Part shown: piece after piece, positions 1-64,000 of the stretch | Numbering within the stretch: position 1 is the stretch's first letter | Layout: every line of letters begins with the position of its first letter | Origin: an uncultured Roseovarius sp. | GTDB lineage: Bacteria > Pseudomonadota > Alphaproteobacteria > Rhodobacterales > Rhodobacteraceae | DNA: 64,000 nt | Assembly: GCA_951812895.1 (NCBI GenBank) | Contig: OX638333.1 | Location: 1,974,366-2,038,365 of the forward strand | Reading direction: 5' to 3' | The notes under the pieces: model-generated | The model's database searches: none | The model's input: only the letters and a program-made list of their open reading frames with translations | What the model was told of the DNA's origin: nothing | Made by a program: the position numbers and the translations under genes

Positions 1-1542
1 GAAAACCATCCGGTTGCGGCGACGTATTTCAAGCAATTCACCAAGCGTGGTGGCGAGCTGATCGTAATGGATCCGCGCGGAGTTGGTTTGCGTCGGTTTG
101 CATCGCATATGCTGCAATTCCGTCCGGGCGCAGACGTGTCGATGCTGAACGCGATCATGCATACGATTGTCGAGGAAGAGCTTTACGACAAGCAATATAT
201 CGAAGCGTTTACTGAAAACTGGGAGGCCGAAAAGGCCCACCTTGCCGATTTCTCACCAGAGAAGATGGAAGGTATTTGTGGCATTCCCGCAGAGACGCTT
301 CGCGATGTGGCGCGTACATTTGCGGGTGCCAAATCGGCGATGATCTTTTGGGGTATGGGTGTATCTCAGCATATTCACGGCACGGATAACTCTCGCTGCC
401 TGATTTCGCTGGCGCTGATGACCGGTCAGGTTGGTCGCCCCGGCACCGGGTTGCATCCGTTGCGTGGCCAGAACAACGTTCAGGGTGCGTCTGATGCGGG
501 TCTGATCCCGATGTTCCTGCCGGATTATCAGACGGTGACTGATGATGGCGTCCGCTCGGCCTTTACCGATGTCTGGGGGACCGAAGATTTCTCCGCCGAA
601 AAGGGCCTGACCGTAACCGAGATTATGGATGCGGTCCACGCAGATCAGATCAAGGCGATGTATGTGCTGGGTGAAAACCCGGCTATGTCGGACCCGGATG
701 TGGAACATGCACGTGATGCGTTGGCCAAGCTGGATCATCTGGTTGTTCAGGATATCTTTATCACCGAGACGGCGAACTATGCCGATGTGATCCTGCCAGC
801 CTCGGCGCTTTACGAAAAATCTGGCACTGTATCTAACACCAATCGTCAGGTGCAGATGCTGCGCCCAGCAGTGGCCCCTCCGGGTGAGGCGAGAGAGGAT
901 TGGGCGATCGAGGTGGAGCTGGCCAAGCGCTGCGGCCTGAACTGGACCTACACTCATCCGTCGGAAGTATTTGCCGAGATGGCCATCAACATGCGGTCGC
1001 TGGATAACATCACCTGGGAGCGGTTGGAAAAGACCGCTGTGACGTATCCCAGCCTGAGCCCCGAAGATCCGGGGCAGGCGGTTGTGTTTGGCGACGGGTT
1101 CCCACGCCCAGAAGGGCGGGCAAAGTTTACGCCAGCGTCTGTAATTGCGCCCGATGATACACCGGATGCGGATTATCCGATGATCCTGACAACGGGTCGG
1201 CAGCTGGAGCATTGGCACACCGGGTCGATGACCCGCCGCGCCACGGTTCTGGATGCTGTCGAGCCAGAGGCGAATTGTTCGATGCACCCATCGACGTTGC
1301 GTCAATTGGGTGTCGAACCCGGAGACATGGTACGCCTGACCACCAAACGCGGCAGTATTGTCACCATGGCGCGGGCTGATCGTGCGATTGCACCGGATAT
1401 GGTGTTCCTGCCGTTTGCTTATGTCGAAGCTGCTGCGAATATACTAACCAACCCGGCGGTGGATCCTTATGGCAAGATCCCGGAGTTCAAATTCTCAGCC
1501 GTGAAAGTCGAAGCTGTCGAGGGGCAGATTGCGGCTGAATAG
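1..1542 (+). CDS. fdhF: Formate dehydrogenase alpha subunit, C-terminal part (5' end outside window)
   Basis: The reading frame is already open at base 1 and ends with TAG at 1542, leaving about 513 residues of a protein normally over 900. What remains is the second half of a molybdopterin oxidoreductase. The segment around 'RGQNNVQGASDAG' is typical of formate dehydrogenases, and the last ~115 residues (from 'LTTGRQLEHWHTGSMTRR') form the molydopterin-dinucleotide binding domain. The family oxidises formate to CO2 at a Mo/W-bis-MGD centre, in this type usually with NAD-linked beta and gamma subunits, which would lie upstream. The iron-sulfur clusters and active-site Cys/Sec region are outside the window. 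A strong terminator follows directly. The family is secure; the exact subtype (fdsA or fdhF) is less so. Confidence 0.93.
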   Translation, partial: ENHPVAATYFKQFTKRGGELIVMDPRGVGLRRFASHMLQFRPGADVSMLNAIMHTIVEEELYDKQYIEAFTENWEAEKAHLADFSPEKMEGICGIPAETLRDVARTFAGAKSAMIFWGMGVSQHIHGTDNSRCLISLALMTGQVGRPGTGLHPLRGQNNVQGASDAGLIPMFLPDYQTVTDDGVRSAFTDVWGTEDFSAEKGLTVTEIMDAVHADQIKAMYVLGENPAMSDPDVEHARDALAKLDHLVVQDIFITETANYADVILPASALYEKSGTVSNTNRQVQMLRPAVAPPGEAREDWAIEVELAKRCGLNWTYTHPSEVFAEMAINMRSLDNITWERLEKTAVTYPSLSPEDPGQAVVFGDGFPRPEGRAKFTPASVIAPDDTPDADYPMILTTGRQLEHWHTGSMTRRATVLDAVEPEANCSMHPSTLRQLGVEPGDMVRLTTKRGSIVTMARADRAIAPDMVFLPFAYVEAAANILTNPAVDPYGKIPEFKFSAVKVEAVEGQIAAE

Positions 1543-1560
1543 GCGTGGCATCTAAATAGT

Positions 1561-1597
1561 GGGCCTCCCTCTGAACCGCAGTGGGAGGCCTTTTTTT
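1561..1597 (+). terminator. Rho-independent terminator after formate dehydrogenase gene
   Basis: GGCCTCCC at 1562-1569 pairs with GGGAGGCC at 1583-1590 and is followed by seven T at 1591-1597. It lies 18 bases after the stop codon. The T run is on the plus side only, so it serves the formate dehydrogenase operon rather than the converging gene. Confidence 0.93.
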
Positions 1598-1598
1598 G

Positions 1599-1976
1599 TC
1601 AATAATTCTGAGGGTTGCCGGGAACCAGCATTCCATTACCATCAATCTGGCCGTCTTTGTACATCACCATTGAAGGACCATCGATTGAGATGCCAAAGCA
1701 CCGGTCTCCTTGTCCGTAGTTAAAACACATGGTGCCGTCTTCTGTGCGCCAGATCCCGGTGTAGTCTAGCCCTCTGATCGAACCATCCGAGGCATAGTAT
1801 TCGGCAAAGCCGGATCCGCCAGCGCTCATGCTTCCCTGATAGGTGTGGTCTGAAACAGCCGCCGCAATTTCAACGGCAGTTGGCGCATCTTGTGCAACGG
1901 CCGAACCTGCGATTAGGGCCGCAATTGCGACCGGGGCAATTGATGTGAAAATGCGTGGTCTTGTCTTGTTAATCAT
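1599..1976 (-). CDS. Small secreted protein of unknown function
   Basis: This encodes 125 residues. The N-terminus is a clear signal peptide: basic start 'MINKTRPR', hydrophobic run, and likely cleavage after 'GSAVA'. The mature part of about 95 residues has an exposed motif with two cysteines ('MCFNYGQGDRCFGI') that could form a disulfide, and ends 'MLVPGNPQNY'. I do not recognise a named family; the pattern is common among small periplasmic proteins of unknown function in alphaproteobacteria. It diverges from the LysR-type regulator at 2136 across a 159-base gap, so control by that regulator is a reasonable guess. The stop sits against the terminator of the converging formate dehydrogenase gene. 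Confidence 0.75.
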   Translation of the reverse strand: MINKTRPRIFTSIAPVAIAALIAGSAVAQDAPTAVEIAAAVSDHTYQGSMSAGGSGFAEYYASDGSIRGLDYTGIWRTEDGTMCFNYGQGDRCFGISIDGPSMVMYKDGQIDGNGMLVPGNPQNY

Positions 1977-2050
1977 AACATCCCTCTCATTGGTTTCGCA
2001 CCGAAGATTGGGTGCGATGTGTTTCCTTATTGGAATTCAAAGTATTTAAG

Positions 2051-2106
2051 ATGCATTGATGCATGACAATAAACCATACTTGCATGTATACCTGCGAAAA
2101 TGCAGG
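2051..2106. promoter_or_regulatory. Palindrome-rich divergent control region
   Basis: Between the secreted-protein gene and the LysR-type gene there is ATGCAT-TG-ATGCAT (2051-2064), two palindromic hexamers set 8 bases apart. An inverted repeat follows, CCTGC (2091-2095) with GCAGG (2102-2106). Such sites between a LysR gene and a divergent neighbour often bind the regulator. The binding role is inferred. Confidence 0.35.
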
Positions 2107-2135
2107 TTGATCTGATCAACTTGAAAGGTCTTTGC

Positions 2136-2990
2136 ATGATAGAGTGGGATCATTGGCGTACAATGCTGGCGGTATTTCGCAGCGGTACCTATTTGGGCGC
2201 TGCCAAATCGCTTCGGATCGATGCAACCACAGTGGGCCGGCGCCTGAAACAGCTTGAAGATCGGTTGGGGCAACGGCTTTTTCTGCGCGACGGCGACAGG
2301 TTTTTTCCTACCCGACATTGTGAATCTTTGCTCGCGCATGTCGAAAATGCTGCCGAAGCTCTGGCGGATGCCGAGTATGTTTCGGCAGAGACAGAAGACG
2401 GAGCAGTATGGCGAAGTCTGCGGATGACCGCGGCGCCGTTTTTGGTAACCAATCTTTTTGCCCCACAAGTGGGCCATTTGACACGACGGCGCCGCATCAA
2501 AGTTGAACTAATTGGCACGGCCAGCAAAGCAGAGTTTCAACGGCGTGAAGCCGACATTGCAATTCGGATCGAGGACCGGCGCGGCGAAATTTCGGGCCAG
2601 GACCGGAGGATCAAAGCTGACAGGATCGGAACAATAACCTATGCGGTATATTCTGCGCGGGATAGTGATGTTGAAAATCGTCCATGGGCAGGTCTGATAG
2701 AAGAGCATGTCCGTAGCTCTGGCGGCGATGTGATGCAGTCACTGGCTGGTGAGGCCGGGTTTCAATATAGGGTTTATCAGTTCGATGCTTTAACCGAGAT
2801 CGTGGCTTCAGGGGCCGCGCGCGCGTTGCTTCCGCGGCTAATTGGAGAGACAGACCCGAGGTTGGAGTCCGAGGGCGACGTGGTTCTTACACAACCGCTA
2901 TGGATTCTTTCCCACCGTCAGGATCGGGATGATCCGCACCTGGTTGCCGCGCGCAACTGGATTACTGAATTGGTTGAGCGATGTCGCTGA
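2136..2990 (+). CDS. LysR-family transcriptional regulator
   Basis: About 284 residues. The N-terminal winged helix-turn-helix has the LysR pattern: 'GTYLGAAKSLRIDATTVGRR' is followed by 'LKQLEDRLGQRLFLRDGDR'. The C-terminal half is a shorter, less typical effector-binding domain. I place the start at the internal ATG 2136 ('MIEWDHWRTM') because it has GAAAGG seven bases upstream and matches the usual LysR N-terminus. An earlier in-frame ATG at 2100 would add 12 residues, and that stretch overlaps the inverted repeat at 2091-2106. The divergent neighbour is the small secreted protein at 1599-1976, a possible target. The inducer is unknown. Confidence 0.85.
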   Translation: MIEWDHWRTMLAVFRSGTYLGAAKSLRIDATTVGRRLKQLEDRLGQRLFLRDGDRFFPTRHCESLLAHVENAAEALADAEYVSAETEDGAVWRSLRMTAAPFLVTNLFAPQVGHLTRRRRIKVELIGTASKAEFQRREADIAIRIEDRRGEISGQDRRIKADRIGTITYAVYSARDSDVENRPWAGLIEEHVRSSGGDVMQSLAGEAGFQYRVYQFDALTEIVASGAARALLPRLIGETDPRLESEGDVVLTQPLWILSHRQDRDDPHLVAARNWITELVERCR

Positions 2991-3043
2991 ATTTCTGATG
3001 GATGGGCCGCGCCAGCCTTGGCTGGCCGGTCACAATTATCGCT

Positions 3044-3673
3044 TTAACTCGCAGAATTCTGGGCGATGAGCTCAAAGAATTCTTCGCGGTTATTGCTGCG
3101 CGGATAGGGGTCAGACGGGATCGTTTGCCCGAGGAATTCGCATAATGGCTCCCACCCGTCTTTGGCCTGATGGACCAGCAGACGGTCCGCCGGGATGTTG
3201 GCCCTGACTGCCGCTTCGTGAGCGTTGAATGTGTCGATCAGGCTATCGCGCTCAACCTTGCCCCCCAGGCTGTGCATGACGACAACCCTGTGGGCCATTT
3301 CCAGCCATTCCACCTGTTGCTCGGGCCATTCATCGGAATTTGTAAGTGACGTAAGAATTGTTTGAGAAATGCTGTCGCACCAGCTCTCTGGGCTGCGAGA
3401 CGACAGAATGAATTTTGCGTCCGGATAGTGGTGCATCAGGTCCTGCCAGAAGGCGGCAACCGGCCAGTCCACGGCAGAATTGAAGCCGTCAAACACCGTG
3501 TCCCAGTCGGGACTTCCATCAAGCGTCGCGTTCCAGTGAGGTACGCGGTTCTGTATGTCGAGCAGCACGTTTTCCATGTGGTAGCACGGACCAAAGCCCA
3601 GCATATCAAGGGCCATTCGCAGTGACATTGTACCTGTGCGCCCAAAGCCGGCACCGATAACTTTTAGTGTCAT
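3044..3673 (-). CDS. Sulfotransferase-family protein
   Basis: 209 residues. The N-terminus 'VIGAGFGRTGTMSLRMAL' is the PAPS 5'-phosphate loop of the sulfotransferase superfamily, and 'ILSSRSPESWCDSI' matches the 3'-phosphate binding strand ('RDPRDxxxS'-like). The length and the 'GFGPCYHMENV' segment fit the compact single-domain bacterial/eukaryotic group annotated as Sulfotransfer_4. The expected reaction is transfer of sulfate from PAPS to a hydroxyl or amine; the acceptor cannot be told. The gene stands alone, converging with the LysR gene, and no PAPS-synthesis genes are nearby. Some members of this group may not be active enzymes, so the activity is inferred from fold alone. Confidence 0.82.
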   Translation of the reverse strand: MTLKVIGAGFGRTGTMSLRMALDMLGFGPCYHMENVLLDIQNRVPHWNATLDGSPDWDTVFDGFNSAVDWPVAAFWQDLMHHYPDAKFILSSRSPESWCDSISQTILTSLTNSDEWPEQQVEWLEMAHRVVVMHSLGGKVERDSLIDTFNAHEAAVRANIPADRLLVHQAKDGWEPLCEFLGQTIPSDPYPRSNNREEFFELIAQNSAS

Positions 3674-3769
3674 GGTTCCCCCAATTCAGTCACCATAGAA
3701 AGACAAGGCATGGTGATACTGCAAAAGATCATTGCATTAACTTAACATAATCTGCGATGTAATCCGGAT

Positions 3770-4471
3770 TCAACTCCAACTCACATCGCCGAGAAAGATG
3801 TATCCAGCGCCGTAGATCGTTTTGATCAGCCGTGGATTCTTGGGGTCTTCGCGCAGCTTGGTGCGCAGACGGGAAATGCGGACATCCATGGCGCGGTCGA
3901 AGCTTTCGCTGGCTGCACCACCCAGTGCTTCTTGCATCGCCTGACGGGAGATCAGTCGTTTTGGACGTTCGAGAAACAGGCGCAAAACCTCGCCCTCAGC
4001 ATGGGAGAACGGGGTTTCAGCGGCTTCTTCGTCCTCAAGCACATAGCGGTCAAAATGCGCGACCCAGCCGTTGAACTGTGCGGTTTCACCTGTTTGTGTG
4101 GCAGCGATGTCGCGGCGCAAACGGGCGCGGATGCGGGCCACAACCTCTGCCGGGTCAAACGGTTTAATGATGTAATCGTCAGCACCCAGTTCAAGCCCGG
4201 TTACCCTGTCCTGCACTTGTGCGCGGCCGGATATGATGATCACGGTCGCCCCCTGTTCCAAAGCGAGCCTGTGAACCAGCGTCAGCCCGTCTCGGTCGGG
4301 TAAGGAGAGATCCACAAGACACACATCCGGGTTGGTGGTACGCAGGGCGGCCTCGAACTCCGTGGCGCGTGCGAAACAAAGCGTGCGAAATCCCGCCTCT
4401 TCCAGCGCATCGGAAAGCATCGTCCGAATAGCGGGTTCGTCATCAAGGATCGTGACAAGAGGGGCGGTCAT
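3770..4471 (-). CDS. OmpR-type response regulator
   Basis: 233 residues. The receiver domain covers residues 1-120, with acidic pair D10-D11, phosphoacceptor D54 in 'LVDLSLPDRDG', and the conserved Lys in 'DDYIIKPFDP'. The C-terminal winged helix (about 130-230) has 'DVRISRLRTKLREDPKNPRL' and 'IKTIYGAGYIF', diagnostic of Trans_reg_C. Its ATG overlaps the TGA of the hybrid kinase (4468-4471), so the pair is translationally coupled and is almost certainly a cognate kinase/regulator pair. Targets are unknown. The receiver in the kinase itself suggests a branched phosphorelay or a second output. Confidence 0.92.
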   Translation of the reverse strand: MTAPLVTILDDEPAIRTMLSDALEEAGFRTLCFARATEFEAALRTTNPDVCLVDLSLPDRDGLTLVHRLALEQGATVIIISGRAQVQDRVTGLELGADDYIIKPFDPAEVVARIRARLRRDIAATQTGETAQFNGWVAHFDRYVLEDEEAAETPFSHAEGEVLRLFLERPKRLISRQAMQEALGGAASESFDRAMDVRISRLRTKLREDPKNPRLIKTIYGAGYIFLGDVSWS

Positions 4472-6372
4472 GGTGTGCCTCCGGTTGAGAGAAACGCATA
4501 GAGTTCATGCGCGGTGAAAGGTTTGCGCAGGACCGGCGCGCATTCGCGGGCCGCACAAAATAGCGGATCGTCCGGCGGTAGCGATGTCATCAGAAAAGTC
4601 GGGCAGTGGTTTTCCGGTAGGGTGTTCAGCAGATCAATGCCGGTCTTGTCACCTTCCAAAGAGATATCTGACAGCAAAGCAGATATTTCCGGCAACTCTT
4701 GCAACAAGGCCAGCGCCTCTGCCGCGCTGGCCGCTTCAACAACAGAATGGCCGGCTTCGCGCAGAATGCCACGGATTGTGTCACGCAGGTCGGGGCTGTC
4801 TTCGACCAACAAAATCATCCCCGGTGATTCAAGTGAGTCGACCCGTCGCAACGGCAGACGCAGAGATACGCGCCCTCCGTTTTCGGTGTTTGACAGCAGC
4901 ATGCGCCCACCGGCCAGTTTGGTCATGTCATACACCATGGTCAGCCCCAGCCCGGACCCTTCACCGCCCTTGGTGGTGAAGAAGGGTTCTAACGCATGCG
5001 ACAGTGCGTGTTCCGTAAATCCGGGCCCGGTGTCGGTAATGTTAAATTCAATCCAAGTGTCTTGAATGGTGTCAACTGTCAGGTCGATCTTACCAGTACC
5101 ATCGCAGCTATCACGCGCGTTGAGCACCAGATTTAGAAGCGAATCCTGAAGCATGCCGGCATCCAGCTGGTAGGTCGCTTCGTCTGTCGTGTTGCTGATG
5201 TTCAGGCGGACATCTTTGGGCAAGGCGGAAAGCAGCAGTGTTTCGAGTTCGTTCAGAAAATTTTGCAGGTCAGTCGAAACCGGGTTGTGATCGCGCCGTC
5301 CGGTCATATCGGCGATCCGGTTAAGCAATCCTCCACCGCGCCGCGCAGCTGATAGTGTCGCACTGATCAGTTCTGCAGCACTTTCGGGCAGGTCCATGCG
5401 TTGTAACTTTGACTGCATGCCAAGAATAATCGTCAGCAAATTGGAAAAGTCATGTGCGAGACCGCTGGTCAACTGTGCCGCAATTTCCCGTCGGCGGGTT
5501 TGTTGCAGCGCGGCGCGGGTCTGGGCCTCTTCTGTGATATCCATCGACAGGATGAATACCCCTCCCTGATTGTCATCGGGCGTAAAGGCGACACGTATAC
5601 GCCGGGAGCTGACCTCGTGCGAGAATTCGAATACCGAGGGGACGCCAGCAAACGCTTCTTCGAGCTGTCGATCAATGGCGGCATAGGCCTGTGGGCCAAG
5701 TGCGTCTTCGATCCGCACTCCGATAATTTCAGATTTTGAGCCGGGTATGACAGAGCTGAGACGGCGGTTTGAATAAGTGTACCGCCTGTCGGCCCCGATA
5801 TGGGCAATATGTGCGGGGACCATTTCAGTTGTAAGGCGGGTTCGCGCCTCTGACGCTGTCAACTGTCGCTTGGCCTCTTCAAGGGCTGTGATAGTCGATT
5901 CAAGCTGACGGTTTGTAGCGGAAAGTTCTTCAGAATACCCCAAAAGCTGATCTGAAAGCTCTTCTGACCGGCCTCGCAACAACGCCTCTTGCCGCCTTGT
6001 ACGGGTGATATCTGTGTAGACGGTGACCCACCCACCTTGGGGTAGCGGCGAGCCTTCAACCGATATTGTGCGGCCATTGGCGCGGGTGCGTTCCATATAA
6101 TGCGGCTCGAACGCGCGGGCCATGTCGACGCGCGTTGTGACAAAGTGTTCGATATCCCCGACATCGCCATAATCCCCGCGTTTTGCGAGAAAGCGAATTG
6201 TATCTTCGAATTCTGCACCGGGATTTGCCAGATGGTCGGGCAAATCAAACATTTCCTGAAAACGCATGTTGCAGACCGCAAGCTTCAGATCGCGGTCATA
6301 GATCGTCAGAGCCTGCTGGATCAGGTTTAGCCCGACGGTGGTCATTTCTTGTGTTTGGGTACGATCAGCCAT
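4468..6372 (-). CDS. Hybrid sensor histidine kinase with two PAS domains and a C-terminal receiver
   Basis: 634 residues from the chosen ATG at 6372. Domain order: a PAS-type sensor (about 12-125), a coiled-coil linker (125-175), a second PAS (180-285), a HisKA dimerisation helix with phosphoacceptor H307 ('LAHDFSNLL'), a HATPase_c domain with N box 'LNLVLNARDS', G1 'DTGPGF' and G2 'GEGSGLGL', and a receiver at the C-terminus with 'LLSDISLEGD' and 'LRKPF'. No transmembrane segments are visible, so it is a cytoplasmic sensor. Upstream in-frame ATGs lie inside the preceding gene; 6372 gives an 8-base overlap with that gene and a clean 'MADRTQTQE' start. It is coupled to the OmpR-type regulator downstream. 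The signal is unknown. Confidence 0.9.
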   Translation of the reverse strand: MADRTQTQEMTTVGLNLIQQALTIYDRDLKLAVCNMRFQEMFDLPDHLANPGAEFEDTIRFLAKRGDYGDVGDIEHFVTTRVDMARAFEPHYMERTRANGRTISVEGSPLPQGGWVTVYTDITRTRRQEALLRGRSEELSDQLLGYSEELSATNRQLESTITALEEAKRQLTASEARTRLTTEMVPAHIAHIGADRRYTYSNRRLSSVIPGSKSEIIGVRIEDALGPQAYAAIDRQLEEAFAGVPSVFEFSHEVSSRRIRVAFTPDDNQGGVFILSMDITEEAQTRAALQQTRRREIAAQLTSGLAHDFSNLLTIILGMQSKLQRMDLPESAAELISATLSAARRGGGLLNRIADMTGRRDHNPVSTDLQNFLNELETLLLSALPKDVRLNISNTTDEATYQLDAGMLQDSLLNLVLNARDSCDGTGKIDLTVDTIQDTWIEFNITDTGPGFTEHALSHALEPFFTTKGGEGSGLGLTMVYDMTKLAGGRMLLSNTENGGRVSLRLPLRRVDSLESPGMILLVEDSPDLRDTIRGILREAGHSVVEAASAAEALALLQELPEISALLSDISLEGDKTGIDLLNTLPENHCPTFLMTSLPPDDPLFCAARECAPVLRKPFTAHELYAFLSTGGTP

Positions 6373-6955
6373 GTTTGACCGCCCAATCCAGTGCATCTTC
6401 AAGGCGATCATCACCCCAGAACAGCTCTGACCCCACGGTGAAACTGGGCGCGCCGAACAGGCCACGTTTAGCAGCTTCTTCTGTGTTCAGGCGCAGGGCG
6501 TGTTTGTTTTCGTCAGATTGTGCTTGGTCGACAACCTCTGCAGGCAACCCCGCGCCGAGGGCGCAGGCCGTTAGAACATCAGGGTCGGAAATGTCCTGTT
6601 TCTCGGCGAATTGTGCCAGATACACGTTTTGACAAAAGGTTACATTTTCTGGCCCCTGCGGCAGAAGTTGGGCAATGCGCGCAGCAAGAAGCCCGTTTTG
6701 CGGGAACGGGTCGGGGCGGTGAATGGCCAACCCAAACCGATTTTCCCTGCGGGCCACATCACGCCACATGTAGTTCCCCTTGGCAGCGTAAATATTAAAG
6801 GGCGATGTGTCCCACCCCTGTGCTGAAAAAATCGGACCCAATAGAAACGGTCGCCATTGCACAGCAACACCAGAGGCTTCAGCCTGGGCTGGCAGGCGCA
6901 TTGCGCTCAGGTAAGAATAGGTCGAGGCAAATTCGAAACAGAACTCGATCTGCAT
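6365..6955 (-). CDS. 2-hydroxychromene-2-carboxylate isomerase-like (DsbA/GST-kappa fold) protein
   Basis: 196 residues. The opening 'IEFCFEFASTYSYLSAMRL' matches the thioredoxin-fold start of the HCCA isomerase/kappa-class GST family, where the DsbA CXXC is replaced by a Ser-containing loop. The body has the family segments 'VQWRPFLLGPIF' and 'GLFGAPSFTVG' (cis-Pro loop) and the C-terminal 'FWGDDRLEDALDWA'. Members use glutathione to isomerise aromatic ring-cleavage products, but many relatives have unknown substrates. It is the first gene of an overlapping operon with the hybrid kinase and response regulator, an unusual partnership that might couple an enzyme to its own sensing. Family well supported, substrate not. 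Confidence 0.85.
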   Translation of the reverse strand: MQIEFCFEFASTYSYLSAMRLPAQAEASGVAVQWRPFLLGPIFSAQGWDTSPFNIYAAKGNYMWRDVARRENRFGLAIHRPDPFPQNGLLAARIAQLLPQGPENVTFCQNVYLAQFAEKQDISDPDVLTACALGAGLPAEVVDQAQSDENKHALRLNTEEAAKRGLFGAPSFTVGSELFWGDDRLEDALDWAVKHG

Positions 6956-7163
6956 ACTGGCGGAACCCTTTCGATATCACAGTGTGGCGGTACACAATCC
7001 CGGATGGTCCGGACGCATGTCAAGGCTTTGGCCGCTCCTGTTACAATTCGTAAGGATTGGGAAAAGTTCAGGAAAAAGTTGACCTACAGCCTTTGAACAG
7101 CACCCTTATGGGCAATAAGAATCGCCCGGACCACGGGGATACGTGTTCGCATTGCGAGCAATG

Positions 7164-7178
7164 GGAGGAGAAAACTTG
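7164..7178 (+). promoter_or_regulatory. Ribosome binding site deciding a TTG start
   Basis: GGAGGAG at 7164-7170 is followed after five bases by an in-frame TTG at 7176. The in-frame ATGs at 7143 and 7161 have no upstream Shine-Dalgarno, and the second overlaps this one, so TTG 7176 is the preferred start. Confidence 0.7.
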
Positions 7179-9149
7179 GTACAGTCGTCACAGGCGGCGG
7201 GTGGACATGTGTCCATTCCGGCGCTTTTGCAGCGCAATGCGAGCCAGTTTGCGAGCAGTCCGGCCTATCGGGAAAAAGAATTTGGTATCTGGCAAAGCTG
7301 GAGCTGGTCAGAGACGGAAAAAGAGATCGAGGCGCTTGCACTCGGTCTTTTGAATCTTGGTGTGAACGAAGGCGATTTTATTGCCATCATTGGCCGCAAC
7401 CGCCCCTGTTTTTACTGGGCGATGGTGGCGGCGCAGTCGGTGGGCGCGGTTCCGGTTCCGGTCTATCAGGACGCTGCCGCGGATGAGATGGCCTATGTTC
7501 TTGAACATTGCGGTGCACGGTTTGCCGTCGTTGAAGATCAGGAGCAGGTGGATAAGGTAATCGAGATACAGGATCAGCTGCACCAGTTTGAGCATATGAT
7601 CTATGTCGACCCACGGGGCCTGCGGAAATATGACCACAGCAAGCTGCACCAGTATTCGCATGTACAGGAACAGGGACGTGCGGCGCGAGATGAATACTTC
7701 ACTACTTTGCAGGGCCGACGTGAAAATCTCGACTATTCAAGCATTTGTGTAATGCTTTACACAAGCGGCACGACGGGCAAACCAAAGGGCGTGGTGCTGT
7801 CCAACCGGAATATCATCGAAGCGTCTAAATCGTCATCGGAGTTTGATCGGCTGACAAAGGCAGAAGAGGTGCTGGCCTATTTGCCCATGGCCTGGGTTGG
7901 TGATTTCATCTTTTCGATTGGTCAGGCTTATTGGTGTGGGTTCTGTGTGAATTGCCCCGAGAGCGCCGATACAATGCACACCGATTTGCGTGAGATCGGG
8001 CCAACCTATTATTTTGCGCCTCCACGGGTGTTTGAAACTCAGCTGACCAACGTGATGATCCGGATGGAAGATGCCGGTCGTTTCAAGAAATGGTTGTTTG
8101 ACCGCTATATGGCACTGGCCCGCCGGGTTGGACCTGCGATCCTTGATGGTAAACCCGTGAGTGCCGGAGACAGTTTTGGGTATTGGCTGGGCAGGATGCT
8201 TGTGTTTGGTCCGCTAAAGGACACACTTGGTTTGGGGCGTGTACGGGTCGGGTATACGGCTGGTGAGGCGATCGGACCTGAAATTTTTGAGTTTTACAGA
8301 AGCATTGGGATCAACCTCAAACAGCTTTATGGTCAGACAGAGGCCAGTGTTTTCATTACATTGCAACCGGATGGAGAAGTGCGTGCCGATACGGTTGGAA
8401 TTGCCGCCCCGGGGGTTGAGCTGCGTATCGCTGATAGCGGAGAGGTGTTTTACCGCAGCCCGGGTACGTTTGAGGAATATTACAAAAACCCCGACAGTAC
8501 CGCCGATACCAAAGACGCCGAGGGTTGGGTCGCAACCGGGGACGCAGGTTTCTTCGATGACGTCAGCGGGCATTTGAAAATTATCGACCGGGCCAAGGAT
8601 GTGGGCAAGATGGCGAGCGGGGCGCTGTTTGCGCCTAAATATGTTGAAAACAAACTCAAATTTTTCCCGAATGTTTTGGAGGCAGTGATTTTTGGCAACC
8701 GGCGGGAGGAATGCACCGCCTTTATCAATATTGACCTGACGGCCGTTGGCAACTGGGCCGAGCGGAACAATATCGGCTATGCCTCTTATCAGGAACTGGC
8801 AGGCCATCCCAAAGTATTGGAGACGATCCGCGACCATGTGGAAGAGGTAAACCGCAGCCTCGCCGACGACCCGATGCTGGCCGCCTGTCAGATTCACAGG
8901 TTCCTTGTGCTGCACAAGGAACTGGATGCGGATGATGGCGAAATGACCCGCACCAGAAAGGTCCGCCGCCGGATTGTGGAAGGGAAATACGAAGACCTTC
9001 TTGAAGCGCTTTACAACGGGTCGAGCGAAATTTTCACAACAACTGAAGTGACTTACGAGGATGGCCGCAAAGGTGCGATCAGTGCCACGCTGCAGATTGT
9101 CGAGGCGTCGGTGATGCCGATGGCGGAACAGAAGGTGGCGGCGGAATGA
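7176..9149 (+). CDS. AMP-forming long-chain acyl-CoA synthetase-like protein
   Basis: 657 residues from the TTG start ('MVQSSQAAGG'). The adenylate-forming core is complete: P-loop 'YTSGTTGKPKGVVLSN', the A5 region 'QLYGQTEASVF', and the A7/A8 region 'GWVATGDAGFFDDVSGHLKI'. Length and sequence fit the FAA/long-chain fatty-acid-CoA ligase branch. The enzyme activates a carboxylic acid with ATP and CoA. It is the first gene of a run into livG, livH, livM, a solute-binding protein and livF, ending at a second ligase (16477). This suggests that acids brought in by the transporter are trapped as CoA esters. The substrate (fatty, aromatic or other acid) cannot be read from sequence. Confidence 0.9.
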   Translation: MVQSSQAAGGHVSIPALLQRNASQFASSPAYREKEFGIWQSWSWSETEKEIEALALGLLNLGVNEGDFIAIIGRNRPCFYWAMVAAQSVGAVPVPVYQDAAADEMAYVLEHCGARFAVVEDQEQVDKVIEIQDQLHQFEHMIYVDPRGLRKYDHSKLHQYSHVQEQGRAARDEYFTTLQGRRENLDYSSICVMLYTSGTTGKPKGVVLSNRNIIEASKSSSEFDRLTKAEEVLAYLPMAWVGDFIFSIGQAYWCGFCVNCPESADTMHTDLREIGPTYYFAPPRVFETQLTNVMIRMEDAGRFKKWLFDRYMALARRVGPAILDGKPVSAGDSFGYWLGRMLVFGPLKDTLGLGRVRVGYTAGEAIGPEIFEFYRSIGINLKQLYGQTEASVFITLQPDGEVRADTVGIAAPGVELRIADSGEVFYRSPGTFEEYYKNPDSTADTKDAEGWVATGDAGFFDDVSGHLKIIDRAKDVGKMASGALFAPKYVENKLKFFPNVLEAVIFGNRREECTAFINIDLTAVGNWAERNNIGYASYQELAGHPKVLETIRDHVEEVNRSLADDPMLAACQIHRFLVLHKELDADDGEMTRTRKVRRRIVEGKYEDLLEALYNGSSEIFTTTEVTYEDGRKGAISATLQIVEASVMPMAEQKVAAE

Positions 9150-9167
9150 GGATGGAAGGAAGCCTGT

Positions 9168-9986
9168 ATGCTTGACGCTGCAGACGGATATGTCACCGAG
9201 GATGGGCGCAAGATTGGTGGCGTTCTGATGGAGATGAAGAACATCACCCTGCGTTTTGGCGGGGTGGTGGCGATCAAGGATATCTCGTTCGATGTAAGGG
9301 AAGGGGAGATCCGGGCGATAATCGGGCCGAACGGAGCCGGAAAGTCCTCAATGCTCAATGTTATCAGCGGGTTCTATCATCCACAGGAGGGTGAGGTCTG
9401 GTATCAAGGGGCCAAGCGCCCGCCGATGAAACCCTATCAGGTGGCGCGGCAGGGGATTGCGCGGACGTTTCAGAATATCGCCCTTTTTGAAGGGATGAGC
9501 GTTCTGGATAACGTGATGACCGGCCGTATCAGGCAGATGAAGTCGGGCCTGTTTGCGCAGGCCTTATGGAAGGGTAAAGCCGAAAAGGAAGAAGTTGAAA
9601 ATCGGGAAGTTGTTGAAAAGGTTATTGATTTTCTTGAAATTCAGCACATCCGCAAAACCCCGGTTGGGCGGCTTCCCTATGGTTTGAAAAAGCGGGTTGA
9701 GCTGGCACGGGCGCTGGCGGCAGAGCCGTCGATCTTGTTGCTGGATGAGCCGATGGCGGGCATGAATGTTGAGGAAAAAGAGGATATGAGCCGCTTTGTC
9801 CTTGATGTTAATGACGAATTTGGCACCACGATCATGCTGATCGAGCATGACATGGGCGTGGTTATGGACCTCTCTGACCGTGTTGTGGTGATGGATTACG
9901 GCAAGAAGATTGGCGATGGCACACCCGACGAAGTGCGCAGCAATCAGGCGGTGATTGATGCCTATCTGGGGGTCGCTCATGATTAA
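9168..9986 (+). CDS. livG: Branched-chain-type ABC transporter ATPase, LivG-like
   Basis: 272 residues. Walker A 'GPNGAGKS' is at residues 53-60, the signature is 'LPYGLKKRVELARAL', Walker B is 'ILLLDEPMAG' and the H loop is 'LIEHDMG'. The longer insert between Walker A and the signature, the phrase 'RQGIARTFQNIALF' and the C-terminus 'VIDAYLG' are typical of LivG rather than LivF. It powers the HAAT-family importer with LivF (15199) and the permeases LivH and LivM. It starts 18 bases after the ligase gene, with AAGGAAG as ribosome site. The 20-residue N-terminal extension before 'EMKNITLRF' is longer than usual and could instead be trimmed to ATG 9228. Confidence 0.93.
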   Translation: MLDAADGYVTEDGRKIGGVLMEMKNITLRFGGVVAIKDISFDVREGEIRAIIGPNGAGKSSMLNVISGFYHPQEGEVWYQGAKRPPMKPYQVARQGIARTFQNIALFEGMSVLDNVMTGRIRQMKSGLFAQALWKGKAEKEEVENREVVEKVIDFLEIQHIRKTPVGRLPYGLKKRVELARALAAEPSILLLDEPMAGMNVEEKEDMSRFVLDVNDEFGTTIMLIEHDMGVVMDLSDRVVVMDYGKKIGDGTPDEVRSNQAVIDAYLGVAHD

Positions 9987-10030
9987 GCTGCAGCGCAGAA
10001 AATATGGCCCCAAACAGGGGGGTGATATCC

Positions 10031-10058
10031 GTACACAACCCGTACACCCCCTGTACAC
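10031..10058. repeat. Three GTACAC repeats at an 11-base period
   Basis: GTACAC occurs at 10031, 10042 and 10053, exactly one helical turn apart, between the livG stop and the next gene. The phasing would place three identical half-sites on one face of the helix. It could be a regulator site or a chance low-complexity run; no function is shown. Confidence 0.5.
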
Positions 10059-10076
10059 CGCCGCAGTGCAGCGAAA

Positions 10077-10517
10077 ATGCGTATGATCCGCATGATCATC
10101 ATATGCATGATGCTGATGCCGACGGGTGCTGTGGCCGGAGCGTGGGATGAGTTTCAGGCCCGTTGCCTGACACCGATGGAGGCGTTGTTTCCCCCGATCA
10201 GCGATGGCCTGACATTGATCGAAGAAGTGGATGACGAGGCACGGTTTGACCTGACCGGAGGGGAACGGTTCGTGATTGAATTGGCCCCGGAAGACGGAAC
10301 AATCGCCTGTCATGTTGCCACGGCGATGCCCGAAGCCGAAACGGCATTCGATCAATGGATAGCAGAGGTGCTGGCAGGCGAACGCTATGTCCCCGTCGAG
10401 GATGCAAGTAACCTTTGGCATTCGAACATGTGGATCGAGCCGGTGATCGGGGCGGAGAAACGGAAATCAGATGGCAGGGTGATCCTGCGCATGGTGGAGA
10501 CGGATCTGGAATCATGA
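10077..10517 (+). CDS. Secreted protein of unknown function inside the ABC operon
   Basis: 146 residues. The N-terminus has a methionine-rich hydrophobic signal ('MIIICMMLMPTGAVAGA') with probable cleavage after 'AVA'. The mature protein is acidic with two cysteines ('ARCLTPM' and 'TIACHV') that may pair in the periplasm. No known domain is recognised. It lies between livG and livH on the same strand, with 90 and 27 base gaps, so it is probably cotranscribed. A role as an accessory periplasmic factor is possible but only inferred from position. The start is uncertain: ATGs at 10077, 10083 and 10092 are in frame and none has a strong ribosome site. Confidence 0.65.
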   Translation: MRMIRMIIICMMLMPTGAVAGAWDEFQARCLTPMEALFPPISDGLTLIEEVDDEARFDLTGGERFVIELAPEDGTIACHVATAMPEAETAFDQWIAEVLAGERYVPVEDASNLWHSNMWIEPVIGAEKRKSDGRVILRMVETDLES

Positions 10518-10544
10518 AGACATTGAACGAAACGGAGACGCATC

Positions 10545-11573
10545 ATGCCTGACCAGCTGATTTTCGGGATCGAGGTGCTGTTGAACGGGTTGATGGCCGG
10601 GGTTCTTTATGCGCTGGTGGCACTTGGGTTTGTCCTGATCTACAAGGCCAGCGGAATTTTCAATTACGCACAAGGCGTGATGGCGTTGTTCGCGGCGCTG
10701 ACGCTGGTTGGGATAATGGAAGGGCAGGTGCCCTTTGCCCATCTGATCAACACTATTTTTGGCACTGAGATTCATCATTTCGGCTGGCATGTTCCGGCGG
10801 TGCTTGCGATCCTGTTTACGATGGTAGTGATGGTTTTGCTGTCCTGGATCATAAACCGTTTCATTTTCAAGTACCTGGTCAATCAGGAGCCGATCATGCT
10901 GTTTATGGCAACGATTGGTATTGCCTATTTTCTGGAAGGGTTCGGCGACATGATGTGGGGGTCCAACATCAAGAAACTGGATGTTGGCCTGCCTCAGGGG
11001 GGTAGTTTCTGGATCGAGGAAAACACCCAGTGGATGGGTCTAGGCAACGAGAATTTCTATGGGTTCTTTCTTGACCAGCTTGATCTTGTTGCGACGGTGG
11101 TGGCGATCATTCTGGTGATCGTTCTGATCGTCTTTGCGCAATATACCAAGCAGGGCCGGGCCATGCGGGCGGTGGCGGATGACCATCAGGCGGCATTGTC
11201 TGTGGGAATATCGCTCAACTTTATTTGGGTGATGGTCTGGTCGCTGGCAGGGTTTGTGGCGCTGGTTGCCGGGATCATGTGGGGCGCGAAATCGGGTGTT
11301 CAGTTTTCGCTGTCGCTGATCGCGCTCAAGGCACTGCCGGTGCTGATGCTGGGCGGCTTTACCTCGATCCCCGGGGCGATTGTGGGCGGGTTGATCATCG
11401 GGGTGGGTGAGAAGCTGTTTGAGTTCATTATGTCCAGCAAGAGCATCGCGGGGGAGTTGTTTGGCTTTACCATCGGCGCGACCGAGAACTGGTTTGCTTA
11501 TGTTCTGGCGCTGCTGTTCCTGGTGTTCCGGCCGCAGGGTTTGTTTGGGGAGAAGATCATTGAACGTGTGTGA
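10545..11573 (+). CDS. livH: Branched-chain-type ABC transporter permease, LivH-like
   Basis: 342 residues with about eight hydrophobic segments. 'GVLYALVALGFVLIYKASG' near the N-terminus and 'RAVADDHQAALSVGIS' in the cytoplasmic loop are LivH landmarks; the latter corresponds to the EAA-like ATPase contact. The C-terminus 'LLFLVFRPQGLFGEKIIERV' is also characteristic. It forms the inner-membrane channel with LivM. A periplasmic loop of about 45 residues ('GTEIHHFGWHVP') is longer than in amino-acid LivH proteins, as seen in paralogues for organic acids. In most genomes livM follows directly; here 1.08 kb intervenes. Confidence 0.93.
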   Translation: MPDQLIFGIEVLLNGLMAGVLYALVALGFVLIYKASGIFNYAQGVMALFAALTLVGIMEGQVPFAHLINTIFGTEIHHFGWHVPAVLAILFTMVVMVLLSWIINRFIFKYLVNQEPIMLFMATIGIAYFLEGFGDMMWGSNIKKLDVGLPQGGSFWIEENTQWMGLGNENFYGFFLDQLDLVATVVAIILVIVLIVFAQYTKQGRAMRAVADDHQAALSVGISLNFIWVMVWSLAGFVALVAGIMWGAKSGVQFSLSLIALKALPVLMLGGFTSIPGAIVGGLIIGVGEKLFEFIMSSKSIAGELFGFTIGATENWFAYVLALLFLVFRPQGLFGEKIIERV

Positions 11574-11623
11574 TTTGGTCGAAGGGCGGAGCTCTTTTGG
11601 GGAGAATTCCCGGACGTGGGCGT

Positions 11624-11688
11624 GCCGGGGTGAACCCCGGCCTACGGGTGAGCGTTGGTGGGGTGGTGGGTTGGAAACCCACCCTACG
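11624..11688. repeat. REP-like double-hairpin element, copy 1
   Basis: 65 bases with two perfect 8-bp hairpins: GCCGGGGT/ACCCCGGC (11624-11631 with 11634-11641) and GGTGGGTT/AACCCACC (11665-11672 with 11676-11683), ending CTACG. Copy 2 at 12281-12345 differs at one base (T/C). It lies between livH and the next gene, where it could stabilise or process operon mRNA. 'REP-like' describes the form; no family name is claimed. Confidence 0.85.
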
Positions 11689-11774
11689 TGTTCTTCCTTA
11701 CAGATGTACTCGAAGGTGAGAGATGTTTTGCTGACAAGACGCTTTGAGCGTGAAATCTGTTTCGGGGGAAGAGG

Positions 11775-12230
11775 TTGATCAACTTCAAAATCATATCCTT
11801 GGCTGTACTTGCGCTAGCGTTGTGGGAATTGTTCATGAGCGCCTTAGGCATTCGGTTTGTGATTTCTCACACCTTCGTTGAGAATCCGTATGCCCTGCAA
11901 CCCAGAGGTTTAGTAGTTTTGTTGGCCAGTATCTTGGTTACCTTTTTGATCTTGCAGTCGCTTGTTCTTTCGAAGTTGGCATTTGCGAAGCCGGGCATAA
12001 CCCTTTCAGTCCTATGGAAAGTGGCGGCCATTGTTTGTGTTTCTTTCAACGTGGTGGCGCTGTTAGGAGATTGGGCTTTGGCTAAGTCATATCTCTACTC
12101 TGATCGCAGTGTGTTTGAGCGATATTTTGTTTTGATGGGTCCGAATTTCGTGGTGATCGGCTTTTTCTTGCTCGGATTTGTGCTCAGAACTCCATTGTCG
12201 ATGCGACACGAACATTTGGAGGAGGTCTAA
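11775..12230 (+). CDS. Small multi-spanning membrane protein of unknown function
   Basis: 151 residues from a TTG at 11775 preceded by GGGGGAAGAGG; an ATG at 11835 would remove the first helix. Four hydrophobic segments are visible: about residues 5-25, 48-68, 80-100 and 122-142. The protein ends in a charged tail 'MRHEHLEEV'. I recognise no domain. It sits between two palindromic repeats in the livH-livM gap and is followed one base later by a 17-codon copy of the livM start (12232). Together these look like a cassette inserted into or duplicated within the operon. Whether the protein is functional is unknown. Confidence 0.55.
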   Translation: MINFKIISLAVLALALWELFMSALGIRFVISHTFVENPYALQPRGLVVLLASILVTFLILQSLVLSKLAFAKPGITLSVLWKVAAIVCVSFNVVALLGDWALAKSYLYSDRSVFERYFVLMGPNFVVIGFFLLGFVLRTPLSMRHEHLEEV

Positions 12231-12231
12231 T

Positions 12232-12378
12232 ATGCACTATCTTGAAGCCGATGATTTCCCAACCAGCTACGAACAGGAAAGCCGGGGTGAACCCCGGCCT
12301 ACGGGTGAGCGTTGGCGGGGTGGTGGGTTGGAAACCCACCCTACGCGTTGTTCCGGTGTTCGGAGAGACATGAGATGA
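12232..12378 (+). pseudogene. Remnant of a second livM gene (first 17 codons only)
   Basis: The frame begins 'MHYLEADDFPTSYEQES' with a good ribosome site (GGAGGAGG) and aligns with the true LivM start 'MFYREAGDFSTTYEQDS' at 12658: 11 of 17 residues are identical, with no gaps. Similarity stops where the palindromic repeat copy 2 begins at 12281. The frame then reads through repeat sequence to a stop at 12378. The DNA also differs at silent positions, so this is not a very recent duplication. It is most simply the 5' stump of an older or foreign livM cut by the repeat. It might still be translated as a 48-residue peptide. Confidence 0.75.
12281..12345. repeat. REP-like double-hairpin element, copy 2
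   Basis: Same 65-base element as at 11624-11688 with one mismatch. Hairpins are 12281-12288 with 12291-12298, and 12322-12329 with 12333-12340. It begins at the break point of the livM remnant, so its arrival or a recombination at it probably truncated that copy. Confidence 0.85.
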
Positions 12379-12387
12379 GAGGGTTTG

Positions 12388-12654
12388 ATGACCAAATTTC
12401 CTTCGATCCGAACGTTACTCATCGTTCTGATCCTGGCGATTGTCTTGACGATCTGGATGCTGTTGCAAATAGCGACGGTAACGCTGTGGGACCCGCCGGA
12501 GGAAACCGGGATGGAGTTTTACTATCAGGTTTATCCGCTGCGCTGGCGAATGATGCTGATAACATTTGGGGCCGCATTCGTGACAATGTGCCTTGCCACA
12601 ATATTGCTGATTGTGAAGCTGCTTACCGCCCGAAAGCGCGGACCGGAGGGTTAG
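12388..12654 (+). CDS. Small two-helix membrane protein of unknown function
   Basis: 88 residues from ATG 12388, with GAGAGGG just upstream; a TTG directly before it (12385) is the alternative. Two hydrophobic segments ('LLIVLILAIVLTIWMLL' and 'LITFGAAFVTMCLATILLI') flank a loop of about 30 residues with 'DPPEETGMEFYYQVYPL'; a basic tail 'TARKRGPEG' follows. No known domain. It ends three bases before livM, so it is translated with it. Similar-size membrane genes just before livM may be an accessory part of this transporter subtype, which is inference from position only. Confidence 0.6.
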   Translation: MTKFPSIRTLLIVLILAIVLTIWMLLQIATVTLWDPPEETGMEFYYQVYPLRWRMMLITFGAAFVTMCLATILLIVKLLTARKRGPEG

Positions 12655-12657
12655 AAT

Positions 12658-13734
12658 ATGTTCTATCGTGAAGCCGGTGATTTCTCGACCACCTATGAGC
12701 AGGACAGCCAGACCTTTCCGATCCGGTTTGATCGGTATCGCTACTATGTGGTGCTGCTGATCGCCTTTGCGGTCGTGCCGTTCCTGATCAATGATTACTG
12801 GGTCAACGCGGTGTTTTTGCCGTTTCTGATCTATGCCATCGCGGCGATCGGGCTGAACATTCTGGTGGGGTATTGCGGGCAGGTGTCCTTAGGCACGGGC
12901 GGATTTATGGCCGTGGGGGCCTATGCGGTTTACAAGCTGATGACCGCATTTCCGGATGTGAACATCTTTTTCCACGTGATCGGGGCCGGGATTGTAACCG
13001 CCGGGGTTTGTGTGCTGTTTGGCCTGCCCAGTCTGCGAATCAAAGGGTTTTATCTTGCCGTGGCGACGCTGGCAGCGCAGTTCTTTTTGGTCTGGCTGTT
13101 CAACCGGGTGCCGTGGTTCTACAACTACTCCGCCTCTGGCCAGATTAGTGCGCCGGAACGGACCTTGTTTGGCATTCCGGTGACCGGGGCCGAGACCGCA
13201 CCATGGGCGGCCTATTTGTTCTGTCTGGTGTTCACTGTGTTCAGCGCGCTGATCGCGCGCAACCTGACGCGGGGTATGGCGGGGCGTAAATGGATGGCGA
13301 TCCGGGATATGGATATTGCTGCCGAGATTATCGGTGTGAACCCGATGAAGGCCAAGCTAACCGCGTTTGCGACATCCGGGTTTTTTGTCGGGCTGGCCGG
13401 GGCGTTGTTCTTTGCCGTTTATCTGGGGGCTGTGGAAGTGGGCGAGGTATTTGGCATCAACAAATCCTTCCTCGTGTTGTTTATGGTGATCATCGGCGGG
13501 CTGGGGTCCATCTTTGGCAGCTTTGCCGGAGCAGCGTTTCTGGTGCTGTTGCCGGTGCTGCTAAAGAACATATTGGTCAGCGGGCTGGGATGGCCCACCG
13601 ATCTGGCTGCGCATCTGGAATTTATCATCGTGGGCGCGATGATTGTGATCTTTTTAATCGCAGAGCCACACGGCCTTGCCCAGCTGTGGCGGATTGCGAA
13701 GGAGAAACTGAGACTTTGGCCTTTCCCACACTAG
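12658..13734 (+). CDS. livM: Branched-chain-type ABC transporter permease, LivM-like
   Basis: 358 residues with about ten hydrophobic segments. LivM hallmarks are 'AIGLNILVGYCGQVSLGTGG' in the first third, the ATPase contact loop 'RDMDIAAEIIGVNPMKAKL', and the C-terminal 'EPHGLAQLWRIAKEKLRLWP'. The 'FYREAGDFSTTYEQD' leader before the first helix is the part duplicated at 12232. It pairs with LivH in the inner membrane. A ribosome site GGAGGG lies seven bases before the ATG. A single-hairpin relative of the upstream repeats follows the stop. Confidence 0.93.
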   Translation: MFYREAGDFSTTYEQDSQTFPIRFDRYRYYVVLLIAFAVVPFLINDYWVNAVFLPFLIYAIAAIGLNILVGYCGQVSLGTGGFMAVGAYAVYKLMTAFPDVNIFFHVIGAGIVTAGVCVLFGLPSLRIKGFYLAVATLAAQFFLVWLFNRVPWFYNYSASGQISAPERTLFGIPVTGAETAPWAAYLFCLVFTVFSALIARNLTRGMAGRKWMAIRDMDIAAEIIGVNPMKAKLTAFATSGFFVGLAGALFFAVYLGAVEVGEVFGINKSFLVLFMVIIGGLGSIFGSFAGAAFLVLLPVLLKNILVSGLGWPTDLAAHLEFIIVGAMIVIFLIAEPHGLAQLWRIAKEKLRLWPFPH

Positions 13735-13752
13735 GGGCGGGCCACGGGAGTT

Positions 13753-13776
13753 GGTGGGGTGAAACCCCACCCTACG
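13753..13776. repeat. REP-like single hairpin between livM and the binding-protein gene
   Basis: GGTGGGGT (13753-13760) pairs with ACCCCACC (13764-13771) and is followed by CTACG, the same ending as the two larger elements at 11624 and 12281. It looks like a half-unit of that element placed in a third gap of the same operon. Confidence 0.7.
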
Positions 13777-13810
13777 ACACATTGGGATAACCAAGGGAGG
13801 ATATATACCG

Positions 13811-15094
13811 ATGAAGAAGACACTTGTAACAGCCGCGCTGGCGGCGGTGATGGCGGCGGGCCCTGCGCTTGCTGATCTCACCTTTAGCTCTTTGAGCTAT
13901 CGGACAGGCCCATATGCGGCAAATGGGATTCCCTTTGCCGATGGCTATGCTGATTATTTCACCCTGCTGAATGAACGCGATGGCGGAATTGGTGGTGAAA
14001 TGACGCGCATGGTGGAATGCGAGACAGGCTATAACACCGAAAAAGGTGTGGAATGCTATGAGGCGACCAAGGGCGAAGGTGTGCTGGTTTATCAGCCGCT
14101 CAGCACCGGTATCACCTATCAGCTGATCCCGAAAGTGACGGCAGACAGCATTCCGCTTCACACCATGGGTTATGGCCGGACATCGGCCAAGAATGGCTCT
14201 GTTTTCCGCAATGTGTTCAACTACCCGGCCAACTACTGGGACGGGGCGAGCCATGCGGTGACGCATATTCTGAACGAAAATGGCGGTGATATCGGCGGTA
14301 AGACAATTGCGCTGGTCTATCACAACTCTGCCTATGGCAAGGAACCGATCCGGACCCTGGAAGAGCTGGCAAAGAAGCATGGTTATAACCTGACTCTGTT
14401 ACCGGTGGATCACCCTGGTCAGGAGCAGAAGTCACAATGGCTGCAAATTCGTCGTGAACGTCCTGATTATGTCCTGATGTGGGGCTGGGGCGTGATGAAC
14501 CAGGTGGCGATTCAGGAAGCCGCAAACATCCGGTTCCCGATGGAGAACTTCATTGGCATCTGGTGGTCGGCCTCGGAAAACGATGTGTTGCCTGCGGGCG
14601 ACGCGGCGCATGGATACAAAGCGCTGGCGATGCACAATGTGGGCGACGACTATCCGGTTTATGCCGATCTGAAGAAATACGTGGTGGATGCCGGGAAAGC
14701 TGCGGGCGCCGGGGATCAGCTGGGTACGGTTCTGTATAACCGGGGCATGTATGCCGCGATGCTGGCGGCGGAAGCTGCCAAAACTGCACAAGGCATTCAT
14801 GGTACATCGGCGATCACGCCGGCGATGATGCGGGACGGTATGGAAGCGCTGGTCATGACCGAAGAAAAGATGGCCGGTCTTGGTCTGCCTGGCTTTGGTC
14901 CTGAGTTCAACGTGAGCTGTGAAAACCATGGCGGCAACGGTTTTGGTGCCGTGCAGCAGTGGGATGCAGAGGCCGGAAAATGGAGCCTGATCACCGACTA
15001 CTATCAGTCTGATCAGGATGTCATTCAGGCGCTGATCGACGAAGACAGCGCAGCCTTTGCCGCCGAAGCCGGTATTGAGCCGGGTTGCAACTGA
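13811..15094 (+). CDS. Periplasmic solute-binding protein of the HAAT transporter
   Basis: 427 residues. It starts with a clean Sec signal ('MKKTLVTAALAAVMAAGPALA') and continues as a Peripla_BP_6 type I binding protein, with 'GKTIALVYHNSAYGKEPI', 'LRTLEELAKKHGYNL' and 'YVLMWGWGVMNQVAIQEA' recalling LivK/AmiC lobes. It is longer than amino-acid-binding LivK (about 370), as in paralogues for aromatic or other organic acids. Ribosome site is AAGGGAGG, nine bases before the ATG. A strong hairpin follows the stop, which should favour high expression of this subunit. The ligand is unknown; the two acyl-CoA ligases around the operon argue for a carboxylic acid. Confidence 0.9.
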   Translation: MKKTLVTAALAAVMAAGPALADLTFSSLSYRTGPYAANGIPFADGYADYFTLLNERDGGIGGEMTRMVECETGYNTEKGVECYEATKGEGVLVYQPLSTGITYQLIPKVTADSIPLHTMGYGRTSAKNGSVFRNVFNYPANYWDGASHAVTHILNENGGDIGGKTIALVYHNSAYGKEPIRTLEELAKKHGYNLTLLPVDHPGQEQKSQWLQIRRERPDYVLMWGWGVMNQVAIQEAANIRFPMENFIGIWWSASENDVLPAGDAAHGYKALAMHNVGDDYPVYADLKKYVVDAGKAAGAGDQLGTVLYNRGMYAAMLAAEAAKTAQGIHGTSAITPAMMRDGMEALVMTEEKMAGLGLPGFGPEFNVSCENHGGNGFGAVQQWDAEAGKWSLITDYYQSDQDVIQALIDEDSAAFAAEAGIEPGCN

Positions 15095-15102
15095 TCCAAA
15101 CC

Positions 15103-15137
15103 ATTCCGGGCCGCTGCACATTTGGCGGTCCGGGAAT
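15103..15137 (+). terminator. Stem-loop after the binding-protein gene (attenuator or mRNA-stabilising)
   Basis: Twelve base pairs with one bulge and one G-U: ATTCCGGGCCGC (15103-15114) against 15125-15137, loop of ten bases. There is no T run, so it is more likely a stabiliser or partial terminator separating abundant binding-protein mRNA from livF. Confidence 0.65.
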
Positions 15138-15198
15138 TTGAGTATTTCTGGAACACTGAAAGACGGGCCCCGCACAGGGCCTGCCGGGAGAGATCATC

Positions 15199-16023
15199 AT
15201 GCTTGATGCCGGTCATGACACAGAGACCCTGTTGGACGTCAACAATATCGAGGTAATCTACAACCATGTGATCCTTGTCCTGAAAGGCGTCAGCCTGTCG
15301 GTCCCCAAAGGAGGTATCGTTGCCTTGCTGGGTGGCAATGGTGCAGGCAAGACAACCACGCTGAAAGCCGTGTCGAACCTTCTGAAATCCGAACGGGGTG
15401 AGGTCACCAAGGGCACGATCATCTATCGGGGGGATCGGGTTCAGGATTTGTTGCCGTCTGATCTGGTGAAACGGGGCGTCATCCAGGTGATGGAGGGGCG
15501 CCATTGTTTTGAGCACCTGACGGTTGAGGAAAACCTGTTAACCGGGGCCTATACGCGCGGCGTTCGCAAGGCCGAGATCGAGGCCGATCTTGAACTGGTC
15601 TACACCTATTTCCCACGTCTGAAAGAACGCCGCAAAAGCCAGGCCGGGTATACATCCGGGGGCGAACAGCAAATGTGTGCCATTGGGCGTGCATTGATGA
15701 GCAGGCCGGAAATGATACTGTTGGATGAGCCATCCATGGGCCTCGCCCCGCAGCTGGTTGAAGAGATTTTCAACATTGTGAAATCATTGAATGAAAAAGA
15801 GGGCGCGACGTTTCTTCTGGCCGAGCAGAACACTAACGTGGCACTGCGGTTCGCCAATTATGGCTACATTCTGGAAAACGGCCGTGTGGTGATGGATGGC
15901 CCGGCGCAGGAGCTGCGCGAGAATCCGGATGTGAAAGAATTCTATCTGGGCATGTCGGATGAAGGGCGCAAATCTTTTCGCGACGTGCGCAGTTACCGCC
16001 GCCGTAAACGGTGGCTAAGCTGA
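15199..16023 (+). CDS. livF: Branched-chain-type ABC transporter ATPase, LivF-like
   Basis: 274 residues. Walker A 'GGNGAGKT' is at 45-52, the signature is 'TSGGEQQMCAIGRALM', Walker B is 'ILLDEPSMGLAP' and the H region is 'LLAEQNT'. 'VIQVMEGRHCFEHLTVEENL' and the short helical domain place it in the LivF group. A basic C-terminal tail follows ('SFRDVRSYRRRKRWLS'). The N-terminus 'MLDAGHDTETLLDVNNIEV' shares its MLDA start with LivG (9168). It completes the transporter: two ATPases, two permeases and one binding protein. It converges with the small gene at 16032-16367. Confidence 0.93.
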   Translation: MLDAGHDTETLLDVNNIEVIYNHVILVLKGVSLSVPKGGIVALLGGNGAGKTTTLKAVSNLLKSERGEVTKGTIIYRGDRVQDLLPSDLVKRGVIQVMEGRHCFEHLTVEENLLTGAYTRGVRKAEIEADLELVYTYFPRLKERRKSQAGYTSGGEQQMCAIGRALMSRPEMILLDEPSMGLAPQLVEEIFNIVKSLNEKEGATFLLAEQNTNVALRFANYGYILENGRVVMDGPAQELRENPDVKEFYLGMSDEGRKSFRDVRSYRRRKRWLS

Positions 16024-16031
16024 CGGTGCGG

Positions 16032-16367
16032 TTAATGAGGATCCTGGAAACAGATAAAAATCTGGTCGGTCGTCTGATCGATGACAGTATTATGCAACCC
16101 GTCTGTGGGGTTGGTCCATTCATAAATATGGGTGACCGAGGTGTTGGCCTGTTCGAGGTCACGAAAGGTCATGGTGGTGAAGTAGGTTTGTTTGGCATCG
16201 CGCGCAGTGTCGAGCACCGGATGGGCGTGACGTGTCGCGATCGGCGACATCGATTGCAGCAGATCAAGGTCAATCAGCCGGTCTGCAAAGGCGCGCAGGG
16301 CGTCATGGCCCGCGCCGGTGTCAACACCGGGTTTGAGATTGAAGCCGAAGAACATGTGATAGGCCAT
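16032..16367 (-). CDS. Small uncharacterised protein, possibly an alpha/beta-barrel (Dabb/DUF6614-like) monomer
   Basis: 111 residues, no signal peptide or membrane segment. The beginning 'YHMFFGFNLKPGVDTGAGHDAL' followed by a helix and the later 'TYFTTMTFRDLEQAN' resemble small dimeric ferredoxin-like barrels, but I cannot name the family with certainty. It is on the opposite strand to the transport operon, between livF and the second ligase, with only eight bases to the livF stop. Conservation in this position across relatives would suggest a role with the imported acid; I cannot test that here. Confidence 0.6.
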   Translation of the reverse strand: MAYHMFFGFNLKPGVDTGAGHDALRAFADRLIDLDLLQSMSPIATRHAHPVLDTARDAKQTYFTTMTFRDLEQANTSVTHIYEWTNPTDGLHNTVIDQTTDQIFICFQDPH

Positions 16368-16476
16368 ATCAACCCCTCCTTAGCCTCAGGCTATCGCGGA
16401 AGATGGCGCCGCGTGGTGCGCGCAACGACATGCAGGGGAACAATTTCGACGGCAAAACGGGCGGGAAGAGGACGCA

Positions 16477-17673
16477 ATGACAAAGTTCTTTGATGAGTTG
16501 GAAACCCGCAGCGCAGATCAGCGCGCAGCCGAGCAATTGGTCAGCCTGAACAGTCAGATCGCGCGCGTTGCCGCGGCAGGGGCCTGCCGGTTGGAGGGGG
16601 GGCCGTTGACCGACATCGCGGGATTGTCTGCTTTACCGGTCTTGCGAAAATCAGCGCTGGGCCAGTGGCAAAAAGACAACCCGCCTTTTGGTGGCATTGC
16701 TGTGCAGAACCTGACCCATGTTTTTCAGTCCCCGGGGCCTATTTATGAGCCCGGAGGGAGCAGTCATGACTGGTGGCGGATGGGTCGGTTTTTGCATGCG
16801 TGTGGGATTGGCGCGGCGGATATCGTTCAGAATTGTTTCAGCTATCACCTGACCCCAGCGGGTATGATTTTCGAAAACGGTGCCCGGGCCGTAGGGGCCG
16901 CTGTTTTGCCAGCGGGGACGGGGCAGACCGAGCTTCAGGTGCAGGCCGCGCATGACATCGGTATCACCGCCTATGCCGGAACGCCGGATTACCTGAAGGT
17001 GATTCTGGATCAGGCGGACGGGATGGGCGTGCCACTTAACATCACCAAGGCAGCAGTTGGCGGTGGTGCATTGTTCCCATCTCTCAGGCAGGAATACGCC
17101 GAGCGGGGGATTGGATGCCTGCAATGCTATGCCACGGCGGACCTGGGCAACATTGCCTATGAATCCGAAGCGCAGGAGGGGCTGATTGTCGACGAGGGGG
17201 TGATTGTCGAGATCGTGACGCCCGGCACGGGTGATCCGGTCAGGCCGGGTGAGGTGGGTGAAGTGGTTGTGACAACACTGAACCCCGATTATCCGCTGAT
17301 CCGTTTTGCCGCGGGTGATCTGAGCGCGCTGATGGAGGGTGTAAGCCCTTGTGGGCGCACGAATTACCGGATCAAAGGTTGGATGGGTCGGGCCGATCAA
17401 ACGACCAAGATCAAGGGTATGTTTGTACGGCCAGAACAGGTGGCGACGTTAGTTGCGCGGCACGATGAAGTCTCGCGCGCCCGGGTTGTTGCCAGTCGCG
17501 AAGGCGAAATGGACGTGATGACGGTGCAGATTGAAACCAATGGCACAGATGCAGAACATTATACAGAATCTGTCGCCGATACGCTCAAATTACGGGGGCG
17601 GATTGAGATTGTCGCCAAGGGCAGCCTTCCCAACGATGGTAAAGTCATAGAAGATCAACGCACATATGAGTGA
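16477..17673 (+). CDS. PaaK-like adenylate-forming CoA ligase
   Basis: 398 residues. It has the compact phenylacetate-CoA-ligase architecture: a core around 'AAVGGGALFPSLRQEYAERG', the acceptor segment 'LQCYATADLGNIAYES', the hinge region 'YRIKGWMGRADQTTKIKGMF', and a C-terminal lid domain with 'RARVVASREGEMDVMTVQIE' and 'PNDGKVIEDQRTYE'. Members activate phenylacetate or other aromatic/branched acids. It is shorter than classic PaaK (about 435). It closes the transporter cluster on the plus strand. With the FAA-like ligase at 7176, it suggests that the imported acid is converted to a CoA ester at entry. The substrate is inferred only to be a carboxylic acid. Confidence 0.85.
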   Translation: MTKFFDELETRSADQRAAEQLVSLNSQIARVAAAGACRLEGGPLTDIAGLSALPVLRKSALGQWQKDNPPFGGIAVQNLTHVFQSPGPIYEPGGSSHDWWRMGRFLHACGIGAADIVQNCFSYHLTPAGMIFENGARAVGAAVLPAGTGQTELQVQAAHDIGITAYAGTPDYLKVILDQADGMGVPLNITKAAVGGGALFPSLRQEYAERGIGCLQCYATADLGNIAYESEAQEGLIVDEGVIVEIVTPGTGDPVRPGEVGEVVVTTLNPDYPLIRFAAGDLSALMEGVSPCGRTNYRIKGWMGRADQTTKIKGMFVRPEQVATLVARHDEVSRARVVASREGEMDVMTVQIETNGTDAEHYTESVADTLKLRGRIEIVAKGSLPNDGKVIEDQRTYE

Positions 17674-17703
17674 ATTGACGATGGCTTTAGGTTGGGGGGA
17701 ACC

Positions 17704-19350
17704 ATGGGGTTTAGAGGGATAATTCGAAGTATTGTGGCGGGTTTGGTGCTGTGTCCTATTGCGGGGTGGGCAGAGGATGTTGCGCTGATATTTTCCGAAA
17801 GCGGATATAACACAACATCTGCGTCTGCAAATGAAGCAAGTGTCAGTGAGTTTCGCGATCCGCTGCGCCAGGCCGGGTTTCGAATTATCGAACCTCGTAC
17901 AGCCAAGGCGTTTTCCATGCAGCTGGCCGCTGGTCAGCTGGAAAAAGCCGTTGCAAATGGGGCTGTGCAACGTCTGATTATCATCGCGACCCGGCCGATT
18001 GTGAATGACGGGCGCGATAGCTGGGTCTTGTCAGAAGATGGCGAGGGCGCGTCGCGGTTTTCGGTCGGATCGACCGGCATTTCGCTGGGCGCATTGAGCG
18101 ATCTTGCCGCGCAAAGCGGGGCGCAGGCGGTTTTGCTGACGGATACAGCCGTTCCCCGCAATTTCCGAACTGGCGCCGGGTTGAAAAACGGGCCGAAGGG
18201 AATCCGGCAGGACAAAAGTGTGACCTATGTAAGCGGCCCGTCGCGGGGTCTTGCCCGGGCGCTGCGCGATTCTCTGTTGAATAGTCAGATGACTTTTGCC
18301 GAGGCGGCAGCGGTGGCGCCGCGAAATGTGCAGTATACGGGGTTTTTGTCAGATCAGGTCGGGTTGATGACCGTCGCGGGGGGGGCGACGTCTAACGAGG
18401 ACGCGATTGAGGAAGGATTCTGGCGTGCGGTTGAGGCGCTCGATTCGGTTGAGGCGATGGAGCTTTACATCCGGGAGTATCCGCAAGGCACCCGGATCAA
18501 AGAGGCGCAAGACCGTATTGTATTCTTGAAAGATGAGCCGTTGCGACAGGCGCAGCTGGCCGAAGACGCGATTAATCTTAACCGTGCCGGGCGGCGTGCG
18601 ATACAGCGCAATCTGACTCTGCTTGGGTTTAACCCGCGCGGGATAGACGGTGTTTTCGGACGTGGCAGCCGGGCGGCGATTGCGGCCTGGCAAAAGGACA
18701 ACGCATTTCCCGAGACCGGGTACCTGACTTCGCGCCAGGTTGTTCGGTTGCGTACTCAGGCCAGACAGGAAAAAGCGCGGCAGGAAGAAGAAGCGCGGAA
18801 GAAGAAAGAGCAAGAGGAACGTCGTGACCGTGCCTATTGGCGGCGGACGGGCAAGCACGGTGACGAGACCGGTTTGCGCAATTATCTTGCGCGCTATCCC
18901 AATGGCTTGTTCGCGGATCAAGCCAACCAACAGCTGGCCGCGATCGAGGATATCCGCCAACAGGAAGCCGCACAGGAAGAGCGCGCGGCCTATGCATTGG
19001 CGAGTGATATCGACACGCCAGACAGTTACCGTGGCTTCCTAAGCGCTTATCCGCAAGGCGCGTATGCAAAGGCAGCGCAGGAGAGGCTGGATGAACTGAC
19101 TTTTGAAGACCAAAATGCCGCGGCCATCGCGCGGGCCAAGTCCGAAGAGAAACAGGTTGCAGGCTCGTTTATCGCGCGTCAGATCATAGAACAGCGTTTG
19201 ACACAGGTTGGGGTAGACCCGGGTGCGGTGGACGGGAAATTCACCGAGGACACCCGACGTGCGATCCGCCAGTTTCAAGAGACGTACGGCCTTGAAGTAA
19301 CGGGTTATGTGTCACACCAAACCATGGTGAACTTGGTGTCGCGTCGGTGA
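17704..19350 (+). CDS. Secreted protein with degenerate caspase-like domain and two peptidoglycan-binding repeats
   Basis: 548 residues from ATG 17704, with GGGGGGA upstream; a TTG at 17692 would add four residues. A signal peptide ('GLVLCPIAGWAE') leads into a caspase-p20-like fold ('VALIFSESGYNTTSASANE', 'FRDPLRQAGFRIIEP'). The usual His-Gly and Asp-x-Cys catalytic segments are replaced by 'IIIATRP' and 'AVLLTDTAV', so protease activity is unlikely. A tetratricopeptide-like, Lys/Glu-rich coiled region (about 350-470) lies between two PG_binding_1 domains, 'RNLTLLGFNPRGIDGVFGRG' and 'LTQVGVDPGAVDGKFTEDT'. The second ends the protein. It probably works in the periplasm at the cell wall; its exact role is unknown. 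Confidence 0.8.
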   Translation: MGFRGIIRSIVAGLVLCPIAGWAEDVALIFSESGYNTTSASANEASVSEFRDPLRQAGFRIIEPRTAKAFSMQLAAGQLEKAVANGAVQRLIIIATRPIVNDGRDSWVLSEDGEGASRFSVGSTGISLGALSDLAAQSGAQAVLLTDTAVPRNFRTGAGLKNGPKGIRQDKSVTYVSGPSRGLARALRDSLLNSQMTFAEAAAVAPRNVQYTGFLSDQVGLMTVAGGATSNEDAIEEGFWRAVEALDSVEAMELYIREYPQGTRIKEAQDRIVFLKDEPLRQAQLAEDAINLNRAGRRAIQRNLTLLGFNPRGIDGVFGRGSRAAIAAWQKDNAFPETGYLTSRQVVRLRTQARQEKARQEEEARKKKEQEERRDRAYWRRTGKHGDETGLRNYLARYPNGLFADQANQQLAAIEDIRQQEAAQEERAAYALASDIDTPDSYRGFLSAYPQGAYAKAAQERLDELTFEDQNAAAIARAKSEEKQVAGSFIARQIIEQRLTQVGVDPGAVDGKFTEDTRRAIRQFQETYGLEVTGYVSHQTMVNLVSRR

Positions 19351-19358
19351 CGTCGATG

Positions 19359-20606
19359 CTATCGCTGGAACCTTAGTGGAGCGTAGGGTTCCAGCGGAAT
19401 ATTGGGGCGTTTGCCGCTGATCAGATCAGCGACAATTCGGCCAGTCTTTGGCCCGGCGGTTAGTCCGATATGCTGATGCCCAAAGGCGGCGTGAACGCCG
19501 GTTTGTCCGATCTCGCCAATCAGCGGCAGGCTGTCGGGGGTAGAGGGGCGAAAGCCGACCCATTCTTCTACGTCGTCGAATTCCAGATCCGGGAACGCCC
19601 GGCGGCTTTCGCGGCGGATCAGGTTCAAGGGCCCTTGTGACAGTCCTTTGCGAATACCACCCAGTTCGACGGTGCCGGCACAGCGCAGGCCGGATGACAT
19701 CGGGTTCACCGCGAATTTTCCACGGGTAAGCATCATCGGATTGCGCGGCATTTGTGATGGGTTCTTGAAATGCAGATGGTGGCCACGCTCTGCCTGCAGT
19801 GGGACCTTAAGACCCAGTTTGCGCATCAGTGGCTTGGACCAGATGCCGGCGGCCAGCACGGCATGATCACAGGGCATAGGTCCCTGATCGGTTTCGACCG
19901 CGGCGATTTTCCCCTCATTTAGCGTGAAATCGCGAACTTCGGCCTTGCGGTATGTGCCGCCCTCTTCCGCAAAAACCTGGGCCAGATCCTCAATGTAAGC
20001 GCCGGGATTGAGGATGTGACCATGGCCCTTGAGTACGGCCATGCATGATAGATTGGGGGACAGGATCGGCTCTGCTTCGCGCGCCGATGGTCCCTCGATA
20101 AGCTCGGGTTCCAGCCCCGCTTCGCGCTTGAAATCCCAGCTCAGTTTATCTTTTTCAAAGGCGGCCCGGTTTTCATAGACGTAAGAATAGCTGCTGCTGG
20201 CGATCCACTTGGCGGCGCTGGTGCCTTTGGTTAGTGCATGATGCTGGTCAATGCCGTCCATCAGAATGGGGGCAAGCGCATCAACCATATGACGTGTGCC
20301 CCTGTCGGTGGCGTTTGAGAGGTATTTCAAAAGCCAAGGCACCATGCCGGGTAGGGCGCCCCATTGTATGAACAAAGGCGAGCGAGGGTTGATCAGATAT
20401 TTGAGCGCGGTCTTTGGTAGGTCCGGCGTGTTGACCGGAACGATTGCCCACTGCGCGATCAGGCCTGCATTGCCAAAGGAGGCCCCGGCACCGGGGGCGT
20501 CCTTGTCCACCAGCGTGACCGTATGTCCCGCACGGCGCAGCCAGATTGCTGCGCTGACGCCGCAGATACCGGCCCCGATCACGACAATGTTCTGTGGTTG
20601 CGCCAT
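19359..20606 (-). CDS. FAD-dependent D-amino acid dehydrogenase-like oxidoreductase
   Basis: 415 residues. The Rossmann motif 'IVVIGAGICGVSAAIWLRRA' opens the protein, followed by the second FAD contact 'GASFGNAGLIAQWAIVPV'. The C-terminal 'WVGFRPSTPDSLPLIGEIG' and 'GHQHIGLTAGPKTGRIVADL' are DadA/DAO hallmarks. DadA-type enzymes oxidise D-amino acids to keto acids and ammonia, passing electrons to the membrane pool. Related enzymes act on N-methyl or cyclic amino acids. It follows deoD on the same strand after 73 bases. The function is a family assignment; the substrate is open. Confidence 0.87.
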   Translation of the reverse strand: MAQPQNIVVIGAGICGVSAAIWLRRAGHTVTLVDKDAPGAGASFGNAGLIAQWAIVPVNTPDLPKTALKYLINPRSPLFIQWGALPGMVPWLLKYLSNATDRGTRHMVDALAPILMDGIDQHHALTKGTSAAKWIASSSYSYVYENRAAFEKDKLSWDFKREAGLEPELIEGPSAREAEPILSPNLSCMAVLKGHGHILNPGAYIEDLAQVFAEEGGTYRKAEVRDFTLNEGKIAAVETDQGPMPCDHAVLAAGIWSKPLMRKLGLKVPLQAERGHHLHFKNPSQMPRNPMMLTRGKFAVNPMSSGLRCAGTVELGGIRKGLSQGPLNLIRRESRRAFPDLEFDDVEEWVGFRPSTPDSLPLIGEIGQTGVHAAFGHQHIGLTAGPKTGRIVADLISGKRPNIPLEPYAPLRFQR

Positions 20607-20679
20607 GGGCCGCCCTTTGCCGTTTGGTGTCTGTGGCAGCTAAGACAAATTGAAGCGCACGGGCAAGAGGCCGCAGCGT

Positions 20680-21381
20680 TTAAAATGCAGCCCGCAGCGC
20701 AATTTCCACCATGTCTGCAAAGCTTTGTTCGCGGGCGTAACTGTCGAGTTCTTCGCCGGTGATCAAATGGTCCGAAACGGTCAGCACCGTAAGGGCACGC
20801 GCATTGTGGCGGGCGGCAACGGTATATAGCTCTGCTGTTTCCATCTCGACCGCGAGCGTACCGTGGCGGGTGAGCTGTTCGGTGAGATCACTGCGTTCGT
20901 CATAGAACGTGTCAGAAGAATAGATGCCACCGACGTGATAGCGTGTGCCCGAGCTGTCGGCGGCCTGTGCCGCTTTACTTAGTAACGCCCAGTCGGCGCA
21001 GGGGGCGAAATTCATTTCGCGAAACAGGCTGGATGATGGTGTGCCCACGCTGCTGGCGGTTTGGGCGAGGATGACATCGCGCAAACCTACATGCGATTGC
21101 ATGGACCCGCAGGAGCCAATGCGGATAAGGGTTTTTGCGCCGTAGTCGCGGATCAGTTCGTTGGCGTAGATCGACAGGCTGGGCATGCCCATGCCGCTTC
21201 CATGGATGGTAACGCGATTGCCGTTCCATGTTCCGGTGAAACCCAGCATTCCCCTGACATCATTGACCAAAACGGGGTTGTCCAGAAAGGTTTGCGCGAC
21301 CCATTTGGCCCGTTTCGGATCTCCGGGCATCAAAACGGTTTCGGCGATATCCCCGGGTTTGGCGCCGATGTGAATGGTCAT
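20680..21381 (-). CDS. deoD: Purine-nucleoside phosphorylase, DeoD type
   Basis: 233 residues, the normal length for the hexameric DeoD group. Seen: the phosphate-binding '[13 protein letters not shown]', '[17 protein letters not shown]', '[10 protein letters not shown]', the substrate site '[13 protein letters not shown]', and the catalytic-Asp segment '[10 protein letters not shown]'. The enzyme splits purine (deoxy)nucleosides with phosphate to give the base and (deoxy)ribose-1-phosphate in salvage. No other deo genes adjoin it. It is followed by the DadA-like gene and preceded by a 265-base gap that contains an inverted-repeat element. Confidence 0.95.
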
Positions 21382-21413
21382 TCGGGTGCTCCTTTGTGCA
21401 TCGTTGAGCTTAC

Positions 21414-21579
21414 CCTAATGCGGTTTTTGTTAAACCTGAATCCGGTTTGGCGAAAAACGTCCCACCAGTGCTTTGATGTTGCACCGTTTCCCAAAAACCT
21501 GTTGCCTCAGGTTTATTGCGAAACGCTTTAAAACGTCTCGCCCTATACCGAAAGCCGGTAGCGCAAAAACCGCATTAGG
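21414..21579. repeat. 166-base element bounded by 16-bp perfect inverted repeats (MITE-like)
   Basis: CCTAATGCGGTTTTTG at 21414-21429 is the exact reverse complement of 21564-21579. Inside is a smaller hairpin, AAACCTG (21496-21502) with CAGGTTT (21508-21514). There is no ORF. No target-site duplication is evident at the edges. It could be a miniature inverted-repeat element, or a structured leader for deoD or for the gene at 21647. Confidence 0.6.
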
Positions 21580-21646
21580 CAGATCAGGCGAAGCGTGTTA
21601 GCGTTTCAGAATTCGTGATTTTGACAATAATTTCAAAGGACAAGAT

Positions 21647-22459
21647 ATGTTGCAGCCCGTCACCGGCACGCCCGCCACAAAAGGCACCTCTAGCTTCATG
21701 TCCTTTGGTCATACCTTGAGCCAATCCTGTCGGCGTGCGGTTTGCGCTGTTGTTGCAATCACTGGTCTGGGTGTTGCAGCGCCGGCCTCGGCAGAAATAA
21801 ACGAATTTCATGTTGGTATCGTGTTCCAGACCGCAGCGAATTACTGTCCATTACATACCATCGAGGCACGCGGGCAGGAGCTTGAGATTTCGAGTAATAC
21901 TGGGTTGTTTTCTTTGTTTGGAACAATGTATGGCGGCGATGGTCGGACGAAATTCGGCATTCCGGATTTAACCGGATCAGACGCAAAACCACCGGCATTT
22001 GGTTCCAACGGGTTACGTTGGTGCGTTCAAGAGCGCGGGAATTGGCCAAATCGGGATGGTGCGGCATCTTTCACAGCGGCGTCACATGGTCTGATCATGC
22101 GAACCGGTGCCAATTTCTGCCCCCATCCCTGGCGCAAGACAACGTCCGATGTTCAGACACAGTATTCCCATAATCCGCTCACCAATTGTGAGGTCGGAAC
22201 AGATTATGAAATTGACCATTATGGGTGGCTTTTGGGCCAGATCGTCACAGTTAATGCGCCCAATTGCCCCGGGAACACGTTTCCCGCAAATGGTCAGGGA
22301 TTTAAGGTGGATGACAATACTCGGGGTCTCGAATCTCTGTTCGATTATGCCTATGGCGGCGAGTATGGCGTGTCCTTCAATTTGCCCAACATCCCAACGA
22401 CAAGCGCCGGGAATTTGTCTTGCGTCGTGATCCAAGGCATTTGGCCTGCCAGACCGTAA
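21647..22459 (+). CDS. Secreted tail-collar-like protein, paralogue 1
   Basis: 270 residues. It has a signal peptide ending 'GLGVAAPASA' and two collar-type repeats. Repeat 1 (about 55-145) has 'LFSLFGTMYGGDGRTKFGIP' and closes with 'RWCVQERGNWPNRDG'. Repeat 2 (about 165-270) has 'LFDYAYGGEYGVSFNLPNIP' and closes with 'SCVVIQGIWPARP'. The YGGDGxxxFxxPD pattern is the phage tail collar/MdpB domain. Each repeat carries a CP motif and a later Cys that could form a disulfide. The start is supported by AAAGGA at the same spacing as in the paralogue downstream. No phage genes are nearby, so it is probably a free-standing secreted or surface protein. Confidence 0.8.
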   Translation: MLQPVTGTPATKGTSSFMSFGHTLSQSCRRAVCAVVAITGLGVAAPASAEINEFHVGIVFQTAANYCPLHTIEARGQELEISSNTGLFSLFGTMYGGDGRTKFGIPDLTGSDAKPPAFGSNGLRWCVQERGNWPNRDGAASFTAASHGLIMRTGANFCPHPWRKTTSDVQTQYSHNPLTNCEVGTDYEIDHYGWLLGQIVTVNAPNCPGNTFPANGQGFKVDDNTRGLESLFDYAYGGEYGVSFNLPNIPTTSAGNLSCVVIQGIWPARP

Positions 22460-22528
22460 TTTTCCCATGATTGCTTTGGCCTTTTGGCGCGCGCCTTCCG
22501 CTTGAAAAATGTATTGAAAGGTTATGAT

Positions 22529-23296
22529 TTGAACAAATCAATGATCGAAACGGCTCGCGCCCTGAAACGATCTTGTCTCAGTGCGGTTTGCGCTATTGCG
22601 ACCTTCGCCGGGGTCTGCGTCGCCACGCCATCCGCGGCATCTGAAGATTTTTACTTTGGGCAAGTCATTCAGACCGCGGCGACATTTTGCCCGCGTGGCA
22701 CGGCCGAGGCGGATGGTAGTCTGCATGATATTTTTCCGGATGGCGTCTATCTGTTTTCGCTTTATGGGACATCGTTTGGGGGCGATGGCCGAACAACATT
22801 TGGCCTGCCGGATTTGCCCGGGCCTGATAAAAACCTGTCGTTCAATGAGCGCACGGGTTTGCGTTGGTGCGTGGTGGCTTGGTTTGGGCAGTTTCCGCCG
22901 CGTGATGGCACGGTGCCGTTCAGCGCAGCGTCGTCCGGGTTGATCATGACAACGGGTGCCAATTTCTGCCCAATGCACTGGCGCAAGACATCACCGGGCG
23001 TTCAACCAGAAACCGGATCGGTTATCCGGTGCGAGGCAGGGAAGGATTGGGTGGACCAAGTTCCTTGGTATATGGCCCAGATCGTTACGGTGAATGCGCA
23101 AACCTGCCCGGCAAATATGACGCCGGCAAATGGACAGGAGTTGAATATTGCGGAACACCAAGACCTCTTTTCGCTTTTGTACGCGGTCTATGGTGGCGAC
23201 GGTAAGTTTACATTTAGCTTACCGGATGTTCCATCACCGGGTGCTGGCGAAATTGCATGTGTTGTGACCCACGGCCTGTATCCTTCCAGAAACTAA
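22529..23296 (+). CDS. Secreted tail-collar-like protein, paralogue 2
   Basis: 255 residues from a TTG at 22529. The region before it (GAAAGG, nine bases, start) lines up with that before the first paralogue (AAAGGA, then ATG). This favours the TTG over ATG 22541. The signal peptide core 'RSCLSAVCAIATFAGVCVA' matches 'QSCRRAVCAVVAITGLGVA' of paralogue 1. There are two collar repeats, 'LFSLYGTSFGGDGRTTFGLP' and 'LFSLLYAVYGGDGKFTFSLP', each closing with a Cys-Val and Pro-x-Arg segment ('RWCVVAWFGQFPPRDG', 'ACVVTHGLYPSRN'). The pair arose by gene duplication after internal domain duplication. The function is unknown. Confidence 0.78.
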   Translation: MNKSMIETARALKRSCLSAVCAIATFAGVCVATPSAASEDFYFGQVIQTAATFCPRGTAEADGSLHDIFPDGVYLFSLYGTSFGGDGRTTFGLPDLPGPDKNLSFNERTGLRWCVVAWFGQFPPRDGTVPFSAASSGLIMTTGANFCPMHWRKTSPGVQPETGSVIRCEAGKDWVDQVPWYMAQIVTVNAQTCPANMTPANGQELNIAEHQDLFSLLYAVYGGDGKFTFSLPDVPSPGAGEIACVVTHGLYPSRN

Positions 23297-23313
23297 ACCG
23301 GTCCGATAGGGCT

Positions 23314-23760
23314 TTAACGGCTGTATTTGATAAAAGGCGTCAGGGTCGCGATCCGGTCATAGAGTTTGCGCGCCTCGGTGTTGAAATCCTGCGTCAACCA
23401 ATAAACCGACGGTCGGCCATCGGCATCGGCCTGGGCATAGACCGCTTCGATCAGTTTGCGGCCCACGCCCGTGCCACGCACGGACGGGTCTGCATAAAGG
23501 TCTTGCAGGTAACAAACGGGTTCAACCCGCCAGTTGTGCGCGTGGTAGATGTAATGCACCAGGCCGATGTGCTGATCCCCCTGCAACGCCATAAAACCGC
23601 ATTGATCGGGGTGGTCGGCTGAGCACAGGCGCTCAAAGGTGGATTCATAGACCTCATCCGTAACACTGCTTTCGTAGAATTCCAGATAGGCCGTCCAGAG
23701 GCGGCGCCATTCGGATTTATCCGAGGGTTGAATGGGGTGGATGGTGATGGTGGCGGACAT
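23314..23760 (-). CDS. GNAT-family N-acetyltransferase
   Basis: 148 residues. The acetyl-CoA loop is 'RGTGVGRKLIEAVYAQADAD' (Q/R-x-x-G-x-G/A), preceded by the beta strand 'CYLQDLYADPSVRG' and followed by 'VYWLTQDFNTEARKLYDRI'. The Asn/Tyr of the last segment is typical of the splayed strand in this family. The ordering fits small cytoplasmic acetyltransferases acting on amines or small molecules; the substrate is unknown. It is a single gene, converging with the collar-like gene and diverging from the broken uspA. Confidence 0.88.
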   Translation of the reverse strand: MSATITIHPIQPSDKSEWRRLWTAYLEFYESSVTDEVYESTFERLCSADHPDQCGFMALQGDQHIGLVHYIYHAHNWRVEPVCYLQDLYADPSVRGTGVGRKLIEAVYAQADADGRPSVYWLTQDFNTEARKLYDRIATLTPFIKYSR

Positions 23761-23938
23761 ATTGAAACCCTTTCTTGTTGCGCCTAGGAAATCACAGGCA
23801 GGTGGGAAGGCAAAGATCGAATTTCGCCGTTTTTAACCCGCATTCAATCGGGCAAAAGAAACGGGCAATTGATCCACCGCAACGACGGGTTGGCAAGTAT
23901 CTGGTAAAATTCTTCTTATACATTGAGAGGAGAAAACC

Positions 23939-24385
23939 ATGTTTAAGAAAATCGTAATTGGTTTCGACGGCTCGGATACTGCCGAAAATGCGATACGTCT
24001 GGCCTGTGATCTGGCTGGGAAATTTGGATCGGACCTTCATCTGGTGCACACACCGCAGGCGGATACGGTTGCCTTCGCAACTGGGGCGATTGCGGGGTAT
24101 CACGCAGTTGCAACGATGCCGTCGCGTGAAGAAGTGAAATAAGCGGCGGATGAGGTTATTGCACGAGGGGAGGCGATTGCTGCTCAGGAAGGGTACACGA
24201 TGTCAGCCACGCATGTGATGGGGGGTAAGCCCGCAGAGGATATCGTTGCCTGTGCGGAAAAGCAGGGTGCAGACCTTATCGTCACCGGGCGCCGGGGATT
24301 GGGGGCGGTGGGAGCCTTTGTTCAGGGAAGCACGTCGCAGCGCATCGGCCATCTTGCGAAATGTGCGTGCCTGTCAGTGGTCTGA
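23939..24385 (+). pseudogene. uspA: Universal stress protein gene interrupted by an in-frame TAA
   Basis: The frame from ATG 23939 (ribosome site GAGAGGAG) encodes a full-length UspA of about 148 codons, but codon 68 is TAA at 24140-24142. Both sides are intact and in the same frame. Before the stop lie 'KKIVIGFDGSDTAENAIRLA' and 'DLHLVHTP'. After it lie 'ADLIVTGRRGLGAVG' and 'QGSTSQRIG', the ATP-binding G-x2-G-x9-G-S pattern. No frameshift is needed, so one base change (for instance CAA, AAA or GAA to TAA) explains it. It is a recent nonsense allele, a sequencing error, or read-through. A downstream ATG at 24200 could yield only the C-terminal half. Confidence 0.85.
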
Positions 24386-24396
24386 TCGGGTGGGCC

Positions 24397-26364
24397 CTAC
24401 TGGGCCGCAATGGCCTGTGGGTCGGCCAGTGTCACGATATCCTGCATGATGGTGTTTAATTCAAAATCCTTGGGCGTATAGACCCGGGCCACGCCCATTT
24501 CGCGCAGGCGTTGGGCGTCGTCGTCGGGGATGATGCCGCCAACGATGACCGGCACATCTGATAATCCGGCCTCTTGCATCCGGTGCATCAGTTCTTCGAC
24601 TAGCGGGATGTGTGAGCCTGACAGGATCGACAGGCCGACAACGTGGGCCTGATCTTCGACCGCTGCCGCGACGATCTCTTCCGGGGTCAGGCGGATGCCT
24701 TCGTAACCGATGTCCATACCGCAGTCGCGCGCACGAAAGGCAATCTGTTCGGCGCCGTTTGAGTGCCCGTCGAGGCCCGGTTTGCCGATGAGGAACTTCA
24801 GGCGGCGACCCAAGCGGTCAGAGACTGCATCAACCGCATCGCGGATATCGTCCAGCCCTTCGGTCTTGTTCGACGGGCTGCCCGAGACGCCGGTGGGGCC
24901 GCGGTATTCGCCGTGAACGCTGCGCATTTGCGCCGCCCATTCGCCGGTGGTGACGCCAGCGCGGGCCGCTTTGATCGAGGCGGGCATGACGTTGAGGCCC
25001 TTTTTAGCAGCGTCGCGCAATTCTGCCAGCGCAGCTTTGACCGCCGCGGCATCGCGGGATGCGCGCCAGTCATTCAGGCGGTTGATCTGTTCTGCCTCGA
25101 CCGCCGGATCAACGACCATGATGCCGCCGTCGCCGGTCATCAGGGGAGAGGGTTCACCTTCGGTCCATTTGTTGACGCCGACCACAACAGTTTCATTTTT
25201 TTCGATCCGGCCAAGACGTTCTGCGTTGCTGTCGACCAGACGGGATTTCATGTAGTCGATCGCGCCGATCGCCCCGCCCATACCATCAAGGTTGGCAAGC
25301 TCGTGCCGCGCACCGTCTTTGAGCGCCTCGACCTTGCGGTCGACAGCCGGGTTGCCATCAAACAGGTCATCAAATTCCAGCAGATCGGTTTCATAGGCCA
25401 GGATTTGCTGCATACGCATCGACCATTGCTGATCCCACGGACGGGGCAGGCCGAGGGCCTCGTTCCAGGCGGGCAGCTGCACTGCGCGGGCACGGGCCTT
25501 TTTTGACAATGTCACAGCGAGCATTTCCAGCAGGATGCGGTAGACGTTGTTTTCGGGCTGTTGTTCGGTCAGGCCGAGGCTGTTGACCTGCACACCGTAA
25601 CGAAAACGGCGGAATTTGGGGTTGTCGACGCCGTAGCGGGTTTCAAGGATTTCATCCCATAGATCGACAAAGGCGCGCATCTTGCACATCTCGGTTACGA
25701 ACCGGATGCCTGCGTTGACGAAGAAACTGATCCGTCCGGCAAGTGCCGGGAAGTCTTCGGAGGGGACGCGGGGTTTCAGCTCGTCCAGCACGGCGATAGC
25801 GGTGGCGAGTGCAAAGGCAAGCTCTTGCTCTGGTGTCGCACCGGCCTCTTGCAGGTGATAGGAACACACGTTCATCGGATTCCATTTGGGCGCGTTGGTA
25901 TAGCAGTATTCGGCCACATCCCCGATCATTTTGAGCGAGGGTTTCGGCGGGCAGATATAAGTGCCTCGCGACAGGTATTCCTTGATCAGGTCGTTCTGAA
26001 CCGTGCCCTGAAGCTGGGCGATGTCGGCGCCCTGTTCTTCGGCGGCAGCGATATAGAGTGCCAGCAGCCAGGGTGCGGTGGCGTTGATCGTCATCGAGGT
26101 GTTCATTTGTTCAAGCGGTATGTCCGCGAACAGAGTGCGCATATCGCCCAGATGGCATACCGGAACGCCGACTTTGCCAACCTCACCCCGAGCAAGAATA
26201 TGGTCGCTGTCATAGCCGGTTTGGGTGGGCAGGTCGAAAGCCACGGAAAGCCCCGTCTGACCCTTGGCAAGGTTTGAGCGATATAGCGCGTTCGAGGCCT
26301 CGGCCGTGGAGTGACCGGCGTATGTCCTGATGAGCCAGGGACGGTCTTTCTGCATCTGCGACAT
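24397..26364 (-). CDS. ecm: Ethylmalonyl-CoA mutase
   Basis: 655 residues. The N-terminal (beta/alpha)8 domain has 'LIRTYAGHSTAEASNALYRS' and 'TGLSVAFDLPTQTGYDSDH', and its 'MNTSMTINATAPW' is the mutase active-site region. The C-terminal B12 domain carries the cobalt-ligand motif D-x-H-x-x-G at 532-537 (His534) and 'VGLSILSGSH'. The N-terminus and length match the Ecm/MeaA group rather than MCM (about 720). The enzyme converts (2R)-ethylmalonyl-CoA to (2S)-methylsuccinyl-CoA in acetyl-CoA assimilation. ccr, encoding the preceding step, lies 2 kb away on the opposite strand. Confidence 0.95.
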   Translation of the reverse strand: MSQMQKDRPWLIRTYAGHSTAEASNALYRSNLAKGQTGLSVAFDLPTQTGYDSDHILARGEVGKVGVPVCHLGDMRTLFADIPLEQMNTSMTINATAPWLLALYIAAAEEQGADIAQLQGTVQNDLIKEYLSRGTYICPPKPSLKMIGDVAEYCYTNAPKWNPMNVCSYHLQEAGATPEQELAFALATAIAVLDELKPRVPSEDFPALAGRISFFVNAGIRFVTEMCKMRAFVDLWDEILETRYGVDNPKFRRFRYGVQVNSLGLTEQQPENNVYRILLEMLAVTLSKKARARAVQLPAWNEALGLPRPWDQQWSMRMQQILAYETDLLEFDDLFDGNPAVDRKVEALKDGARHELANLDGMGGAIGAIDYMKSRLVDSNAERLGRIEKNETVVVGVNKWTEGEPSPLMTGDGGIMVVDPAVEAEQINRLNDWRASRDAAAVKAALAELRDAAKKGLNVMPASIKAARAGVTTGEWAAQMRSVHGEYRGPTGVSGSPSNKTEGLDDIRDAVDAVSDRLGRRLKFLIGKPGLDGHSNGAEQIAFRARDCGMDIGYEGIRLTPEEIVAAAVEDQAHVVGLSILSGSHIPLVEELMHRMQEAGLSDVPVIVGGIIPDDDAQRLREMGVARVYTPKDFELNTIMQDIVTLADPQAIAAQ

Positions 26365-26425
26365 AGCGGGCCTCGTGAATCGGTTTGCGCAACATTCTTA
26401 CGTTGGCGCATAGATATCTGGAATA

Positions 26426-26821
26426 TTATGGCGCTGTCAATTCGCTGCGTTGCGGCATTCCGACAATGGCAGCAAGAATTCCGACCCAACCCATCACGGC
26501 CTGACCGTGTGCCGAAAGGGTGGCGCTATCGAGAAAGAACAGAATTCGGAGGGTTTCGAGAGGTGAAGGAGCTGTGCCGATGACGATTTGTAATGGCAGA
26601 CCGTCAAAGATCAGCATGTAATAGGTGTAGTAGATTTGGGGTGAGAGCCAGCAGAACGCCCAGAACAACAGCAGAGCAAACAGAATTCGGGCAACGCGTT
26701 TAAAGCCGCGTCCAAGGTAGAGCACAGCCCCTATAAAAAGCAAAGCAAGCCCAAGCGACAAGAGCGCAAGCCCGGCCTGACCCGCATTGCCAAGCGTGAA
26801 AAAGGAGTCCTGTTGATACAA
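26426..26821 (-). CDS. Small integral membrane protein of unknown function
   Basis: 131 residues from a TTG at 26821, with GAGG eight bases upstream. Four hydrophobic segments are visible (roughly 15-37, 48-75, 80-95 and 108-125), with 'RGFKRVARILFALLLFWAFC' between two of them. No domain is recognised. It lies 61 bases upstream of ecm on the same strand and diverges from the acyltransferase gene, so cotranscription with ecm is possible. There is no evidence linking its function to the pathway. Confidence 0.6.
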   Translation of the reverse strand: MYQQDSFFTLGNAGQAGLALLSLGLALLFIGAVLYLGRGFKRVARILFALLLFWAFCWLSPQIYYTYYMLIFDGLPLQIVIGTAPSPLETLRILFFLDSATLSAHGQAVMGWVGILAAIVGMPQRSELTAP

Positions 26822-26930
26822 AGTGTCAGCCTCGCCATGCCCGTTTTGTTAGGCTAGTGTCCCAGGCATGGCGCTGCAAGGGACGCCGATTTGCGTTGAG
26901 GATTGTCTTGGCTTTGTATAGCTGGCTGTC

Positions 26931-28301
26931 ATGACTAGGACGGTGGAACTTCCCCTATGGTTTTTCCTGCTGATCGTATTGTTCGCAGCGATCACCTTTG
27001 CGTCGCATTTTCTGTTTCCCTCTGTGCGCTGGTTTTTACGACGCAGGTTGGAACGCGCGGTGGAGCGGCTGAACAAGCGATTAACGCGCCCGATCCAGCC
27101 CTTCAAGCTGGCCCGGCGGCATGACATGATCCAACGGTTAATCTATGATCCGGCGGTCACAGCGGCGATCGTAGATTTTGCAAAACGTAATGGTGTGCGC
27201 GAGGATGTCGCGTTTCAGACAGCACGCAAATATGCGCGCGAGATTGTGCCCAGTTTCAGCGCGTTCGCGTATTTCAGCTTTGGTGCGCGGTTGGCGCGTT
27301 GGCTGGCGCGGTCGCTTTACAATGTCAAAACCGGGCTGAACAACAACACGGTATTGGAAGGTATTGATAAGGACGCCACGGTGATTTTCATCATGAATCA
27401 CCGAAGCAATATGGATTATGTGCTGGTGACAACCCTGGCTGCGCAAGCATCCGCGTTATCTTATGCAGTGGGTGAATGGGCGCGGGTCTGGCCGCTTAGC
27501 CGGTTGATCAAGTCAATGGGCGCGTATTTCATCAGGCGTAAATCACGCGGTGGTCTCTACCGGACGGTACTGGCACGTTATGTGCAGATGGCCACCGAGG
27601 GCGGCGTTGCACAGGCGATTTTTCCCGAAGGGGGCCTGAGTTTGAATGGGCAGTTGATGCCGCCCAAGCTGGGCCTGTTGTCCTATGTGGTTGAAGGGTA
27701 TCAACCGGAGGGGCGGGACGTGGTCTTTGTACCGGTGGCGATCAACTATGACCGGGTGCTGGAGGACCGGGTTTTAATTGCTGCGGCTGAACGTGGTGAC
27801 CGAAGGTTTCCGGCAAAGATGTCCGTCATCATCGGGTTTGTATTCCGGATGATCTGGCAACGTTTACGGGGTCGGTTTAATGGGTTTGGAACGGCAGCTG
27901 TTATATTTGGTGAACCTCTGAAGTTGAGCGAACGAGGTGACGCGCCTGATCTGAGAAAACTGGGTCAGGACCTCATGCAGCGGATTGCGGACGAAATGCC
28001 GTATTTGTTTGTGCCGATCCTGTCGCGCGTGATGTTGAACGCCACCGGTCCGCTTGACCGGGAAGCGATGCTTGATGCCGTCAGGACATCGATCACAGAA
28101 TCCTCCGCGCCGGCACCACTGGTTTCACGAGACGCGTTTCCCGGCGTATTAACGCGCGCACGAATTTCAATGGAGCGGCGTGGGATGATCCGAAAGTCAG
28201 GAGATGTCTGGGAGATGGTTGAAGCTGAACGGGCGTTATTGACATTCTACGCGAATTCGATTGCGCATTTTTATCCGAAAGACGCTGCGCGCGCGAAATA
28301 G
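26931..28301 (+). CDS. PlsB-like glycerol-3-phosphate / lysophosphatidate acyltransferase
   Basis: 456 residues. One N-terminal membrane segment ('WFFLLIVLFAAITFASHFLF') is followed by a PlsC/PlsB acyltransferase domain. It has the H-x4-D catalytic motif 'HRSNMD' at 157-162, then 'FPEGGLSLNG' (block III) and 'FVPVAINYDRVLEDR' (block IV). The long C-terminal part beyond the core resembles PlsB-type enzymes, though the protein is much shorter than PlsB (about 800). It should transfer an acyl chain in membrane phospholipid synthesis. It stands between ecm and ccr; no functional tie to that pathway is obvious. Confidence 0.87.
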   Translation: MTRTVELPLWFFLLIVLFAAITFASHFLFPSVRWFLRRRLERAVERLNKRLTRPIQPFKLARRHDMIQRLIYDPAVTAAIVDFAKRNGVREDVAFQTARKYAREIVPSFSAFAYFSFGARLARWLARSLYNVKTGLNNNTVLEGIDKDATVIFIMNHRSNMDYVLVTTLAAQASALSYAVGEWARVWPLSRLIKSMGAYFIRRKSRGGLYRTVLARYVQMATEGGVAQAIFPEGGLSLNGQLMPPKLGLLSYVVEGYQPEGRDVVFVPVAINYDRVLEDRVLIAAAERGDRRFPAKMSVIIGFVFRMIWQRLRGRFNGFGTAAVIFGEPLKLSERGDAPDLRKLGQDLMQRIADEMPYLFVPILSRVMLNATGPLDREAMLDAVRTSITESSAPAPLVSRDAFPGVLTRARISMERRGMIRKSGDVWEMVEAERALLTFYANSIAHFYPKDAARAK

Positions 28302-28434
28302 TTTCTGCATCTGCGAGGTCATAAAATTACAAAATCAGCCGCTTTGGCATTGCATTGTTGCGTGATGCCTTTTATTTCAAGACCTGAAACGGCGATTCTG
28401 CATCGCGGCAAAAACCTTGATGAGGAGAGTTAAC

Positions 28435-29721
28435 ATGGCTCTGGATAACGAGACCGGCATCGCACCTTATGATGCACCTGAGAAGGATCTTTACGAGGTC
28501 GGTGAACTGCCTCCGCTGGGGTATGTTCCTAAAAGCATGTACGCTTGGGCCATCCGCCGTGAACGCCACGGAGAGCCGGATAAGGCGATGCAGCTGGAAG
28601 TGGTTGATGTGCCGCGCCCGGACAGCCACGAGGTACTGGTGCTGGTGATGGCGGCAGGTGTGAACTATAACGGTGTGTGGGCCGGCTTGGGCATTCCAAT
28701 CAGCCCGTTTGATGTACACAAAGCCGAGTTTCATATCGCAGGTTCTGATGCCTCTGGTGTGGTGTGGGCCGTTGGTGACAAAGTGACCCGCTGGAAAGTG
28801 GGTGACGAGGTGGTGATCCACTGTAATCAGGATGATGGTGACGACGAGCACTGTAACGGTGGCGATCCGATGTTTTCGAACAGCCAGAGAATCTGGGGCT
28901 ATGAAACGCCGGACGGATCGTTTGCCCAGTTCACTTGTGTGCAGGCGCAGCAGTTGATGCCGCGGCCCAAGCATCTGACCTGGGAAGAAAGCGCGTGCTA
29001 TACGCTGACACTGGCAACGGCCTATCGGATGCTGTTTGGGCATCATCCGCACGAGTTGAAACCCGGGCAGAATGTTCTGGTTTGGGGGGCGTCTGGCGGT
29101 CTGGGATCTTATGCGATCCAGTTGGCCAATACGGCGGGTGCCAATGCGATTGGCGTGATCAGTGACGAGGACAAACGCGACTTTGTTCTGAGCCTGGGGG
29201 CGAAGGGTGTACTGAACCGCAAAGACTTCAATTGCTGGGGTCAACTGCCGACGGTGAACACGCCGGAATATGGCGAATGGTTCAAAGAGGTCCGCAAATT
29301 CGGCAAGGCGATTTGGGACATTACCGGCAAGGGTGTCAACGTCGACATGGTGTTTGAGCACCCCGGAGAGGCGACGATGCCGGTCAGCAGTTTTGTCGTC
29401 AAAAAGGGCGGCATGGTTGTGATCTGCGCGGGGACTACGGGATATAATCTGACGATGGATGCGCGCTATGTCTGGATGCACCAAAAGCGTATTCAGGGCA
29501 GCCACTTCGCGCATCTCAAACAAGCGGCATCAGCAAACCAGCTGATGGTGGAACGTCGGCTGGACCCGTGCATGTCCGAAGTGTTTCCTTGGGATGAGAT
29601 TCCGGCGGCTCACGTGAAGATGCGCAAGAATGAGCATAAACCGGGGAACATGTCTGTGCTGGTCCAGGCGCCAAAAACCGGACTACGCACGGTTGAAGAT
29701 GTTCTGGAAGCTGGAAAGTAA
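28435..29721 (+). CDS. ccr: Crotonyl-CoA carboxylase/reductase
   Basis: 428 residues from ATG 28435 ('MALDNETGIAPYDAPEKDL'), preceded by GAGGAG; an ATG at 28417 is less likely. It is a medium-chain reductase with the family insert 'HCNQDDGDDEHCNGGDPMFS' and the NADPH motif 'VWGASGGLGSYAIQLANTAG'. 'AGVNYNGVWAGLGIPISPF' and 'WMHQKRIQGSHFAHLKQA' are specific to Ccr. The enzyme reductively carboxylates crotonyl-CoA to (2S)-ethylmalonyl-CoA with NADPH and CO2, the committing step of the ethylmalonyl-CoA pathway. With ecm nearby, the organism probably uses this route to assimilate acetate or other C2 units. Confidence 0.96.
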   Translation: MALDNETGIAPYDAPEKDLYEVGELPPLGYVPKSMYAWAIRRERHGEPDKAMQLEVVDVPRPDSHEVLVLVMAAGVNYNGVWAGLGIPISPFDVHKAEFHIAGSDASGVVWAVGDKVTRWKVGDEVVIHCNQDDGDDEHCNGGDPMFSNSQRIWGYETPDGSFAQFTCVQAQQLMPRPKHLTWEESACYTLTLATAYRMLFGHHPHELKPGQNVLVWGASGGLGSYAIQLANTAGANAIGVISDEDKRDFVLSLGAKGVLNRKDFNCWGQLPTVNTPEYGEWFKEVRKFGKAIWDITGKGVNVDMVFEHPGEATMPVSSFVVKKGGMVVICAGTTGYNLTMDARYVWMHQKRIQGSHFAHLKQAASANQLMVERRLDPCMSEVFPWDEIPAAHVKMRKNEHKPGNMSVLVQAPKTGLRTVEDVLEAGK

Positions 29722-29744
29722 ACTACTGTTCTGACCTGTGTTTG

Positions 29745-29780
29745 CGCCCGTGAGTTGCAGTGCATTCACGGGCGTATTTT
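29745..29780 (+). terminator. Rho-independent terminator after ccr
   Basis: CGCCCGTGA (29745-29753) pairs with TCACGGGCG (29766-29774) around a 12-base loop, followed by TATTTT. It ends the ccr transcript 24 bases after its stop. Confidence 0.85.
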
Positions 29781-29813
29781 CATATTTGAAATGTTCTTTT
29801 TCAAGGTTCTAAG

Positions 29814-29846
29814 TTCACCCCTCCCCCCATTTCTGGGGAAGGTGAA
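29814..29846. repeat. Imperfect hairpin of unknown role
   Basis: TTCACC (29814-29819) pairs with GGTGAA (29841-29846), and an inner C run (29823-29828) with GGGG (29835-29838). It sits between the ccr terminator and the luxR promoter region. Confidence 0.4.
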
Positions 29847-29887
29847 AGGGTGAGTAACAAAATTAATTTAAACATGCTATGGTTGTA

Positions 29888-29903
29888 TTAACCTTTCGTT
29901 AAC
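29888..29903. promoter_or_regulatory. CtrA-type binding site upstream of the luxR pair
   Basis: TTAA (29888-29891), seven bases, TTAAC (29899-29903): this matches the alphaproteobacterial CtrA consensus TTAA-N7-TTAAC exactly. A further TTAA follows at 29909. It lies 20 bases before the start of the small ORF at 29924, so CtrA would control both that ORF and luxR. The consensus is established; binding here is inferred. Confidence 0.65.
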
Positions 29904-29923
29904 CGACGTTAAGGAGGCTTGGG

Positions 29924-30133
29924 ATGCAAAATGAATGGATTCTCGAAGTACTTGCTGATCTGAGGGAATTTGCATCTCACAATGGCCTTCCGGCTTTGGC
30001 GGATTATCTGGATGATACCCGTCTGGTCGCTGCTGAAGAGATCGCGTCACAGGCGGGAGGAAAGCGCGCGGATGAATTTGGTCACGCCACGGCGGCTGGA
30101 ACCGATCTTGAGGTCTTTGGAGCGGGCCGTTGA
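29924..30133 (+). CDS. Small protein ORF overlapping the luxR start
   Basis: 69 residues, starting 'MQNEWILEVLADLREFASHN' and including 'LADYLDDTRLVAAEEIAS'. The first ~42 residues are helical and acidic and read like a genuine small protein. The tail after 'AGGKRADEF' overlaps the LuxR frame. A near-perfect ribosome site (AAGGAGG) sits seven bases before the ATG, the strongest in this part of the window. The last 62 bases overlap luxR in another frame, so translation of the two is probably linked. I recall similar short proteins next to roseobacter quorum-sensing regulators but cannot confirm it here. Confidence 0.6.
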   Translation: MQNEWILEVLADLREFASHNGLPALADYLDDTRLVAAEEIASQAGGKRADEFGHATAAGTDLEVFGAGR

Positions 30134-30797
30134 GCCGGGAGATCTTGAATCCGTAATCATTCAGTTTCGCGACTATTTTCGGATCGATCACACGGTTTAC
30201 CACTGGGTGAGCGCGGCGGATAAGCAATATCGGTGTGGTACCTACAGTCCTGATTGGGTGGCACGCTACGTTGACAAGAGGTACTTGCGTATCGATCCAG
30301 TGATACAGGGGTGTTACCAGCGGTTTCATCCAGTGGACTGGAAGCGGTTGGATTGGTCCGGCAAGGCAGTTCAGTCGTTTCGTCGGGATGCCGTGGCCCA
30401 CGGGGTAGGAAGCCAGGGATATTCGGTCCCGTTACGCGGGCCAAACGGGCAGTTTGCGCTGTTTACAGTAAATAACAACTGCGGGGATGCAGACTGGGAA
30501 AGGTTCACCAGAACCTTTCAGCGAGAGCTGATCCTGATTGCGCATTTTTTCAATCAAAAAGCGCTGGATTTCGAGCCCGAACGGGCACCGAACCGGTCGC
30601 AGCCGCTAAGCCCCAGAGAGCTTGACGCGCTGACTTTGCTGGCCTTGGGCTATGGCCGTGCGAAGGTGGCGGATACTCTGTCGATCTCAGAGCATACGTT
30701 GCGGGTCTACATTGAATCGGCGCGATACAAACTGGGCGCGATCAACACCGTTCATGCGGTTGCACGGGCGCTGAGCCATGGGTTGATTGTGATCTGA
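30072..30797 (+). CDS. LuxR-type transcriptional regulator with autoinducer-binding domain
   Basis: 241 residues from ATG 30072, the usual size; GGGAGG lies eleven bases upstream. The N-terminal domain keeps the acyl-homoserine-lactone pocket residues: W62 and Y66 ('WVARY'), D75-P76 ('RIDPV'), a Trp at 90 ('PVDW') and the glycine in 'HGVGSQG'. The C-terminal GerE helix-turn-helix runs from 'LSPRELDALTLLALGYGRAK' to 'LGAINTVHAVARAL'. No luxI synthase is in the window, so it is either an orphan ('solo') regulator or its partner is elsewhere. A CtrA-type site upstream suggests cell-cycle/motility control of quorum sensing. Confidence 0.92.
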   Translation: MNLVTPRRLEPILRSLERAVEPGDLESVIIQFRDYFRIDHTVYHWVSAADKQYRCGTYSPDWVARYVDKRYLRIDPVIQGCYQRFHPVDWKRLDWSGKAVQSFRRDAVAHGVGSQGYSVPLRGPNGQFALFTVNNNCGDADWERFTRTFQRELILIAHFFNQKALDFEPERAPNRSQPLSPRELDALTLLALGYGRAKVADTLSISEHTLRVYIESARYKLGAINTVHAVARALSHGLIVI

Positions 30798-30799
30798 AG

Positions 30800-30870
30800 G
30801 CCGTGCCACTTAATCTGTGATCAAGCCGGAGAGACGGAAACAGATCTATGCCCGCTCACTCTGGCACGGC
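30800..30870. repeat. Nested inverted repeats between converging genes
   Basis: GCCGTGCCA (30800-30808) with TGGCACGGC (30862-30870) encloses ATCTGT (30813-30818) with ACAGAT (30840-30845). It spans the end of luxR and the end of the DUF4198 gene. It may act as a bidirectional terminator, though it lacks T runs. Confidence 0.4.
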
Positions 30871-31665
30871 AAAACTAAGCGCGGCCCAGTGGGTTTTCCA
30901 GACCGGGCCGGCGTCGGGGTCGTCGTTTGGCAGGGCCTCTGCCGCGACGGAATTGACCAGATAGGAATGCCCCCTTGTAATGGGTAAATCGGCCTGCCCG
31001 TTTGCATCCGTGCGGTGCAGGGTGGTGGTGACGGTTCCGTCGGGGGCTTTGCCAAACAGCTCTACCTGAACATTGACCCGTGGCGCACTGTTCAGCAGGA
31101 CCAGCACCGGCATTGTGACTAGCGAATCTGTGTAAGGATTGGCCAAAGCCACGATTTCGGTCTTGAGACCCGTGGGTGCATCTGATCCAGCGCCGTCGCC
31201 GATGGCGACCAGGGATTTGGAATAGCGACGGAAGGTTTCGTCAAAGTTTTCTTGTCGAATACCACGGGCGGCGTGCCCTTCGATCAATTGAGATAACGAT
31301 TTATCGGTGGCAAACGTGACGAATTTGTCAAAAGATTTGTAGCGTATTTCCTGATCTTCTGACTCCAGAACGATCACAACCAATCCGGTGCCGGGGCTGG
31401 GCATACTGATCGCCGGCTCGTCCCCCAAACGACCGGTTACGGGAGATTTTTCGCCGTTTGCAACCATTTCGAACCGAACCCATCGGCGATCATTATATGG
31501 GTAGCTGATCCCATCAAATCTTTGTCCAAGACGCAAATCCGCCTTGATTTCTGTTCCCTGCTCGATTTGGTAATCAAGCGGCTCGATCCAGAATTCATGT
31601 GATCGACCCGGCAAGGCCGATAGCCCAAGAGTGAGCAGGGCAAAGGAAAGGGACAGGAAACGCAT
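30856..31665 (-). CDS. DUF4198-family periplasmic protein (putative metal-uptake associated)
   Basis: 269 residues. The signal peptide 'MRFLSLSFALLTLGLSALPG' is followed by 'SHEFWIEPLDYQIEQGTEI', the DUF4198/CbiK-type opening in which the mature His is thought to bind metal. The C-terminal half ('LHRTDANGQADLPITRGHSY') is a beta-sandwich of the same family. Members often sit with cobalt/nickel transporters. Here the divergent neighbour is a HupE/UreJ-type membrane protein, supporting a metal-related role by inference. The ATG (31665-31663) overlaps the neighbour's ATG within the same CATG. The long frame upstream of it is antisense to that gene and is not coding. Confidence 0.78.
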   Translation of the reverse strand: MRFLSLSFALLTLGLSALPGRSHEFWIEPLDYQIEQGTEIKADLRLGQRFDGISYPYNDRRWVRFEMVANGEKSPVTGRLGDEPAISMPSPGTGLVVIVLESEDQEIRYKSFDKFVTFATDKSLSQLIEGHAARGIRQENFDETFRRYSKSLVAIGDGAGSDAPTGLKTEIVALANPYTDSLVTMPVLVLLNSAPRVNVQVELFGKAPDGTVTTTLHRTDANGQADLPITRGHSYLVNSVAAEALPNDDPDAGPVWKTHWAALSFAVPE

Positions 31666-32818
31666 GGCAAACCAATTGATGAGAGTTGCCCTCAGGATGA
31701 CGCTTGTACTGGTTGTGTCAATTGCGCAGCTGTTCAACTTTTCGTCTGAGACAGCGGCGCATGAGGTGCGGCCTGCTATTGCTGATGTGAGCCTGTCCGC
31801 CGACCGGATCGAGATTGAGATCAAGCTGACGGCAGAGCCGTTGGTGGCTGGAATCAATCTGGAAGGTTTGCAGGACACCAATGACGCTCCCGAGGCAGAT
31901 GAGCATGACCAGCTGCGTGCGCTGCCAGTTGCTGAATTCGAGCAACGATTTCGCGAGGCCTGGCCTGGCCTGCAGGATGGCTTCTTCGTGGAGGGTGCCG
32001 ATGGTGCAAATGTTCCTCTGGCTTTAGACCAACTGGAGACTGAGCCGCGCACGGATCTGGAGCTGCCAAGAGATACAGTTCTACGCTTAAGTGCTGTGCT
32101 TCCCGCGGATGGTGGTGACATCCGGTTCGGGTGGCAGGCAGAGTTTGGGCCGATCATTGTACGGCAGCTTGGCGGGGGCGACGATGCCTATGCCGGGTTT
32201 TTGGACAAAGGTGCGCTGAGTGATCCGCTGCCCCGGACAGGTGCCGCCACAGAAAGTGGATGGCGTGTATTTGCGCGTTACATAGCGGTGGGATTTGACC
32301 ACATCATACCCAAGGGGCTGGATCATATCCTGTTTGTTTTGGGGTTGTTTTTGTTGTCGCTAAAGCTGCGCCCTTTATTGACGCAAGTGACGGTGTTCAC
32401 GGTGGCGCATACGATCACGCTGGCGTTGGCCAGCCTTGGGATCGTGAAGGTCGCACCTGCAATCGTTGAGCCATTGATTGCGGCCTCGATCGTGTATGTC
32501 GCCGTCGAGAACGTCTTTACCAACCGGATCACCAAATGGCGCCCAATGGTGATCTTTTGCTTTGGCCTGCTGCACGGGCTTGGCTTTGCCTCTGTCCTTG
32601 GGGAGTTCGGGTTAGCGCAGGGGCGGTTTCTTCCAGCTTTGGTCGGGTTCAACTTCGGGGTTGAGATCGGGCAGTTGACGGTGATTGCTCTTGGATTTCT
32701 GCTTGTCGGTTTCTGGTTTGGGCGCAAGCCATGGTACCGGGCGCGCATCAGCGTACCGGCCTCAGTTGTCATCGCACTAGTCGGCGTATGGTGGGCGTTT
32801 GAGAGGGTGTTTTTATGA
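31664..32818 (+). CDS. HupE/UreJ-family membrane protein
   Basis: 384 residues from ATG 31664, with AGGA five bases upstream; an ATG at 31679 is the alternative. A signal-like segment and a ~190-residue periplasmic region ('AHEVRPAIADVSLSADRIEI') come first. The C-terminal HupE_UreJ_2 domain has six hydrophobic segments and the His-rich family motifs 'HIIPKGLDHILFVLGLFLLS', 'VFTVAHTITLALA' and 'FGLLHGLGFASVL'. HupE and UreJ proteins are linked to nickel permeation. With the divergent DUF4198 protein this suggests uptake of Ni/Co or another divalent ion. No urease or hydrogenase genes are in the window. Confidence 0.83.
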   Translation: MANQLMRVALRMTLVLVVSIAQLFNFSSETAAHEVRPAIADVSLSADRIEIEIKLTAEPLVAGINLEGLQDTNDAPEADEHDQLRALPVAEFEQRFREAWPGLQDGFFVEGADGANVPLALDQLETEPRTDLELPRDTVLRLSAVLPADGGDIRFGWQAEFGPIIVRQLGGGDDAYAGFLDKGALSDPLPRTGAATESGWRVFARYIAVGFDHIIPKGLDHILFVLGLFLLSLKLRPLLTQVTVFTVAHTITLALASLGIVKVAPAIVEPLIAASIVYVAVENVFTNRITKWRPMVIFCFGLLHGLGFASVLGEFGLAQGRFLPALVGFNFGVEIGQLTVIALGFLLVGFWFGRKPWYRARISVPASVVIALVGVWWAFERVFL

Positions 32819-32871
32819 GCTCAGGTTTTTCGTATCTGGTGCCCGGGAAGGCGGGCCTATAGGGTCGCGCC

Positions 32872-34395
32872 ATGCCTGCACCAACGCTTACATTTTCCCA
32901 TGATCAGGCCGAGGCCCATGACCGCGTATCAGAGATGCTGCGCAGTGCTGGTGTGGATATTGACGAGGGGCTGCTGACCCCGCCACGCGAGGGCAAACAC
33001 AGTGTCATGGCTGTGACAGGTAAGGCCGGGTCGGGCAAAACGTTATTGTTAGCAGCGCTTTACCGGGCGTTGGAGGATGCCGGTGTTGAGGTGGTGTCAG
33101 GGGACTACGAATCCCGCCGCCGCAAGGAAAAGCGCAGCCTGGCTATTCTGGCGCCCACGAACAAGGCCGCAAGCGTGCTGCGGATGCGCGGCGTACCAGC
33201 CACGACCATTCACCGCATCCTTTATACGCCTGTTTACGACCCGGAATATGAACGCATCGCCGAATGGCTGGCCGGTCAGGGGGAACGGCCTGAGATTGAG
33301 GGATTGACCGATCAGGCACTGGACCGGGCGCATGCGTTTTATCAGAACAACAAGTCTATCCCCGGGGCACTGGCCGCGGCAGGGTTGCGGGGATCGGATT
33401 TCATCACCGGATGGAAGCGGCGCGAAGAACCGCTTGATATCGGGTTTGTCGATGAGAGTTCGATGCTGGATGAAAAGCAGTTTGAGGACTTGCAGGAGAT
33501 CTTTCCAACGTTGTTGCTGTTTGGAGATCCCGCGCAGCTGGCCCCAGTAAATCAATCCGGGTCGATGGTGTTCGACAAACTACCCGCCCCGGCGCGTATG
33601 GACCTGCACCGGGTGCATAGGCAGGAGGCGGATAATCCGATCCTTGATCTGGCGCATGCCCTGTCCGACCCTGATGTCGATTTTAACCGTTTTGAGCGAA
33701 TGGTTGAGGATGCGGCCAGCCGGGATGAGCGGGTCAAGCTGGCGCAGCGGGTTGAGGTTGACCTGATGGCGCGTAGTCCGGTTCTGGTCTGGCGCAATGT
33801 CACGCGCATCCGGTTGATCAATGCGTTTCGTTCGGTCCATGGTGCACCCGAAACAGCGTTGCTGGAAGGCGAGCCGCTGATTTGTGACGGGATTGAGCTG
33901 CCGCTCAAACACCGTAAAAAACGGCTTGATCTTGAGGCGCGGGGCCTGATCAAGGGCGCGCAGGTAATTTATCTTGAGCCCGGGCGCAAGCCGGGGTTTT
34001 CGCGGCTGCATGTGATCGGGGCTGAGGATCCGCAAGTTAGTGCCGCAAGCATCGTGAAGATTGAAAAGCCCGACGAGGAAGAACCGTTTATACCCTTTGC
34101 GGCACGCATGGGGGCGACGTTTCTGCATGGTGCGGCGGTTACAATTCACAAGGCGCAAGGCAGCCAGTGGCCCGATGTGCAGGTGTTTGCACCCGATATT
34201 TATGCGGCGTCGCGCACCGGACGTACAGAAGCCGGACAACCCTTGTGGAAACGGTTGGCCTATGTCGCGATCACCCGGGCAGAGGAGCGTCTGCACTGGG
34301 TCGTGCGCAATCGCTTGTCGAAACCGACCGGGCCGCTAAGGGTAGATGATTTGCGGGTGGTGCCTGTGCCATTGGAACTGGAGGCTGAGATATGA
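32872..34395 (+). CDS. RecD-like ATP-dependent DNA helicase
   Basis: 507 residues. Superfamily 1 motifs in order: Walker A 'GKAGSGKT' at 50-57, motif Ia 'LAPTNKAASVLRMRG', motif II 'IGFVDESSML', motif III 'LLLFGDPAQLAPV', then 'HRVHRQEADNPILDLA', and at the end 'GAAVTIHKAQGSQWPDVQVF' (UvrD_C_2) with 'AYVAITRAEERLHWVV'. This is the RecD/exonuclease-V-alpha type without RecBC partners, as in the short RecD2-like proteins common in alphaproteobacteria. It probably acts in DNA repair or recombination. The SDR gene overlaps its stop by four bases (ATGA). Confidence 0.9.
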   Translation: MPAPTLTFSHDQAEAHDRVSEMLRSAGVDIDEGLLTPPREGKHSVMAVTGKAGSGKTLLLAALYRALEDAGVEVVSGDYESRRRKEKRSLAILAPTNKAASVLRMRGVPATTIHRILYTPVYDPEYERIAEWLAGQGERPEIEGLTDQALDRAHAFYQNNKSIPGALAAAGLRGSDFITGWKRREEPLDIGFVDESSMLDEKQFEDLQEIFPTLLLFGDPAQLAPVNQSGSMVFDKLPAPARMDLHRVHRQEADNPILDLAHALSDPDVDFNRFERMVEDAASRDERVKLAQRVEVDLMARSPVLVWRNVTRIRLINAFRSVHGAPETALLEGEPLICDGIELPLKHRKKRLDLEARGLIKGAQVIYLEPGRKPGFSRLHVIGAEDPQVSAASIVKIEKPDEEEPFIPFAARMGATFLHGAAVTIHKAQGSQWPDVQVFAPDIYAASRTGRTEAGQPLWKRLAYVAITRAEERLHWVVRNRLSKPTGPLRVDDLRVVPVPLELEAEI

Positions 34396-35126
34396 GAACC
34401 ATTTTGATTACAGGTGCGAGTTCCGGCATCGGGGCGGCAACAGCCAATAAGTTTTTGGATGCCGGGTGGTGTGTTGGTCTGATTGCACGTCGGGTGGACC
34501 GGTTGAAAGCCTTGGCCGAGGGACGCGAGAACGCCATTGTTCTGGCCGCGGATGTCACCGATGCAGCGGCGATGAAGGCAGCGTTTGACCAGTTTATTGG
34601 TCAGACCGGGCGTTTGGATGTTCTCTTTAACAATGCCGGGATTTTTGGCCCCGGGGCGGTGCCGGATGAAGTTCCGCTGGCCGGGTTCGAAGAGGTGCTG
34701 AACGTCAATATCAGGGGGATGTTCATTGCCGCACAGCTGGCCTTTGCACAGATGCGCAGGCAATCCCCGCAAGGGGGGCGGATCATCAACAACGGGTCTT
34801 TGTCAGCGCATAATCCGCGGCCGGGTTCGATCTGCTACACGACTTCGAAACACGCTATCACTGGTATGACGCGGAGCCTTTCGCTGGATGGGCGGCCGTA
34901 TGATATTGCCTGCGGACAGATCGATATCGGCAATGCGAAGACCGAGCTGGTCGAGGATTTGAACGCGCGTATCTTGGCAGAGAACTCAGAGGCTGAATTG
35001 ATGCCGATGATGGACGTTGCGAACGCGGCAAATTCGGTTCTGCATATGGCGGGTATGCCGCTGTCGGCGAATGTGCAGTTTATGACCGTGATGGCAACAA
35101 AGATGCCTTATATCGGCCGGGGGTAG
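34392..35126 (+). CDS. Short-chain dehydrogenase/reductase (SDR)
   Basis: 244 residues. The cofactor motif T-G-x3-G-x-G is 'TGASSGIGAAT' at the N-terminus; 'DVLFNNAGIFGPG' carries NNAG. The catalytic tetrad region is 'NNGSLSAHNPRPGS' and Y-x3-K in 'CYTTSKHAITG'. The loss of an acidic residue at the end of strand 2 ('LIARRVDRL' has Arg) suggests NADP preference. The substrate is unknown. It overlaps the helicase stop (ATGA), so the two are coexpressed, but no shared function is apparent. Confidence 0.9.
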   Translation: MRTILITGASSGIGAATANKFLDAGWCVGLIARRVDRLKALAEGRENAIVLAADVTDAAAMKAAFDQFIGQTGRLDVLFNNAGIFGPGAVPDEVPLAGFEEVLNVNIRGMFIAAQLAFAQMRRQSPQGGRIINNGSLSAHNPRPGSICYTTSKHAITGMTRSLSLDGRPYDIACGQIDIGNAKTELVEDLNARILAENSEAELMPMMDVANAANSVLHMAGMPLSANVQFMTVMATKMPYIGRG

Positions 35127-35296
35127 GAGAGGTGGGCGAACAATCCTTACGATCCTAGTTTGGCACGGCGCTTGTCAAATTTGGTTGCTTGAGTGACCCT
35201 ATGTGTGATGCAGCGGCCTCGCATGGTTCAACTATTTCTAAGTTTCCAGTTCAAATCCCCATGCCGCCGAGCTGATCAACTCAGAAAGGAACTACT

Positions 35297-35668
35297 ATGA
35301 AGAAGTTCAAGATATTTGCAATCTCATTGGCTATGAGTTTGTGCGTTAGCGGCCCATCAGTGGCCGACCCTTCTCACATGTACGGGACATGGGTGAGTGT
35401 GGATCAGCAGTGCATTTATGATGGCGGCATTCCTTCAAGTGCTGCCTTTACGATCAGCCGCTACAAAATTGAGTATTTTGAACAGAGTTGCGAAAACCTG
35501 GAAACCCCTTTGGTCAGTGATGACACGGCCACAGTGAAATACGTTCTGGTGTGTGACGATGGGATCGAAACACAGACGCAGACGACAACATTTCACCTGA
35601 GCGATGATGACGTGTTGACGGTTTATTCAGAGAACGCCCCTTCGTTCACAGCCAAAAGATGCGAATAG
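35297..35668 (+). CDS. Small secreted cysteine-containing protein, paralogue A
   Basis: 123 residues with signal peptide 'FKIFAISLAMSLCVSGPSVA'. The mature part begins 'DPSHMYGTWVSVDQQC' and contains 'YKIEYFEQSCENLETPL' and the C-terminal 'TAKRC'. Its order of Cys and 'YGT' matches the next gene (35759), so the two are tandem duplicates. Ribosome site GAAAGGAA precedes the ATG. I recognise no family; four or more cysteines suggest disulfides in the periplasm. The function is unknown. Confidence 0.7.
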   Translation: MKKFKIFAISLAMSLCVSGPSVADPSHMYGTWVSVDQQCIYDGGIPSSAAFTISRYKIEYFEQSCENLETPLVSDDTATVKYVLVCDDGIETQTQTTTFHLSDDDVLTVYSENAPSFTAKRCE

Positions 35669-35758
35669 ACCCGCCGGATTTTTCCCATACGGTTATAGCT
35701 CTGGGTGTTTGAACAAATGCAGGTTAGGCTTGCTCTTGCGCCATATTGGGAGATCGCA

Positions 35759-36130
35759 GTGAAAAACCTTTTGAAGTCAGGAATAATAGCGGCGGGCGTT
35801 TTTTGTGCGACCGCGGCAGGTGCCACAGACTATTCGTCTCTTTACGGTACCTATTCGCTGCCGGGTGAGAGTTGCGATGAATGGAATCCCAGCGAAAGTA
35901 TTATGGTGGTGGCCAAGGGCCGCGTCGAATTTCTCGAGGTCGGATGTGATGTTCAAGGCAATCCCGGTGAACTTTCCAAAGACACCTACCGGTTTGAACT
36001 AAGTTGTAGTGGGATCGACAGTGGACCATGGGAGTCTGTGCTGGTTCTACAGGCAGAGCCGGACGAAATGGTGATGCAGACTTTTGAAGAATATGATCCG
36101 GTTCAGCACCTCAAGCGTTGCCCGCATTGA
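35759..36130 (+). CDS. Small secreted cysteine-containing protein, paralogue B
   Basis: 123 residues, the same length as paralogue A, if the GTG at 35759 is used. It has GGGAG six bases upstream and gives a proper signal peptide ('LLKSGIIAAGVFCATAAGA'). A further in-frame ATG at 35705 would add a non-signal leader. The mature part keeps 'SLYGTYSLPGESC', 'GRVEFLEVGCDVQGN', 'LSKDTYRFELSC' and a C-terminal 'LKRC', which line up with paralogue A. The function is unknown. Confidence 0.68.
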   Translation: MKNLLKSGIIAAGVFCATAAGATDYSSLYGTYSLPGESCDEWNPSESIMVVAKGRVEFLEVGCDVQGNPGELSKDTYRFELSCSGIDSGPWESVLVLQAEPDEMVMQTFEEYDPVQHLKRCPH

Positions 36131-36248
36131 AACCTTGGTAACAACGCATGTTCCAGGATGCAGGATCAGTCGAATTTGGTTCAGTCAGCAGCATGATTGT
36201 TCTGGCGAGTTCAAAAACGCCCGCTGGTCGCAAAACAGGAAGATAGAA

Positions 36249-36692
36249 ATGCTAAATAAAATATCGATGAAGTTAGCAACAATCCTTGCTGTTCAAGGGG
36301 CAAGCACATTCCCGGCCTCTGCGGATACCTGGTGGGAGATTGGTGATCAGACGCTCTATTTTGAAGACGGCATCGATGGCATGGGCGTGCTTGTTTATTT
36401 GACCGACACCAACGAGCCCAATCCCAACTTCAAACTGTTCATTGGTGAAATGGAAGATATCTATTTCGGGCGCAAAGACTATGAGGCACGCGCATATTAC
36501 GGCTACATGGCCAACTATGCGTCGGATCAAGATTGTGGACCCAGCCGGGTTGATGCCTATGGCCAAAGCTATTCCAACTGGAGCTATGCCGAACTCACCT
36601 TTGGTGCGGACTGGCAGCACTTTACGCTGGTTCTGGATCATTGTGGGGAGGGCGACTACATCGAAACACTTCAGGGAACGCCCGGCCAGTAA
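36249..36692 (+). CDS. Small secreted protein of unknown function
   Basis: 147 residues from ATG 36249, preceded by AGGAAG. A signal peptide ('KLATILAVQGASTFPASA') leads to a mature domain with 'WWEIGDQTLYFEDGIDGMGV' and 'YASDQDCGPSRVDAYGQSYS'. Two cysteines could pair ('QDC' and 'LDHC'). It follows the paralogue pair on the same strand but does not align with it. No family is recognised. Confidence 0.65.
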   Translation: MLNKISMKLATILAVQGASTFPASADTWWEIGDQTLYFEDGIDGMGVLVYLTDTNEPNPNFKLFIGEMEDIYFGRKDYEARAYYGYMANYASDQDCGPSRVDAYGQSYSNWSYAELTFGADWQHFTLVLDHCGEGDYIETLQGTPGQ

Positions 36693-36699
36693 GTTGAAA

Positions 36700-36725
36700 G
36701 GGTTTAGAGTAGGAGCGCTAAACCC
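36700..36725. terminator. Bidirectional hairpin between converging genes
   Basis: GGGTTTAG (36700-36707) pairs perfectly with CTAAACCC (36718-36725). On the minus strand it is followed by TTTCAACTT, so it suits the end of the DUF1989-GcvT gene and probably both transcripts. Confidence 0.75.
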
Positions 36726-36734
36726 GTCGGCGCC

Positions 36735-39113
36735 TCAGCCATAATTGCCTTTGACGCGCTCCTTGGTCGGATCAAAATGCGGGAAGGGCACGATTTTTGC
36801 CTTTAGCCGTTTTTGTAGGCCGTCCAATTGCCCAATTTCGATTTCGGCGCCGAGTTCGGCGTGTGTGATTGACACCCGCGCCAGCGCGATGTTTTTACCA
36901 AGCACCGGGGATTTCATTGCTGATGTGATCTCTCCGACCTGTGCTTTGCCGATGCGTATGCAATCGCCCGGGGAGGCAGGAACGCCACCTTCGAGTTCTA
37001 GCCCAACCAGTTTGCGATGTGGATGAGCCTTGCGCTCTTCCAATGCGGTGCGGCCGATAAAGTCATCTTCCTTAGATTTCAGTGGAACGGTGAAACCGAT
37101 ACCAGCCTCCCATGGGTCGGTCTGATCATCAAATTCAGAGCCGGCGAAAATCAGGCCGGCTTCAATCCGCACCATATCCAGTGCGGCCAGACCAAAGGGG
37201 ACCATGCCCATCGGTTCGCCCACTTTCCAGATGGCATCGAACACTTCAACCGCGTCACGCGGATGACAGAAAACTTCGTAGCCTAATTCACCTGAGTAAC
37301 CTGCGCGACCGATGACTACGGCCTTGCCTTGAACATCGCCTAAACGTGCCACGGCAAACCGGAACATCCCTAGCTCTTCAACAGTGGGCACAGTCGGGGC
37401 GGTATAGAACACCTCTTTCAGGATATCCCGGCTGAGCGGCCCTTGAATGGCGACGTTATGTAATTGATCGGTTGAGCTGCGTACCCAGGCGTTCAGCCCC
37501 ATCTTGCGTGCCTGTTCTTTTAGCCACAGACCAGAATCGTCATTTCCGCCAATCCAACGGAAATTTGTTTCTCCCAGACGGAACACAGTGCCGTCGTCGA
37601 TCATCCCACCATGTTCGTAGCACATGGCCGTATAGACGAGCTGACCCACAGCCAGTTTTTTCATGTTGCGGGTGACGCAGGCCTGCATCAGCTTTTCAGC
37701 ATCCGGGCCGGTCACTTCGTATTTACGCAAGGGCGACAAATCCATGATCGCCGCTTTTTCTCGGCAGGCCCAGTATTCTGCAATCGCACCATGGTTGGCC
37801 ATCTGGTTGGGTAGCCAATAGCCTGAATACTCGACGAAATCGCGGGTATGACGTGCAAAGCACTCGTGAAATCCGGTTTGCTTGGTTTCTTCCAAGTCTG
37901 CCTCCGCTGATTTTCTGTAGCCGACAGAGCGGCTGAAATCTTCGTCCGCATGGTAGGTGCGGACCTGAATGTCGGTGGGGTTCCAGCCGTTGGCCGGGTC
38001 TACGTCGCACGGGCAGGCGCTGGAAATGCAGACCAGATCGGTCTGTGCCTGCAAGAGAACATAATCGCCGGGGCGCGACCAAGGGTCGTCCATGCCGATT
38101 GCGTTTGTGTCATCCAGCATAGTGTTGAAAAAGAAATTAATTGCGGGCCAGCCGCCGCGTGGACGAATACCATACTGAGCCAGATCCTTGTTCATGTTGT
38201 CAGAACAGTTCACATGGCCCGGATAACCCAGATCCTCGTAATACCGTGCCGTGCAGGCCAACCCAAAAGTGTCGTGACGCCCGCATGTGTCGCGAACGAT
38301 TTCAACCAGAGGTTCCTGATCACTGCTCCAGTACTTCGAGAATATGCCGGGGAGAGGATAGAGATTTCCCATCAACGCACGCGTGGTTGTCGGATCAATC
38401 TCGCGTTCAAGGCCCTTGTCCAGAGCCCGTGCTGAAAAGGCCTGAAAATCCGAACATTCCCGCCCCTGCACATCCAGAATCTGGATGTATTCGCCCTTTT
38501 TGACCTCATAGCTTTTGGCCTGTCCGGGCAGAATGTTGAAATCGACCAGCGGGTCGGCCAGAGGGTCAGGTGGTGCAAGTTCACCTTTTGGCAGTCCAGG
38601 GTCAGCGCGTCGGATGTAGAGTACAAGATCACTGGGCGGGTTTTGTTCGCCCGGATGCATGGGTCCGCCGGGTGCTGCGACGATCAACAAACCGTCGCTA
38701 CCCGAGAAGAACGTCGCCATATCTCCGGGTACGGAGCCTTCATCGAAAATTTTGACGGCTTCCGCGCGCCCCAGATCAAAGCCCGCTGTTTCCAGCGCCG
38801 CAGCGACCCTGGCCCCTGATTCTGAACCATTGGCCAGAACGGAGATTACGCCATCAGGCCTGCCCATCGCAGATGCGCCCAGCATTCCGGCGTCAGATTT
38901 TCCGTCTGGGGTGAAAAAGACCAGTTCTCCGGGCTGCAATCCGTCACGATCAAGCACCGAAATCTCATCACCATTGTAGATCGGGACCGCACGCGAACCA
39001 CCACCGGGAATGGGATGGCGTTCTGTTCCATGCGGCAGGATTGGCAAACCCGGTGTGACCACACCTGCGCGTTCATAAGGGACTTCAAATGTTGGCCGGT
39101 AATTGTAGTTCAT
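36735..39113 (-). CDS. DUF1989 (urea-carboxylase-associated) - GcvT aminomethyltransferase fusion
   Basis: 792 residues. Residues 1-180 resemble a first, partial DUF1989-like segment ('PGGGSRAVPIYNGDEISVLD'). Residues ~190-400 are a fuller one ('GRECSDFQAFSARALDKGLE', 'DTCGRHDTFGLACTARYY', 'HVNCSDNMNKDLAQYG') with Cys/His residues that may hold metal. The last ~380 residues form a folate-dependent GcvT/DmdA-type domain with 'GGMIDDGTVFRLGE', the catalytic-Asp region, and 'GYSGELGYEVFCHP'. Such domains move a methyl or methylene group to tetrahydrofolate. As last gene after proX-proV-proW-type genes and a cupin, it probably demethylates the imported betaine- or DMSP-like compound. The fusion order is unusual. 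Confidence 0.85.
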   Translation of the reverse strand: MNYNYRPTFEVPYERAGVVTPGLPILPHGTERHPIPGGGSRAVPIYNGDEISVLDRDGLQPGELVFFTPDGKSDAGMLGASAMGRPDGVISVLANGSESGARVAAALETAGFDLGRAEAVKIFDEGSVPGDMATFFSGSDGLLIVAAPGGPMHPGEQNPPSDLVLYIRRADPGLPKGELAPPDPLADPLVDFNILPGQAKSYEVKKGEYIQILDVQGRECSDFQAFSARALDKGLEREIDPTTTRALMGNLYPLPGIFSKYWSSDQEPLVEIVRDTCGRHDTFGLACTARYYEDLGYPGHVNCSDNMNKDLAQYGIRPRGGWPAINFFFNTMLDDTNAIGMDDPWSRPGDYVLLQAQTDLVCISSACPCDVDPANGWNPTDIQVRTYHADEDFSRSVGYRKSAEADLEETKQTGFHECFARHTRDFVEYSGYWLPNQMANHGAIAEYWACREKAAIMDLSPLRKYEVTGPDAEKLMQACVTRNMKKLAVGQLVYTAMCYEHGGMIDDGTVFRLGETNFRWIGGNDDSGLWLKEQARKMGLNAWVRSSTDQLHNVAIQGPLSRDILKEVFYTAPTVPTVEELGMFRFAVARLGDVQGKAVVIGRAGYSGELGYEVFCHPRDAVEVFDAIWKVGEPMGMVPFGLAALDMVRIEAGLIFAGSEFDDQTDPWEAGIGFTVPLKSKEDDFIGRTALEERKAHPHRKLVGLELEGGVPASPGDCIRIGKAQVGEITSAMKSPVLGKNIALARVSITHAELGAEIEIGQLDGLQKRLKAKIVPFPHFDPTKERVKGNYG

Positions 39114-39118
39114 GGCCC

Positions 39119-39493
39119 CTACTCCAGTTCCCCGGCAGAGATGTCTTCGACGATTCCGCGGTGGGTTACGACAATTTTGCAGCCAGATGGCGAATGGCTT
39201 TCATGCGCTGACCCGCCCGAAAGCGAGACAAACTCGCCAGCGCGGTAGGTTGTGCCGTCACAATCCACAAGGTCACCTTCAACCATGTAGAACTCTTCTG
39301 GTCCGGTGTGACGATGCGGATTCGAAACAGAGCCGGGCGCCATGATCATAAGGTAACTGCCCTGACCGGTGGCGCGGTCATAGGAAATGTTGCGCCACCA
39401 GACATCCTGATCCGGAAGTCCTTCCATTTGCATCCGTTCAAACCCATCGGGATTGAAATCGACAACCGTCCTGTGATCAGCGAGTGCACCCAT
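39119..39493 (-). CDS. Cupin-domain protein in the betaine-type operon
   Basis: 124 residues, one cupin barrel. Motif 1 is 'PGSVSNPHRHTGPEEFYMVE' (G-x5-H-x-H-x3-4-E) and motif 2 is 'GEFVSLSGGSAHESHSP' (x-P-x-G-x2-H-like). The His/Glu metal ligands are present, so a metal-bound enzyme or ligand sensor is possible. It overlaps the permease stop by one base and ends five bases before the DUF1989-GcvT gene, so it is part of one operon. It may be an auxiliary enzyme (isomerase, dioxygenase or lyase) for the imported compound; this is inference. Confidence 0.85.
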   Translation of the reverse strand: MGALADHRTVVDFNPDGFERMQMEGLPDQDVWWRNISYDRATGQGSYLMIMAPGSVSNPHRHTGPEEFYMVEGDLVDCDGTTYRAGEFVSLSGGSAHESHSPSGCKIVVTHRGIVEDISAGELE

Positions 39494-41466
39494 CAGCCAA
39501 GTCCAAGTAGTTTCTTACGTTTTTCTGCCCAACTCATGATCGTGAGATCAAAAGTCAACGCCATGAGAGAGACGTTCATACCCAGCACGAAGTTTTTACC
39601 CAGATCAGTGCCTGCCAAAGTGCGCTGAAGTTCCTGGCCCAAATCCTGCGTGCCGATGAAGGCCGCGATGATCACCATGAAGAAGGCGAACATTATGGCC
39701 TGATTAAAGCCCACGGCCATTGTCGGCAGGGCAAGAGGCAGTTGCACACTCACCAGTTTTTGCCTGCGGGTGGAACCGGACATATCGGCGGCCTCAGTCA
39801 TTTCGCCGGGTACGCCGCGCAAGCCTTCGATCGTGTAGCGGGTCAGTGGCACCGTAGTGAAAATCACAATCGACAGCACCACTGTCACGTCTGAGACCCC
39901 GAACAGCATGATTGCTGGCAACAGGTAGATGAAGCTGGGAAAGGTTTGTGCTGTGTCGCAGACAAGCAGGATACGATTAGCCCACTTTTCGCTTCGCGCC
40001 GCAAAGATGCCTAGCGGAATGCCGATGAACATTGACAGGATTACCGCCGAAATCACGGCATAGAGTGTGATCACTGATCGATCCCACCAGCCGCTAAATG
40101 CTACGACAGTAAAGAAAATCGCTGCAAATATGGCGGGGCGCTTCCCACCCAGCCAATAGGTCCCTGCAACAACCATCAGAATAAAGGCAGGTGTCGGGAT
40201 CCACAGGAGGGCGTTTCGGAAGGGGATCAACACATAGACGATCAGGAAATCGCCGATAAATCCGGTCGTCGCCTTTACCGCACCGATGTTCAGGAATCCC
40301 TTGATTGCCCGGTCGATTTCTTTGCCCTGAGACAAAGACTGCTTACGGCCAACAGTATCAAGAATGCCGATGAACTGTGCAACGATCAGGAAGAACACGA
40401 AAGCTGCTACTGCAATGACAAGATATTTGTGACGTACCCACCAAGGCGTTCCACGCTCGAAGTGCTCGGGCAGCTTGGCAACCCACGCCTTGGACATCCG
40501 GTCCAACGTAACCGCGATCAACACGATGGTGACGCCAATTTCGAATGACCGGCCCAGTTTGAAGCTGTTCATCATTGCAAGCAGTTTGCCACCCAATCCG
40601 GGCATGCCGATGAAAGCAGTCAAAACAACCATCGCCAGGCAGAGCATGATCACCTGGTTTACACCCACCAGAATCTCGGTTCGAGCCGACGGGATATAGA
40701 CCCTTGTCAGCATCTGAAAGCGGGTTGACCCGCACATTTTACCAGCCTCAATGATTTCGGGCGATACCCGTTTCAGACCAAGTGTGGTCATCAGAACCAT
40801 CGGCGGAATGGCATAGATCGTCGTCGCTATTGCTCCCGCCGTCGGGCCCACTTTGAAAAAGATCACCGCGGGCAGGAGGTAGGTGAAGAATGGAATAGTT
40901 TGTAGTATCGCCAGAATCGGTTTGATCGCCCGGTCGAACCATCCCCATTTCCATGCGGCGATCCCCAGAAGCAGCCCGAGCGTAAAGGCCATTGGCGCAG
41001 CTACCGCTAGAACTGAAAGGGTTTGCATGGCAATTTTCCACTGCCCGACAAGTGCGGTCCACACAAAGGTGCCACCACCCAGAAGGGCCATACGCCAACC
41101 ACCTAGATAGTATCCAATGACCGCTGCAACTGCTGCAACTGTTGCCCATGGCACAGGCCCGATAAACGGCCAGCGATGCTTGCCTTCAAGCAGGTTCGCA
41201 GTGAGCCCTAACATGAAATCAAGCGGTCCTTCGGCGAACCAGCGTGTAAGCTTGGCCAGTTTCAGGTCTTCGATCAGAAAATCAAAAAAAGTATCCAGCC
41301 AATTTGCCAGAGGCGGAATCCATGCTTCAGGAATTCGGATTAGAAACTCCGGAAGGAACGGTTTAGCAAGGCACAGCAGCACTGCGATGCCTAGTATGAT
41401 TTGAAAAATGCGAGTTGTGGAAAGGCCGCTGACCGCGGGCTTTAAATCTGTTGCTGCATCGGCCAT
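39493..41466 (-). CDS. Fused dual-domain betaine/proline-type ABC permease (ProW-like)
   Basis: 657 residues, about twice a normal ProW. Two complete permease units lie in tandem. The first has the ATPase contact loop 'SPEIIEAGKMCGSTRFQ' followed by 'LVGVNQVIMLCLAMVVLTAF'. The second has 'PGEMTEAADMSGSTRRQ' followed by 'VGFNQAIMFAFFMVIIAAF'. These EAA-like loops with 'AGKMCGST/AADMSGST' are the glycine-betaine/proline-betaine family signature. Such fused permeases occur in roseobacter betaine systems. It forms the membrane channel with the ATPase at 41468 and receives substrate from the binding protein at 42661. Confidence 0.92.
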   Translation of the reverse strand: MADAATDLKPAVSGLSTTRIFQIILGIAVLLCLAKPFLPEFLIRIPEAWIPPLANWLDTFFDFLIEDLKLAKLTRWFAEGPLDFMLGLTANLLEGKHRWPFIGPVPWATVAAVAAVIGYYLGGWRMALLGGGTFVWTALVGQWKIAMQTLSVLAVAAPMAFTLGLLLGIAAWKWGWFDRAIKPILAILQTIPFFTYLLPAVIFFKVGPTAGAIATTIYAIPPMVLMTTLGLKRVSPEIIEAGKMCGSTRFQMLTRVYIPSARTEILVGVNQVIMLCLAMVVLTAFIGMPGLGGKLLAMMNSFKLGRSFEIGVTIVLIAVTLDRMSKAWVAKLPEHFERGTPWWVRHKYLVIAVAAFVFFLIVAQFIGILDTVGRKQSLSQGKEIDRAIKGFLNIGAVKATTGFIGDFLIVYVLIPFRNALLWIPTPAFILMVVAGTYWLGGKRPAIFAAIFFTVVAFSGWWDRSVITLYAVISAVILSMFIGIPLGIFAARSEKWANRILLVCDTAQTFPSFIYLLPAIMLFGVSDVTVVLSIVIFTTVPLTRYTIEGLRGVPGEMTEAADMSGSTRRQKLVSVQLPLALPTMAVGFNQAIMFAFFMVIIAAFIGTQDLGQELQRTLAGTDLGKNFVLGMNVSLMALTFDLTIMSWAEKRKKLLGLG

Positions 41467-41467
41467 A

Positions 41468-42496
41468 TCAGTCTTTCCCCAGCAATACGTCCAGGGCCTC
41501 CTGACGGTTCATAATTCCGATTAACTTGCCGTGCCTGTCTGCAACCGGCAGCTCTTCACGCGGGTCATCAACCAGCTGGCGGGCCAGCTGAAGAATTGTG
41601 TGGCCAGCGCGTACAGGCTCTCCCTCGATAGAGGCTCCGTTAACAGGATTGGCCAGCACACGGGCATGGACGACGCGCGATTTTTCGATTTCTTCCGTAA
41701 ATTTACGAACGTAGGGCGTTTGCGGATTAAGCACGATTTGGTCGGGTGTGTCGCATTGTTCGACTGCACCGTCTTTCATAATTGCGATCCGGTCGGCAAG
41801 GCGCAGGGCCTCGTCAAAATCATGGGTGATGAAAACGATGGTTTTACCCAGCATTTCCTGCAGGCGCAGGAATTCATCCTGCATTTCACGGCGGATAAGC
41901 GGATCAAGGGCCGAAAACGGCTCGTCCAGGAACCAGATGTCAGGCTCGATCGCAAGGCTCCGGGCAATCCCGACACGCTGTTGCTGCCCACCTGATAACT
42001 CACGCGGGAAATACTCTTCGCGGCCTTCGAGGCCAACCAGTTTCACAACTTCGAGCGCGCGTTCGCGCCGATCGTGTTTGTCCTGTCCGCGCATTTCCAA
42101 TGGAAACGCAACATTGTCCAGAACGGTACGGTGGGGCAACAGACCAAAGGATTGAAACACCATGCCCATTTTAGACCGGCGCAGATCAATCAGCTCTTTC
42201 TCGCTGAGCGCCATCACGTCCTGGCCTTCGACCTCAATCGTACCACCAGTAATCTCATGCAGACGCGAAAAACAGCGCACCAGCGTGGACTTTCCAGAAC
42301 CCGAAAGGCCCATGATCACCAACATTTCACCGCGCCCGACTTCGATAGAAACATCGTGCACACCTGCGATATAACCGTCCGCGCGGATCTCATCGAAGGT
42401 TCTGCCGGCGGACATTTGGCTTAGGTACTGCTTGGGGTTCGGCCCGAACAGTTTCCAAACGTTTTTGCAGGAGATGACTGGGGATTGATCGTTCAT
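41468..42496 (-). CDS. Betaine/proline-type ABC transporter ATPase (ProV/OpuAA-like)
   Basis: 342 residues. Walker A 'GLSGSGKST', Q loop 'VFQSFGLLPHRTVLDNV', signature 'LSGGQQQRVGIARSLA', Walker B 'IWFLDEPFSALDP' and H loop 'FITHDFDEA' are all present. The N-terminal leader 'CKNVWKLFGPNP' is typical of ProV. The C-terminus after residue ~275 is a single short CBS-like segment ('LPVADRHGKLIGIMNRQEAL') where OpuAA/ProV usually have two CBS domains. Osmotic gating may therefore be reduced, consistent with a nutritional rather than osmotic role. It ends one base before the permease ATG. Confidence 0.93.
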   Translation of the reverse strand: MNDQSPVISCKNVWKLFGPNPKQYLSQMSAGRTFDEIRADGYIAGVHDVSIEVGRGEMLVIMGLSGSGKSTLVRCFSRLHEITGGTIEVEGQDVMALSEKELIDLRRSKMGMVFQSFGLLPHRTVLDNVAFPLEMRGQDKHDRRERALEVVKLVGLEGREEYFPRELSGGQQQRVGIARSLAIEPDIWFLDEPFSALDPLIRREMQDEFLRLQEMLGKTIVFITHDFDEALRLADRIAIMKDGAVEQCDTPDQIVLNPQTPYVRKFTEEIEKSRVVHARVLANPVNGASIEGEPVRAGHTILQLARQLVDDPREELPVADRHGKLIGIMNRQEALDVLLGKD

Positions 42497-42516
42497 TTTG
42501 GGTGCCTTTCATGGTT

Positions 42517-42628
42517 GGCTTGCTGAGAGTGTAAAGCAAGCCTTCCGGTGGACCAAATCACCCGCTTCCGGGCTGGTAAAATTGGGGTTTTTGGCGGTGG
42601 TGCTCTGCCCGATCAGGCCGGGCAGAGC
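42517..42628 (-). promoter_or_regulatory. Two hairpins between the binding-protein and ATPase genes
   Basis: GCTCTGCCCG (42602-42611) pairs with 42619-42628, and GGCTTGCT (42517-42524) pairs with AGCAAGCC (42535-42542); both are perfect. Neither has a T run on the minus strand. They probably protect the binding-protein mRNA and lower expression of downstream genes. Confidence 0.7.
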
Positions 42629-42660
42629 GGTGCACTCGTAAACGAAGTCACAGATAAGGT

Positions 42661-43665
<1,005 letters not shown>

Positions 43666-43728
43666 TTATTTCAGCACCCTGAGTATGACAAAGAAAATAT
43701 GATTGTCAGAATCTAAATTGGTTGCGCC

Positions 43729-43751
43729 TTGCCTAACAAAATGTTTGGCAA
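43729..43751. promoter_or_regulatory. Inverted-repeat operator between the LysR gene and the betaine-type operon
   Basis: TTGCCTAAC (43729-43737), five bases, GTTTGGCAA (43743-43751): 9-bp arms with one mismatch. It lies between the divergent starts (43614 and 43822) and contains the T-N11-A spacing favoured by LysR regulators. It is the likely binding site of the LysR-type protein next to it. Confidence 0.7.
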
Positions 43752-43821
43752 TTCCCGCTGATCGGACTAACTTTTCCTTGGGCAAATGAAAATTTCTGCT
43801 TTTGCAGAAGGGAATAGCGTG

Positions 43822-44751
43822 ATGCTCAGAAACCGTACCGTGCTTCCACGGCTTGATTATCTGCTGGCGTTCGAGGCCGCTGCTGAACTGGAAAGTTTTG
43901 CGGCTGCTGCAAAAGCGCTGAATGTCAGCGAGACATCTGTCAGCCGAAAAATGCGATTGCTGGAGCTACATTATAACTGTGCGTTATTTTTGCGTGGTCA
44001 CCGATCCGTTCAACTGACTGATCATGGCCGGCGCCTCTTGAATGGTGTTGTACCTGCGCTCAAAACGATCGAGCAGGTGTCCTCTGATATGCTTAGGGAC
44101 AAACAACGCAGTACCGTCAGAATGGCCGCGACCAATTCTGTTGCATCGCTTTGGCTCATGCCGCGATTGCGCAAATTTCATCAGGCGAACAAGAATGTCA
44201 CGATCAGTCTGCTTTCTTCCGATCTTGATTCGGAATGCCTGACAGAAGATGTTGATCTTGCAATTTTGCGGGGTGATGGTGACTGGCCCGGTTTTTCGGC
44301 TACGTATCTATTCGGAGAAACGGTTTTTCCGATTTGTGCACCTGGTTATCTGGACAACCATATCCGGATCGAAGGGGTTGAAGCACTTACCGACCATTCT
44401 CTGATAGAGGTGAGCAATAATCACACCGAATGGCTGAACTGGAAAACATGGTTGTCGCATAAGCAAGTGGACCCTGACCGCGTGCGTCATTCGACATTTG
44501 TGAATACTTATCCACTGGCGCTGCAGGCGGCGCTTGATGGGCTGGGTATCGCCCTTGGATGGGGCCATCTGGTGGATCGACACTTGCGTTCTGGAAATTT
44601 GGTGCGACCGTTGGGGGCAAATCACGTGCGTACCAATTCGGGATATTTCCTGCTGCGCCGTCAGGATGCGGAACGCCATGCCGAAAGCGATGTCGTCGTG
44701 GAATGGCTGCTCAAGGAAAGCGCTGCGCGACAACGCTATGCAGCCGAATAA
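43822..44751 (+). CDS. LysR-family regulator of the betaine-type operon
   Basis: 309 residues from ATG 43822, with GAAGGGAA ten bases upstream; ATG 43786 would add twelve residues. The helix-turn-helix is 'LESFAAAAKALNVSETSVSR' and the full effector domain is of the GcvA type, with 'TVRMAATNSVASLWLMPRLR', 'DLAILRGDGDWPGFSATYLF' and 'LALQAALDGLGIALGWGHLV'. GcvA-like proteins often control one-carbon or amino-acid genes. The gene faces the operon at 36735-43614 across a palindrome, so it is very probably the local regulator responding to the imported compound. Confidence 0.92.
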   Translation: MLRNRTVLPRLDYLLAFEAAAELESFAAAAKALNVSETSVSRKMRLLELHYNCALFLRGHRSVQLTDHGRRLLNGVVPALKTIEQVSSDMLRDKQRSTVRMAATNSVASLWLMPRLRKFHQANKNVTISLLSSDLDSECLTEDVDLAILRGDGDWPGFSATYLFGETVFPICAPGYLDNHIRIEGVEALTDHSLIEVSNNHTEWLNWKTWLSHKQVDPDRVRHSTFVNTYPLALQAALDGLGIALGWGHLVDRHLRSGNLVRPLGANHVRTNSGYFLLRRQDAERHAESDVVVEWLLKESAARQRYAAE

Positions 44752-44772
44752 TTCACTCGATTAACCTGTCGA

Positions 44773-45699
44773 TTAGCCGCCATGAACAATGAGAACGTCC
44801 ACGTGCGCCGCTGAACTCTTAGCCAGTGCATCAAGATCATAGCCGCCCTCAAGGCACGAAACGATCCGCCCGTTGCAACAGTCCGCAGCTATTTCGCACA
44901 AACGTTGCGTGACCCAAGCAAAGTCACTTTCGTCCAGTGAAATGTTTGCCAGCGGGTCAGCGCGATGCGCGTCAAACCCCGCTGAAATGATGACCAGTTC
45001 GGGCGCGAAATTCGAGACTGCCGGGAACACCTGTCCCTCATATAATGTACGGAACGCAGCGCCGTCGGTGCCGGGCTCCAACGGAACATTCAGAATGTTA
45101 TTGTGATCGCCTGTTTCGCTTGCGGCACCACTGCCCGGCCACAAGGGCATTTGGTGGGACGAGACAAAGAACGCGCGCGCCTCGGATTTTAGTAAATCCT
45201 GCGTGCCATTGCCGTGATGCACGTCGAAATCAACCACTGCCACACGCGATAGACCATGACGCTCCAGCGCATGTTTTGCAGCAATCGCAACATTGCCAAA
45301 CATGCAAAATCCCATCGGTGTCGCAGTTTCGGCGTGGTGCCCCGGTGGGCGGCAGGCGACAAAGGCATTGGTTACTTCTCCACCCATGACCATGTCGACC
45401 GCCCTGATCGCGCCGCCCGCGGCACGTCTTGCAGCGCGGCTTGTTCCCGGCGACATCCAGGTGTCACCATCCAATTGCGCGAATCCCTCTTTTGGCAATG
45501 TCTCAAAAACTGAGTCGATATAGGATTGGGGGTGCGTAAGGCGCAGATCTGCATCCTCTGCCATCGGCGCCTTTTCCCGCAACAGGGCCTTACCTTTCAA
45601 CGCTGGCAGAATGTGCTCTAGTCGTGCCACCCGTTCGGGATGGCCCTGCGGGGTGACATGATTCAGACAATCGTCATGGGTGATCAGCGCTGTTGTCAT
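44773..45699 (-). CDS. Histone-deacetylase-family amidohydrolase
   Basis: 308 residues. The zinc-dependent deacetylase core is complete: 'RPPGHHAETATPMGFCMFGN' (charge-relay His pair), 'VAVVDFDVHHGNGTQDL' (zinc Asp and His), 'FVSSHQMPLWPG', 'ISAGFDAHRADPLA' (second zinc Asp) and 'CLEGGYDLDAL' (near the catalytic Tyr). Bacterial members hydrolyse acetylated polyamines or other amides. It converges with the LysR gene (22 bases) and stands alone. The substrate is unknown; a link to polyamine or amine metabolism would fit the neighbourhood. Confidence 0.92.
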   Translation of the reverse strand: MTTALITHDDCLNHVTPQGHPERVARLEHILPALKGKALLREKAPMAEDADLRLTHPQSYIDSVFETLPKEGFAQLDGDTWMSPGTSRAARRAAGGAIRAVDMVMGGEVTNAFVACRPPGHHAETATPMGFCMFGNVAIAAKHALERHGLSRVAVVDFDVHHGNGTQDLLKSEARAFFVSSHQMPLWPGSGAASETGDHNNILNVPLEPGTDGAAFRTLYEGQVFPAVSNFAPELVIISAGFDAHRADPLANISLDESDFAWVTQRLCEIAADCCNGRIVSCLEGGYDLDALAKSSAAHVDVLIVHGG

Positions 45700-45794
45700 G
45701 GGGTCCTCCGTGCTTGGTCCAGACCCTACGGTTTTGCCAACACTTGTCCAGACTGGACTTGCCCAGCTGCAACCTCACGTGCAACCTTCGGAAT

Positions 45795-47183
45795 ATGGAA
45801 CAGGAAGAGGTATCAGCGGCGGAAGAGGTTGCCCAAGCCGCAGCGGCAGAAACCGCTGACGCGCCCGAAGTGCCGCAAGACGCACAGGAAATCGCACTAA
45901 GCCTGTGGGAGCAGCTTCACGATTTTGGCACCGGGCTGCTTAGACCATGGAATGCCTATCAGGTTGGCATCGCGCTTGCCCTGTTCCTGTTGGCTTGGGG
46001 GCTGGCCCGATTGCTGGCACCTCGCCTGCACAACTGGATGCGTTCACGCGAAGGCTGGCCGAAATGGCGCATGCGGTTTCTTGTTTTGTTGCACCGGCGG
46101 TTGCGGTTGATTTTCTTTGTATTGCTGATTTGGCCGACCGTCTGGGTCATGCAGGAGCTAACCTGGCCCAGCCGATCGTATCTGCTGGGAATCCTGGCCA
46201 GCCTTGCGCTGGCCTGGCTGCTTATCGCGGTTATCACCCGTTTTATTGCGAATGGGTTTATCCGCACGATTGTACGCTATGTCTGTTGGATCTGGGTCAC
46301 GCTAAGCATCCTTGGCATCACTGAAGATGTTCAACACCTGTTGGACAGTGCTGCCGTCGAGATGGGCGAGATGCGCCTGTCAGTTTGGATCGTGCTTCAG
46401 GCAATTGCGGTTATCGGCGTCCTGATGTTTGCCGCCCGGTTCGTGTCCCAGACCACCACGGCGCAAATTCGAAAGAATGATGAAATTTCACCCTCCATGC
46501 AGGTGCTTGCGGTGAAGTTCATCCAGGTGATGCTCTTTGGGGCGGCGTTCTTTATCGGGCTCAAAGCGGTCGGCGTCGATCTGACCGGGCTGGCGGTGCT
46601 ATCGGGTGCAATTGGTGTGGGCCTTGGTTTCGGGCTTCAGAAAGTCGTTTCAAACCTGGTTTCGGGCGTGATCATCCTGTTGGATAAATCGATCAAGCCG
46701 GGCGATGTGATTTCCTTGGGCGATACCTTTGGCTGGATCAACTCACTGGGTGCGCGCTATGTTTCGATCACCACGCGGGACGGGCGCGAATATCTGATTC
46801 CGAATGAGGATCTGATCACCGGGCAGGTGGTAAACTGGTCACATTCCAATGACTTTGTGAGGTTGGATATCTTTTTCGGCACGGCTTACAGTGATGATCC
46901 TCACGCTGTCCGCCGAATAGCAATCGAGGCAGCGAAATCGGTGGATCGTGTTCTAAGCATGAAGTCACCAGTATGTCATATCGTCGGCTTTGGTGACAGT
47001 TCTGTGGATTACATCCTACGTTTCTGGATTTCCGATCCGACCGGGGGGCTGACCAATATTCGGGGAAATGTCTATCTGGCGCTTTGGGATGCGTTTCAGG
47101 CAGCGAATATTTCCATACCATTCCCACAACGTGAAGTGCGGATGCTGGGGGACCAAGAGCACGCCGTCACAGCACCAGATTAA
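45795..47183 (+). CDS. Mechanosensitive ion channel, MscS family
   Basis: 462 residues from ATG 45795 ('MEQEEVSAAEEVAQ'). An acidic N-terminal helix of about 60 residues precedes five hydrophobic segments. The MscS core is 'AVLSGAIGVGLGFGLQKVVS' (pore helix with glycine/alanine packing) and 'SIKPGDVISLGDTFGWINSL' (beta domain start), followed by 'YLIPNEDLITGQVVNWSHSN'. The protein is longer than E. coli MscS (286). It should open under membrane tension to release solutes. The IS1595-type transposon is inserted 11 bases after its stop. Confidence 0.9.
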   Translation: MEQEEVSAAEEVAQAAAAETADAPEVPQDAQEIALSLWEQLHDFGTGLLRPWNAYQVGIALALFLLAWGLARLLAPRLHNWMRSREGWPKWRMRFLVLLHRRLRLIFFVLLIWPTVWVMQELTWPSRSYLLGILASLALAWLLIAVITRFIANGFIRTIVRYVCWIWVTLSILGITEDVQHLLDSAAVEMGEMRLSVWIVLQAIAVIGVLMFAARFVSQTTTAQIRKNDEISPSMQVLAVKFIQVMLFGAAFFIGLKAVGVDLTGLAVLSGAIGVGLGFGLQKVVSNLVSGVIILLDKSIKPGDVISLGDTFGWINSLGARYVSITTRDGREYLIPNEDLITGQVVNWSHSNDFVRLDIFFGTAYSDDPHAVRRIAIEAAKSVDRVLSMKSPVCHIVGFGDSSVDYILRFWISDPTGGLTNIRGNVYLALWDAFQAANISIPFPQREVRMLGDQEHAVTAPD

Positions 47184-47188
47184 CTGCC

Positions 47189-47194
47189 AAAATT
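47189..47194. repeat. Flanking 6-bp direct repeat, left copy
   Basis: AAAATT directly precedes the left terminal inverted repeat; the same six bases follow the right one (49775-49780). It is most simply the target-site duplication. The family is usually credited with 8 bp, but only 6 match here. Confidence 0.7.
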
Positions 47195-47219
47195 GGGGAA
47201 TTATATACGATAGTGCCCA
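47195..47219. repeat. Left terminal inverted repeat
   Basis: 25 bases starting GGGGAATTATATACG and ending GTGCCCA, an exact reverse complement of 49750-49774. The inner ten bases ATAGTGCCCA recur at 47255-47264, a likely second transposase-binding motif. Confidence 0.95.
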
Positions 47220-47226
47220 AAAGGGC

Positions 47227-47255
47227 TTGACGCCCTAGACCATAGGTGATTCAAT
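47227..47255 (+). promoter_or_regulatory. Putative transposase-operon promoter
   Basis: TTGACG (47227-47232), 17 bases, TTCAAT (47250-47255): a five-of-six -35 box and a four-of-six -10 box at ideal spacing, 27 bases before the ATG at 47282. The -10 end overlaps the repeated ATAGTGCCCA motif, so transposase could repress its own promoter. This is inferred. Confidence 0.55.
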
Positions 47256-47281
47256 AGTGCCCAAGATCAAGGGAGATACAC

Positions 47282-48259
47282 ATGGCACAGAAAGCACCCG
47301 GTAAGCACTATCGTGAAGGTATCAGCCTCGTAAAGCTGTTCAAGATATTCCCCACCGACGAAGCCGCCGAGAAGTGGTTTACCGAGGAACGCTGGGCCGA
47401 TGGTCCTCACTGTCCACATTGCGGATCGACCAGCGTGCTGTCCGGGGCGGCACACAAGACCATGCCCTACCGTTGCCGTGAGAAGGAATGCCGCAAGCGA
47501 TTTTCAGTTCGCACTGGGACGTGCATGGAAGCGTCCAATCTCGGTTATCAGGTCTGGGCAATTGCGATTTACCTCATGACCACCAGCCTCAAGGGTGTTT
47601 CGTCTATGAAGTTGCATCGCGATCTGGAGATTACCCAGAAAGCCGCTTGGCATTTGGCGCACCGGGTGCGCAAAGCGCTTGAGGATGATGGTGTTGCACT
47701 GCCCTTTGGTGGCCCGGTGGAAGCCGACGAAACCTACATCGGCGGACTCGAAAAGAATAAGCACAAGGGCAAGAAGTTGAATGCCGGGCGCGGCGGCGTT
47801 GGCAAAGCCATCGTCGCTGGCGTGAAGGATCGGGAAACCAATCAGGTTATTGCCAAGGTCGTACGGGACACCACGTCGAAGACGCTGCAAGGCTTTGTCA
47901 TTGACCACACCACCGAGTGCGCGGCCGTCTACACAGATGATGCCAGCGCTTATAAGGGGATCAACAGGACGCACGAGGCAGTTCGCCATTCCGTTGGTGA
48001 GTATGTTCGGGAACAAGCTCACATCAACGGTCTGGAAAGCTTCTGGGCACCGCTCAAACGCGCTCACAAGGGCACGTTCCACAAAATGAGCCCCAAGCAC
48101 CTGAACCGTTATGTGAATGAGTTCTCAGGCCGTCACAATGTCCGTCCGCAAAACACCATCGACCAAATGTCAGGCGTGGTTACTGGCATGGAGGGCAAGC
48201 GCCTTCGCTACGTTGATTTGATTGCAGACAACGGTTTGGCAAGCGGAGCGCGGTCATGA
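47282..48259 (+). CDS. IS1595-family (ISXO2-like) transposase
   Basis: 325 residues. The N-terminal zinc ribbon has Cys 44, 47, 65 and 70 ('PHCPHCGST', 'RCREKECRKR'). The ISXO2-like DDE core follows, with a first Asp in 'VEADETYIGG' (149), a second in 'AVYTDDASAY' (219 or 220) and the C-terminal 'HINGLESFWAPLKRAHKGT' containing the third acidic residue (Glu 252). All expected residues are intact, so the enzyme is probably active. Ribosome site GGGAGA precedes the ATG. The stop TGA overlaps the ATG of the methyltransferase (ATGA at 48256-48259). Confidence 0.95.
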   Translation: MAQKAPGKHYREGISLVKLFKIFPTDEAAEKWFTEERWADGPHCPHCGSTSVLSGAAHKTMPYRCREKECRKRFSVRTGTCMEASNLGYQVWAIAIYLMTTSLKGVSSMKLHRDLEITQKAAWHLAHRVRKALEDDGVALPFGGPVEADETYIGGLEKNKHKGKKLNAGRGGVGKAIVAGVKDRETNQVIAKVVRDTTSKTLQGFVIDHTTECAAVYTDDASAYKGINRTHEAVRHSVGEYVREQAHINGLESFWAPLKRAHKGTFHKMSPKHLNRYVNEFSGRHNVRPQNTIDQMSGVVTGMEGKRLRYVDLIADNGLASGARS

Positions 48260-48891
48260 GTGATTCAAGCGTCGCGAATGATCTTTCTCAATTTCTCGGG
48301 TCTGAAAAGTTTTCAACAATCATGGCCGATCCACCTTGGCGCTTTGCCAACCGGACAGGAAAAATGGCCCCTGAACATAAACGTCTTGCCAGATATCCGA
48401 CAATGACGCTTGAAGACATATGCACTCTTCCCGTTTCAGATTTTGTCGAAGATCGGGCGCATTGTTACCTTTGGGTTCCAAATGCTTTGCTCCCTGAGGG
48501 ATTACAGGTCATGACCAAGTGGGGCTTTGCTTACAAGTCAAACATCATCTGGCACAAGGTCCGCAAGGATGGTGGCTCTGATGGGCGGGGTGTTGGGTTT
48601 TACTTCCGAAACGTCACCGAAGTCCTGTTGTTCGGGATACGTGGAAAAAACGCGCGCACACTTCAACCCGGGCGGCGACAGGTCAATCTGTTCGGGACGC
48701 GCAAGCGGGAGCATTCCCGTAAACCGGATGAACAGTATGATATCATCGAAAGTTGCAGCTGGGGACCATACCTGGAATTGTTCGGGCGCGGGTGCCGTGA
48801 AAACTGGACGGTCTGGGGCAACCAGGCGGGCGATGACTATAAGCCGACATGGGACACGTATAAATACAATTCGTCAGTTGCGGCGGAATAG
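48256..48891 (+). CDS. MT-A70 family DNA adenine-N6 methyltransferase
   Basis: 211 residues. The catalytic motif IV 'DPPW' is at 25-28 ('TIMADPPWRFANRTGK'), followed by the family sequences 'YPTMTLEDICTLPV', 'CYLWVPNALLPEGLQVMTKW', 'IIWHKVRKDG' and 'VTEVLLFGIRGK', and 'KPDEQYDIIESCSWGPYLEL'. MT-A70 proteins of this size in bacteria and phages methylate adenine N6 in short DNA sites. It lies between the transposase and a BglII-like endonuclease with minimal spacing, so it is most likely the protective methylase of that enzyme. The recognition site cannot be read from sequence. Confidence 0.9.
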   Translation: MSDSSVANDLSQFLGSEKFSTIMADPPWRFANRTGKMAPEHKRLARYPTMTLEDICTLPVSDFVEDRAHCYLWVPNALLPEGLQVMTKWGFAYKSNIIWHKVRKDGGSDGRGVGFYFRNVTEVLLFGIRGKNARTLQPGRRQVNLFGTRKREHSRKPDEQYDIIESCSWGPYLELFGRGCRENWTVWGNQAGDDYKPTWDTYKYNSSVAAE

Positions 48892-48893
48892 GC

Positions 48894-49592
48894 ATGTCAG
48901 AAGGCGAGAGACATTTGTTCTCGAAAAACGTCAGGCAGAAGTTTGAAATTCACAGTTATAGGAACGCAGCGTCCATTCTGGCCAACAGTTTTCCTGATCA
49001 GTTCTCACATGTGACAGATGCTTTGGAAACGTTTGAGATCACAACGGAGATGATAAGGAGACCGGGCGGCAGCAAGGGGCCAATCGCCCAATATGTGGAT
49101 ACGCTATTCCCGTTGCCCGACTGGATAGAAACCCGCATTTCCGCTGATCTTCTGGTCCGGTTGGAACATGCGAAGCAAATTGGAAATATTCTTCACAAAT
49201 ACGTCAAAAAAGGTTTTCTAGATGGTCACAGGATTGATTTTGTTTCCGGGAAAGTCGCACTTGACTTCGAGTGGAATAGCAAAGACCAGACTTATGATAG
49301 AGACCTGTATGCGTTTTCAGCCTTCTATGATGCTGGCGCAATCGACGTTGGTGTTATACTGACACGCGGTTCCTCGCTGGACAATGAGTTCTTTCGGAGT
49401 CTTGGGAAGGTTTTGAACAAGGATGGAACCCAAGGCAGCGAATACGTGTATAAGAAGTTTGGAGCATCAACAACATGGATGGGCAAATTGCTTTACAGAT
49501 TGGACGCAGGACGCAATGGCGGTTGTCCCGTCTTGGCAATCGGGATCACGCAGGAATGCATTGGAGAAAGCGATGACCAAACAGAAGTCTGA
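48894..49592 (+). CDS. BglII/BstYI-superfamily type II restriction endonuclease
   Basis: 232 residues. 'FEITTEMIRRPGGSKGPIAQ', 'RIDFVSGKVALDFEWNSKDQ', 'DRDLYAFSAFYDAGAIDVGV' and 'ILTRGSS' match the BglII/BstYI family pattern. The active site shows D115, D124 and E126. BglII has D-x8-E-x-Q, so here the middle acid is Asp and the last residue is Glu, a variant that should be checked. Family members cut at A/GATCT or R/GATCY. The ATG is two bases after the methyltransferase stop. The assignment rests on motif reading and is good but not certain. Confidence 0.8.
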   Translation: MSEGERHLFSKNVRQKFEIHSYRNAASILANSFPDQFSHVTDALETFEITTEMIRRPGGSKGPIAQYVDTLFPLPDWIETRISADLLVRLEHAKQIGNILHKYVKKGFLDGHRIDFVSGKVALDFEWNSKDQTYDRDLYAFSAFYDAGAIDVGVILTRGSSLDNEFFRSLGKVLNKDGTQGSEYVYKKFGASTTWMGKLLYRLDAGRNGGCPVLAIGITQECIGESDDQTEV

Positions 49593-49743
49593 CTACTATA
49601 ACAAGGTCATGGACCGGAGTTACCAGCCAACAAAAGCCGATATGAACAAGGACATAAGTGTACCGGTAAAACCGGAGAGGTTGATAAAGGCAGTCATGAA
49701 AGGCGGTGCAACCCGACAAGAACCTGAAGACGAAGAAACTTGA
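49573..49743 (+). CDS. Small charged ORF at the transposon's right end
   Basis: 56 residues beginning 'MTKQKSDYYNKVMDRSYQPT', very rich in Lys, Asp and Glu, with 'LIKAVMKGGATRQEPEDEET' at the end. It overlaps the endonuclease stop by 20 bases and ends seven bases before the right inverted repeat. GGAGAAAG lies upstream of its ATG. I recognise no domain. Position suggests a control or modulating peptide of the restriction unit or transposase; no sequence evidence decides it. Confidence 0.55.
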   Translation: MTKQKSDYYNKVMDRSYQPTKADMNKDISVPVKPERLIKAVMKGGATRQEPEDEET

Positions 49744-49749
49744 GAGATC

Positions 49750-49774
49750 TGGGCACTATCGTATATAATTCCCC
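49750..49774. repeat. Right terminal inverted repeat
   Basis: Exact reverse complement of 47195-47219. An AGATCT hexamer (49745-49750) abuts it and shares its first base. The AAAATT direct repeat follows at 49775-49780. Confidence 0.95.
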
Positions 49775-49913
49775 AAAATTGCCACGGGCGTGGGCAAATT
49801 TGCATCACAAATGCTTGTGTATCATACATATCCCATCGACATTCATTGAATTGTCATACCCTCATTGCTACCTTTGAACTATGCCCGGCACCGGGGCTGA
49901 TCGGTGTGTAACG

Positions 49914-49995
49914 AAGGAGGACTATGTCCTGTCAATTACGGCTGATGCGGCATCTGCCGCTGACCAGGGGGTACAAACGAGTGCACCCGTCATGA
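49914..49995 (+). promoter_or_regulatory. Ribosome site and possible leader ORF before rsfS
   Basis: AAGGAGG (49914-49920) is followed three bases later by an ATG in another frame (49924) that encodes 23 residues and ends TGA at 49995. That stop overlaps the rsfS ATG at 49992 (ATGA). The alternative is an rsfS CTG start at 49929, eight bases after the ribosome site and in frame. Confidence 0.45.
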
Positions 49996-50345
49996 ACGCA
50001 AGCAGCGAAGCGCAGCTTGAACGTATCCTTTCCTCACTGTCAGAAGACAAGGCCGAAGAGATCGTAGAGATCGACCTGCGGGGTAAGACCGCGATTGGCG
50101 ATTTCATGGTGATCTGCTCTGGTCGTTCCTCGCGTCAGGTCACGGCGATTTCGGAAAAACTGGCCGATCGTCTGAAACAGGATCTGGGTGTTCTGGCCAA
50201 GATCGAAGGCAAAGACACCGGCGATTGGGTTCTGATCGACACCGGAGACGTGATCGTGCACGTTTTCCGCCCGGAAGTGCGCGAATTCTACCAGCTGGAA
50301 AAAATGTGGTTGCCCGGCCCTCAGGCCGCTGCTCTGCAAAGCTGA
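49992..50345 (+). CDS. rsfS: Ribosome silencing factor RsfS
   Basis: 117 residues from ATG 49992, the normal family length. It has the DUF143 core: 'EEIVEIDLRGKTAIGDFMVI', 'CSGRSSRQVTAISEKLADR', 'GKDTGDWVLIDTGDVIVHVF' and 'FYQLEKMWLPG'. RsfS binds ribosomal protein uL14 and stops subunit joining when nutrients are low. The frame is open back to 49881, but the extra residues are not typical of the family. The rlmH ATG follows the stop directly. The IS1595-type transposon ends 217 bases upstream, so the promoter may include sequence near that insertion. Confidence 0.9.
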   Translation: MNASSEAQLERILSSLSEDKAEEIVEIDLRGKTAIGDFMVICSGRSSRQVTAISEKLADRLKQDLGVLAKIEGKDTGDWVLIDTGDVIVHVFRPEVREFYQLEKMWLPGPQAAALQS

Positions 50346-50816
50346 ATGCGCGTTCATATCTGTGCCGTGGGCCGGTTGCGCGCCGGCCCGGAACGCACGC
50401 TGATTGATGATTACCTGCACCGGTTTGATCGGACTGGGCGGCCTCTTGGACTGGGCCCGGCCACGCTTCACGAAGTCGAAGATCGCAAAGGTGGCGGCAT
50501 GACGGCAGAAGCAATGCTGTTGCAGCGTTCGCTTCCAAAGAACGCTCTACATGTTGCGCTTGATGAACGCGGTAAAGTTCTGACATCTCCCAATTTTGCA
50601 GATCACCTCGGACGCTGGCGCGACGACGGTTGCAGTGATCTGGCCTTTGTTATCGGGGGCGCAGACGGCATCGCACCCGACCTGCGCGAAAGCGCGGCCT
50701 TTCGGTTGTCATTTGGTGCGATGGTCTGGCCGCATATGCTGGCCCGCGTGATGCTCTGCGAACAGCTTTATCGAGCGGCTTCAATTCTTGCTGGCAGCCC
50801 CTATCACAGAGTGTAA
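50346..50816 (+). CDS. rlmH: 23S rRNA pseudouridine-1915 N3-methyltransferase RlmH
   Basis: 156 residues, the family length. The SPOUT fold shows 'ICAVGRLRAGPERTLIDDYL', the SAM knot 'AFVIGGADGIAPDLR' and the C-terminal 'LCEQLYRAASILAGSPYH'. It methylates pseudouridine 1915 in helix 69 of 23S rRNA on the assembled ribosome. The ATG follows the rsfS TGA with no gap, a pairing common in alphaproteobacteria. Confidence 0.95.
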   Translation: MRVHICAVGRLRAGPERTLIDDYLHRFDRTGRPLGLGPATLHEVEDRKGGGMTAEAMLLQRSLPKNALHVALDERGKVLTSPNFADHLGRWRDDGCSDLAFVIGGADGIAPDLRESAAFRLSFGAMVWPHMLARVMLCEQLYRAASILAGSPYHRV

Positions 50817-50946
50817 AGCCGCTCGTTCAGGCATTCTCACCTGCTTTTGACATGAAATCTGGTGGTCAGGCCATCCTGTTACCGCAAAACCATTTCACCC
50901 TTGCCCGCTAAGGCGCTAGAAGGCGTCTATTCAGGCAGGAGCATTT

Positions 50947-52464
50947 ATGAGTATTCCCAAACCCGTCATCCTTTGCATTCTTGATGGTTGGGGGCTGAGC
51001 GACCGGGCAGAAGCAAATGCACCGGTGTTGGCCGACACACCACATTTTGACCGCCTCATGGCGGAATGCCCCAATGCGACGCTGATCACGCATGGGCCGG
51101 ATGTTGGTTTGCCCGAGGGTCAGATGGGTAACTCAGAAGTGGGTCATATGAATATCGGTGCGGGCCGGGTGGTCGAGATGGATCTGCGCCGGATCGAAAA
51201 GGCGATTGAAACCGGGGCATTCGCCGGGTTGCCCGGTATGCAGCGGTTTATCAGCAAACTCAGGGAATCGGGCGGCGTGGCGCATCTTCTTGGGGTGTTG
51301 TCAGATGGGGGTGTGCATTCGCATATCGATCATATGATAACAGCGGCAGAGGCGCTGACCGATGCAGGGATCAGCGTGGCCATTCATGCCTTTACTGATG
51401 GCCGCGACGTGGCGCCGGTTTCTGCGAAAACATACTTAGAAGAACTGCGCGATGCACTGCCGGAAGGGGCTCGTATCGCTACTGTTTCGGGCCGCTACTA
51501 TGCTATGGACCGGGACAACCGGTGGGAACGGGTTGAACTGGCCTACCAAGCGCTGGCCTGTGGCAAGGGATACACGGCCGCCTCTGCCTCGGATGCTATT
51601 GACAACGCTTATGACAAGGGGCGGACCGACGAATTTATCAAGCCCAGGGTCTTGGGCGATTACGAAGGCATGAAAGACGGCGATGGTGTTTTATGCCTCA
51701 ATTTCCGCGCGGATCGCGCGCGCGAAATTTTGGCAGCATTTGCCGACCCCGAATTTAGTTCCTTCGATACCGGCGCGCGTCCGCAATTCGCAGCTGTCAG
51801 CGGCTTTACGGAATATTCCAGACATCACAGCAGATACATGGACTGCATTTTTCCGGATGAGCGCCCGATTAACACGCTAAGTGAATGGGTCGGCGCACAG
51901 GGGCTTCGACAGTTTCATACTGCGGAAACTGAGAAATATCCCCATGTGACCTTTTTTCTTAACGGTGGCAAAGAAACTCCTGAACCCGGAGAGGTTCGCT
52001 ATGTTGCACCCTCACCTGATGTGGCGACATATGACCTGAAACCGGAAATGTCTGCCGAAGAAGTCACAGACCATTTGATAGAAGCAATTCAAGACGGTTA
52101 TGACCTGATTGTGGTGAACTACGCCAACCCGGACATGGTTGGCCATACCGGTGATCTGAAGGCAGCGATGGCGGCCTGCGAAGCTGTGGATCGTGGGCTT
52201 GGTCGCGCGATAGAGGCACTGAATGCCGCGGGCGGTGCAATGATCGTTACCGCTGACCACGGCAACTGTGAAATGATGGTCGACCCTGAAACCGGTGCTC
52301 CGCATACCGCGCATACGCTCAACCCGGTGCCGGTGATTCTGACCGGGGGGGCGGCAGGGGCACAGCTGCGGCATGGACGACTTGCTGACCTAGCCCCAAC
52401 AGTGCTGGATCTGATGGGATTGCCTCAACCGGATGAAATGACCGGAAAGAACCTGATCTCATGA
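50947..52464 (+). CDS. gpmI: 2,3-bisphosphoglycerate-independent phosphoglycerate mutase
   Basis: 505 residues, the standard length. The metal/phosphoserine site 'GQMGNSEVGHMNIGAGRVV' carries the catalytic Ser at residue 63. The first metal-binding Asp is in 'ILCILDGWGLSDRAEANA', with 'TADHGNCEMM' and 'TAHTLNPVPVIL' later. The enzyme interconverts 3- and 2-phosphoglycerate with Mn in glycolysis/gluconeogenesis. The next gene starts on its stop (ATGA 52461-52464), forming a run gpmI-envC-ctpA. Confidence 0.96.
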   Translation: MSIPKPVILCILDGWGLSDRAEANAPVLADTPHFDRLMAECPNATLITHGPDVGLPEGQMGNSEVGHMNIGAGRVVEMDLRRIEKAIETGAFAGLPGMQRFISKLRESGGVAHLLGVLSDGGVHSHIDHMITAAEALTDAGISVAIHAFTDGRDVAPVSAKTYLEELRDALPEGARIATVSGRYYAMDRDNRWERVELAYQALACGKGYTAASASDAIDNAYDKGRTDEFIKPRVLGDYEGMKDGDGVLCLNFRADRAREILAAFADPEFSSFDTGARPQFAAVSGFTEYSRHHSRYMDCIFPDERPINTLSEWVGAQGLRQFHTAETEKYPHVTFFLNGGKETPEPGEVRYVAPSPDVATYDLKPEMSAEEVTDHLIEAIQDGYDLIVVNYANPDMVGHTGDLKAAMAACEAVDRGLGRAIEALNAAGGAMIVTADHGNCEMMVDPETGAPHTAHTLNPVPVILTGGAAGAQLRHGRLADLAPTVLDLMGLPQPDEMTGKNLIS

Positions 52465-53603
52465 AAATGCTCGCAGCGGTTTTCTGGCTCATCCTTCTGG
52501 CGCTGCCTGCGGCGGCCCAGGCCGACGATCCCGCAGATCCTGCTGCCGCGGCTCGCGCAGCTGCGGAGCGCTTATCAGACGCCGCCCGGCAGTTGGACGA
52601 AGCCGACAGTGCTAGCAACCGGGTCAAAGCGTTGTCAGAAACGATCCGCGCCTACGAAGACGGACTTCAGGCCATGCGCGAGGGGCTGCGCCGTGCCGCA
52701 ATTCGCGAAGAGGTGCTGACACGCGAATTGCAGGCCCGAGAAAAGGATGTCTCGCGTCTGTTGGGGGTGTTGCAAAGCATGGGAAGTGCACCCGCACCTG
52801 TTCTTCTGCTTCATCCGTCTGGACCGGTGGGAACGGCGCGTTCCGGGATGATACTGGCCGAGGTAACGCCAGCGTTGAATGTGCAGGTGACCGATCTGAA
52901 GACAAGATTGCAGGAGGTCAGCGTTCTACGTGCGCTTCAGCAAAGTGCCGCAAACCGGCTTCAGGATGGCCTGCGTGGTGCTCAAGAGGCGAGAACACAG
53001 CTTAGCCAGGCGATATCGGACCGAACTGATCTGCCCCGTCGCTTTACCGAAGATCCGGTGAAAACCGCGTTGCTGGTTGCCTCGACCGAAACCCTCGAAG
53101 GGTTCGCCAGTGGGTTAAGTCAGATTGCACTTGATGAGGCTCCGGGCAGTCTGCCGGACATCTCGGCGTACAAAGGAGCGTTGCCCTTACCGGTGCAAGG
53201 TCGAATCCTGCGACACGCTGGTCAGTCCGATGCGGCGGGCATTGTCCGGCCAGGTATCGTGATGATCGCCCGCCCTCGTGCGCTCGTCACCACGCCGCTC
53301 GCGGCAACGGTGCGCTATCGTGGCCCGCTTCTTGATTACGGCAATGTCATCATTCTTGAGCCGCAATCAGGAATTTTGCTGGTAATTGCTGGACTCGACG
53401 TGGTCTATGGCAATATTGGCGAGGTCCTCCCCGGCGGCAGCCCCATCGGCCTGATGGGTGGTGCAGATGTTGAGGGTGACAGGCTATTGACGCAGAACCG
53501 CACTGTGGCAGGTGCGGAACAGACTGAAACACTCTATATAGAGGTCAGACAGGATAATGTTCCTGTAGACCCTGAAATTTGGTTCAGGACAGACGAAGGA
53601 TGA
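52461..53603 (+). CDS. EnvC-like murein hydrolase activator (coiled coil plus degenerate LytM)
   Basis: 380 residues with a signal peptide ('WLILLALPAAAQA'), a long coiled coil (about 25-215, for example 'AAARAAAERLSDAARQL'), and a C-terminal M23/LytM-like domain with 'YRGPLLDYGNVIILEPQSGI'. The expected catalytic H-x-H is absent: 'EPQSG' sits where active LytM proteins have a HG pair. It should therefore act by activating amidases at the septum, as EnvC does. It overlaps gpmI by four bases and ctpA by four bases (ATGA at 53600). Confidence 0.87.
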   Translation: MKMLAAVFWLILLALPAAAQADDPADPAAAARAAAERLSDAARQLDEADSASNRVKALSETIRAYEDGLQAMREGLRRAAIREEVLTRELQAREKDVSRLLGVLQSMGSAPAPVLLLHPSGPVGTARSGMILAEVTPALNVQVTDLKTRLQEVSVLRALQQSAANRLQDGLRGAQEARTQLSQAISDRTDLPRRFTEDPVKTALLVASTETLEGFASGLSQIALDEAPGSLPDISAYKGALPLPVQGRILRHAGQSDAAGIVRPGIVMIARPRALVTTPLAATVRYRGPLLDYGNVIILEPQSGILLVIAGLDVVYGNIGEVLPGGSPIGLMGGADVEGDRLLTQNRTVAGAEQTETLYIEVRQDNVPVDPEIWFRTDEG

Positions 53604-54946
53604 CGATGCCTATGAAGAAATTCCTGATGGCCGCCGCGGCCGGAACGCTGGCCGGTGTGGTCGTGACAACTCAGGTAGCCGCTCCGCTACTCGCGCAAGA
53701 GTCGGAGAAAGTCACGAATGTTTATGAACAGCTCGACTTGTTTGGCGATATATTTGAACGAATTCGCTCGCAATATGTCGAAGAAGTGGACGAAGCTGAT
53801 CTGATTGAGGCTGCGATCAATGGCATGCTGACCTCGCTCGATCCTCACTCCTCGTACCTGTCACCTGATGACGCCGCTGATATGCGGGTCCAGACCAGAG
53901 GAGAGTTTGGTGGGCTGGGCATTGAAGTGACCCAGGAAGAGGGGTTTGTCAAAGTCGTTTCACCCATTGATGGCACTCCAGCCGACAATGCCGGGGTCGA
54001 GGCGGGTGATTTTATCACCCATGTGGACGGCGAAAGCGTTCTCGGCCTGACCCTTGATCAGGCGGTGGAACTGATGCGCGGCCCGGTGGGTTCAGAGATC
54101 GTGATCACCATCGCCCGCGAAGGTGAAACCGAACCTTTTGATATCAACATTGTACGCGACACTATCAAGCTCACTGCTGTCCGGGCCCGGACTGAGCAAC
54201 AAACCGTTGTTTTGCGGGTCACAACATTTAACGACCAGACGTTCAAAAACCTTGAAAATGGGCTTGCTGAACAGGTCGAGGCCGCAGGCGGTGCTGAAAA
54301 TGTTTCTGGCGTCATTCTTGATCTGCGCAATAACCCTGGTGGATTGTTGACACAGGCAATCAAAGTTTCGGATGCCTTCCTTGATAAGGGCGAAATCGTC
54401 AGCACACGGGGACGCGACCCTGAAGATGGAGAGCGCTTTAACGCAACGCCAGGTGATCTTACCAATGGTATGCCGCTTGTTGTCCTGATTAACGGTGGAT
54501 CTGCAAGTGCGTCGGAAATCGTCGCCGGTGCGCTACAGGATCACCGCCGTGCGATCGTTGTAGGAACAAACAGCTTTGGTAAAGGTTCGGTTCAGACGGT
54601 GATGCCTTTGCGCGGCGACGGTGCGATGCGCCTTACAACGGCACGCTATTACACGCCCTCAGGTCGCTCAATTCAGGCATTAGGCGTGTCTCCCGATATT
54701 CTTGTGGAACAGCCCCGCCGCAAACCCGCCTCTGAAGAGGAAGAGGAACCAACACGCGGCACTCGGTTCGAGGCTGACCTGCGGGGAAGTCTGAACAATG
54801 ACAGCCTTACCGAAGACGAGGTGCGTCAGATCGAAGAAGATCGTGCACGCGCTGAAGAGGCCGCAAAACTGCGTGAAGACGATTATCAACTGGCCTACGC
54901 CATTGATGTACTCAAGGGACTGACCGCGCTTCAGAGTGCCCAGTAA
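53600..54946 (+). CDS. ctpA: Carboxy-terminal processing protease, S41 family
   Basis: 448 residues from ATG 53600, which overlaps the upstream TGA. A signal/anchor segment ('FLMAAAAGTLAGVVVTTQVA') and a PDZ domain ('GFVKVVSPIDGTPADNAGVE') are followed by the S41 catalytic domain. The nucleophile Ser is in 'LINGGSASASEIVAGAL' and the Lys general base in 'GTNSFGKGSVQTV'. The substrate-gate 'LDLRNNPGG' is conserved. The protease trims periplasmic or secreted proteins. The C-terminal tail is acidic and coiled ('EEVRQIEEDRARAEEAAKL'). A terminator follows. Confidence 0.95.
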   Translation: MTMPMKKFLMAAAAGTLAGVVVTTQVAAPLLAQESEKVTNVYEQLDLFGDIFERIRSQYVEEVDEADLIEAAINGMLTSLDPHSSYLSPDDAADMRVQTRGEFGGLGIEVTQEEGFVKVVSPIDGTPADNAGVEAGDFITHVDGESVLGLTLDQAVELMRGPVGSEIVITIAREGETEPFDINIVRDTIKLTAVRARTEQQTVVLRVTTFNDQTFKNLENGLAEQVEAAGGAENVSGVILDLRNNPGGLLTQAIKVSDAFLDKGEIVSTRGRDPEDGERFNATPGDLTNGMPLVVLINGGSASASEIVAGALQDHRRAIVVGTNSFGKGSVQTVMPLRGDGAMRLTTARYYTPSGRSIQALGVSPDILVEQPRRKPASEEEEEPTRGTRFEADLRGSLNNDSLTEDEVRQIEEDRARAEEAAKLREDDYQLAYAIDVLKGLTALQSAQ

Positions 54947-54964
54947 CCTTTGACAGGGCAATTG

Positions 54965-54997
54965 AATGGCGCGGTTCGATATTCGTACCGCGCCATT
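54965..54997 (+). terminator. Hairpin terminator after ctpA
   Basis: AATGGCGCGGT (54965-54975) pairs perfectly with ACCGCGCCATT (54987-54997), 11 bp with an 11-base loop. Only a short T-rich tail follows (CTTGTGAATCG), so it may depend partly on Rho. Confidence 0.75.
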
Positions 54998-55070
54998 CTT
55001 GTGAATCGTTGTCGATTTCTCGTATTGGAAGCCAACGAACACACTAGGAAATGCATTCAAGAACTTTCAG

Positions 55071-56414
55071 ATGAAGACGAAAATTCAAACACGTAAATCC
55101 GAGAATTCTACTGCCCATGACGGAATGGATGGCATGTATTGGCTGCAGGATTTGCCAACACCTCCCGCGACACCAGAGGAACCTCTGCGCGAGGTTGATG
55201 TCGCGATTATTGGGTCAGGGTACACCGGATTGAATGCAGCCCTTGTTACCGCACGCGCGGGAAGATCGATTATGGTTCTTGATGCCGAAGATCCCGGCTG
55301 GGGTTGCAGCACGCGAAATGGCGGTCAGATCAGCACAAGCATCAAGCCGGAGCTTGAAAAACTGGCAGCTAAGTTCGGAGCAGAAAAAGCAAAAACTATC
55401 TGCCAGGAAGGCATCGATGCTCTGAACTGGATTGAGCAATTTGTGCAAAGTGAGCAGATCGATTGCGACTTCTTTCGCAGCGGTTGCTATTGCGCGGCGC
55501 ACTCTCCAAAGCACTATGATGATCTCGCGCGTAATGCGGAGAAGCTTAACAAAGAAGACAATACCCAGAATTTCGCCGTTCCCCGGGAAGAGCAACGAAG
55601 CGAGCTGGGCTCGGATGTCTACTTTGGCGGTGTCGTGTACCCGCACTATGCATCTCTGCACCCGGCAAAATACCACAGGGGGCTGTTGCACAAGGCGATC
55701 GAAGCCGGGGTGCACGTAACCGGAAACTGCTTGGTCGAAAATGTCGAGAAAAAGACAGAAGGCTTCCTTTTGCATACGTCCAAGGGAAAGGTTCAGGCGC
55801 GCGACGTGGTGATTGCCACCAATGGCTACAGCGGTCCGCTTTCAACCTGGTTGCAACGTCGTATCATTCCGATCGGCAGCTACATCATTGCAACCGATCC
55901 GTTGCCCACCGATCTTATGGATGAGCTGTTTCCAACAAACCGAATGGCCAACGACACTTGTAAGGTGATCTACTATTACCGTGCGTCACCAGACCGGACG
56001 CGCGTTCTGTTTGGTGGGCGTGTTTCAGCAAAAGAAACCGATCCGTCTGTGAGCGGGCCTAAATTGCGCAAAGACATGTGTCGGATTTTTCCACAACTGA
56101 AAGATTTCGGAATTTCGCATTCATGGACAGGCAAGGTGGGTTTCACCTTTGATGATCTGCCTCATACGGGTGTTCGGGACGGGATGTACTATGCGGCGGG
56201 ATACTGCGGCACAGGTGTGTCCATTGCCAGCTATCTGGGAATGCGCATCGGGCAAAAGATCCTCGGGTTGAAAGAGGGCAGGACTGCCTTGGATAATCTA
56301 CCCTTTCCAACGCGCCCGCTGTATCGCGGCAACCCGTGGTTTCTACCTACGGCTGTGGCCTGGTACCGCTGGCAAGACCGGTTTCAGCATAAGCGTGCCA
56401 GTCGATTCAAGTGA
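55071..56414 (+). CDS. FAD-dependent oxidoreductase, DAO family (gamma-glutamylputrescine-oxidase-like)
   Basis: 447 residues. FAD motif 'VAIIGSGYTGLNAALVTARA' is preceded by a leader with 'MYWLQDLPTPPAT'. 'GWGCSTRNGGQISTSIKPEL' is the covalent/flavin contact, and 'GYCGTGVSIASYLGMRIG' near the C-terminus closes the FAD site. The order and length fit PuuB/ordL-type amine oxidases that act on N-substituted amino acids or putrescine derivatives. It follows the ctpA terminator on the same strand and stands alone. It may belong to the same amine-catabolising capacity as the MttB locus 5 kb away, which is inference. Confidence 0.88.
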   Translation: MKTKIQTRKSENSTAHDGMDGMYWLQDLPTPPATPEEPLREVDVAIIGSGYTGLNAALVTARAGRSIMVLDAEDPGWGCSTRNGGQISTSIKPELEKLAAKFGAEKAKTICQEGIDALNWIEQFVQSEQIDCDFFRSGCYCAAHSPKHYDDLARNAEKLNKEDNTQNFAVPREEQRSELGSDVYFGGVVYPHYASLHPAKYHRGLLHKAIEAGVHVTGNCLVENVEKKTEGFLLHTSKGKVQARDVVIATNGYSGPLSTWLQRRIIPIGSYIIATDPLPTDLMDELFPTNRMANDTCKVIYYYRASPDRTRVLFGGRVSAKETDPSVSGPKLRKDMCRIFPQLKDFGISHSWTGKVGFTFDDLPHTGVRDGMYYAAGYCGTGVSIASYLGMRIGQKILGLKEGRTALDNLPFPTRPLYRGNPWFLPTAVAWYRWQDRFQHKRASRFK

Positions 56415-56429
56415 GCGAGTGTTAGGAGG

Positions 56430-57080
56430 CTAGCTATCGCGAGGCATTATCGTGGGCAACGGTTCAGAACGCTTTCCTTTATGCCGGCTGCGGCGGTACT
56501 TGCTTTGATACTCTCGCCGATGTTTTGTGATCTCGTAGAGAACGATACCGGAGCTGGTCCCTAGATTCAGGCTTTCGATCATTCCAAACATGGGAACAGC
56601 GACACACATCTCGCAATGCTCAACGGACAATTCACTAATACCACGCCTTTCATTTCCAAACCAAACCGCAAGTTTTGTATGCTGGGTGTAGTCACCTTCA
56701 TGAAGAAAGACATTGTTCTTCCCCTTAATGTGCGGCGAAGTAATCACTGATGCAAAACCTAGTTTGTTTAAGTGTTCTAGGCACAATTCAGTTGAGTCAA
56801 AGCGTTTTACGAAAGTCCATTTCACAGCGGATACAGACGTTTTTGAGAGAGACTTTTGTCCGCGCATGTCTTGCCAATCATCTGGAAGAGCTTTGCGTGG
56901 ATCTACGATGTAAACTTTTTCAACGCCAAGAGCATTTGCGTTACGGATCACTGTGCCAATGTTCTTAATGTCCACCGGGTCTTCAATTACGGCTATCAAA
57001 TTCTTACAACGAAAAGCCTTAATTGCATCCGCCCTATTTCGAACCGATGCTTTAGTCTTTTTTGTTTCAATAGAGTCCAT
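56430..57080 (-). CDS. TrmH-family (SpoU) RNA 2'-O-methyltransferase
   Basis: 216 residues from ATG 57080. The SPOUT motifs are clear: motif 1 'IKNIGTVIRNANALGV', motif 2 'AVWFGNERRGISEL' and motif 3 'ESLNLGTSSGIVLYEI'. This is the tRNA Gm18-type TrmH group, with a basic C-terminal tail ('KYRRSRHKGKRSEPL'). The coding sequence is visibly A+T-richer than its neighbours, with codons such as AAA, TTT and ATT, unlike the GC-rich genes around it. That points to acquisition from another lineage. The start is uncertain: ATG 57122 lies further upstream. Confidence 0.87.
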   Translation of the reverse strand: MDSIETKKTKASVRNRADAIKAFRCKNLIAVIEDPVDIKNIGTVIRNANALGVEKVYIVDPRKALPDDWQDMRGQKSLSKTSVSAVKWTFVKRFDSTELCLEHLNKLGFASVITSPHIKGKNNVFLHEGDYTQHTKLAVWFGNERRGISELSVEHCEMCVAVPMFGMIESLNLGTSSGIVLYEITKHRREYQSKYRRSRHKGKRSEPLPTIMPRDS

Positions 57081-57171
57081 AGTTAATCTTCTACGCCTAT
57101 GTAAGCTGGTTGATAAATGCATCGCCGTTTCTTCGGCAACAAATTCATATACCGTCTAAAGCTCTTTGACC

Positions 57172-58539
57172 TTAGCCTCCCTTCAGTTGCTTCAGCAATG
57201 TCTTCGATGGGTTCCCGTCTGGTTTAACCCCAATGGATTGTTGAAAGGCCCGGATCGCTTTGCGTGTATTTGGCCCGACCAAGCCGTCAATCTTCTCCAG
57301 CTTGTATCCTTTGCGCCGCAGTCGCCGCTGCATCTCCTTGCGCTCATCGAAACTCAGAGGTTTGTACCCGCGTGGCCAGCTGGCCTTGATCGGCGGCTTT
57401 CCTGCAATCCGGTCAGACAAATGCCCCACGGCGATCACATAGGCGGTGGAATTGTTGTAGCGCGTGATCACGGTGAAATTGTCGAAGATCATGAAAGCGG
57501 CACCACTTTTCCCGGCAGGCAAAAGGATTGAAGCACGCCCGTGATCTGGCACAACTTTGCCATTCATCGCCAGAATCCCGGCCTTGGCCCATTCCGATGG
57601 CATCCGTTTGATGCTGCGTTTGGCACTGCCTTCGCTGAACCCTTTGGGCAGTTTCACCTCGACACCCCAGGGCTGTCCGGTTTTCCACCCATGCCGCTTT
57701 AGATAGGCCGCCGTGGAGGCCAGCGCATCGGTGGGATTGTCCGACCAGATATCGCGCTTGCCATCGCCCGTGAAATCCACCGCGTAGGCCAGATAGGAAC
57801 TCGGGATAAACTGTGTATGCCCCATCGCGCCTGCCCATGAGCCGGTGAATTTGCTGACCCGAACATCGCCCGACTGCAAAATCTTCAGCGCGGAAATCAG
57901 CTGCGCTTCAAAAAACTTCCCGCGCCGCCCGTCATAGGCTAGCGTTGCCAGTGCCTCGATCACCGGATAGGTGCCGCGACGTGTGCCATAGGTGCTTTCG
58001 ATGCCCCAGACAGCGGTAACAACTTCTTTTTCCACGCCGTAACGGCTCTCGATAGCCCTCAAAGCCTTGGCATGGCTGCGCAGTGCCTTTTTCCCGTTAT
58101 CCACCCTTGGCGGAGAGGTTGCATTGTCCAAATAGTCCCAGATACGGCTTTTGAATTCCGACTGGTTGCGGTCTTTGCTGATCACCTCTGTGTTGTAGTT
58201 AACATTGCGAAAGGCCCGGTCAAAGGTGCTGCGTTTGATCCCGGCGGCTTGTGCCCGGCCTCGAAACCCTTCGATCCATTTACGGAACTTCTTGTCCTGT
58301 GCAGATGACACGCGGACCACGGCGGGCTCTTGTGAGGACAAGCGCTCTGGCCGCGCGACAGGTCGCAAGCTTGTGCTTAACCCCGCGGCGGATGCCAAGG
58401 TTACCACTGCTTCTGCCGATGTGGTGCTTACTGATCCCGGTCGCGCCTTTGGGCGCAGGGAACTTTCCACAGGCGCAGCCACAGCCGCCTGCACCAGCGC
58501 CACAACAGCAAAAATCACGAGCCCATTTCCTGTTCGCAT
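57172..58539 (-). CDS. Lytic murein transglycosylase, MltB family, with peptidoglycan-binding domain
   Basis: 455 residues from ATG 58539, with GAGG eleven bases upstream. The signal peptide is 'VIFAVVALVQAAVA'. The SLT_2/MltB domain has the catalytic Glu in 'WGIESTYGTRRGTYPV' and the substrate strand 'GAMGHTQFIPSSYL'. The C-terminus is a PG_binding_1 domain ('RLRRKGYKLEKIDGLVGPNT', 'AIRAFQQSIGV'). It cleaves glycan strands to 1,6-anhydromuramoyl ends during wall growth or recycling. It is on the minus strand with the WYL regulator upstream, but the 88-base gap gives no sign of shared control. Confidence 0.92.
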   Translation of the reverse strand: MRTGNGLVIFAVVALVQAAVAAPVESSLRPKARPGSVSTTSAEAVVTLASAAGLSTSLRPVARPERLSSQEPAVVRVSSAQDKKFRKWIEGFRGRAQAAGIKRSTFDRAFRNVNYNTEVISKDRNQSEFKSRIWDYLDNATSPPRVDNGKKALRSHAKALRAIESRYGVEKEVVTAVWGIESTYGTRRGTYPVIEALATLAYDGRRGKFFEAQLISALKILQSGDVRVSKFTGSWAGAMGHTQFIPSSYLAYAVDFTGDGKRDIWSDNPTDALASTAAYLKRHGWKTGQPWGVEVKLPKGFSEGSAKRSIKRMPSEWAKAGILAMNGKVVPDHGRASILLPAGKSGAAFMIFDNFTVITRYNNSTAYVIAVGHLSDRIAGKPPIKASWPRGYKPLSFDERKEMQRRLRRKGYKLEKIDGLVGPNTRKAIRAFQQSIGVKPDGNPSKTLLKQLKGG

Positions 58540-58627
58540 TGCCCGGCCTCTTATCATTGCTTTGCGCTATCGTAGCGCGAATCCGGGCAAATCGAAAGCA
58601 CCTGTCGGTCTATATTGCTGATCCGGC

Positions 58628-59332
58628 TCAACCCTGCGCATGCTCTGAGTCAGATGCGCTCATTTTTGCCAAACAGTCCCGCAGCAGCGCCACCCGGCGC
58701 GGCCGGAATGAAGCACCAGTCAGCTCCAGCGTTCGCATCCTATCAAGCCGGAAAGCACGGAAATCGCGGCGCAAATGACACCAGGCCAACAGACAATGCG
58801 AGGCTTGCAAATAAACCACCGAAAGCGGATCAACCTCGCGCGCCGTTTCTCGGTTTTCGGCATCCGTATAGGCAAACCGGATTGTACGCTCCTCCCAGGT
58901 AGCCTGTCGCAATACTTGTGCATCCACGCCCGGTTCTGGCAGTGGCACATAACGATGAGCTGTCAGAACCGCATGTTCCAATCTGTGCGCTTGCGTTGGC
59001 GGCAGCCGGGCGCGAAGCTTGGCCAATGCACTTTCAGCAGCACGCGCAAGCGCAGGGTCTGCCACTGCGGTGACGTCCCTGAGACCCAAAACCAGCGCTT
59101 CCAGCTCATCGTCATCAAAGCTAAGCGGTGGCAGGGCGGCATCTTCGATCAAAGTATAACCAAATCCGGCCGCTCCATCGATCACCGCGCCAAGACTACG
59201 CAAAGTTTCTACGTCGCGGTAAATCGTGCGGGTTGTCACGTTCAACATCTCGGCCAACCGCGCAGCCGTGGCAGGTGGAGGTGCAGTGCGGAGCGCCTGC
59301 ATCAGCTGGAACAATCTATGGGTTCGACTCAT
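58628..59332 (-). CDS. YafY-type WYL-domain transcriptional regulator
   Basis: 234 residues from ATG 59332. The N-terminal helix-turn-helix is 'ATAARLAEMLNVTTRTIYRD' with 'VETLRSLGAVIDGAAGFGY'. A WYL domain (about 120-234) follows, in which the Trp-Tyr-Leu motif is replaced by 'VVYLQASHCLLAW'. Regulators of this group bind small ligands or nucleic acid. It diverges from the DUF1801 protein at 59414; a perfect palindrome in the 81-base gap is the likely operator. The function of the pair is unknown, but this arrangement is common in proteobacteria. Confidence 0.88.
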   Translation of the reverse strand: MSRTHRLFQLMQALRTAPPPATAARLAEMLNVTTRTIYRDVETLRSLGAVIDGAAGFGYTLIEDAALPPLSFDDDELEALVLGLRDVTAVADPALARAAESALAKLRARLPPTQAHRLEHAVLTAHRYVPLPEPGVDAQVLRQATWEERTIRFAYTDAENRETAREVDPLSVVYLQASHCLLAWCHLRRDFRAFRLDRMRTLELTGASFRPRRVALLRDCLAKMSASDSEHAQG

Positions 59333-59355
59333 GATGGGACTATCTTCGCACGTGC

Positions 59356-59370
59356 TGACAATTATTGTCA
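59356..59370. promoter_or_regulatory. Perfect palindrome TGACAAT-T-ATTGTCA between WYL and DUF1801 genes
   Basis: TGACAAT (59356-59362), one base, ATTGTCA (59364-59370). It lies 24 bases from the regulator start and 44 from the DUF1801 start, where it could repress both. Binding by the WYL protein is inferred. Confidence 0.7.
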
Positions 59371-59413
59371 TTATCCATTGATAGATAGAGGTTTAATCAG
59401 CCAGAGATTTGGT

Positions 59414-59839
59414 ATGCCAGCTCAAATAGCCTGCCCAGATACGATGCCCGCTTCTGTACGTGCTGTTATCGACAGCTATCCGGAGCCTGCGCGCGACGGG
59501 GTCTTGTGTTTGCGCGACCTGATCCTAAAGGTTGCTGCGGGCCTGCCACAGCTTGGGGCGCTGGTAGAGACGTTGAAATGGGGCCAGCCCGCTTATCTTG
59601 CGCCCAAGGGTTCTACATTACGCATCGGGTTGCACAAAGAGGCCAGCTTTGCCCTATTCGCGCATTGCCAAAGCGGGATTATTTCAGATTATGCCCAGAC
59701 TTTCCCGGGGTGGGACCGGATAGATGGCAACCGCGCTGTGTTGTTTGATGCACCAGGGCAGATTGAACCCGACCGGCTCTCTCATCTGATACAGCACGCG
59801 TTGACATATCATTGCAAACGTCCTCTGCCTTCAGTTTGA
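59414..59839 (+). CDS. DUF1801-family protein
   Basis: 141 residues from ATG 59414. The frame is open far upstream, antisense to the regulator, but the product starts sensibly here. 'LRDLILKVAAGLPQLGALVE' and 'LKWGQPAYLAPKGSTLRIGL' match the DUF1801/YdhG-like fold, which has the conserved 'WGxPxY' pattern. The function of the family is unknown. It is transcribed divergently from a WYL regulator that probably controls it. Confidence 0.83.
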   Translation: MPAQIACPDTMPASVRAVIDSYPEPARDGVLCLRDLILKVAAGLPQLGALVETLKWGQPAYLAPKGSTLRIGLHKEASFALFAHCQSGIISDYAQTFPGWDRIDGNRAVLFDAPGQIEPDRLSHLIQHALTYHCKRPLPSV

Positions 59840-59890
59840 AGTCCGGACGCGCACGACCATTTTGGAATAACTTTTTGGCCAACACCCGAC

Positions 59891-60673
59891 CTATGGGGCT
59901 TTACGCTGATCTTTCAAAAGCGCTTCGATCTCGGTCAAACGGTTCAGCACCTCATCGCGGTAACCTTCGGTTTTTTCTGTATCTTCGGTATGGTGCGCAT
60001 CCTGCATGGAATTCACGATCAAGCCGACCACCAGGTTCACAACTGCGAAAGTCGTAACGAGGATGAACGGAACAAAAAACGCCCAGGCCTCAGGGTAGAC
60101 CTCCATCACCGGGCGGACGATTCCCATGGACCAGCTTTCCAGCGTCATGACCTGAAAGAGCGAATAACCAGAGCGTCCGAGCGTGCCAAACCAGTGTGGG
60201 AATTCAGATCCGAACAGGTTGGTTGCCATCACAGCAGCGATGTAAAAGATCAGCCCCATCAAAAGGAAAACGGATCCCATTCCGGGCAGGGCATTTATCA
60301 ACCCTTCGACAACACGTCGCAGTGAGGGCGCAACGGATAACACCCGTAGCAGGCGCAGAATGCGAAGGGCCCGCAGAACCGACAGGTTTTGCGCAGCGGG
60401 GATTAAGGAGATGGCAACGATTACAAAGTCAAAGATGTTCCAGCCTTTGCGGAAAAACCCGGGCCCTCGGGCAAAGAGCTTGGCCGCGATTTCGACGGTA
60501 AAGATAGCCAGACAAATCTTGTCCAATATAACAATCAGCGGTCCGACCTGTGCCATCATGCTCTGCGATGTGCCAATGCCGAGGATGGCGGCGTTAAACA
60601 GGATAACACCCAGGATGAAGTTCTGCATGGCAGCAGTGTCAAGAATGGCGCCGATACGGTCACGAAAGGACAT
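59891..60673 (-). CDS. Bacterial voltage-gated sodium channel (NavAb-like)
   Basis: 260 residues, six transmembrane segments. S4 carries four arginines every third position (R101, R104, R107, R110 in 'LRALRILRLLRVLS'). The pore filter is 'TLESWSMG' at 177-184, the same sequence as the sodium-selective NavAb/NavRosD filter. The S6 helix 'VNLVVGLIVNSM' is followed by a helical C-terminal coil ('DEVLNRLTEIEALLKDQ') that would form the tetramer stalk. It probably opens on depolarisation and admits Na+, in marine bacteria possibly for motility or pH adaptation. It stands alone, its start 130 bases from the MttB stop. Confidence 0.94.
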   Translation of the reverse strand: MSFRDRIGAILDTAAMQNFILGVILFNAAILGIGTSQSMMAQVGPLIVILDKICLAIFTVEIAAKLFARGPGFFRKGWNIFDFVIVAISLIPAAQNLSVLRALRILRLLRVLSVAPSLRRVVEGLINALPGMGSVFLLMGLIFYIAAVMATNLFGSEFPHWFGTLGRSGYSLFQVMTLESWSMGIVRPVMEVYPEAWAFFVPFILVTTFAVVNLVVGLIVNSMQDAHHTEDTEKTEGYRDEVLNRLTEIEALLKDQRKAP

Positions 60674-60801
60674 TGAAACAAATCCGTTTGACTAATCACT
60701 GACGTGCATATGGGTGAAGCAAGCTAAGGCGGCAAGTGCCAAAGCCGTTGTCGAGCGCGGATTGAGCTTCATGACACTATTTGGAGCTTGTAAAGGGCGG
60801 A

Positions 60802-62346
60802 TCAGCGGTCAATGTCAGCCCCACCCTCGGCGGTGCGCCGCGCGATGAAGGCATCGATTTCTTCCAGTCGAGCAGGTTCAAGAGGGGGCGGTTCATGTGC
60901 CGCGACGGTATCATAGAAAATCTGGTTGGCGCGTGTGGTGGCGTCTACTGCGCCACGATCTGACCAGTTTTCGAAATTATCCCAGTCCGACAAAAGGGGT
61001 GAATAAAAAGCAGTTTCAAACCGATCGAGTGTGTGTTGAGTTCCAAAGAAATGCCCACCATGCCCAACATCTGCGATTGCTTCTAGACCCAACGTAGCCT
61101 CATTCACCTGCAGCGGCTTGAAGAGTTCGGCAAACATCTGCAGCACTTCGACATCGATGATGAACTTCTCGGCAGAGATTGTGAGGCCACCTTCCAACCA
61201 GCCTGCGCCATGCAGGATCATGTTCGCCCCACCCATCAGCGCGCCCCATAGTGACATCTGCGTCTCGTATGTTGCCTGAGCGTCGGGAGCATTGGACGCC
61301 GTGGGTGCGGAAGAGCGCAGCGGCAGGTTGTAGCGCCGCGCGAGTTGGCCCGAGGCAAAGGCCGCCTTGACATATTCTGGGGTGCCAAAGGCGGGTGCGC
61401 CGGTGCGCATGTCTACATTGCTGGTAAAGCTGCCATAGCAGACGGGTGCGCCGGGTCGAATGATTTGCGACAGCGCCATCCCGGCCAGTGCCTCAGCATT
61501 TTGCATCACCAGCGCACCGGGAATGGTTACCGGGGCCATCGCGCCCGCTAATGTAAATGGCGTCAGGATCATCATCTGCCCAGCGCGCGCGGCATCAATT
61601 ATGCCGCGGCACATCAACCCGTCCAGCTGCAGTGGAGAGTTAGAGTTGGCAACTGAGTAACTGACCGGGGTATTACAGAAATCTTCGTACGAAAGTCCAT
61701 GAGCGATGCGCAGGATTTCATAGGTGTCGGCTACCGCCTGTTTGCCGCGAAAATAGACAAATGGGATTTTATCAGTATTGGTAACAACGCTGCGGGTCAT
61801 GCCGAAATGGCGCAAATGCGTTGGTACATCCTGCGGCTCAACTACCGGGCCAAAGAAATGAATCACATCAAAGCCTTGGGTGGCGCGTGCGAAATTATCG
61901 AAATCGGCCTGTGTTCCTGGCCGGCGCCCGCCTTGCAGGTCAGAACAGTTGGGCGATCCCGCAGAAGTGGATATGCCCACGTTCGGCCCGCCGAGTGTGA
62001 CTGATCGATGAGGGCTGCGCCCGTGCAATGTAATCTCTGGTGGAGCCTTTGAAAGTAAGTCTAACAACAAGTCCGTATCAAAGCGGATCACCTGATCCTC
62101 TTCTTCTGACATTCCGGTGTTGACATAGTGCCGCCTCGCATCTGCGCTCAGTACTTTGATCCCGATATCGCGCAGAACTTTGAGCGAAGCATCATGGATC
62201 GCCTCAATCTCATCGGCGCTGAATTGCTCAACAGGGGGATAGGGATTCTTCCAGTTCAGCCAAGCCGCATCAAAGGCATTTTCAGCCTTGGAGCCAGCTC
62301 TTTTTGCGGCGCGACCACACCGCCCGCCACTACGCTGGCTGCTCAT
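60802..62346 (-). CDS. MttB-family (trimethylamine methyltransferase-like) protein
   Basis: 514 residues from ATG 62346, which overlaps the TetR stop (ATGA). It is an MttB TIM barrel, starting 'NWKNPYPPVEQFSADEIEAI' and including 'PVSYSVANSNSPLQLDGLMC', 'NMILHGAGWLEGGLTISAEK' and 'ELFKPLQVNEATLGLEAIAD'. There is no in-frame TAG, so pyrrolysine is not used. Non-pyrrolysine members (MtgB-type) demethylate glycine betaine or related quaternary amines, usually with a corrinoid protein, which is not in the window. The cupin and FAD oxidase across the operator fit a role in methylated-amine breakdown. Confidence 0.9.
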   Translation of the reverse strand: MSSQRSGGRCGRAAKRAGSKAENAFDAAWLNWKNPYPPVEQFSADEIEAIHDASLKVLRDIGIKVLSADARRHYVNTGMSEEEDQVIRFDTDLLLDLLSKAPPEITLHGRSPHRSVTLGGPNVGISTSAGSPNCSDLQGGRRPGTQADFDNFARATQGFDVIHFFGPVVEPQDVPTHLRHFGMTRSVVTNTDKIPFVYFRGKQAVADTYEILRIAHGLSYEDFCNTPVSYSVANSNSPLQLDGLMCRGIIDAARAGQMMILTPFTLAGAMAPVTIPGALVMQNAEALAGMALSQIIRPGAPVCYGSFTSNVDMRTGAPAFGTPEYVKAAFASGQLARRYNLPLRSSAPTASNAPDAQATYETQMSLWGALMGGANMILHGAGWLEGGLTISAEKFIIDVEVLQMFAELFKPLQVNEATLGLEAIADVGHGGHFFGTQHTLDRFETAFYSPLLSDWDNFENWSDRGAVDATTRANQIFYDTVAAHEPPPLEPARLEEIDAFIARRTAEGGADIDR

Positions 62347-62993
62347 CTCGTCGCCTCCTGCAGTACATTCTTGGCACGGTAGGCTGCGCCGATCTCTGCA
62401 TCCATGTCGCGCCCCGTGAAACAACGGAAATAAGCATCGAGATATCCCATGCGTTCGACCATCCCCTCATCTTCTGCGACGTTCAGCGAATAGTAGCTGA
62501 TTTGCGTAAAATAGATGATTCTGGCCCGGATAAAGGCCTCGGGCTGCGTATACCCATGTCTCTCAAAAAATCCGGAAATCGCTTTGACGCGCGCCTGATC
62601 TTCGTCATGCACTGTCTTCCGCAATATGGCAGAATGTCTAGCCCAGTCACGGATCGCCTGATCCAGTCGCGGGTCAAAGCGGCTATGGTCAACCCAAACG
62701 GAAAAGAGCGAGAGAATGCCGTCTTCCAGAAGCTCGGTATCGGCAATCGCTTCGACCATGACACCGGTATTGCGTGCGCGCCATTCTGCAATGAGCGAGT
62801 CGAGCAGTGCCTCACGGCTTTCGAAATGCCAGTAAAAACTGCCTCGCGTTACGTTTAGTCTGCGCGCCAGAACCGTGATCTGCAGGGCATCAACCCCATC
62901 TTCGACCAGCACTTCAAGTGCCGCTTCGATCCAGTCTGCGCCGGTCAGACGGGATTGGCGATCTGTCTGGTTAGCAGTGGCGTGCAGTGACAT
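62343..62993 (-). CDS. TetR-family regulator of the MttB locus
   Basis: 216 residues from ATG 62993 ('MSLHATANQTD'). An in-frame ATG at 63020 would lie inside the operator, which argues for 62993. The N-terminal helix-turn-helix is 'ALQITVLARRLNVTRGSFYW' with 'HFESREALLDSLIAEWRAR'. The C-terminal ligand domain is a helical bundle ending 'AAYRAKNVLQEATR'. It overlaps the MttB start by four bases, so it is cotranscribed with it and probably represses both directions. The ligand is likely a quaternary amine or a product of it; this is inference. Confidence 0.9.
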   Translation of the reverse strand: MSLHATANQTDRQSRLTGADWIEAALEVLVEDGVDALQITVLARRLNVTRGSFYWHFESREALLDSLIAEWRARNTGVMVEAIADTELLEDGILSLFSVWVDHSRFDPRLDQAIRDWARHSAILRKTVHDEDQARVKAISGFFERHGYTQPEAFIRARIIYFTQISYYSLNVAEDEGMVERMGYLDAYFRCFTGRDMDAEIGAAYRAKNVLQEATR

Positions 62994-63004
62994 ATATCGG
63001 AAAT

Positions 63005-63042
63005 CCATACAGGGTTGCATGGAACTGTACAGACCTGTATGG
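63005..63042. promoter_or_regulatory. Multi-palindrome operator between TetR and cupin genes
   Basis: CCATACAGG (63005-63013) pairs with CCTGTATGG (63034-63042). Inside lie CTGTACAG (63025-63032) and TACAG-AC-CTGTA (63028-63039). The overlap of palindromes suggests two TetR dimers binding side by side. It lies between the divergent starts at 62993 and 63072. Confidence 0.75.
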
Positions 63043-63071
63043 TTCGCGTCAACGCCAATGTGGAGATACCT

Positions 63072-63422
63072 ATGACTGTGAAGTCACCACCGCGAATTGC
63101 ATCGCCTAAATCAATGAAATTCTTTCCACGTTTTGAATACGGGCACATGGCGCAGGCTGCTGTGGTGACGGGCCCTGACGATGGCACCCGGCTGGGCAGC
63201 GGGTTTGTTCGAATGACAAATGCAGAGATCCCATGGACAATTCAGTATGATGAAATGGTTGTGGTGTTAGAGGGCCAACTGACCGTGCGTACCAGCGAAG
63301 GGGATCTCACTGCCGGGCCGCAGGAATGTATCTGGCTGCCCAATGGCACCGAGTTGACCTATATCGCCAAAGAAGCGCTCGTGTTCTATGCCATCGAACC
63401 CGCAAACTGGGCCGGTGACTGA
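63072..63422 (+). CDS. Cupin-domain protein (EutQ-like)
   Basis: 116 residues from ATG 63072, with GGAG at 63062-63065. It is a compact barrel: 'YDEMVVVLEGQLTVRTSEGD' is a conserved beta core. The usual His of motif 1 is replaced ('WTIQYDEMVVV'), so metal binding is doubtful. This variant resembles the EutQ-type cupin without the classic ligand set. It is three bases before the FAD oxidase ATG and shares the operator with TetR-MttB. It probably assists breakdown of the same compound. Confidence 0.82.
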   Translation: MTVKSPPRIASPKSMKFFPRFEYGHMAQAAVVTGPDDGTRLGSGFVRMTNAEIPWTIQYDEMVVVLEGQLTVRTSEGDLTAGPQECIWLPNGTELTYIAKEALVFYAIEPANWAGD

Positions 63423-63425
63423 GCC

Positions 63426-64000
63426 ATGAAAATTGGCCGACTACCCAAAGATGACAAGACAAATGGATGGAGTGCAGCGTTGCCCGACCGCAATCCCCAT
63501 GACGTGCTTACCGGTGATGTGACCGCAGATTGGGTTGTGTTAGGCGCCGGGTATGCCGGGCTGGCAGCAGCGCGCCGGTTGGCAGAGAATTGCCCGGATC
63601 ACAAGATTGTTGTGGTCGAGGCCGGACAGGCCGGGGAAAATGCATCCGGTCGTAATTCCGGCTTTGGCATTGATTTGCCGCATAATGTCGGCTCGTCCCT
63701 GGATGAGCTGGAAGGCAGCCACCGGTTTATGCGGCTGGCACGGATGGCGATTGATCATCTTGAAGGCGTCGTCGAAACCAACGGTATTTCCTGCGATTGG
63801 TCGCGTGCCGGCAAGTTTCATACCGCGGTCAGCCCCCGTGGCACACGTGATGTGCTGGAACCTTTCCGAAATGAACTTGAGGCCTTGGGTGAACCCTATG
63901 AGTGGATCGAGGGAGAGGCGTTGCGCAAACGTCTGGGGTCGCCTCACTTCACCGCTGCGGTTTACACGCCGGGCTGTGTTCTTATGAACCCGGCCGCGTT
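63426..64000 (+). CDS. FAD-dependent oxidoreductase, DAO family, N-terminal part (3' end outside window)
   Basis: 191 residues before the window ends. It begins 'MKIGRLPKDDKTNGWSAAL', and the FAD loop is 'WVVLGAGYAGLAAARRLAEN' with 'ASGRNSGFGIDLPHNVGSSL', the PuuB/DAO contact that holds the flavin. The leader with 'NGWSAALPDRNPHDVLTG' is typical of gamma-glutamylputrescine-oxidase-like enzymes. It follows the cupin by three bases. It should oxidise a secondary or N-methylated amine, perhaps the product of MttB demethylation. The C-terminal substrate domain is not seen. Confidence 0.88.
   Translation, partial: MKIGRLPKDDKTNGWSAALPDRNPHDVLTGDVTADWVVLGAGYAGLAAARRLAENCPDHKIVVVEAGQAGENASGRNSGFGIDLPHNVGSSLDELEGSHRFMRLARMAIDHLEGVVETNGISCDWSRAGKFHTAVSPRGTRDVLEPFRNELEALGEPYEWIEGEALRKRLGSPHFTAAVYTPGCVLMNPAA

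Follow-up and report, generated by a model that had tools for sequence, protein, structure and literature searches.

The window analysed here, a 64,000-nucleotide stretch of contig OX638333.1 from an uncultured Roseovarius sp., contains between positions 47196 and 49773 a unit of 2,578 bp in which an IS1595 transposase, an MT-A70 methyltransferase, a BglII-type endonuclease and an ORF of 56 aa are enclosed by terminal inverted repeats (TIRs; Table 1). The first three genes had been reported at these places by the first-pass annotation, and their Pfam domains confirm them. The methyltransferase gene begins within the last 4 nt of the transposase gene (ATGA), and the small ORF overlaps the 3' end of the endonuclease gene by 20 nt. 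This last ORF (49573-49743) had been overlooked.

Table 1. Features of the unit and its flanks, in window coordinates.
Feature	Position	Strand	Length	Basis
Left target-site duplication CAAAATTG	47188..47195		8 bp	Read directly; boundary fixed by copy comparison
Left terminal inverted repeat GGGAATTATATACGATAGTGCCCA	47196..47219	+	24 bp, perfect	Copy comparison
IS1595-family transposase	47282..48259	+	325 aa	PF12762, PF12760, NF033547 matches
MT-A70 DNA methyltransferase	48256..48891	+	211 aa	DPPW motif; PF05063, PADLOC MTase_II
BglII/BstYI-type restriction endonuclease	48894..49592	+	232 aa	PF09195
Small ORF	49573..49743	+	56 aa	Profile matches and alignment; kin in related units
Right terminal inverted repeat	49750..49773	-	24 bp	Copy comparison
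Right target-site duplication CAAAATTG	49774..49781		8 bp	Copy comparison

A perfect inverted repeat does lie where one of 25 bp had been described, but other copies of the unit start with AGGGAATT or TGGGAATT, assigning the outermost G/C to target DNA; because this base differs among copies, the true repeat is the 24-bp sequence listed, with the element boundaries given above. A 6-bp direct repeat (AAAATT) had likewise been correctly placed, but with the boundary moved in by one base per side the duplication is really one of 8 bp, the target duplication length typical of IS1595. The terminal 25-mer, with up to 3 mismatches, occurs at 8 places in the 4.54-Mb genome, all at copies of the unit, and its reversed control at none, so that the repeat is not a product of chance; the terminal 13-mer occurs 16 times in the genome, in every case at an end of the unit or of a sister element. 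With a single transposase gene and TIRs only at the ends of the unit, a composite transposon is ruled out.

The transposase matches DDE_Tnp_IS1595 (PF12762, E=1.1e-36) and Zn_ribbon_IS1595 (PF12760, 2.3e-8) in Pfam and NF033547 in NCBIfam (9.8e-52; 175.9 bits against a cut-off of 75), and the traits of the IS1595 family are present: an ISXO2-like DDE transposase with a zinc ribbon, TIRs at both ends and 8-bp direct repeats. The methyltransferase matches MT-A70 (PF05063, E=5.9e-29) and PADLOC MTase_II (6.9e-88), with no match in NCBIfam, and the endonuclease matches Endonuc-BglII (PF09195, E=5.4e-38; 130.7 bits against a cut-off of 26), with none in PADLOC. A single-sequence search of the PDB with the endonuclease gave no direct match, and its family profile matched the BstYI structure 1sdo weakly (E=0.008). 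The catalytic residues of BglII and BstYI follow the pattern D..E-x-Q. When the endonuclease is aligned with the weakly matching BstYI this spacing is kept, by residues D115, D124 and E126 (window protein numbering); among ten aligned endonucleases D115 and E126 are invariant and D124 nearly so, and the presumed active site is an unusual one. Assignment of the small ORF to a known family was dropped, as no Pfam or NCBIfam family matched and the best PDB profile match had E=1.1; there was no plasmid match either.

Copies, empty sites and a sister element

The unit recurs at other loci of its own genome, in six copies in all, which are identical over a core of 2,530 bp; each gene is present in all six, with 100% identity at the protein level, and all ORFs of the window unit are open in every copy. 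Gene conversion or the assembly of repeats could account in part for this identity. Two copies, that of the window and L011, lie in unrelated surrounding sequence, end precisely at the element termini and are bracketed by perfect yet different 8-bp duplications (CAAAATTG in the window, AAATGAAT on both sides of L011). The other four belong to prophage repeats that are nearly identical and spaced 46-49 kb apart; all have one common pair of flanks, a right end that is altered and no duplication that matches, so that only two clean insertions can be counted. Since all six copies carry the restriction-modification (R-M) pair, it is no chance insert into one copy of an IS.

At the window site, seven of the nine congener loci read are empty. 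In these the left-hand gene and an rsfS-like gene align 221-251 bp apart, as against about 2.8 kb here; by arithmetic, removal of the unit and one duplication leaves about 229 bp between the flanking genes, and flank identity at the congener loci is 77-82%. The empty sites that had been sought exist, in congeners rather than in sister strains: the element was absent from every other genome among the 84 of the genus searched, in which the best full-length transposase match reached 50%, and strain-level polymorphism is therefore absent here. None of the relatives read has the R-M pair fixed at this locus without IS1595 ends. The earlier claim that the R-M genes are true passengers of an autonomous IS1595-type unit is supported by the six copies, the two different duplications and the empty congener sites.

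The sister element in the same genome, of 4,545 bp, is present in four copies and has a different R-M cargo, a methyltransferase-HNH fusion. One of these copies (L018) has a perfect 8-bp duplication; the duplications of the other three (L015-L017) are permuted in a 3-cycle, a pattern that recombination or misassembly gives.

The transposon clade and the R-M pair away from it

A scan with the transposases of these two elements alone as queries yielded 54 clade loci from 45 MAGs or bins. Perfect (0-mismatch) 8-bp duplications occur at 25 of these, and one more has 1 mismatch; for this count, where a locus offered several candidate pairs of ends (most offered one), preference went to a pair whose duplications matched, and in a separate comparison of element ends each end was given a tolerance of up to 4 bases in the search for duplications. 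R-M genes that include a methyltransferase lie behind the transposase at 12 of the 54 loci, amounting to about 10 R-M architectures in all when both elements of the home genome are counted, and kin of the small ORF are found at 26. Other cargo is very mixed (PIN, CsgG, proteasome-like and unknown genes), and many members have no visible R-M gene. Many also look dead, since 13 of the 54 transposases have in-frame stops within the matched stretch and further ones are partial. The clade tree comprises 37 rows, including the two elements of the home genome, after 4 duplicate copies were merged; 15 of the 54 loci were left out (14 with in-frame stops or short matches, and L071 as distant), and the four loci L050, L069, L072 and L073, which are partial or frameshifted, were kept. 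Among viral contigs the exact TIR 22-mer was absent and a transposase search gave one relative (47%); the same search of phage records gave 4 matches, the best full-length ones at 32-35%.

The MT-A70 methyltransferase adjoins the endonuclease at 24 of 25 viral-contig loci, at 6 of 7 loci of the extended family (at the remaining one, L140, a contig end lies 120 bp from the start) and, of the 13 plasmids with a match, on the two that were examined, Roseomonas mucosa p5 and Comamonas resistens pZM22-2. As judged from this gene order, the pairing is thus independent of the IS. No IS1595 match accompanies the pair in the stretches read at L137, L138, L141 and L142 and at the plasmid loci L020 and L023; no IS1595 transposase lies beside the 25 viral R-M loci in the stretch covered, and none is annotated beside either plasmid pair.

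A transporter IS with a predicted R-M cargo

We consider it highly probable (roughly 0.86) that the unit is an autonomous transporter IS (tIS) of the IS1595 family, carrying what is predicted to be a complete Type II R-M system. On gene content, passengers unrelated to transposition lie inside the TIRs of one IS, as defines a tIS, and the putative methyltransferase and endonuclease are adjacent and of families that pair elsewhere, as in a Type II system. Weighing against this reading are the prophage copies that show no clean insertion, the part that gene conversion or repeat assembly may have had in the identity of the copies, the absence of the element from the other genomes searched in the genus, the many clade members that look dead, and an endonuclease with no PADLOC match and an unusual presumed active site. 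The DDE transposase would act on both ends, and the four overlapping or abutting genes would be read as one operon, so that transposase and methyltransferase would be made together. The MT-A70 enzyme would methylate adenine in a recognition site, perhaps a BglII/BstYI-like one centred on GATC, and the BglII-type enzyme would cut that site where the methyl group is missing. A genome already holding one copy would be protected, and new copies would therefore cost little and add backups; once brought into another cell, by a phage or a different carrier, the unit would restrict foreign DNA and possibly resist loss. The same IS clade has acquired many different R-M systems behind its transposase, with the small conserved ORF often towards the right end. 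Transposition, as read from the insertion sites, explains spread within the genome. To pass from one cell to another the unit probably depends on a carrier; the prophage is a candidate that may move it, because four of the six copies sit in its repeats.

The pair may instead serve addiction first and defence second, the loss of all copies killing the cell and so keeping the transposon in the population. Type II R-M pairs can behave as post-segregational killing modules, and a selfish module of this kind would be well served by several copies per genome and by being carried on a prophage. This we regard as unlikely, if worth weighing: in much of the clade no R-M gene is seen, and with six copies the loss of all is improbable, so that little selection by addiction would act in the home genome. 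Less probable still is an ordinary IS1595 element with neutral cargo, in which the R-M genes hitchhike, are neither expressed nor useful, and will decay. The mixed cargo of the clade would fit, as would a decayed relic (L157) with the same order of transposase, methyltransferase and endonuclease and all three genes broken. The open ORFs of all six copies argue otherwise, as do a locus (L139) where the transposase is broken and methyltransferase and endonuclease remain open, as if the pair were kept for its own sake, and the conservation among the ten endonucleases, whose alignment has 30 invariant and a further 32 nearly invariant columns at 30-72% identity to the window protein. That homologous recombination or phage amplification, rather than transposition, produced the copies is very improbable given the clean insertions in the window and at L011 and the perfect duplication of the sister copy L018, although the near-identical prophage repeats and the permuted duplications of L015-L017 speak for such processes, and this reading stands for the extra prophage copies.

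Tn7-like transposition is the work of a large multi-protein system. R-M genes are a frequent cargo there, according to the excerpted text of PMC8649781, as they are cargo here, whereas the present unit spans 2.6 kb and has a single transposase. Passenger-carrying IS1595 elements and mobile R-M systems are both already known. In the excerpts of PMC11891212, PMC5704250 and PMC3129680, ISNha5, MTnSag1/tISSag10 and tISCpe8 combine a transposase and passengers in one IS, the passengers named being a regulator and lincomycin resistance, the latter through the title of a cited work; for ISApl4, 8-bp AT-rich target duplications are given in a table in the part of PMC12561309 available. The present unit resembles these IS1595 tISs in its transposase, its passengers within one IS and its AT-rich 8-bp duplication; what sets it apart is a complete R-M pair together with the conserved small ORF, and its membership of a clade in which R-M cargo occurs repeatedly. 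The IS1380 family includes an IS with a methyltransferase passenger (PMC11891212, in excerpt), a similar arrangement in another IS family, for which methyltransferases rather than an R-M pair are named. R-M genes flanked by IS copies as composite transposons, including PluTI and a transposon-like R-M of Rhizobium, appear in the accessible text of PMC3031569 and works cited there; these share IS-linked mobility, but lie between two IS copies or move with them, whereas here a single IS, equipped with its own transposase, encloses the genes between its ends. Plasmid and phage BglII/BstYI-type systems with MT-A70 have the same gene pair, without an IS1595 transposase beside it in the stretches covered. 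Among the matches listed from a mostly open-access literature, seen in part, there was neither an IS1595 unit enclosing both genes of an R-M system nor a description of an IS1595 clade that repeatedly carries whole R-M systems; PMC6211672 and PMC13224822 contributed nothing relevant.

R-M systems move between genomes, often by a vehicle that is unclear. In sponge-symbiont genomes R-M genes are reportedly enriched and laterally exchanged, 'potentially mediated by MGEs' in the words of an excerpt of PMC8163846, and the enrichment recurs in the available portions of PMC5099237 and PMC9531527. We suggest, tentatively and at less than even odds, that the IS1595 clade with ends GGG[AG]ATTATATAC, often with a small right-end ORF, may be specialised for the acquisition, exchange and dispersal of entire R-M and related systems, and may be a main vehicle by which R-M genes pass among sponge symbionts belonging to different phyla. 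The clade is a concrete, sequence-defined candidate vehicle for such genes, and any set of MAGs can be surveyed for its ends, its duplications and its cargo.

Architecture and copies of the window element

As the first-pass annotation described, the element in the window joins an IS1595 transposase, an MT-A70 methyltransferase and a BglII-type endonuclease in a single unit with perfect inverted repeats. The repeats stood at the unit ends, with their lengths revised from 25 and 6 bp (inverted and direct) to the values in the table, and a 56-aa ORF had been overlooked as a fourth gene. All four genes lie on the + strand and overlap or nearly so; the methyltransferase start shares four bases (ATGA) with the transposase stop, as in 5 of 11 elements compared (the window element, the sister element of the same genome, and clade loci L035, L058 and L061). 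G+C runs from 56% in the transposase through 52% (methyltransferase) and 47% (endonuclease) to 46% in the small ORF, a gradient as in a mosaic. In an alignment with BstYI, endonuclease residues D115, D124 and E126 stand with equal spacing at the positions of the catalytic D, E and Q, so that the enzyme is a putative nuclease. An outward-reading promoter-like match (11/12) has its -10 box inside the right inverted repeat; two such matches occur in the region, not above shuffles (mean 2.5).

Each of the three larger genes occurs six times in the genome (one contig, 4.54 Mb) at 100% protein identity, and the six 2,530-bp cores are identical base for base, as counted in one assembly; identical units at further loci, for which a search had been proposed, thus exist. 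The window copy and L011 have perfect 8-bp duplications that differ from each other, and the other four copies (L009, L010, L013, L014) have one flank pair in common and an altered right end, and lack a matching duplication. A search of 60 relatives, the element's own genome among them, matched the left flank in 30; of the ten such loci considered here, nine are from congeners (77-82% flank identity). Empty sites, also proposed as a check, are seen in seven of the nine congener loci, where the flanking genes, presumably mechanosensitive-channel-like and rsfS-like, lie 221-251 bp apart by alignment; removing the element and one duplication from the window leaves ~229 bp. Congener locus L134 has a different ORF between the two genes, and at L133 an rsfS-like match was not found in the stretch examined. 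The window element appears to be mobile as a unit and might, hypothetically, act as an addiction module.

Repeats at the contig ends of this genome are 99.7-100% identical over long stretches, with transposon copies 46-49 kb apart. Eight of ten repeat proteins scanned match named PHROGs families (terminase, portal, major head, tape measure, DnaB-like helicase, DNA methyltransferase, Erf-like, tail fibre). Four copies of the element thus seem to sit in prophages, which makes phage a possible carrier between cells. The terminase gene occurs twice in the genome, so the repeats cannot all be complete prophages of a single type. The prophage-like repeats with the four transposon copies (L158-L169, e.g. 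L158:7463 to L160:9923) may form a genuine array or result from the assembly. Adjoining the prophage copies, an ORF in L160 joins a presumably integrase-like start, for which a PHROG match was not found, to a stretch common with an ORF in L158, and looks like a recombination product.

Sister element, clade and cargo

The sister element, in four copies of 4,545 bp (L015-L018; L015 and L018 differ by one base), has a transposase 68-69% identical to that of the window. Both elements have the same first 13 bases at their ends, and this 13-mer occurs 16 times in the genome, always at an end of one or the other. The sister element carries a fusion of an N6/N4 methyltransferase with an HNH nuclease (PF01555 2.8e-38, PF01844 4.6e-12); its small ORF is related to that of the window (E=7e-6, two-sequence comparison), and the element also has an insert with DDE_3 and HTH matches, presumably IS630-like. 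At L018 the 8-bp duplication, AAACATTT, is perfect; L015-L017 have theirs (8 bp) exchanged among themselves in a three-membered cycle, a pattern expected from misassembly or from recombination between copies.

We scanned 84,980 species genomes using only the two transposases as queries, so that sampling was independent of cargo. Of 185 pattern matches, 54 loci were confirmed, a non-exhaustive set as the patterns were drawn from the N-terminal part. Record titles assign the loci to 45 genomes, each of them a MAG or bin, and give 12 phylum names; a single Rhodobacteraceae MAG accounts for seven loci and a single Opitutaceae MAG for three. At 25 of the 54 both ends are present together with a perfect 8-bp duplication, and one further locus has one mismatch; some of the duplications fall in T-runs (L025, L026) and are weaker as evidence. 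The duplications (n=27, the 25 and two of the element's own genome) are 82% A+T, as against 45% in the window. Of the 54 transposases, at least 13 are interrupted by in-frame stops within the matched part, and further ones are incomplete.

Behind the transposase, methyltransferase-containing R-M genes were identified by Pfam, among the passengers scanned, at 12 of 54 loci in 10 of the 45 genomes (see table), a count that may be low. Four (L025, L053, L064, L066) are among the 25 loci with perfect duplications; L051, L069, L070 and L072 have both ends, with the duplication not matching or the left flank absent; the end search found the right end only at L033, L042 and L073, and neither end at L050, whose right end was not found on the contig and whose transposase shares 80% identity with that of the window over the best-matching segment. 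Transposase stops occur at L033, L050 and L066. Other cargo includes PIN (L027), proteasome-like (L034), CsgG (L062) and HTH (L056) proteins, and an HNH protein without methyltransferase (L061); many passengers lack a Pfam match.

As a control we took 13 loci from the genus whose IS1595 transposases are more distant (37-50%). Nine of these likewise have a perfect 8-bp duplication and a long unit. Ten control passengers scanned gave one R-M-like protein (L144), two P63C, one DUF3800 and six without match. The L144 element (49% transposase) carries N6_Mtase with HSDR_N_2, a Type IIG-like enzyme. Passenger carriage is thus common in the IS1595 family, with R-M perhaps enriched in the clade of the window element.

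Coordinates and content of the window element, R-M loci of the clade and other features
Locus	Coordinates	Feature
Window element	47196-49773	2,578 bp; perfect 24-bp terminal inverted repeats
Target duplication of window element		8 bp, CAAAATTG
Promoter-like match, window	49740-49769	outward-reading
L025, L072		C5 MTase + protein with sub-threshold HNH match
L033		D12 MTase + SacI-like endonuclease in two ORFs
L042		sub-threshold N6/N4 MTase + Eco29kI
L050	7001-11610	frameshifted transposase, then Type III Mod + presumably helicase-like (Res) ORF to contig end
L051		N6/N4 MTase fused to Mrr
L053		N6_Mtase, 806 aa; IIG-like in PADLOC
L064 (partial), L069, L073		N6/N4 MTase fused to HNH
L066		Type ISP/IIG
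L070		N6/N4 MTase + MvaI/BcnI
L075	6959-7150	remnant
L144	2112-3959	distant IS1595 element
L145	5075-6046	P63C-domain passenger
L147	3721-4710	P63C-domain passenger
L157	2600-4717	relic
L158	14516-15418	ORF sharing a stretch with L160 ORF
L160	8757-9923	ORF adjoining prophage copies

Provenance of the pair and spread of the elements

A BglII-type endonuclease occurs in 56 of 394 family genomes, the element's own included. At L139 a broken IS1595 transposase (37% identity), whose element ends were not found, lies directly before a methyltransferase (72%) and an endonuclease (67%) that are both open; at L143 transposase pieces are followed by a methyltransferase (69%) and an endonuclease of low identity (26%), with a small-ORF match also present; and L157, from another genus and upstream of a gene we take to be mreB-like, is a relic of the full transposase-methyltransferase-endonuclease order with all three genes broken. 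At L137, L138, L141 and L142 the pair is present and an IS1595 match was not found in the stretch examined. From these settings we infer that the pair is an older module picked up or exchanged by IS1595 elements. On viral contigs an MT-A70 methyltransferase adjoins a BglII-type endonuclease in 24 of 25 loci (L171-L195), and the two together appear to be a common phage-borne R-M pair.

In a quick tree of 37 transposases, with SH-aLRT the sole support, the sister element groups at 99 with copies from a Rhodobacteraceae MAG and with L069, a partial row that comes from the chromosome of a member of Opitutaceae (Verrucomicrobiota); three stretches of L069 DNA (472-803 bp), which take in cargo, match the sister element at 78-90% identity. 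At L075 (gammaproteobacterial MAG) there is a MITE-like 192-bp remnant with both ends present, of which 154 bp match the left part of the window element at 95% identity. Errors in MAG binning might produce such a pattern, but L025, L069 and L075 lie on megabase contigs. Elsewhere in the genus (83 genomes) full-length transposases reach at best 50% identity and a fragment 52%, and four of 397 other genomes of the phylum reach E<=1e-80, at 53% identity or less.

By name, many of the 54 loci can be linked to sponges. A sponge origin is presumed for 30 of them (SB06.., MPM/MPN and OX/OY/CATOS records), and we take the RHO, APA, COS, CAR or IRC codes of 13 to fit the sponge species of PMC8163846. 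Five are jk18x bins, a bin code of an Ircinia study (PMC9531527), and one is named Spongia; for the other five no source was assigned. The prefixes OX638, OY282 and CATOS were not found in PMC13224822. According to PMC8163846, R-M genes are largely absent from sponge Verrucomicrobiota MAGs, a picture against which the R-M cargo of L025, L069 and L070, in one Opitutaceae MAG, runs.

Known systems and the small ORF

Transporter IS, IS1595 examples included, and methyltransferases as passengers of another IS family are described in PMC11891212, PMC5704250 and PMC3129680; also reported are IS-linked movement of an R-M system, with composite transposons cited (PMC3031569), and R-M as the commonest defence cargo of Tn7-like elements (PMC8649781). 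Since these papers describe both themes, the window element is a variant on known transporter IS and mobile R-M. The literature searched, largely without subscription papers, yielded no description of one IS that carries a full Type II pair and is present in several copies, nor of a clade repeatedly carrying unrelated R-M systems.

A small-ORF profile with seeds from the units matched 26 of the 54 clade loci at E<1e-6, and at that threshold none of the other 28 and none of the 13 more distant IS1595 loci. Fourteen of the 26 were non-seeds (L026, L030, L031, L032, L035, L037, L042, L043, L048, L057, L058, L067, L069, L072), with L026, L030 and L067 from the same MAG as a seed. Matches lay inside the unit wherever limits were set, with 150 bp tolerance at the right. 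The P63C-domain passengers of distant elements L145 and L147 received no score from the profile; by eye, their first residues resemble part of the small-ORF motif. At L038, where a left end was not found, a transposase and small ORF, with no other ORF chosen, are followed by a right end at 1.4 kb, and the locus looks like a bare form of the element.
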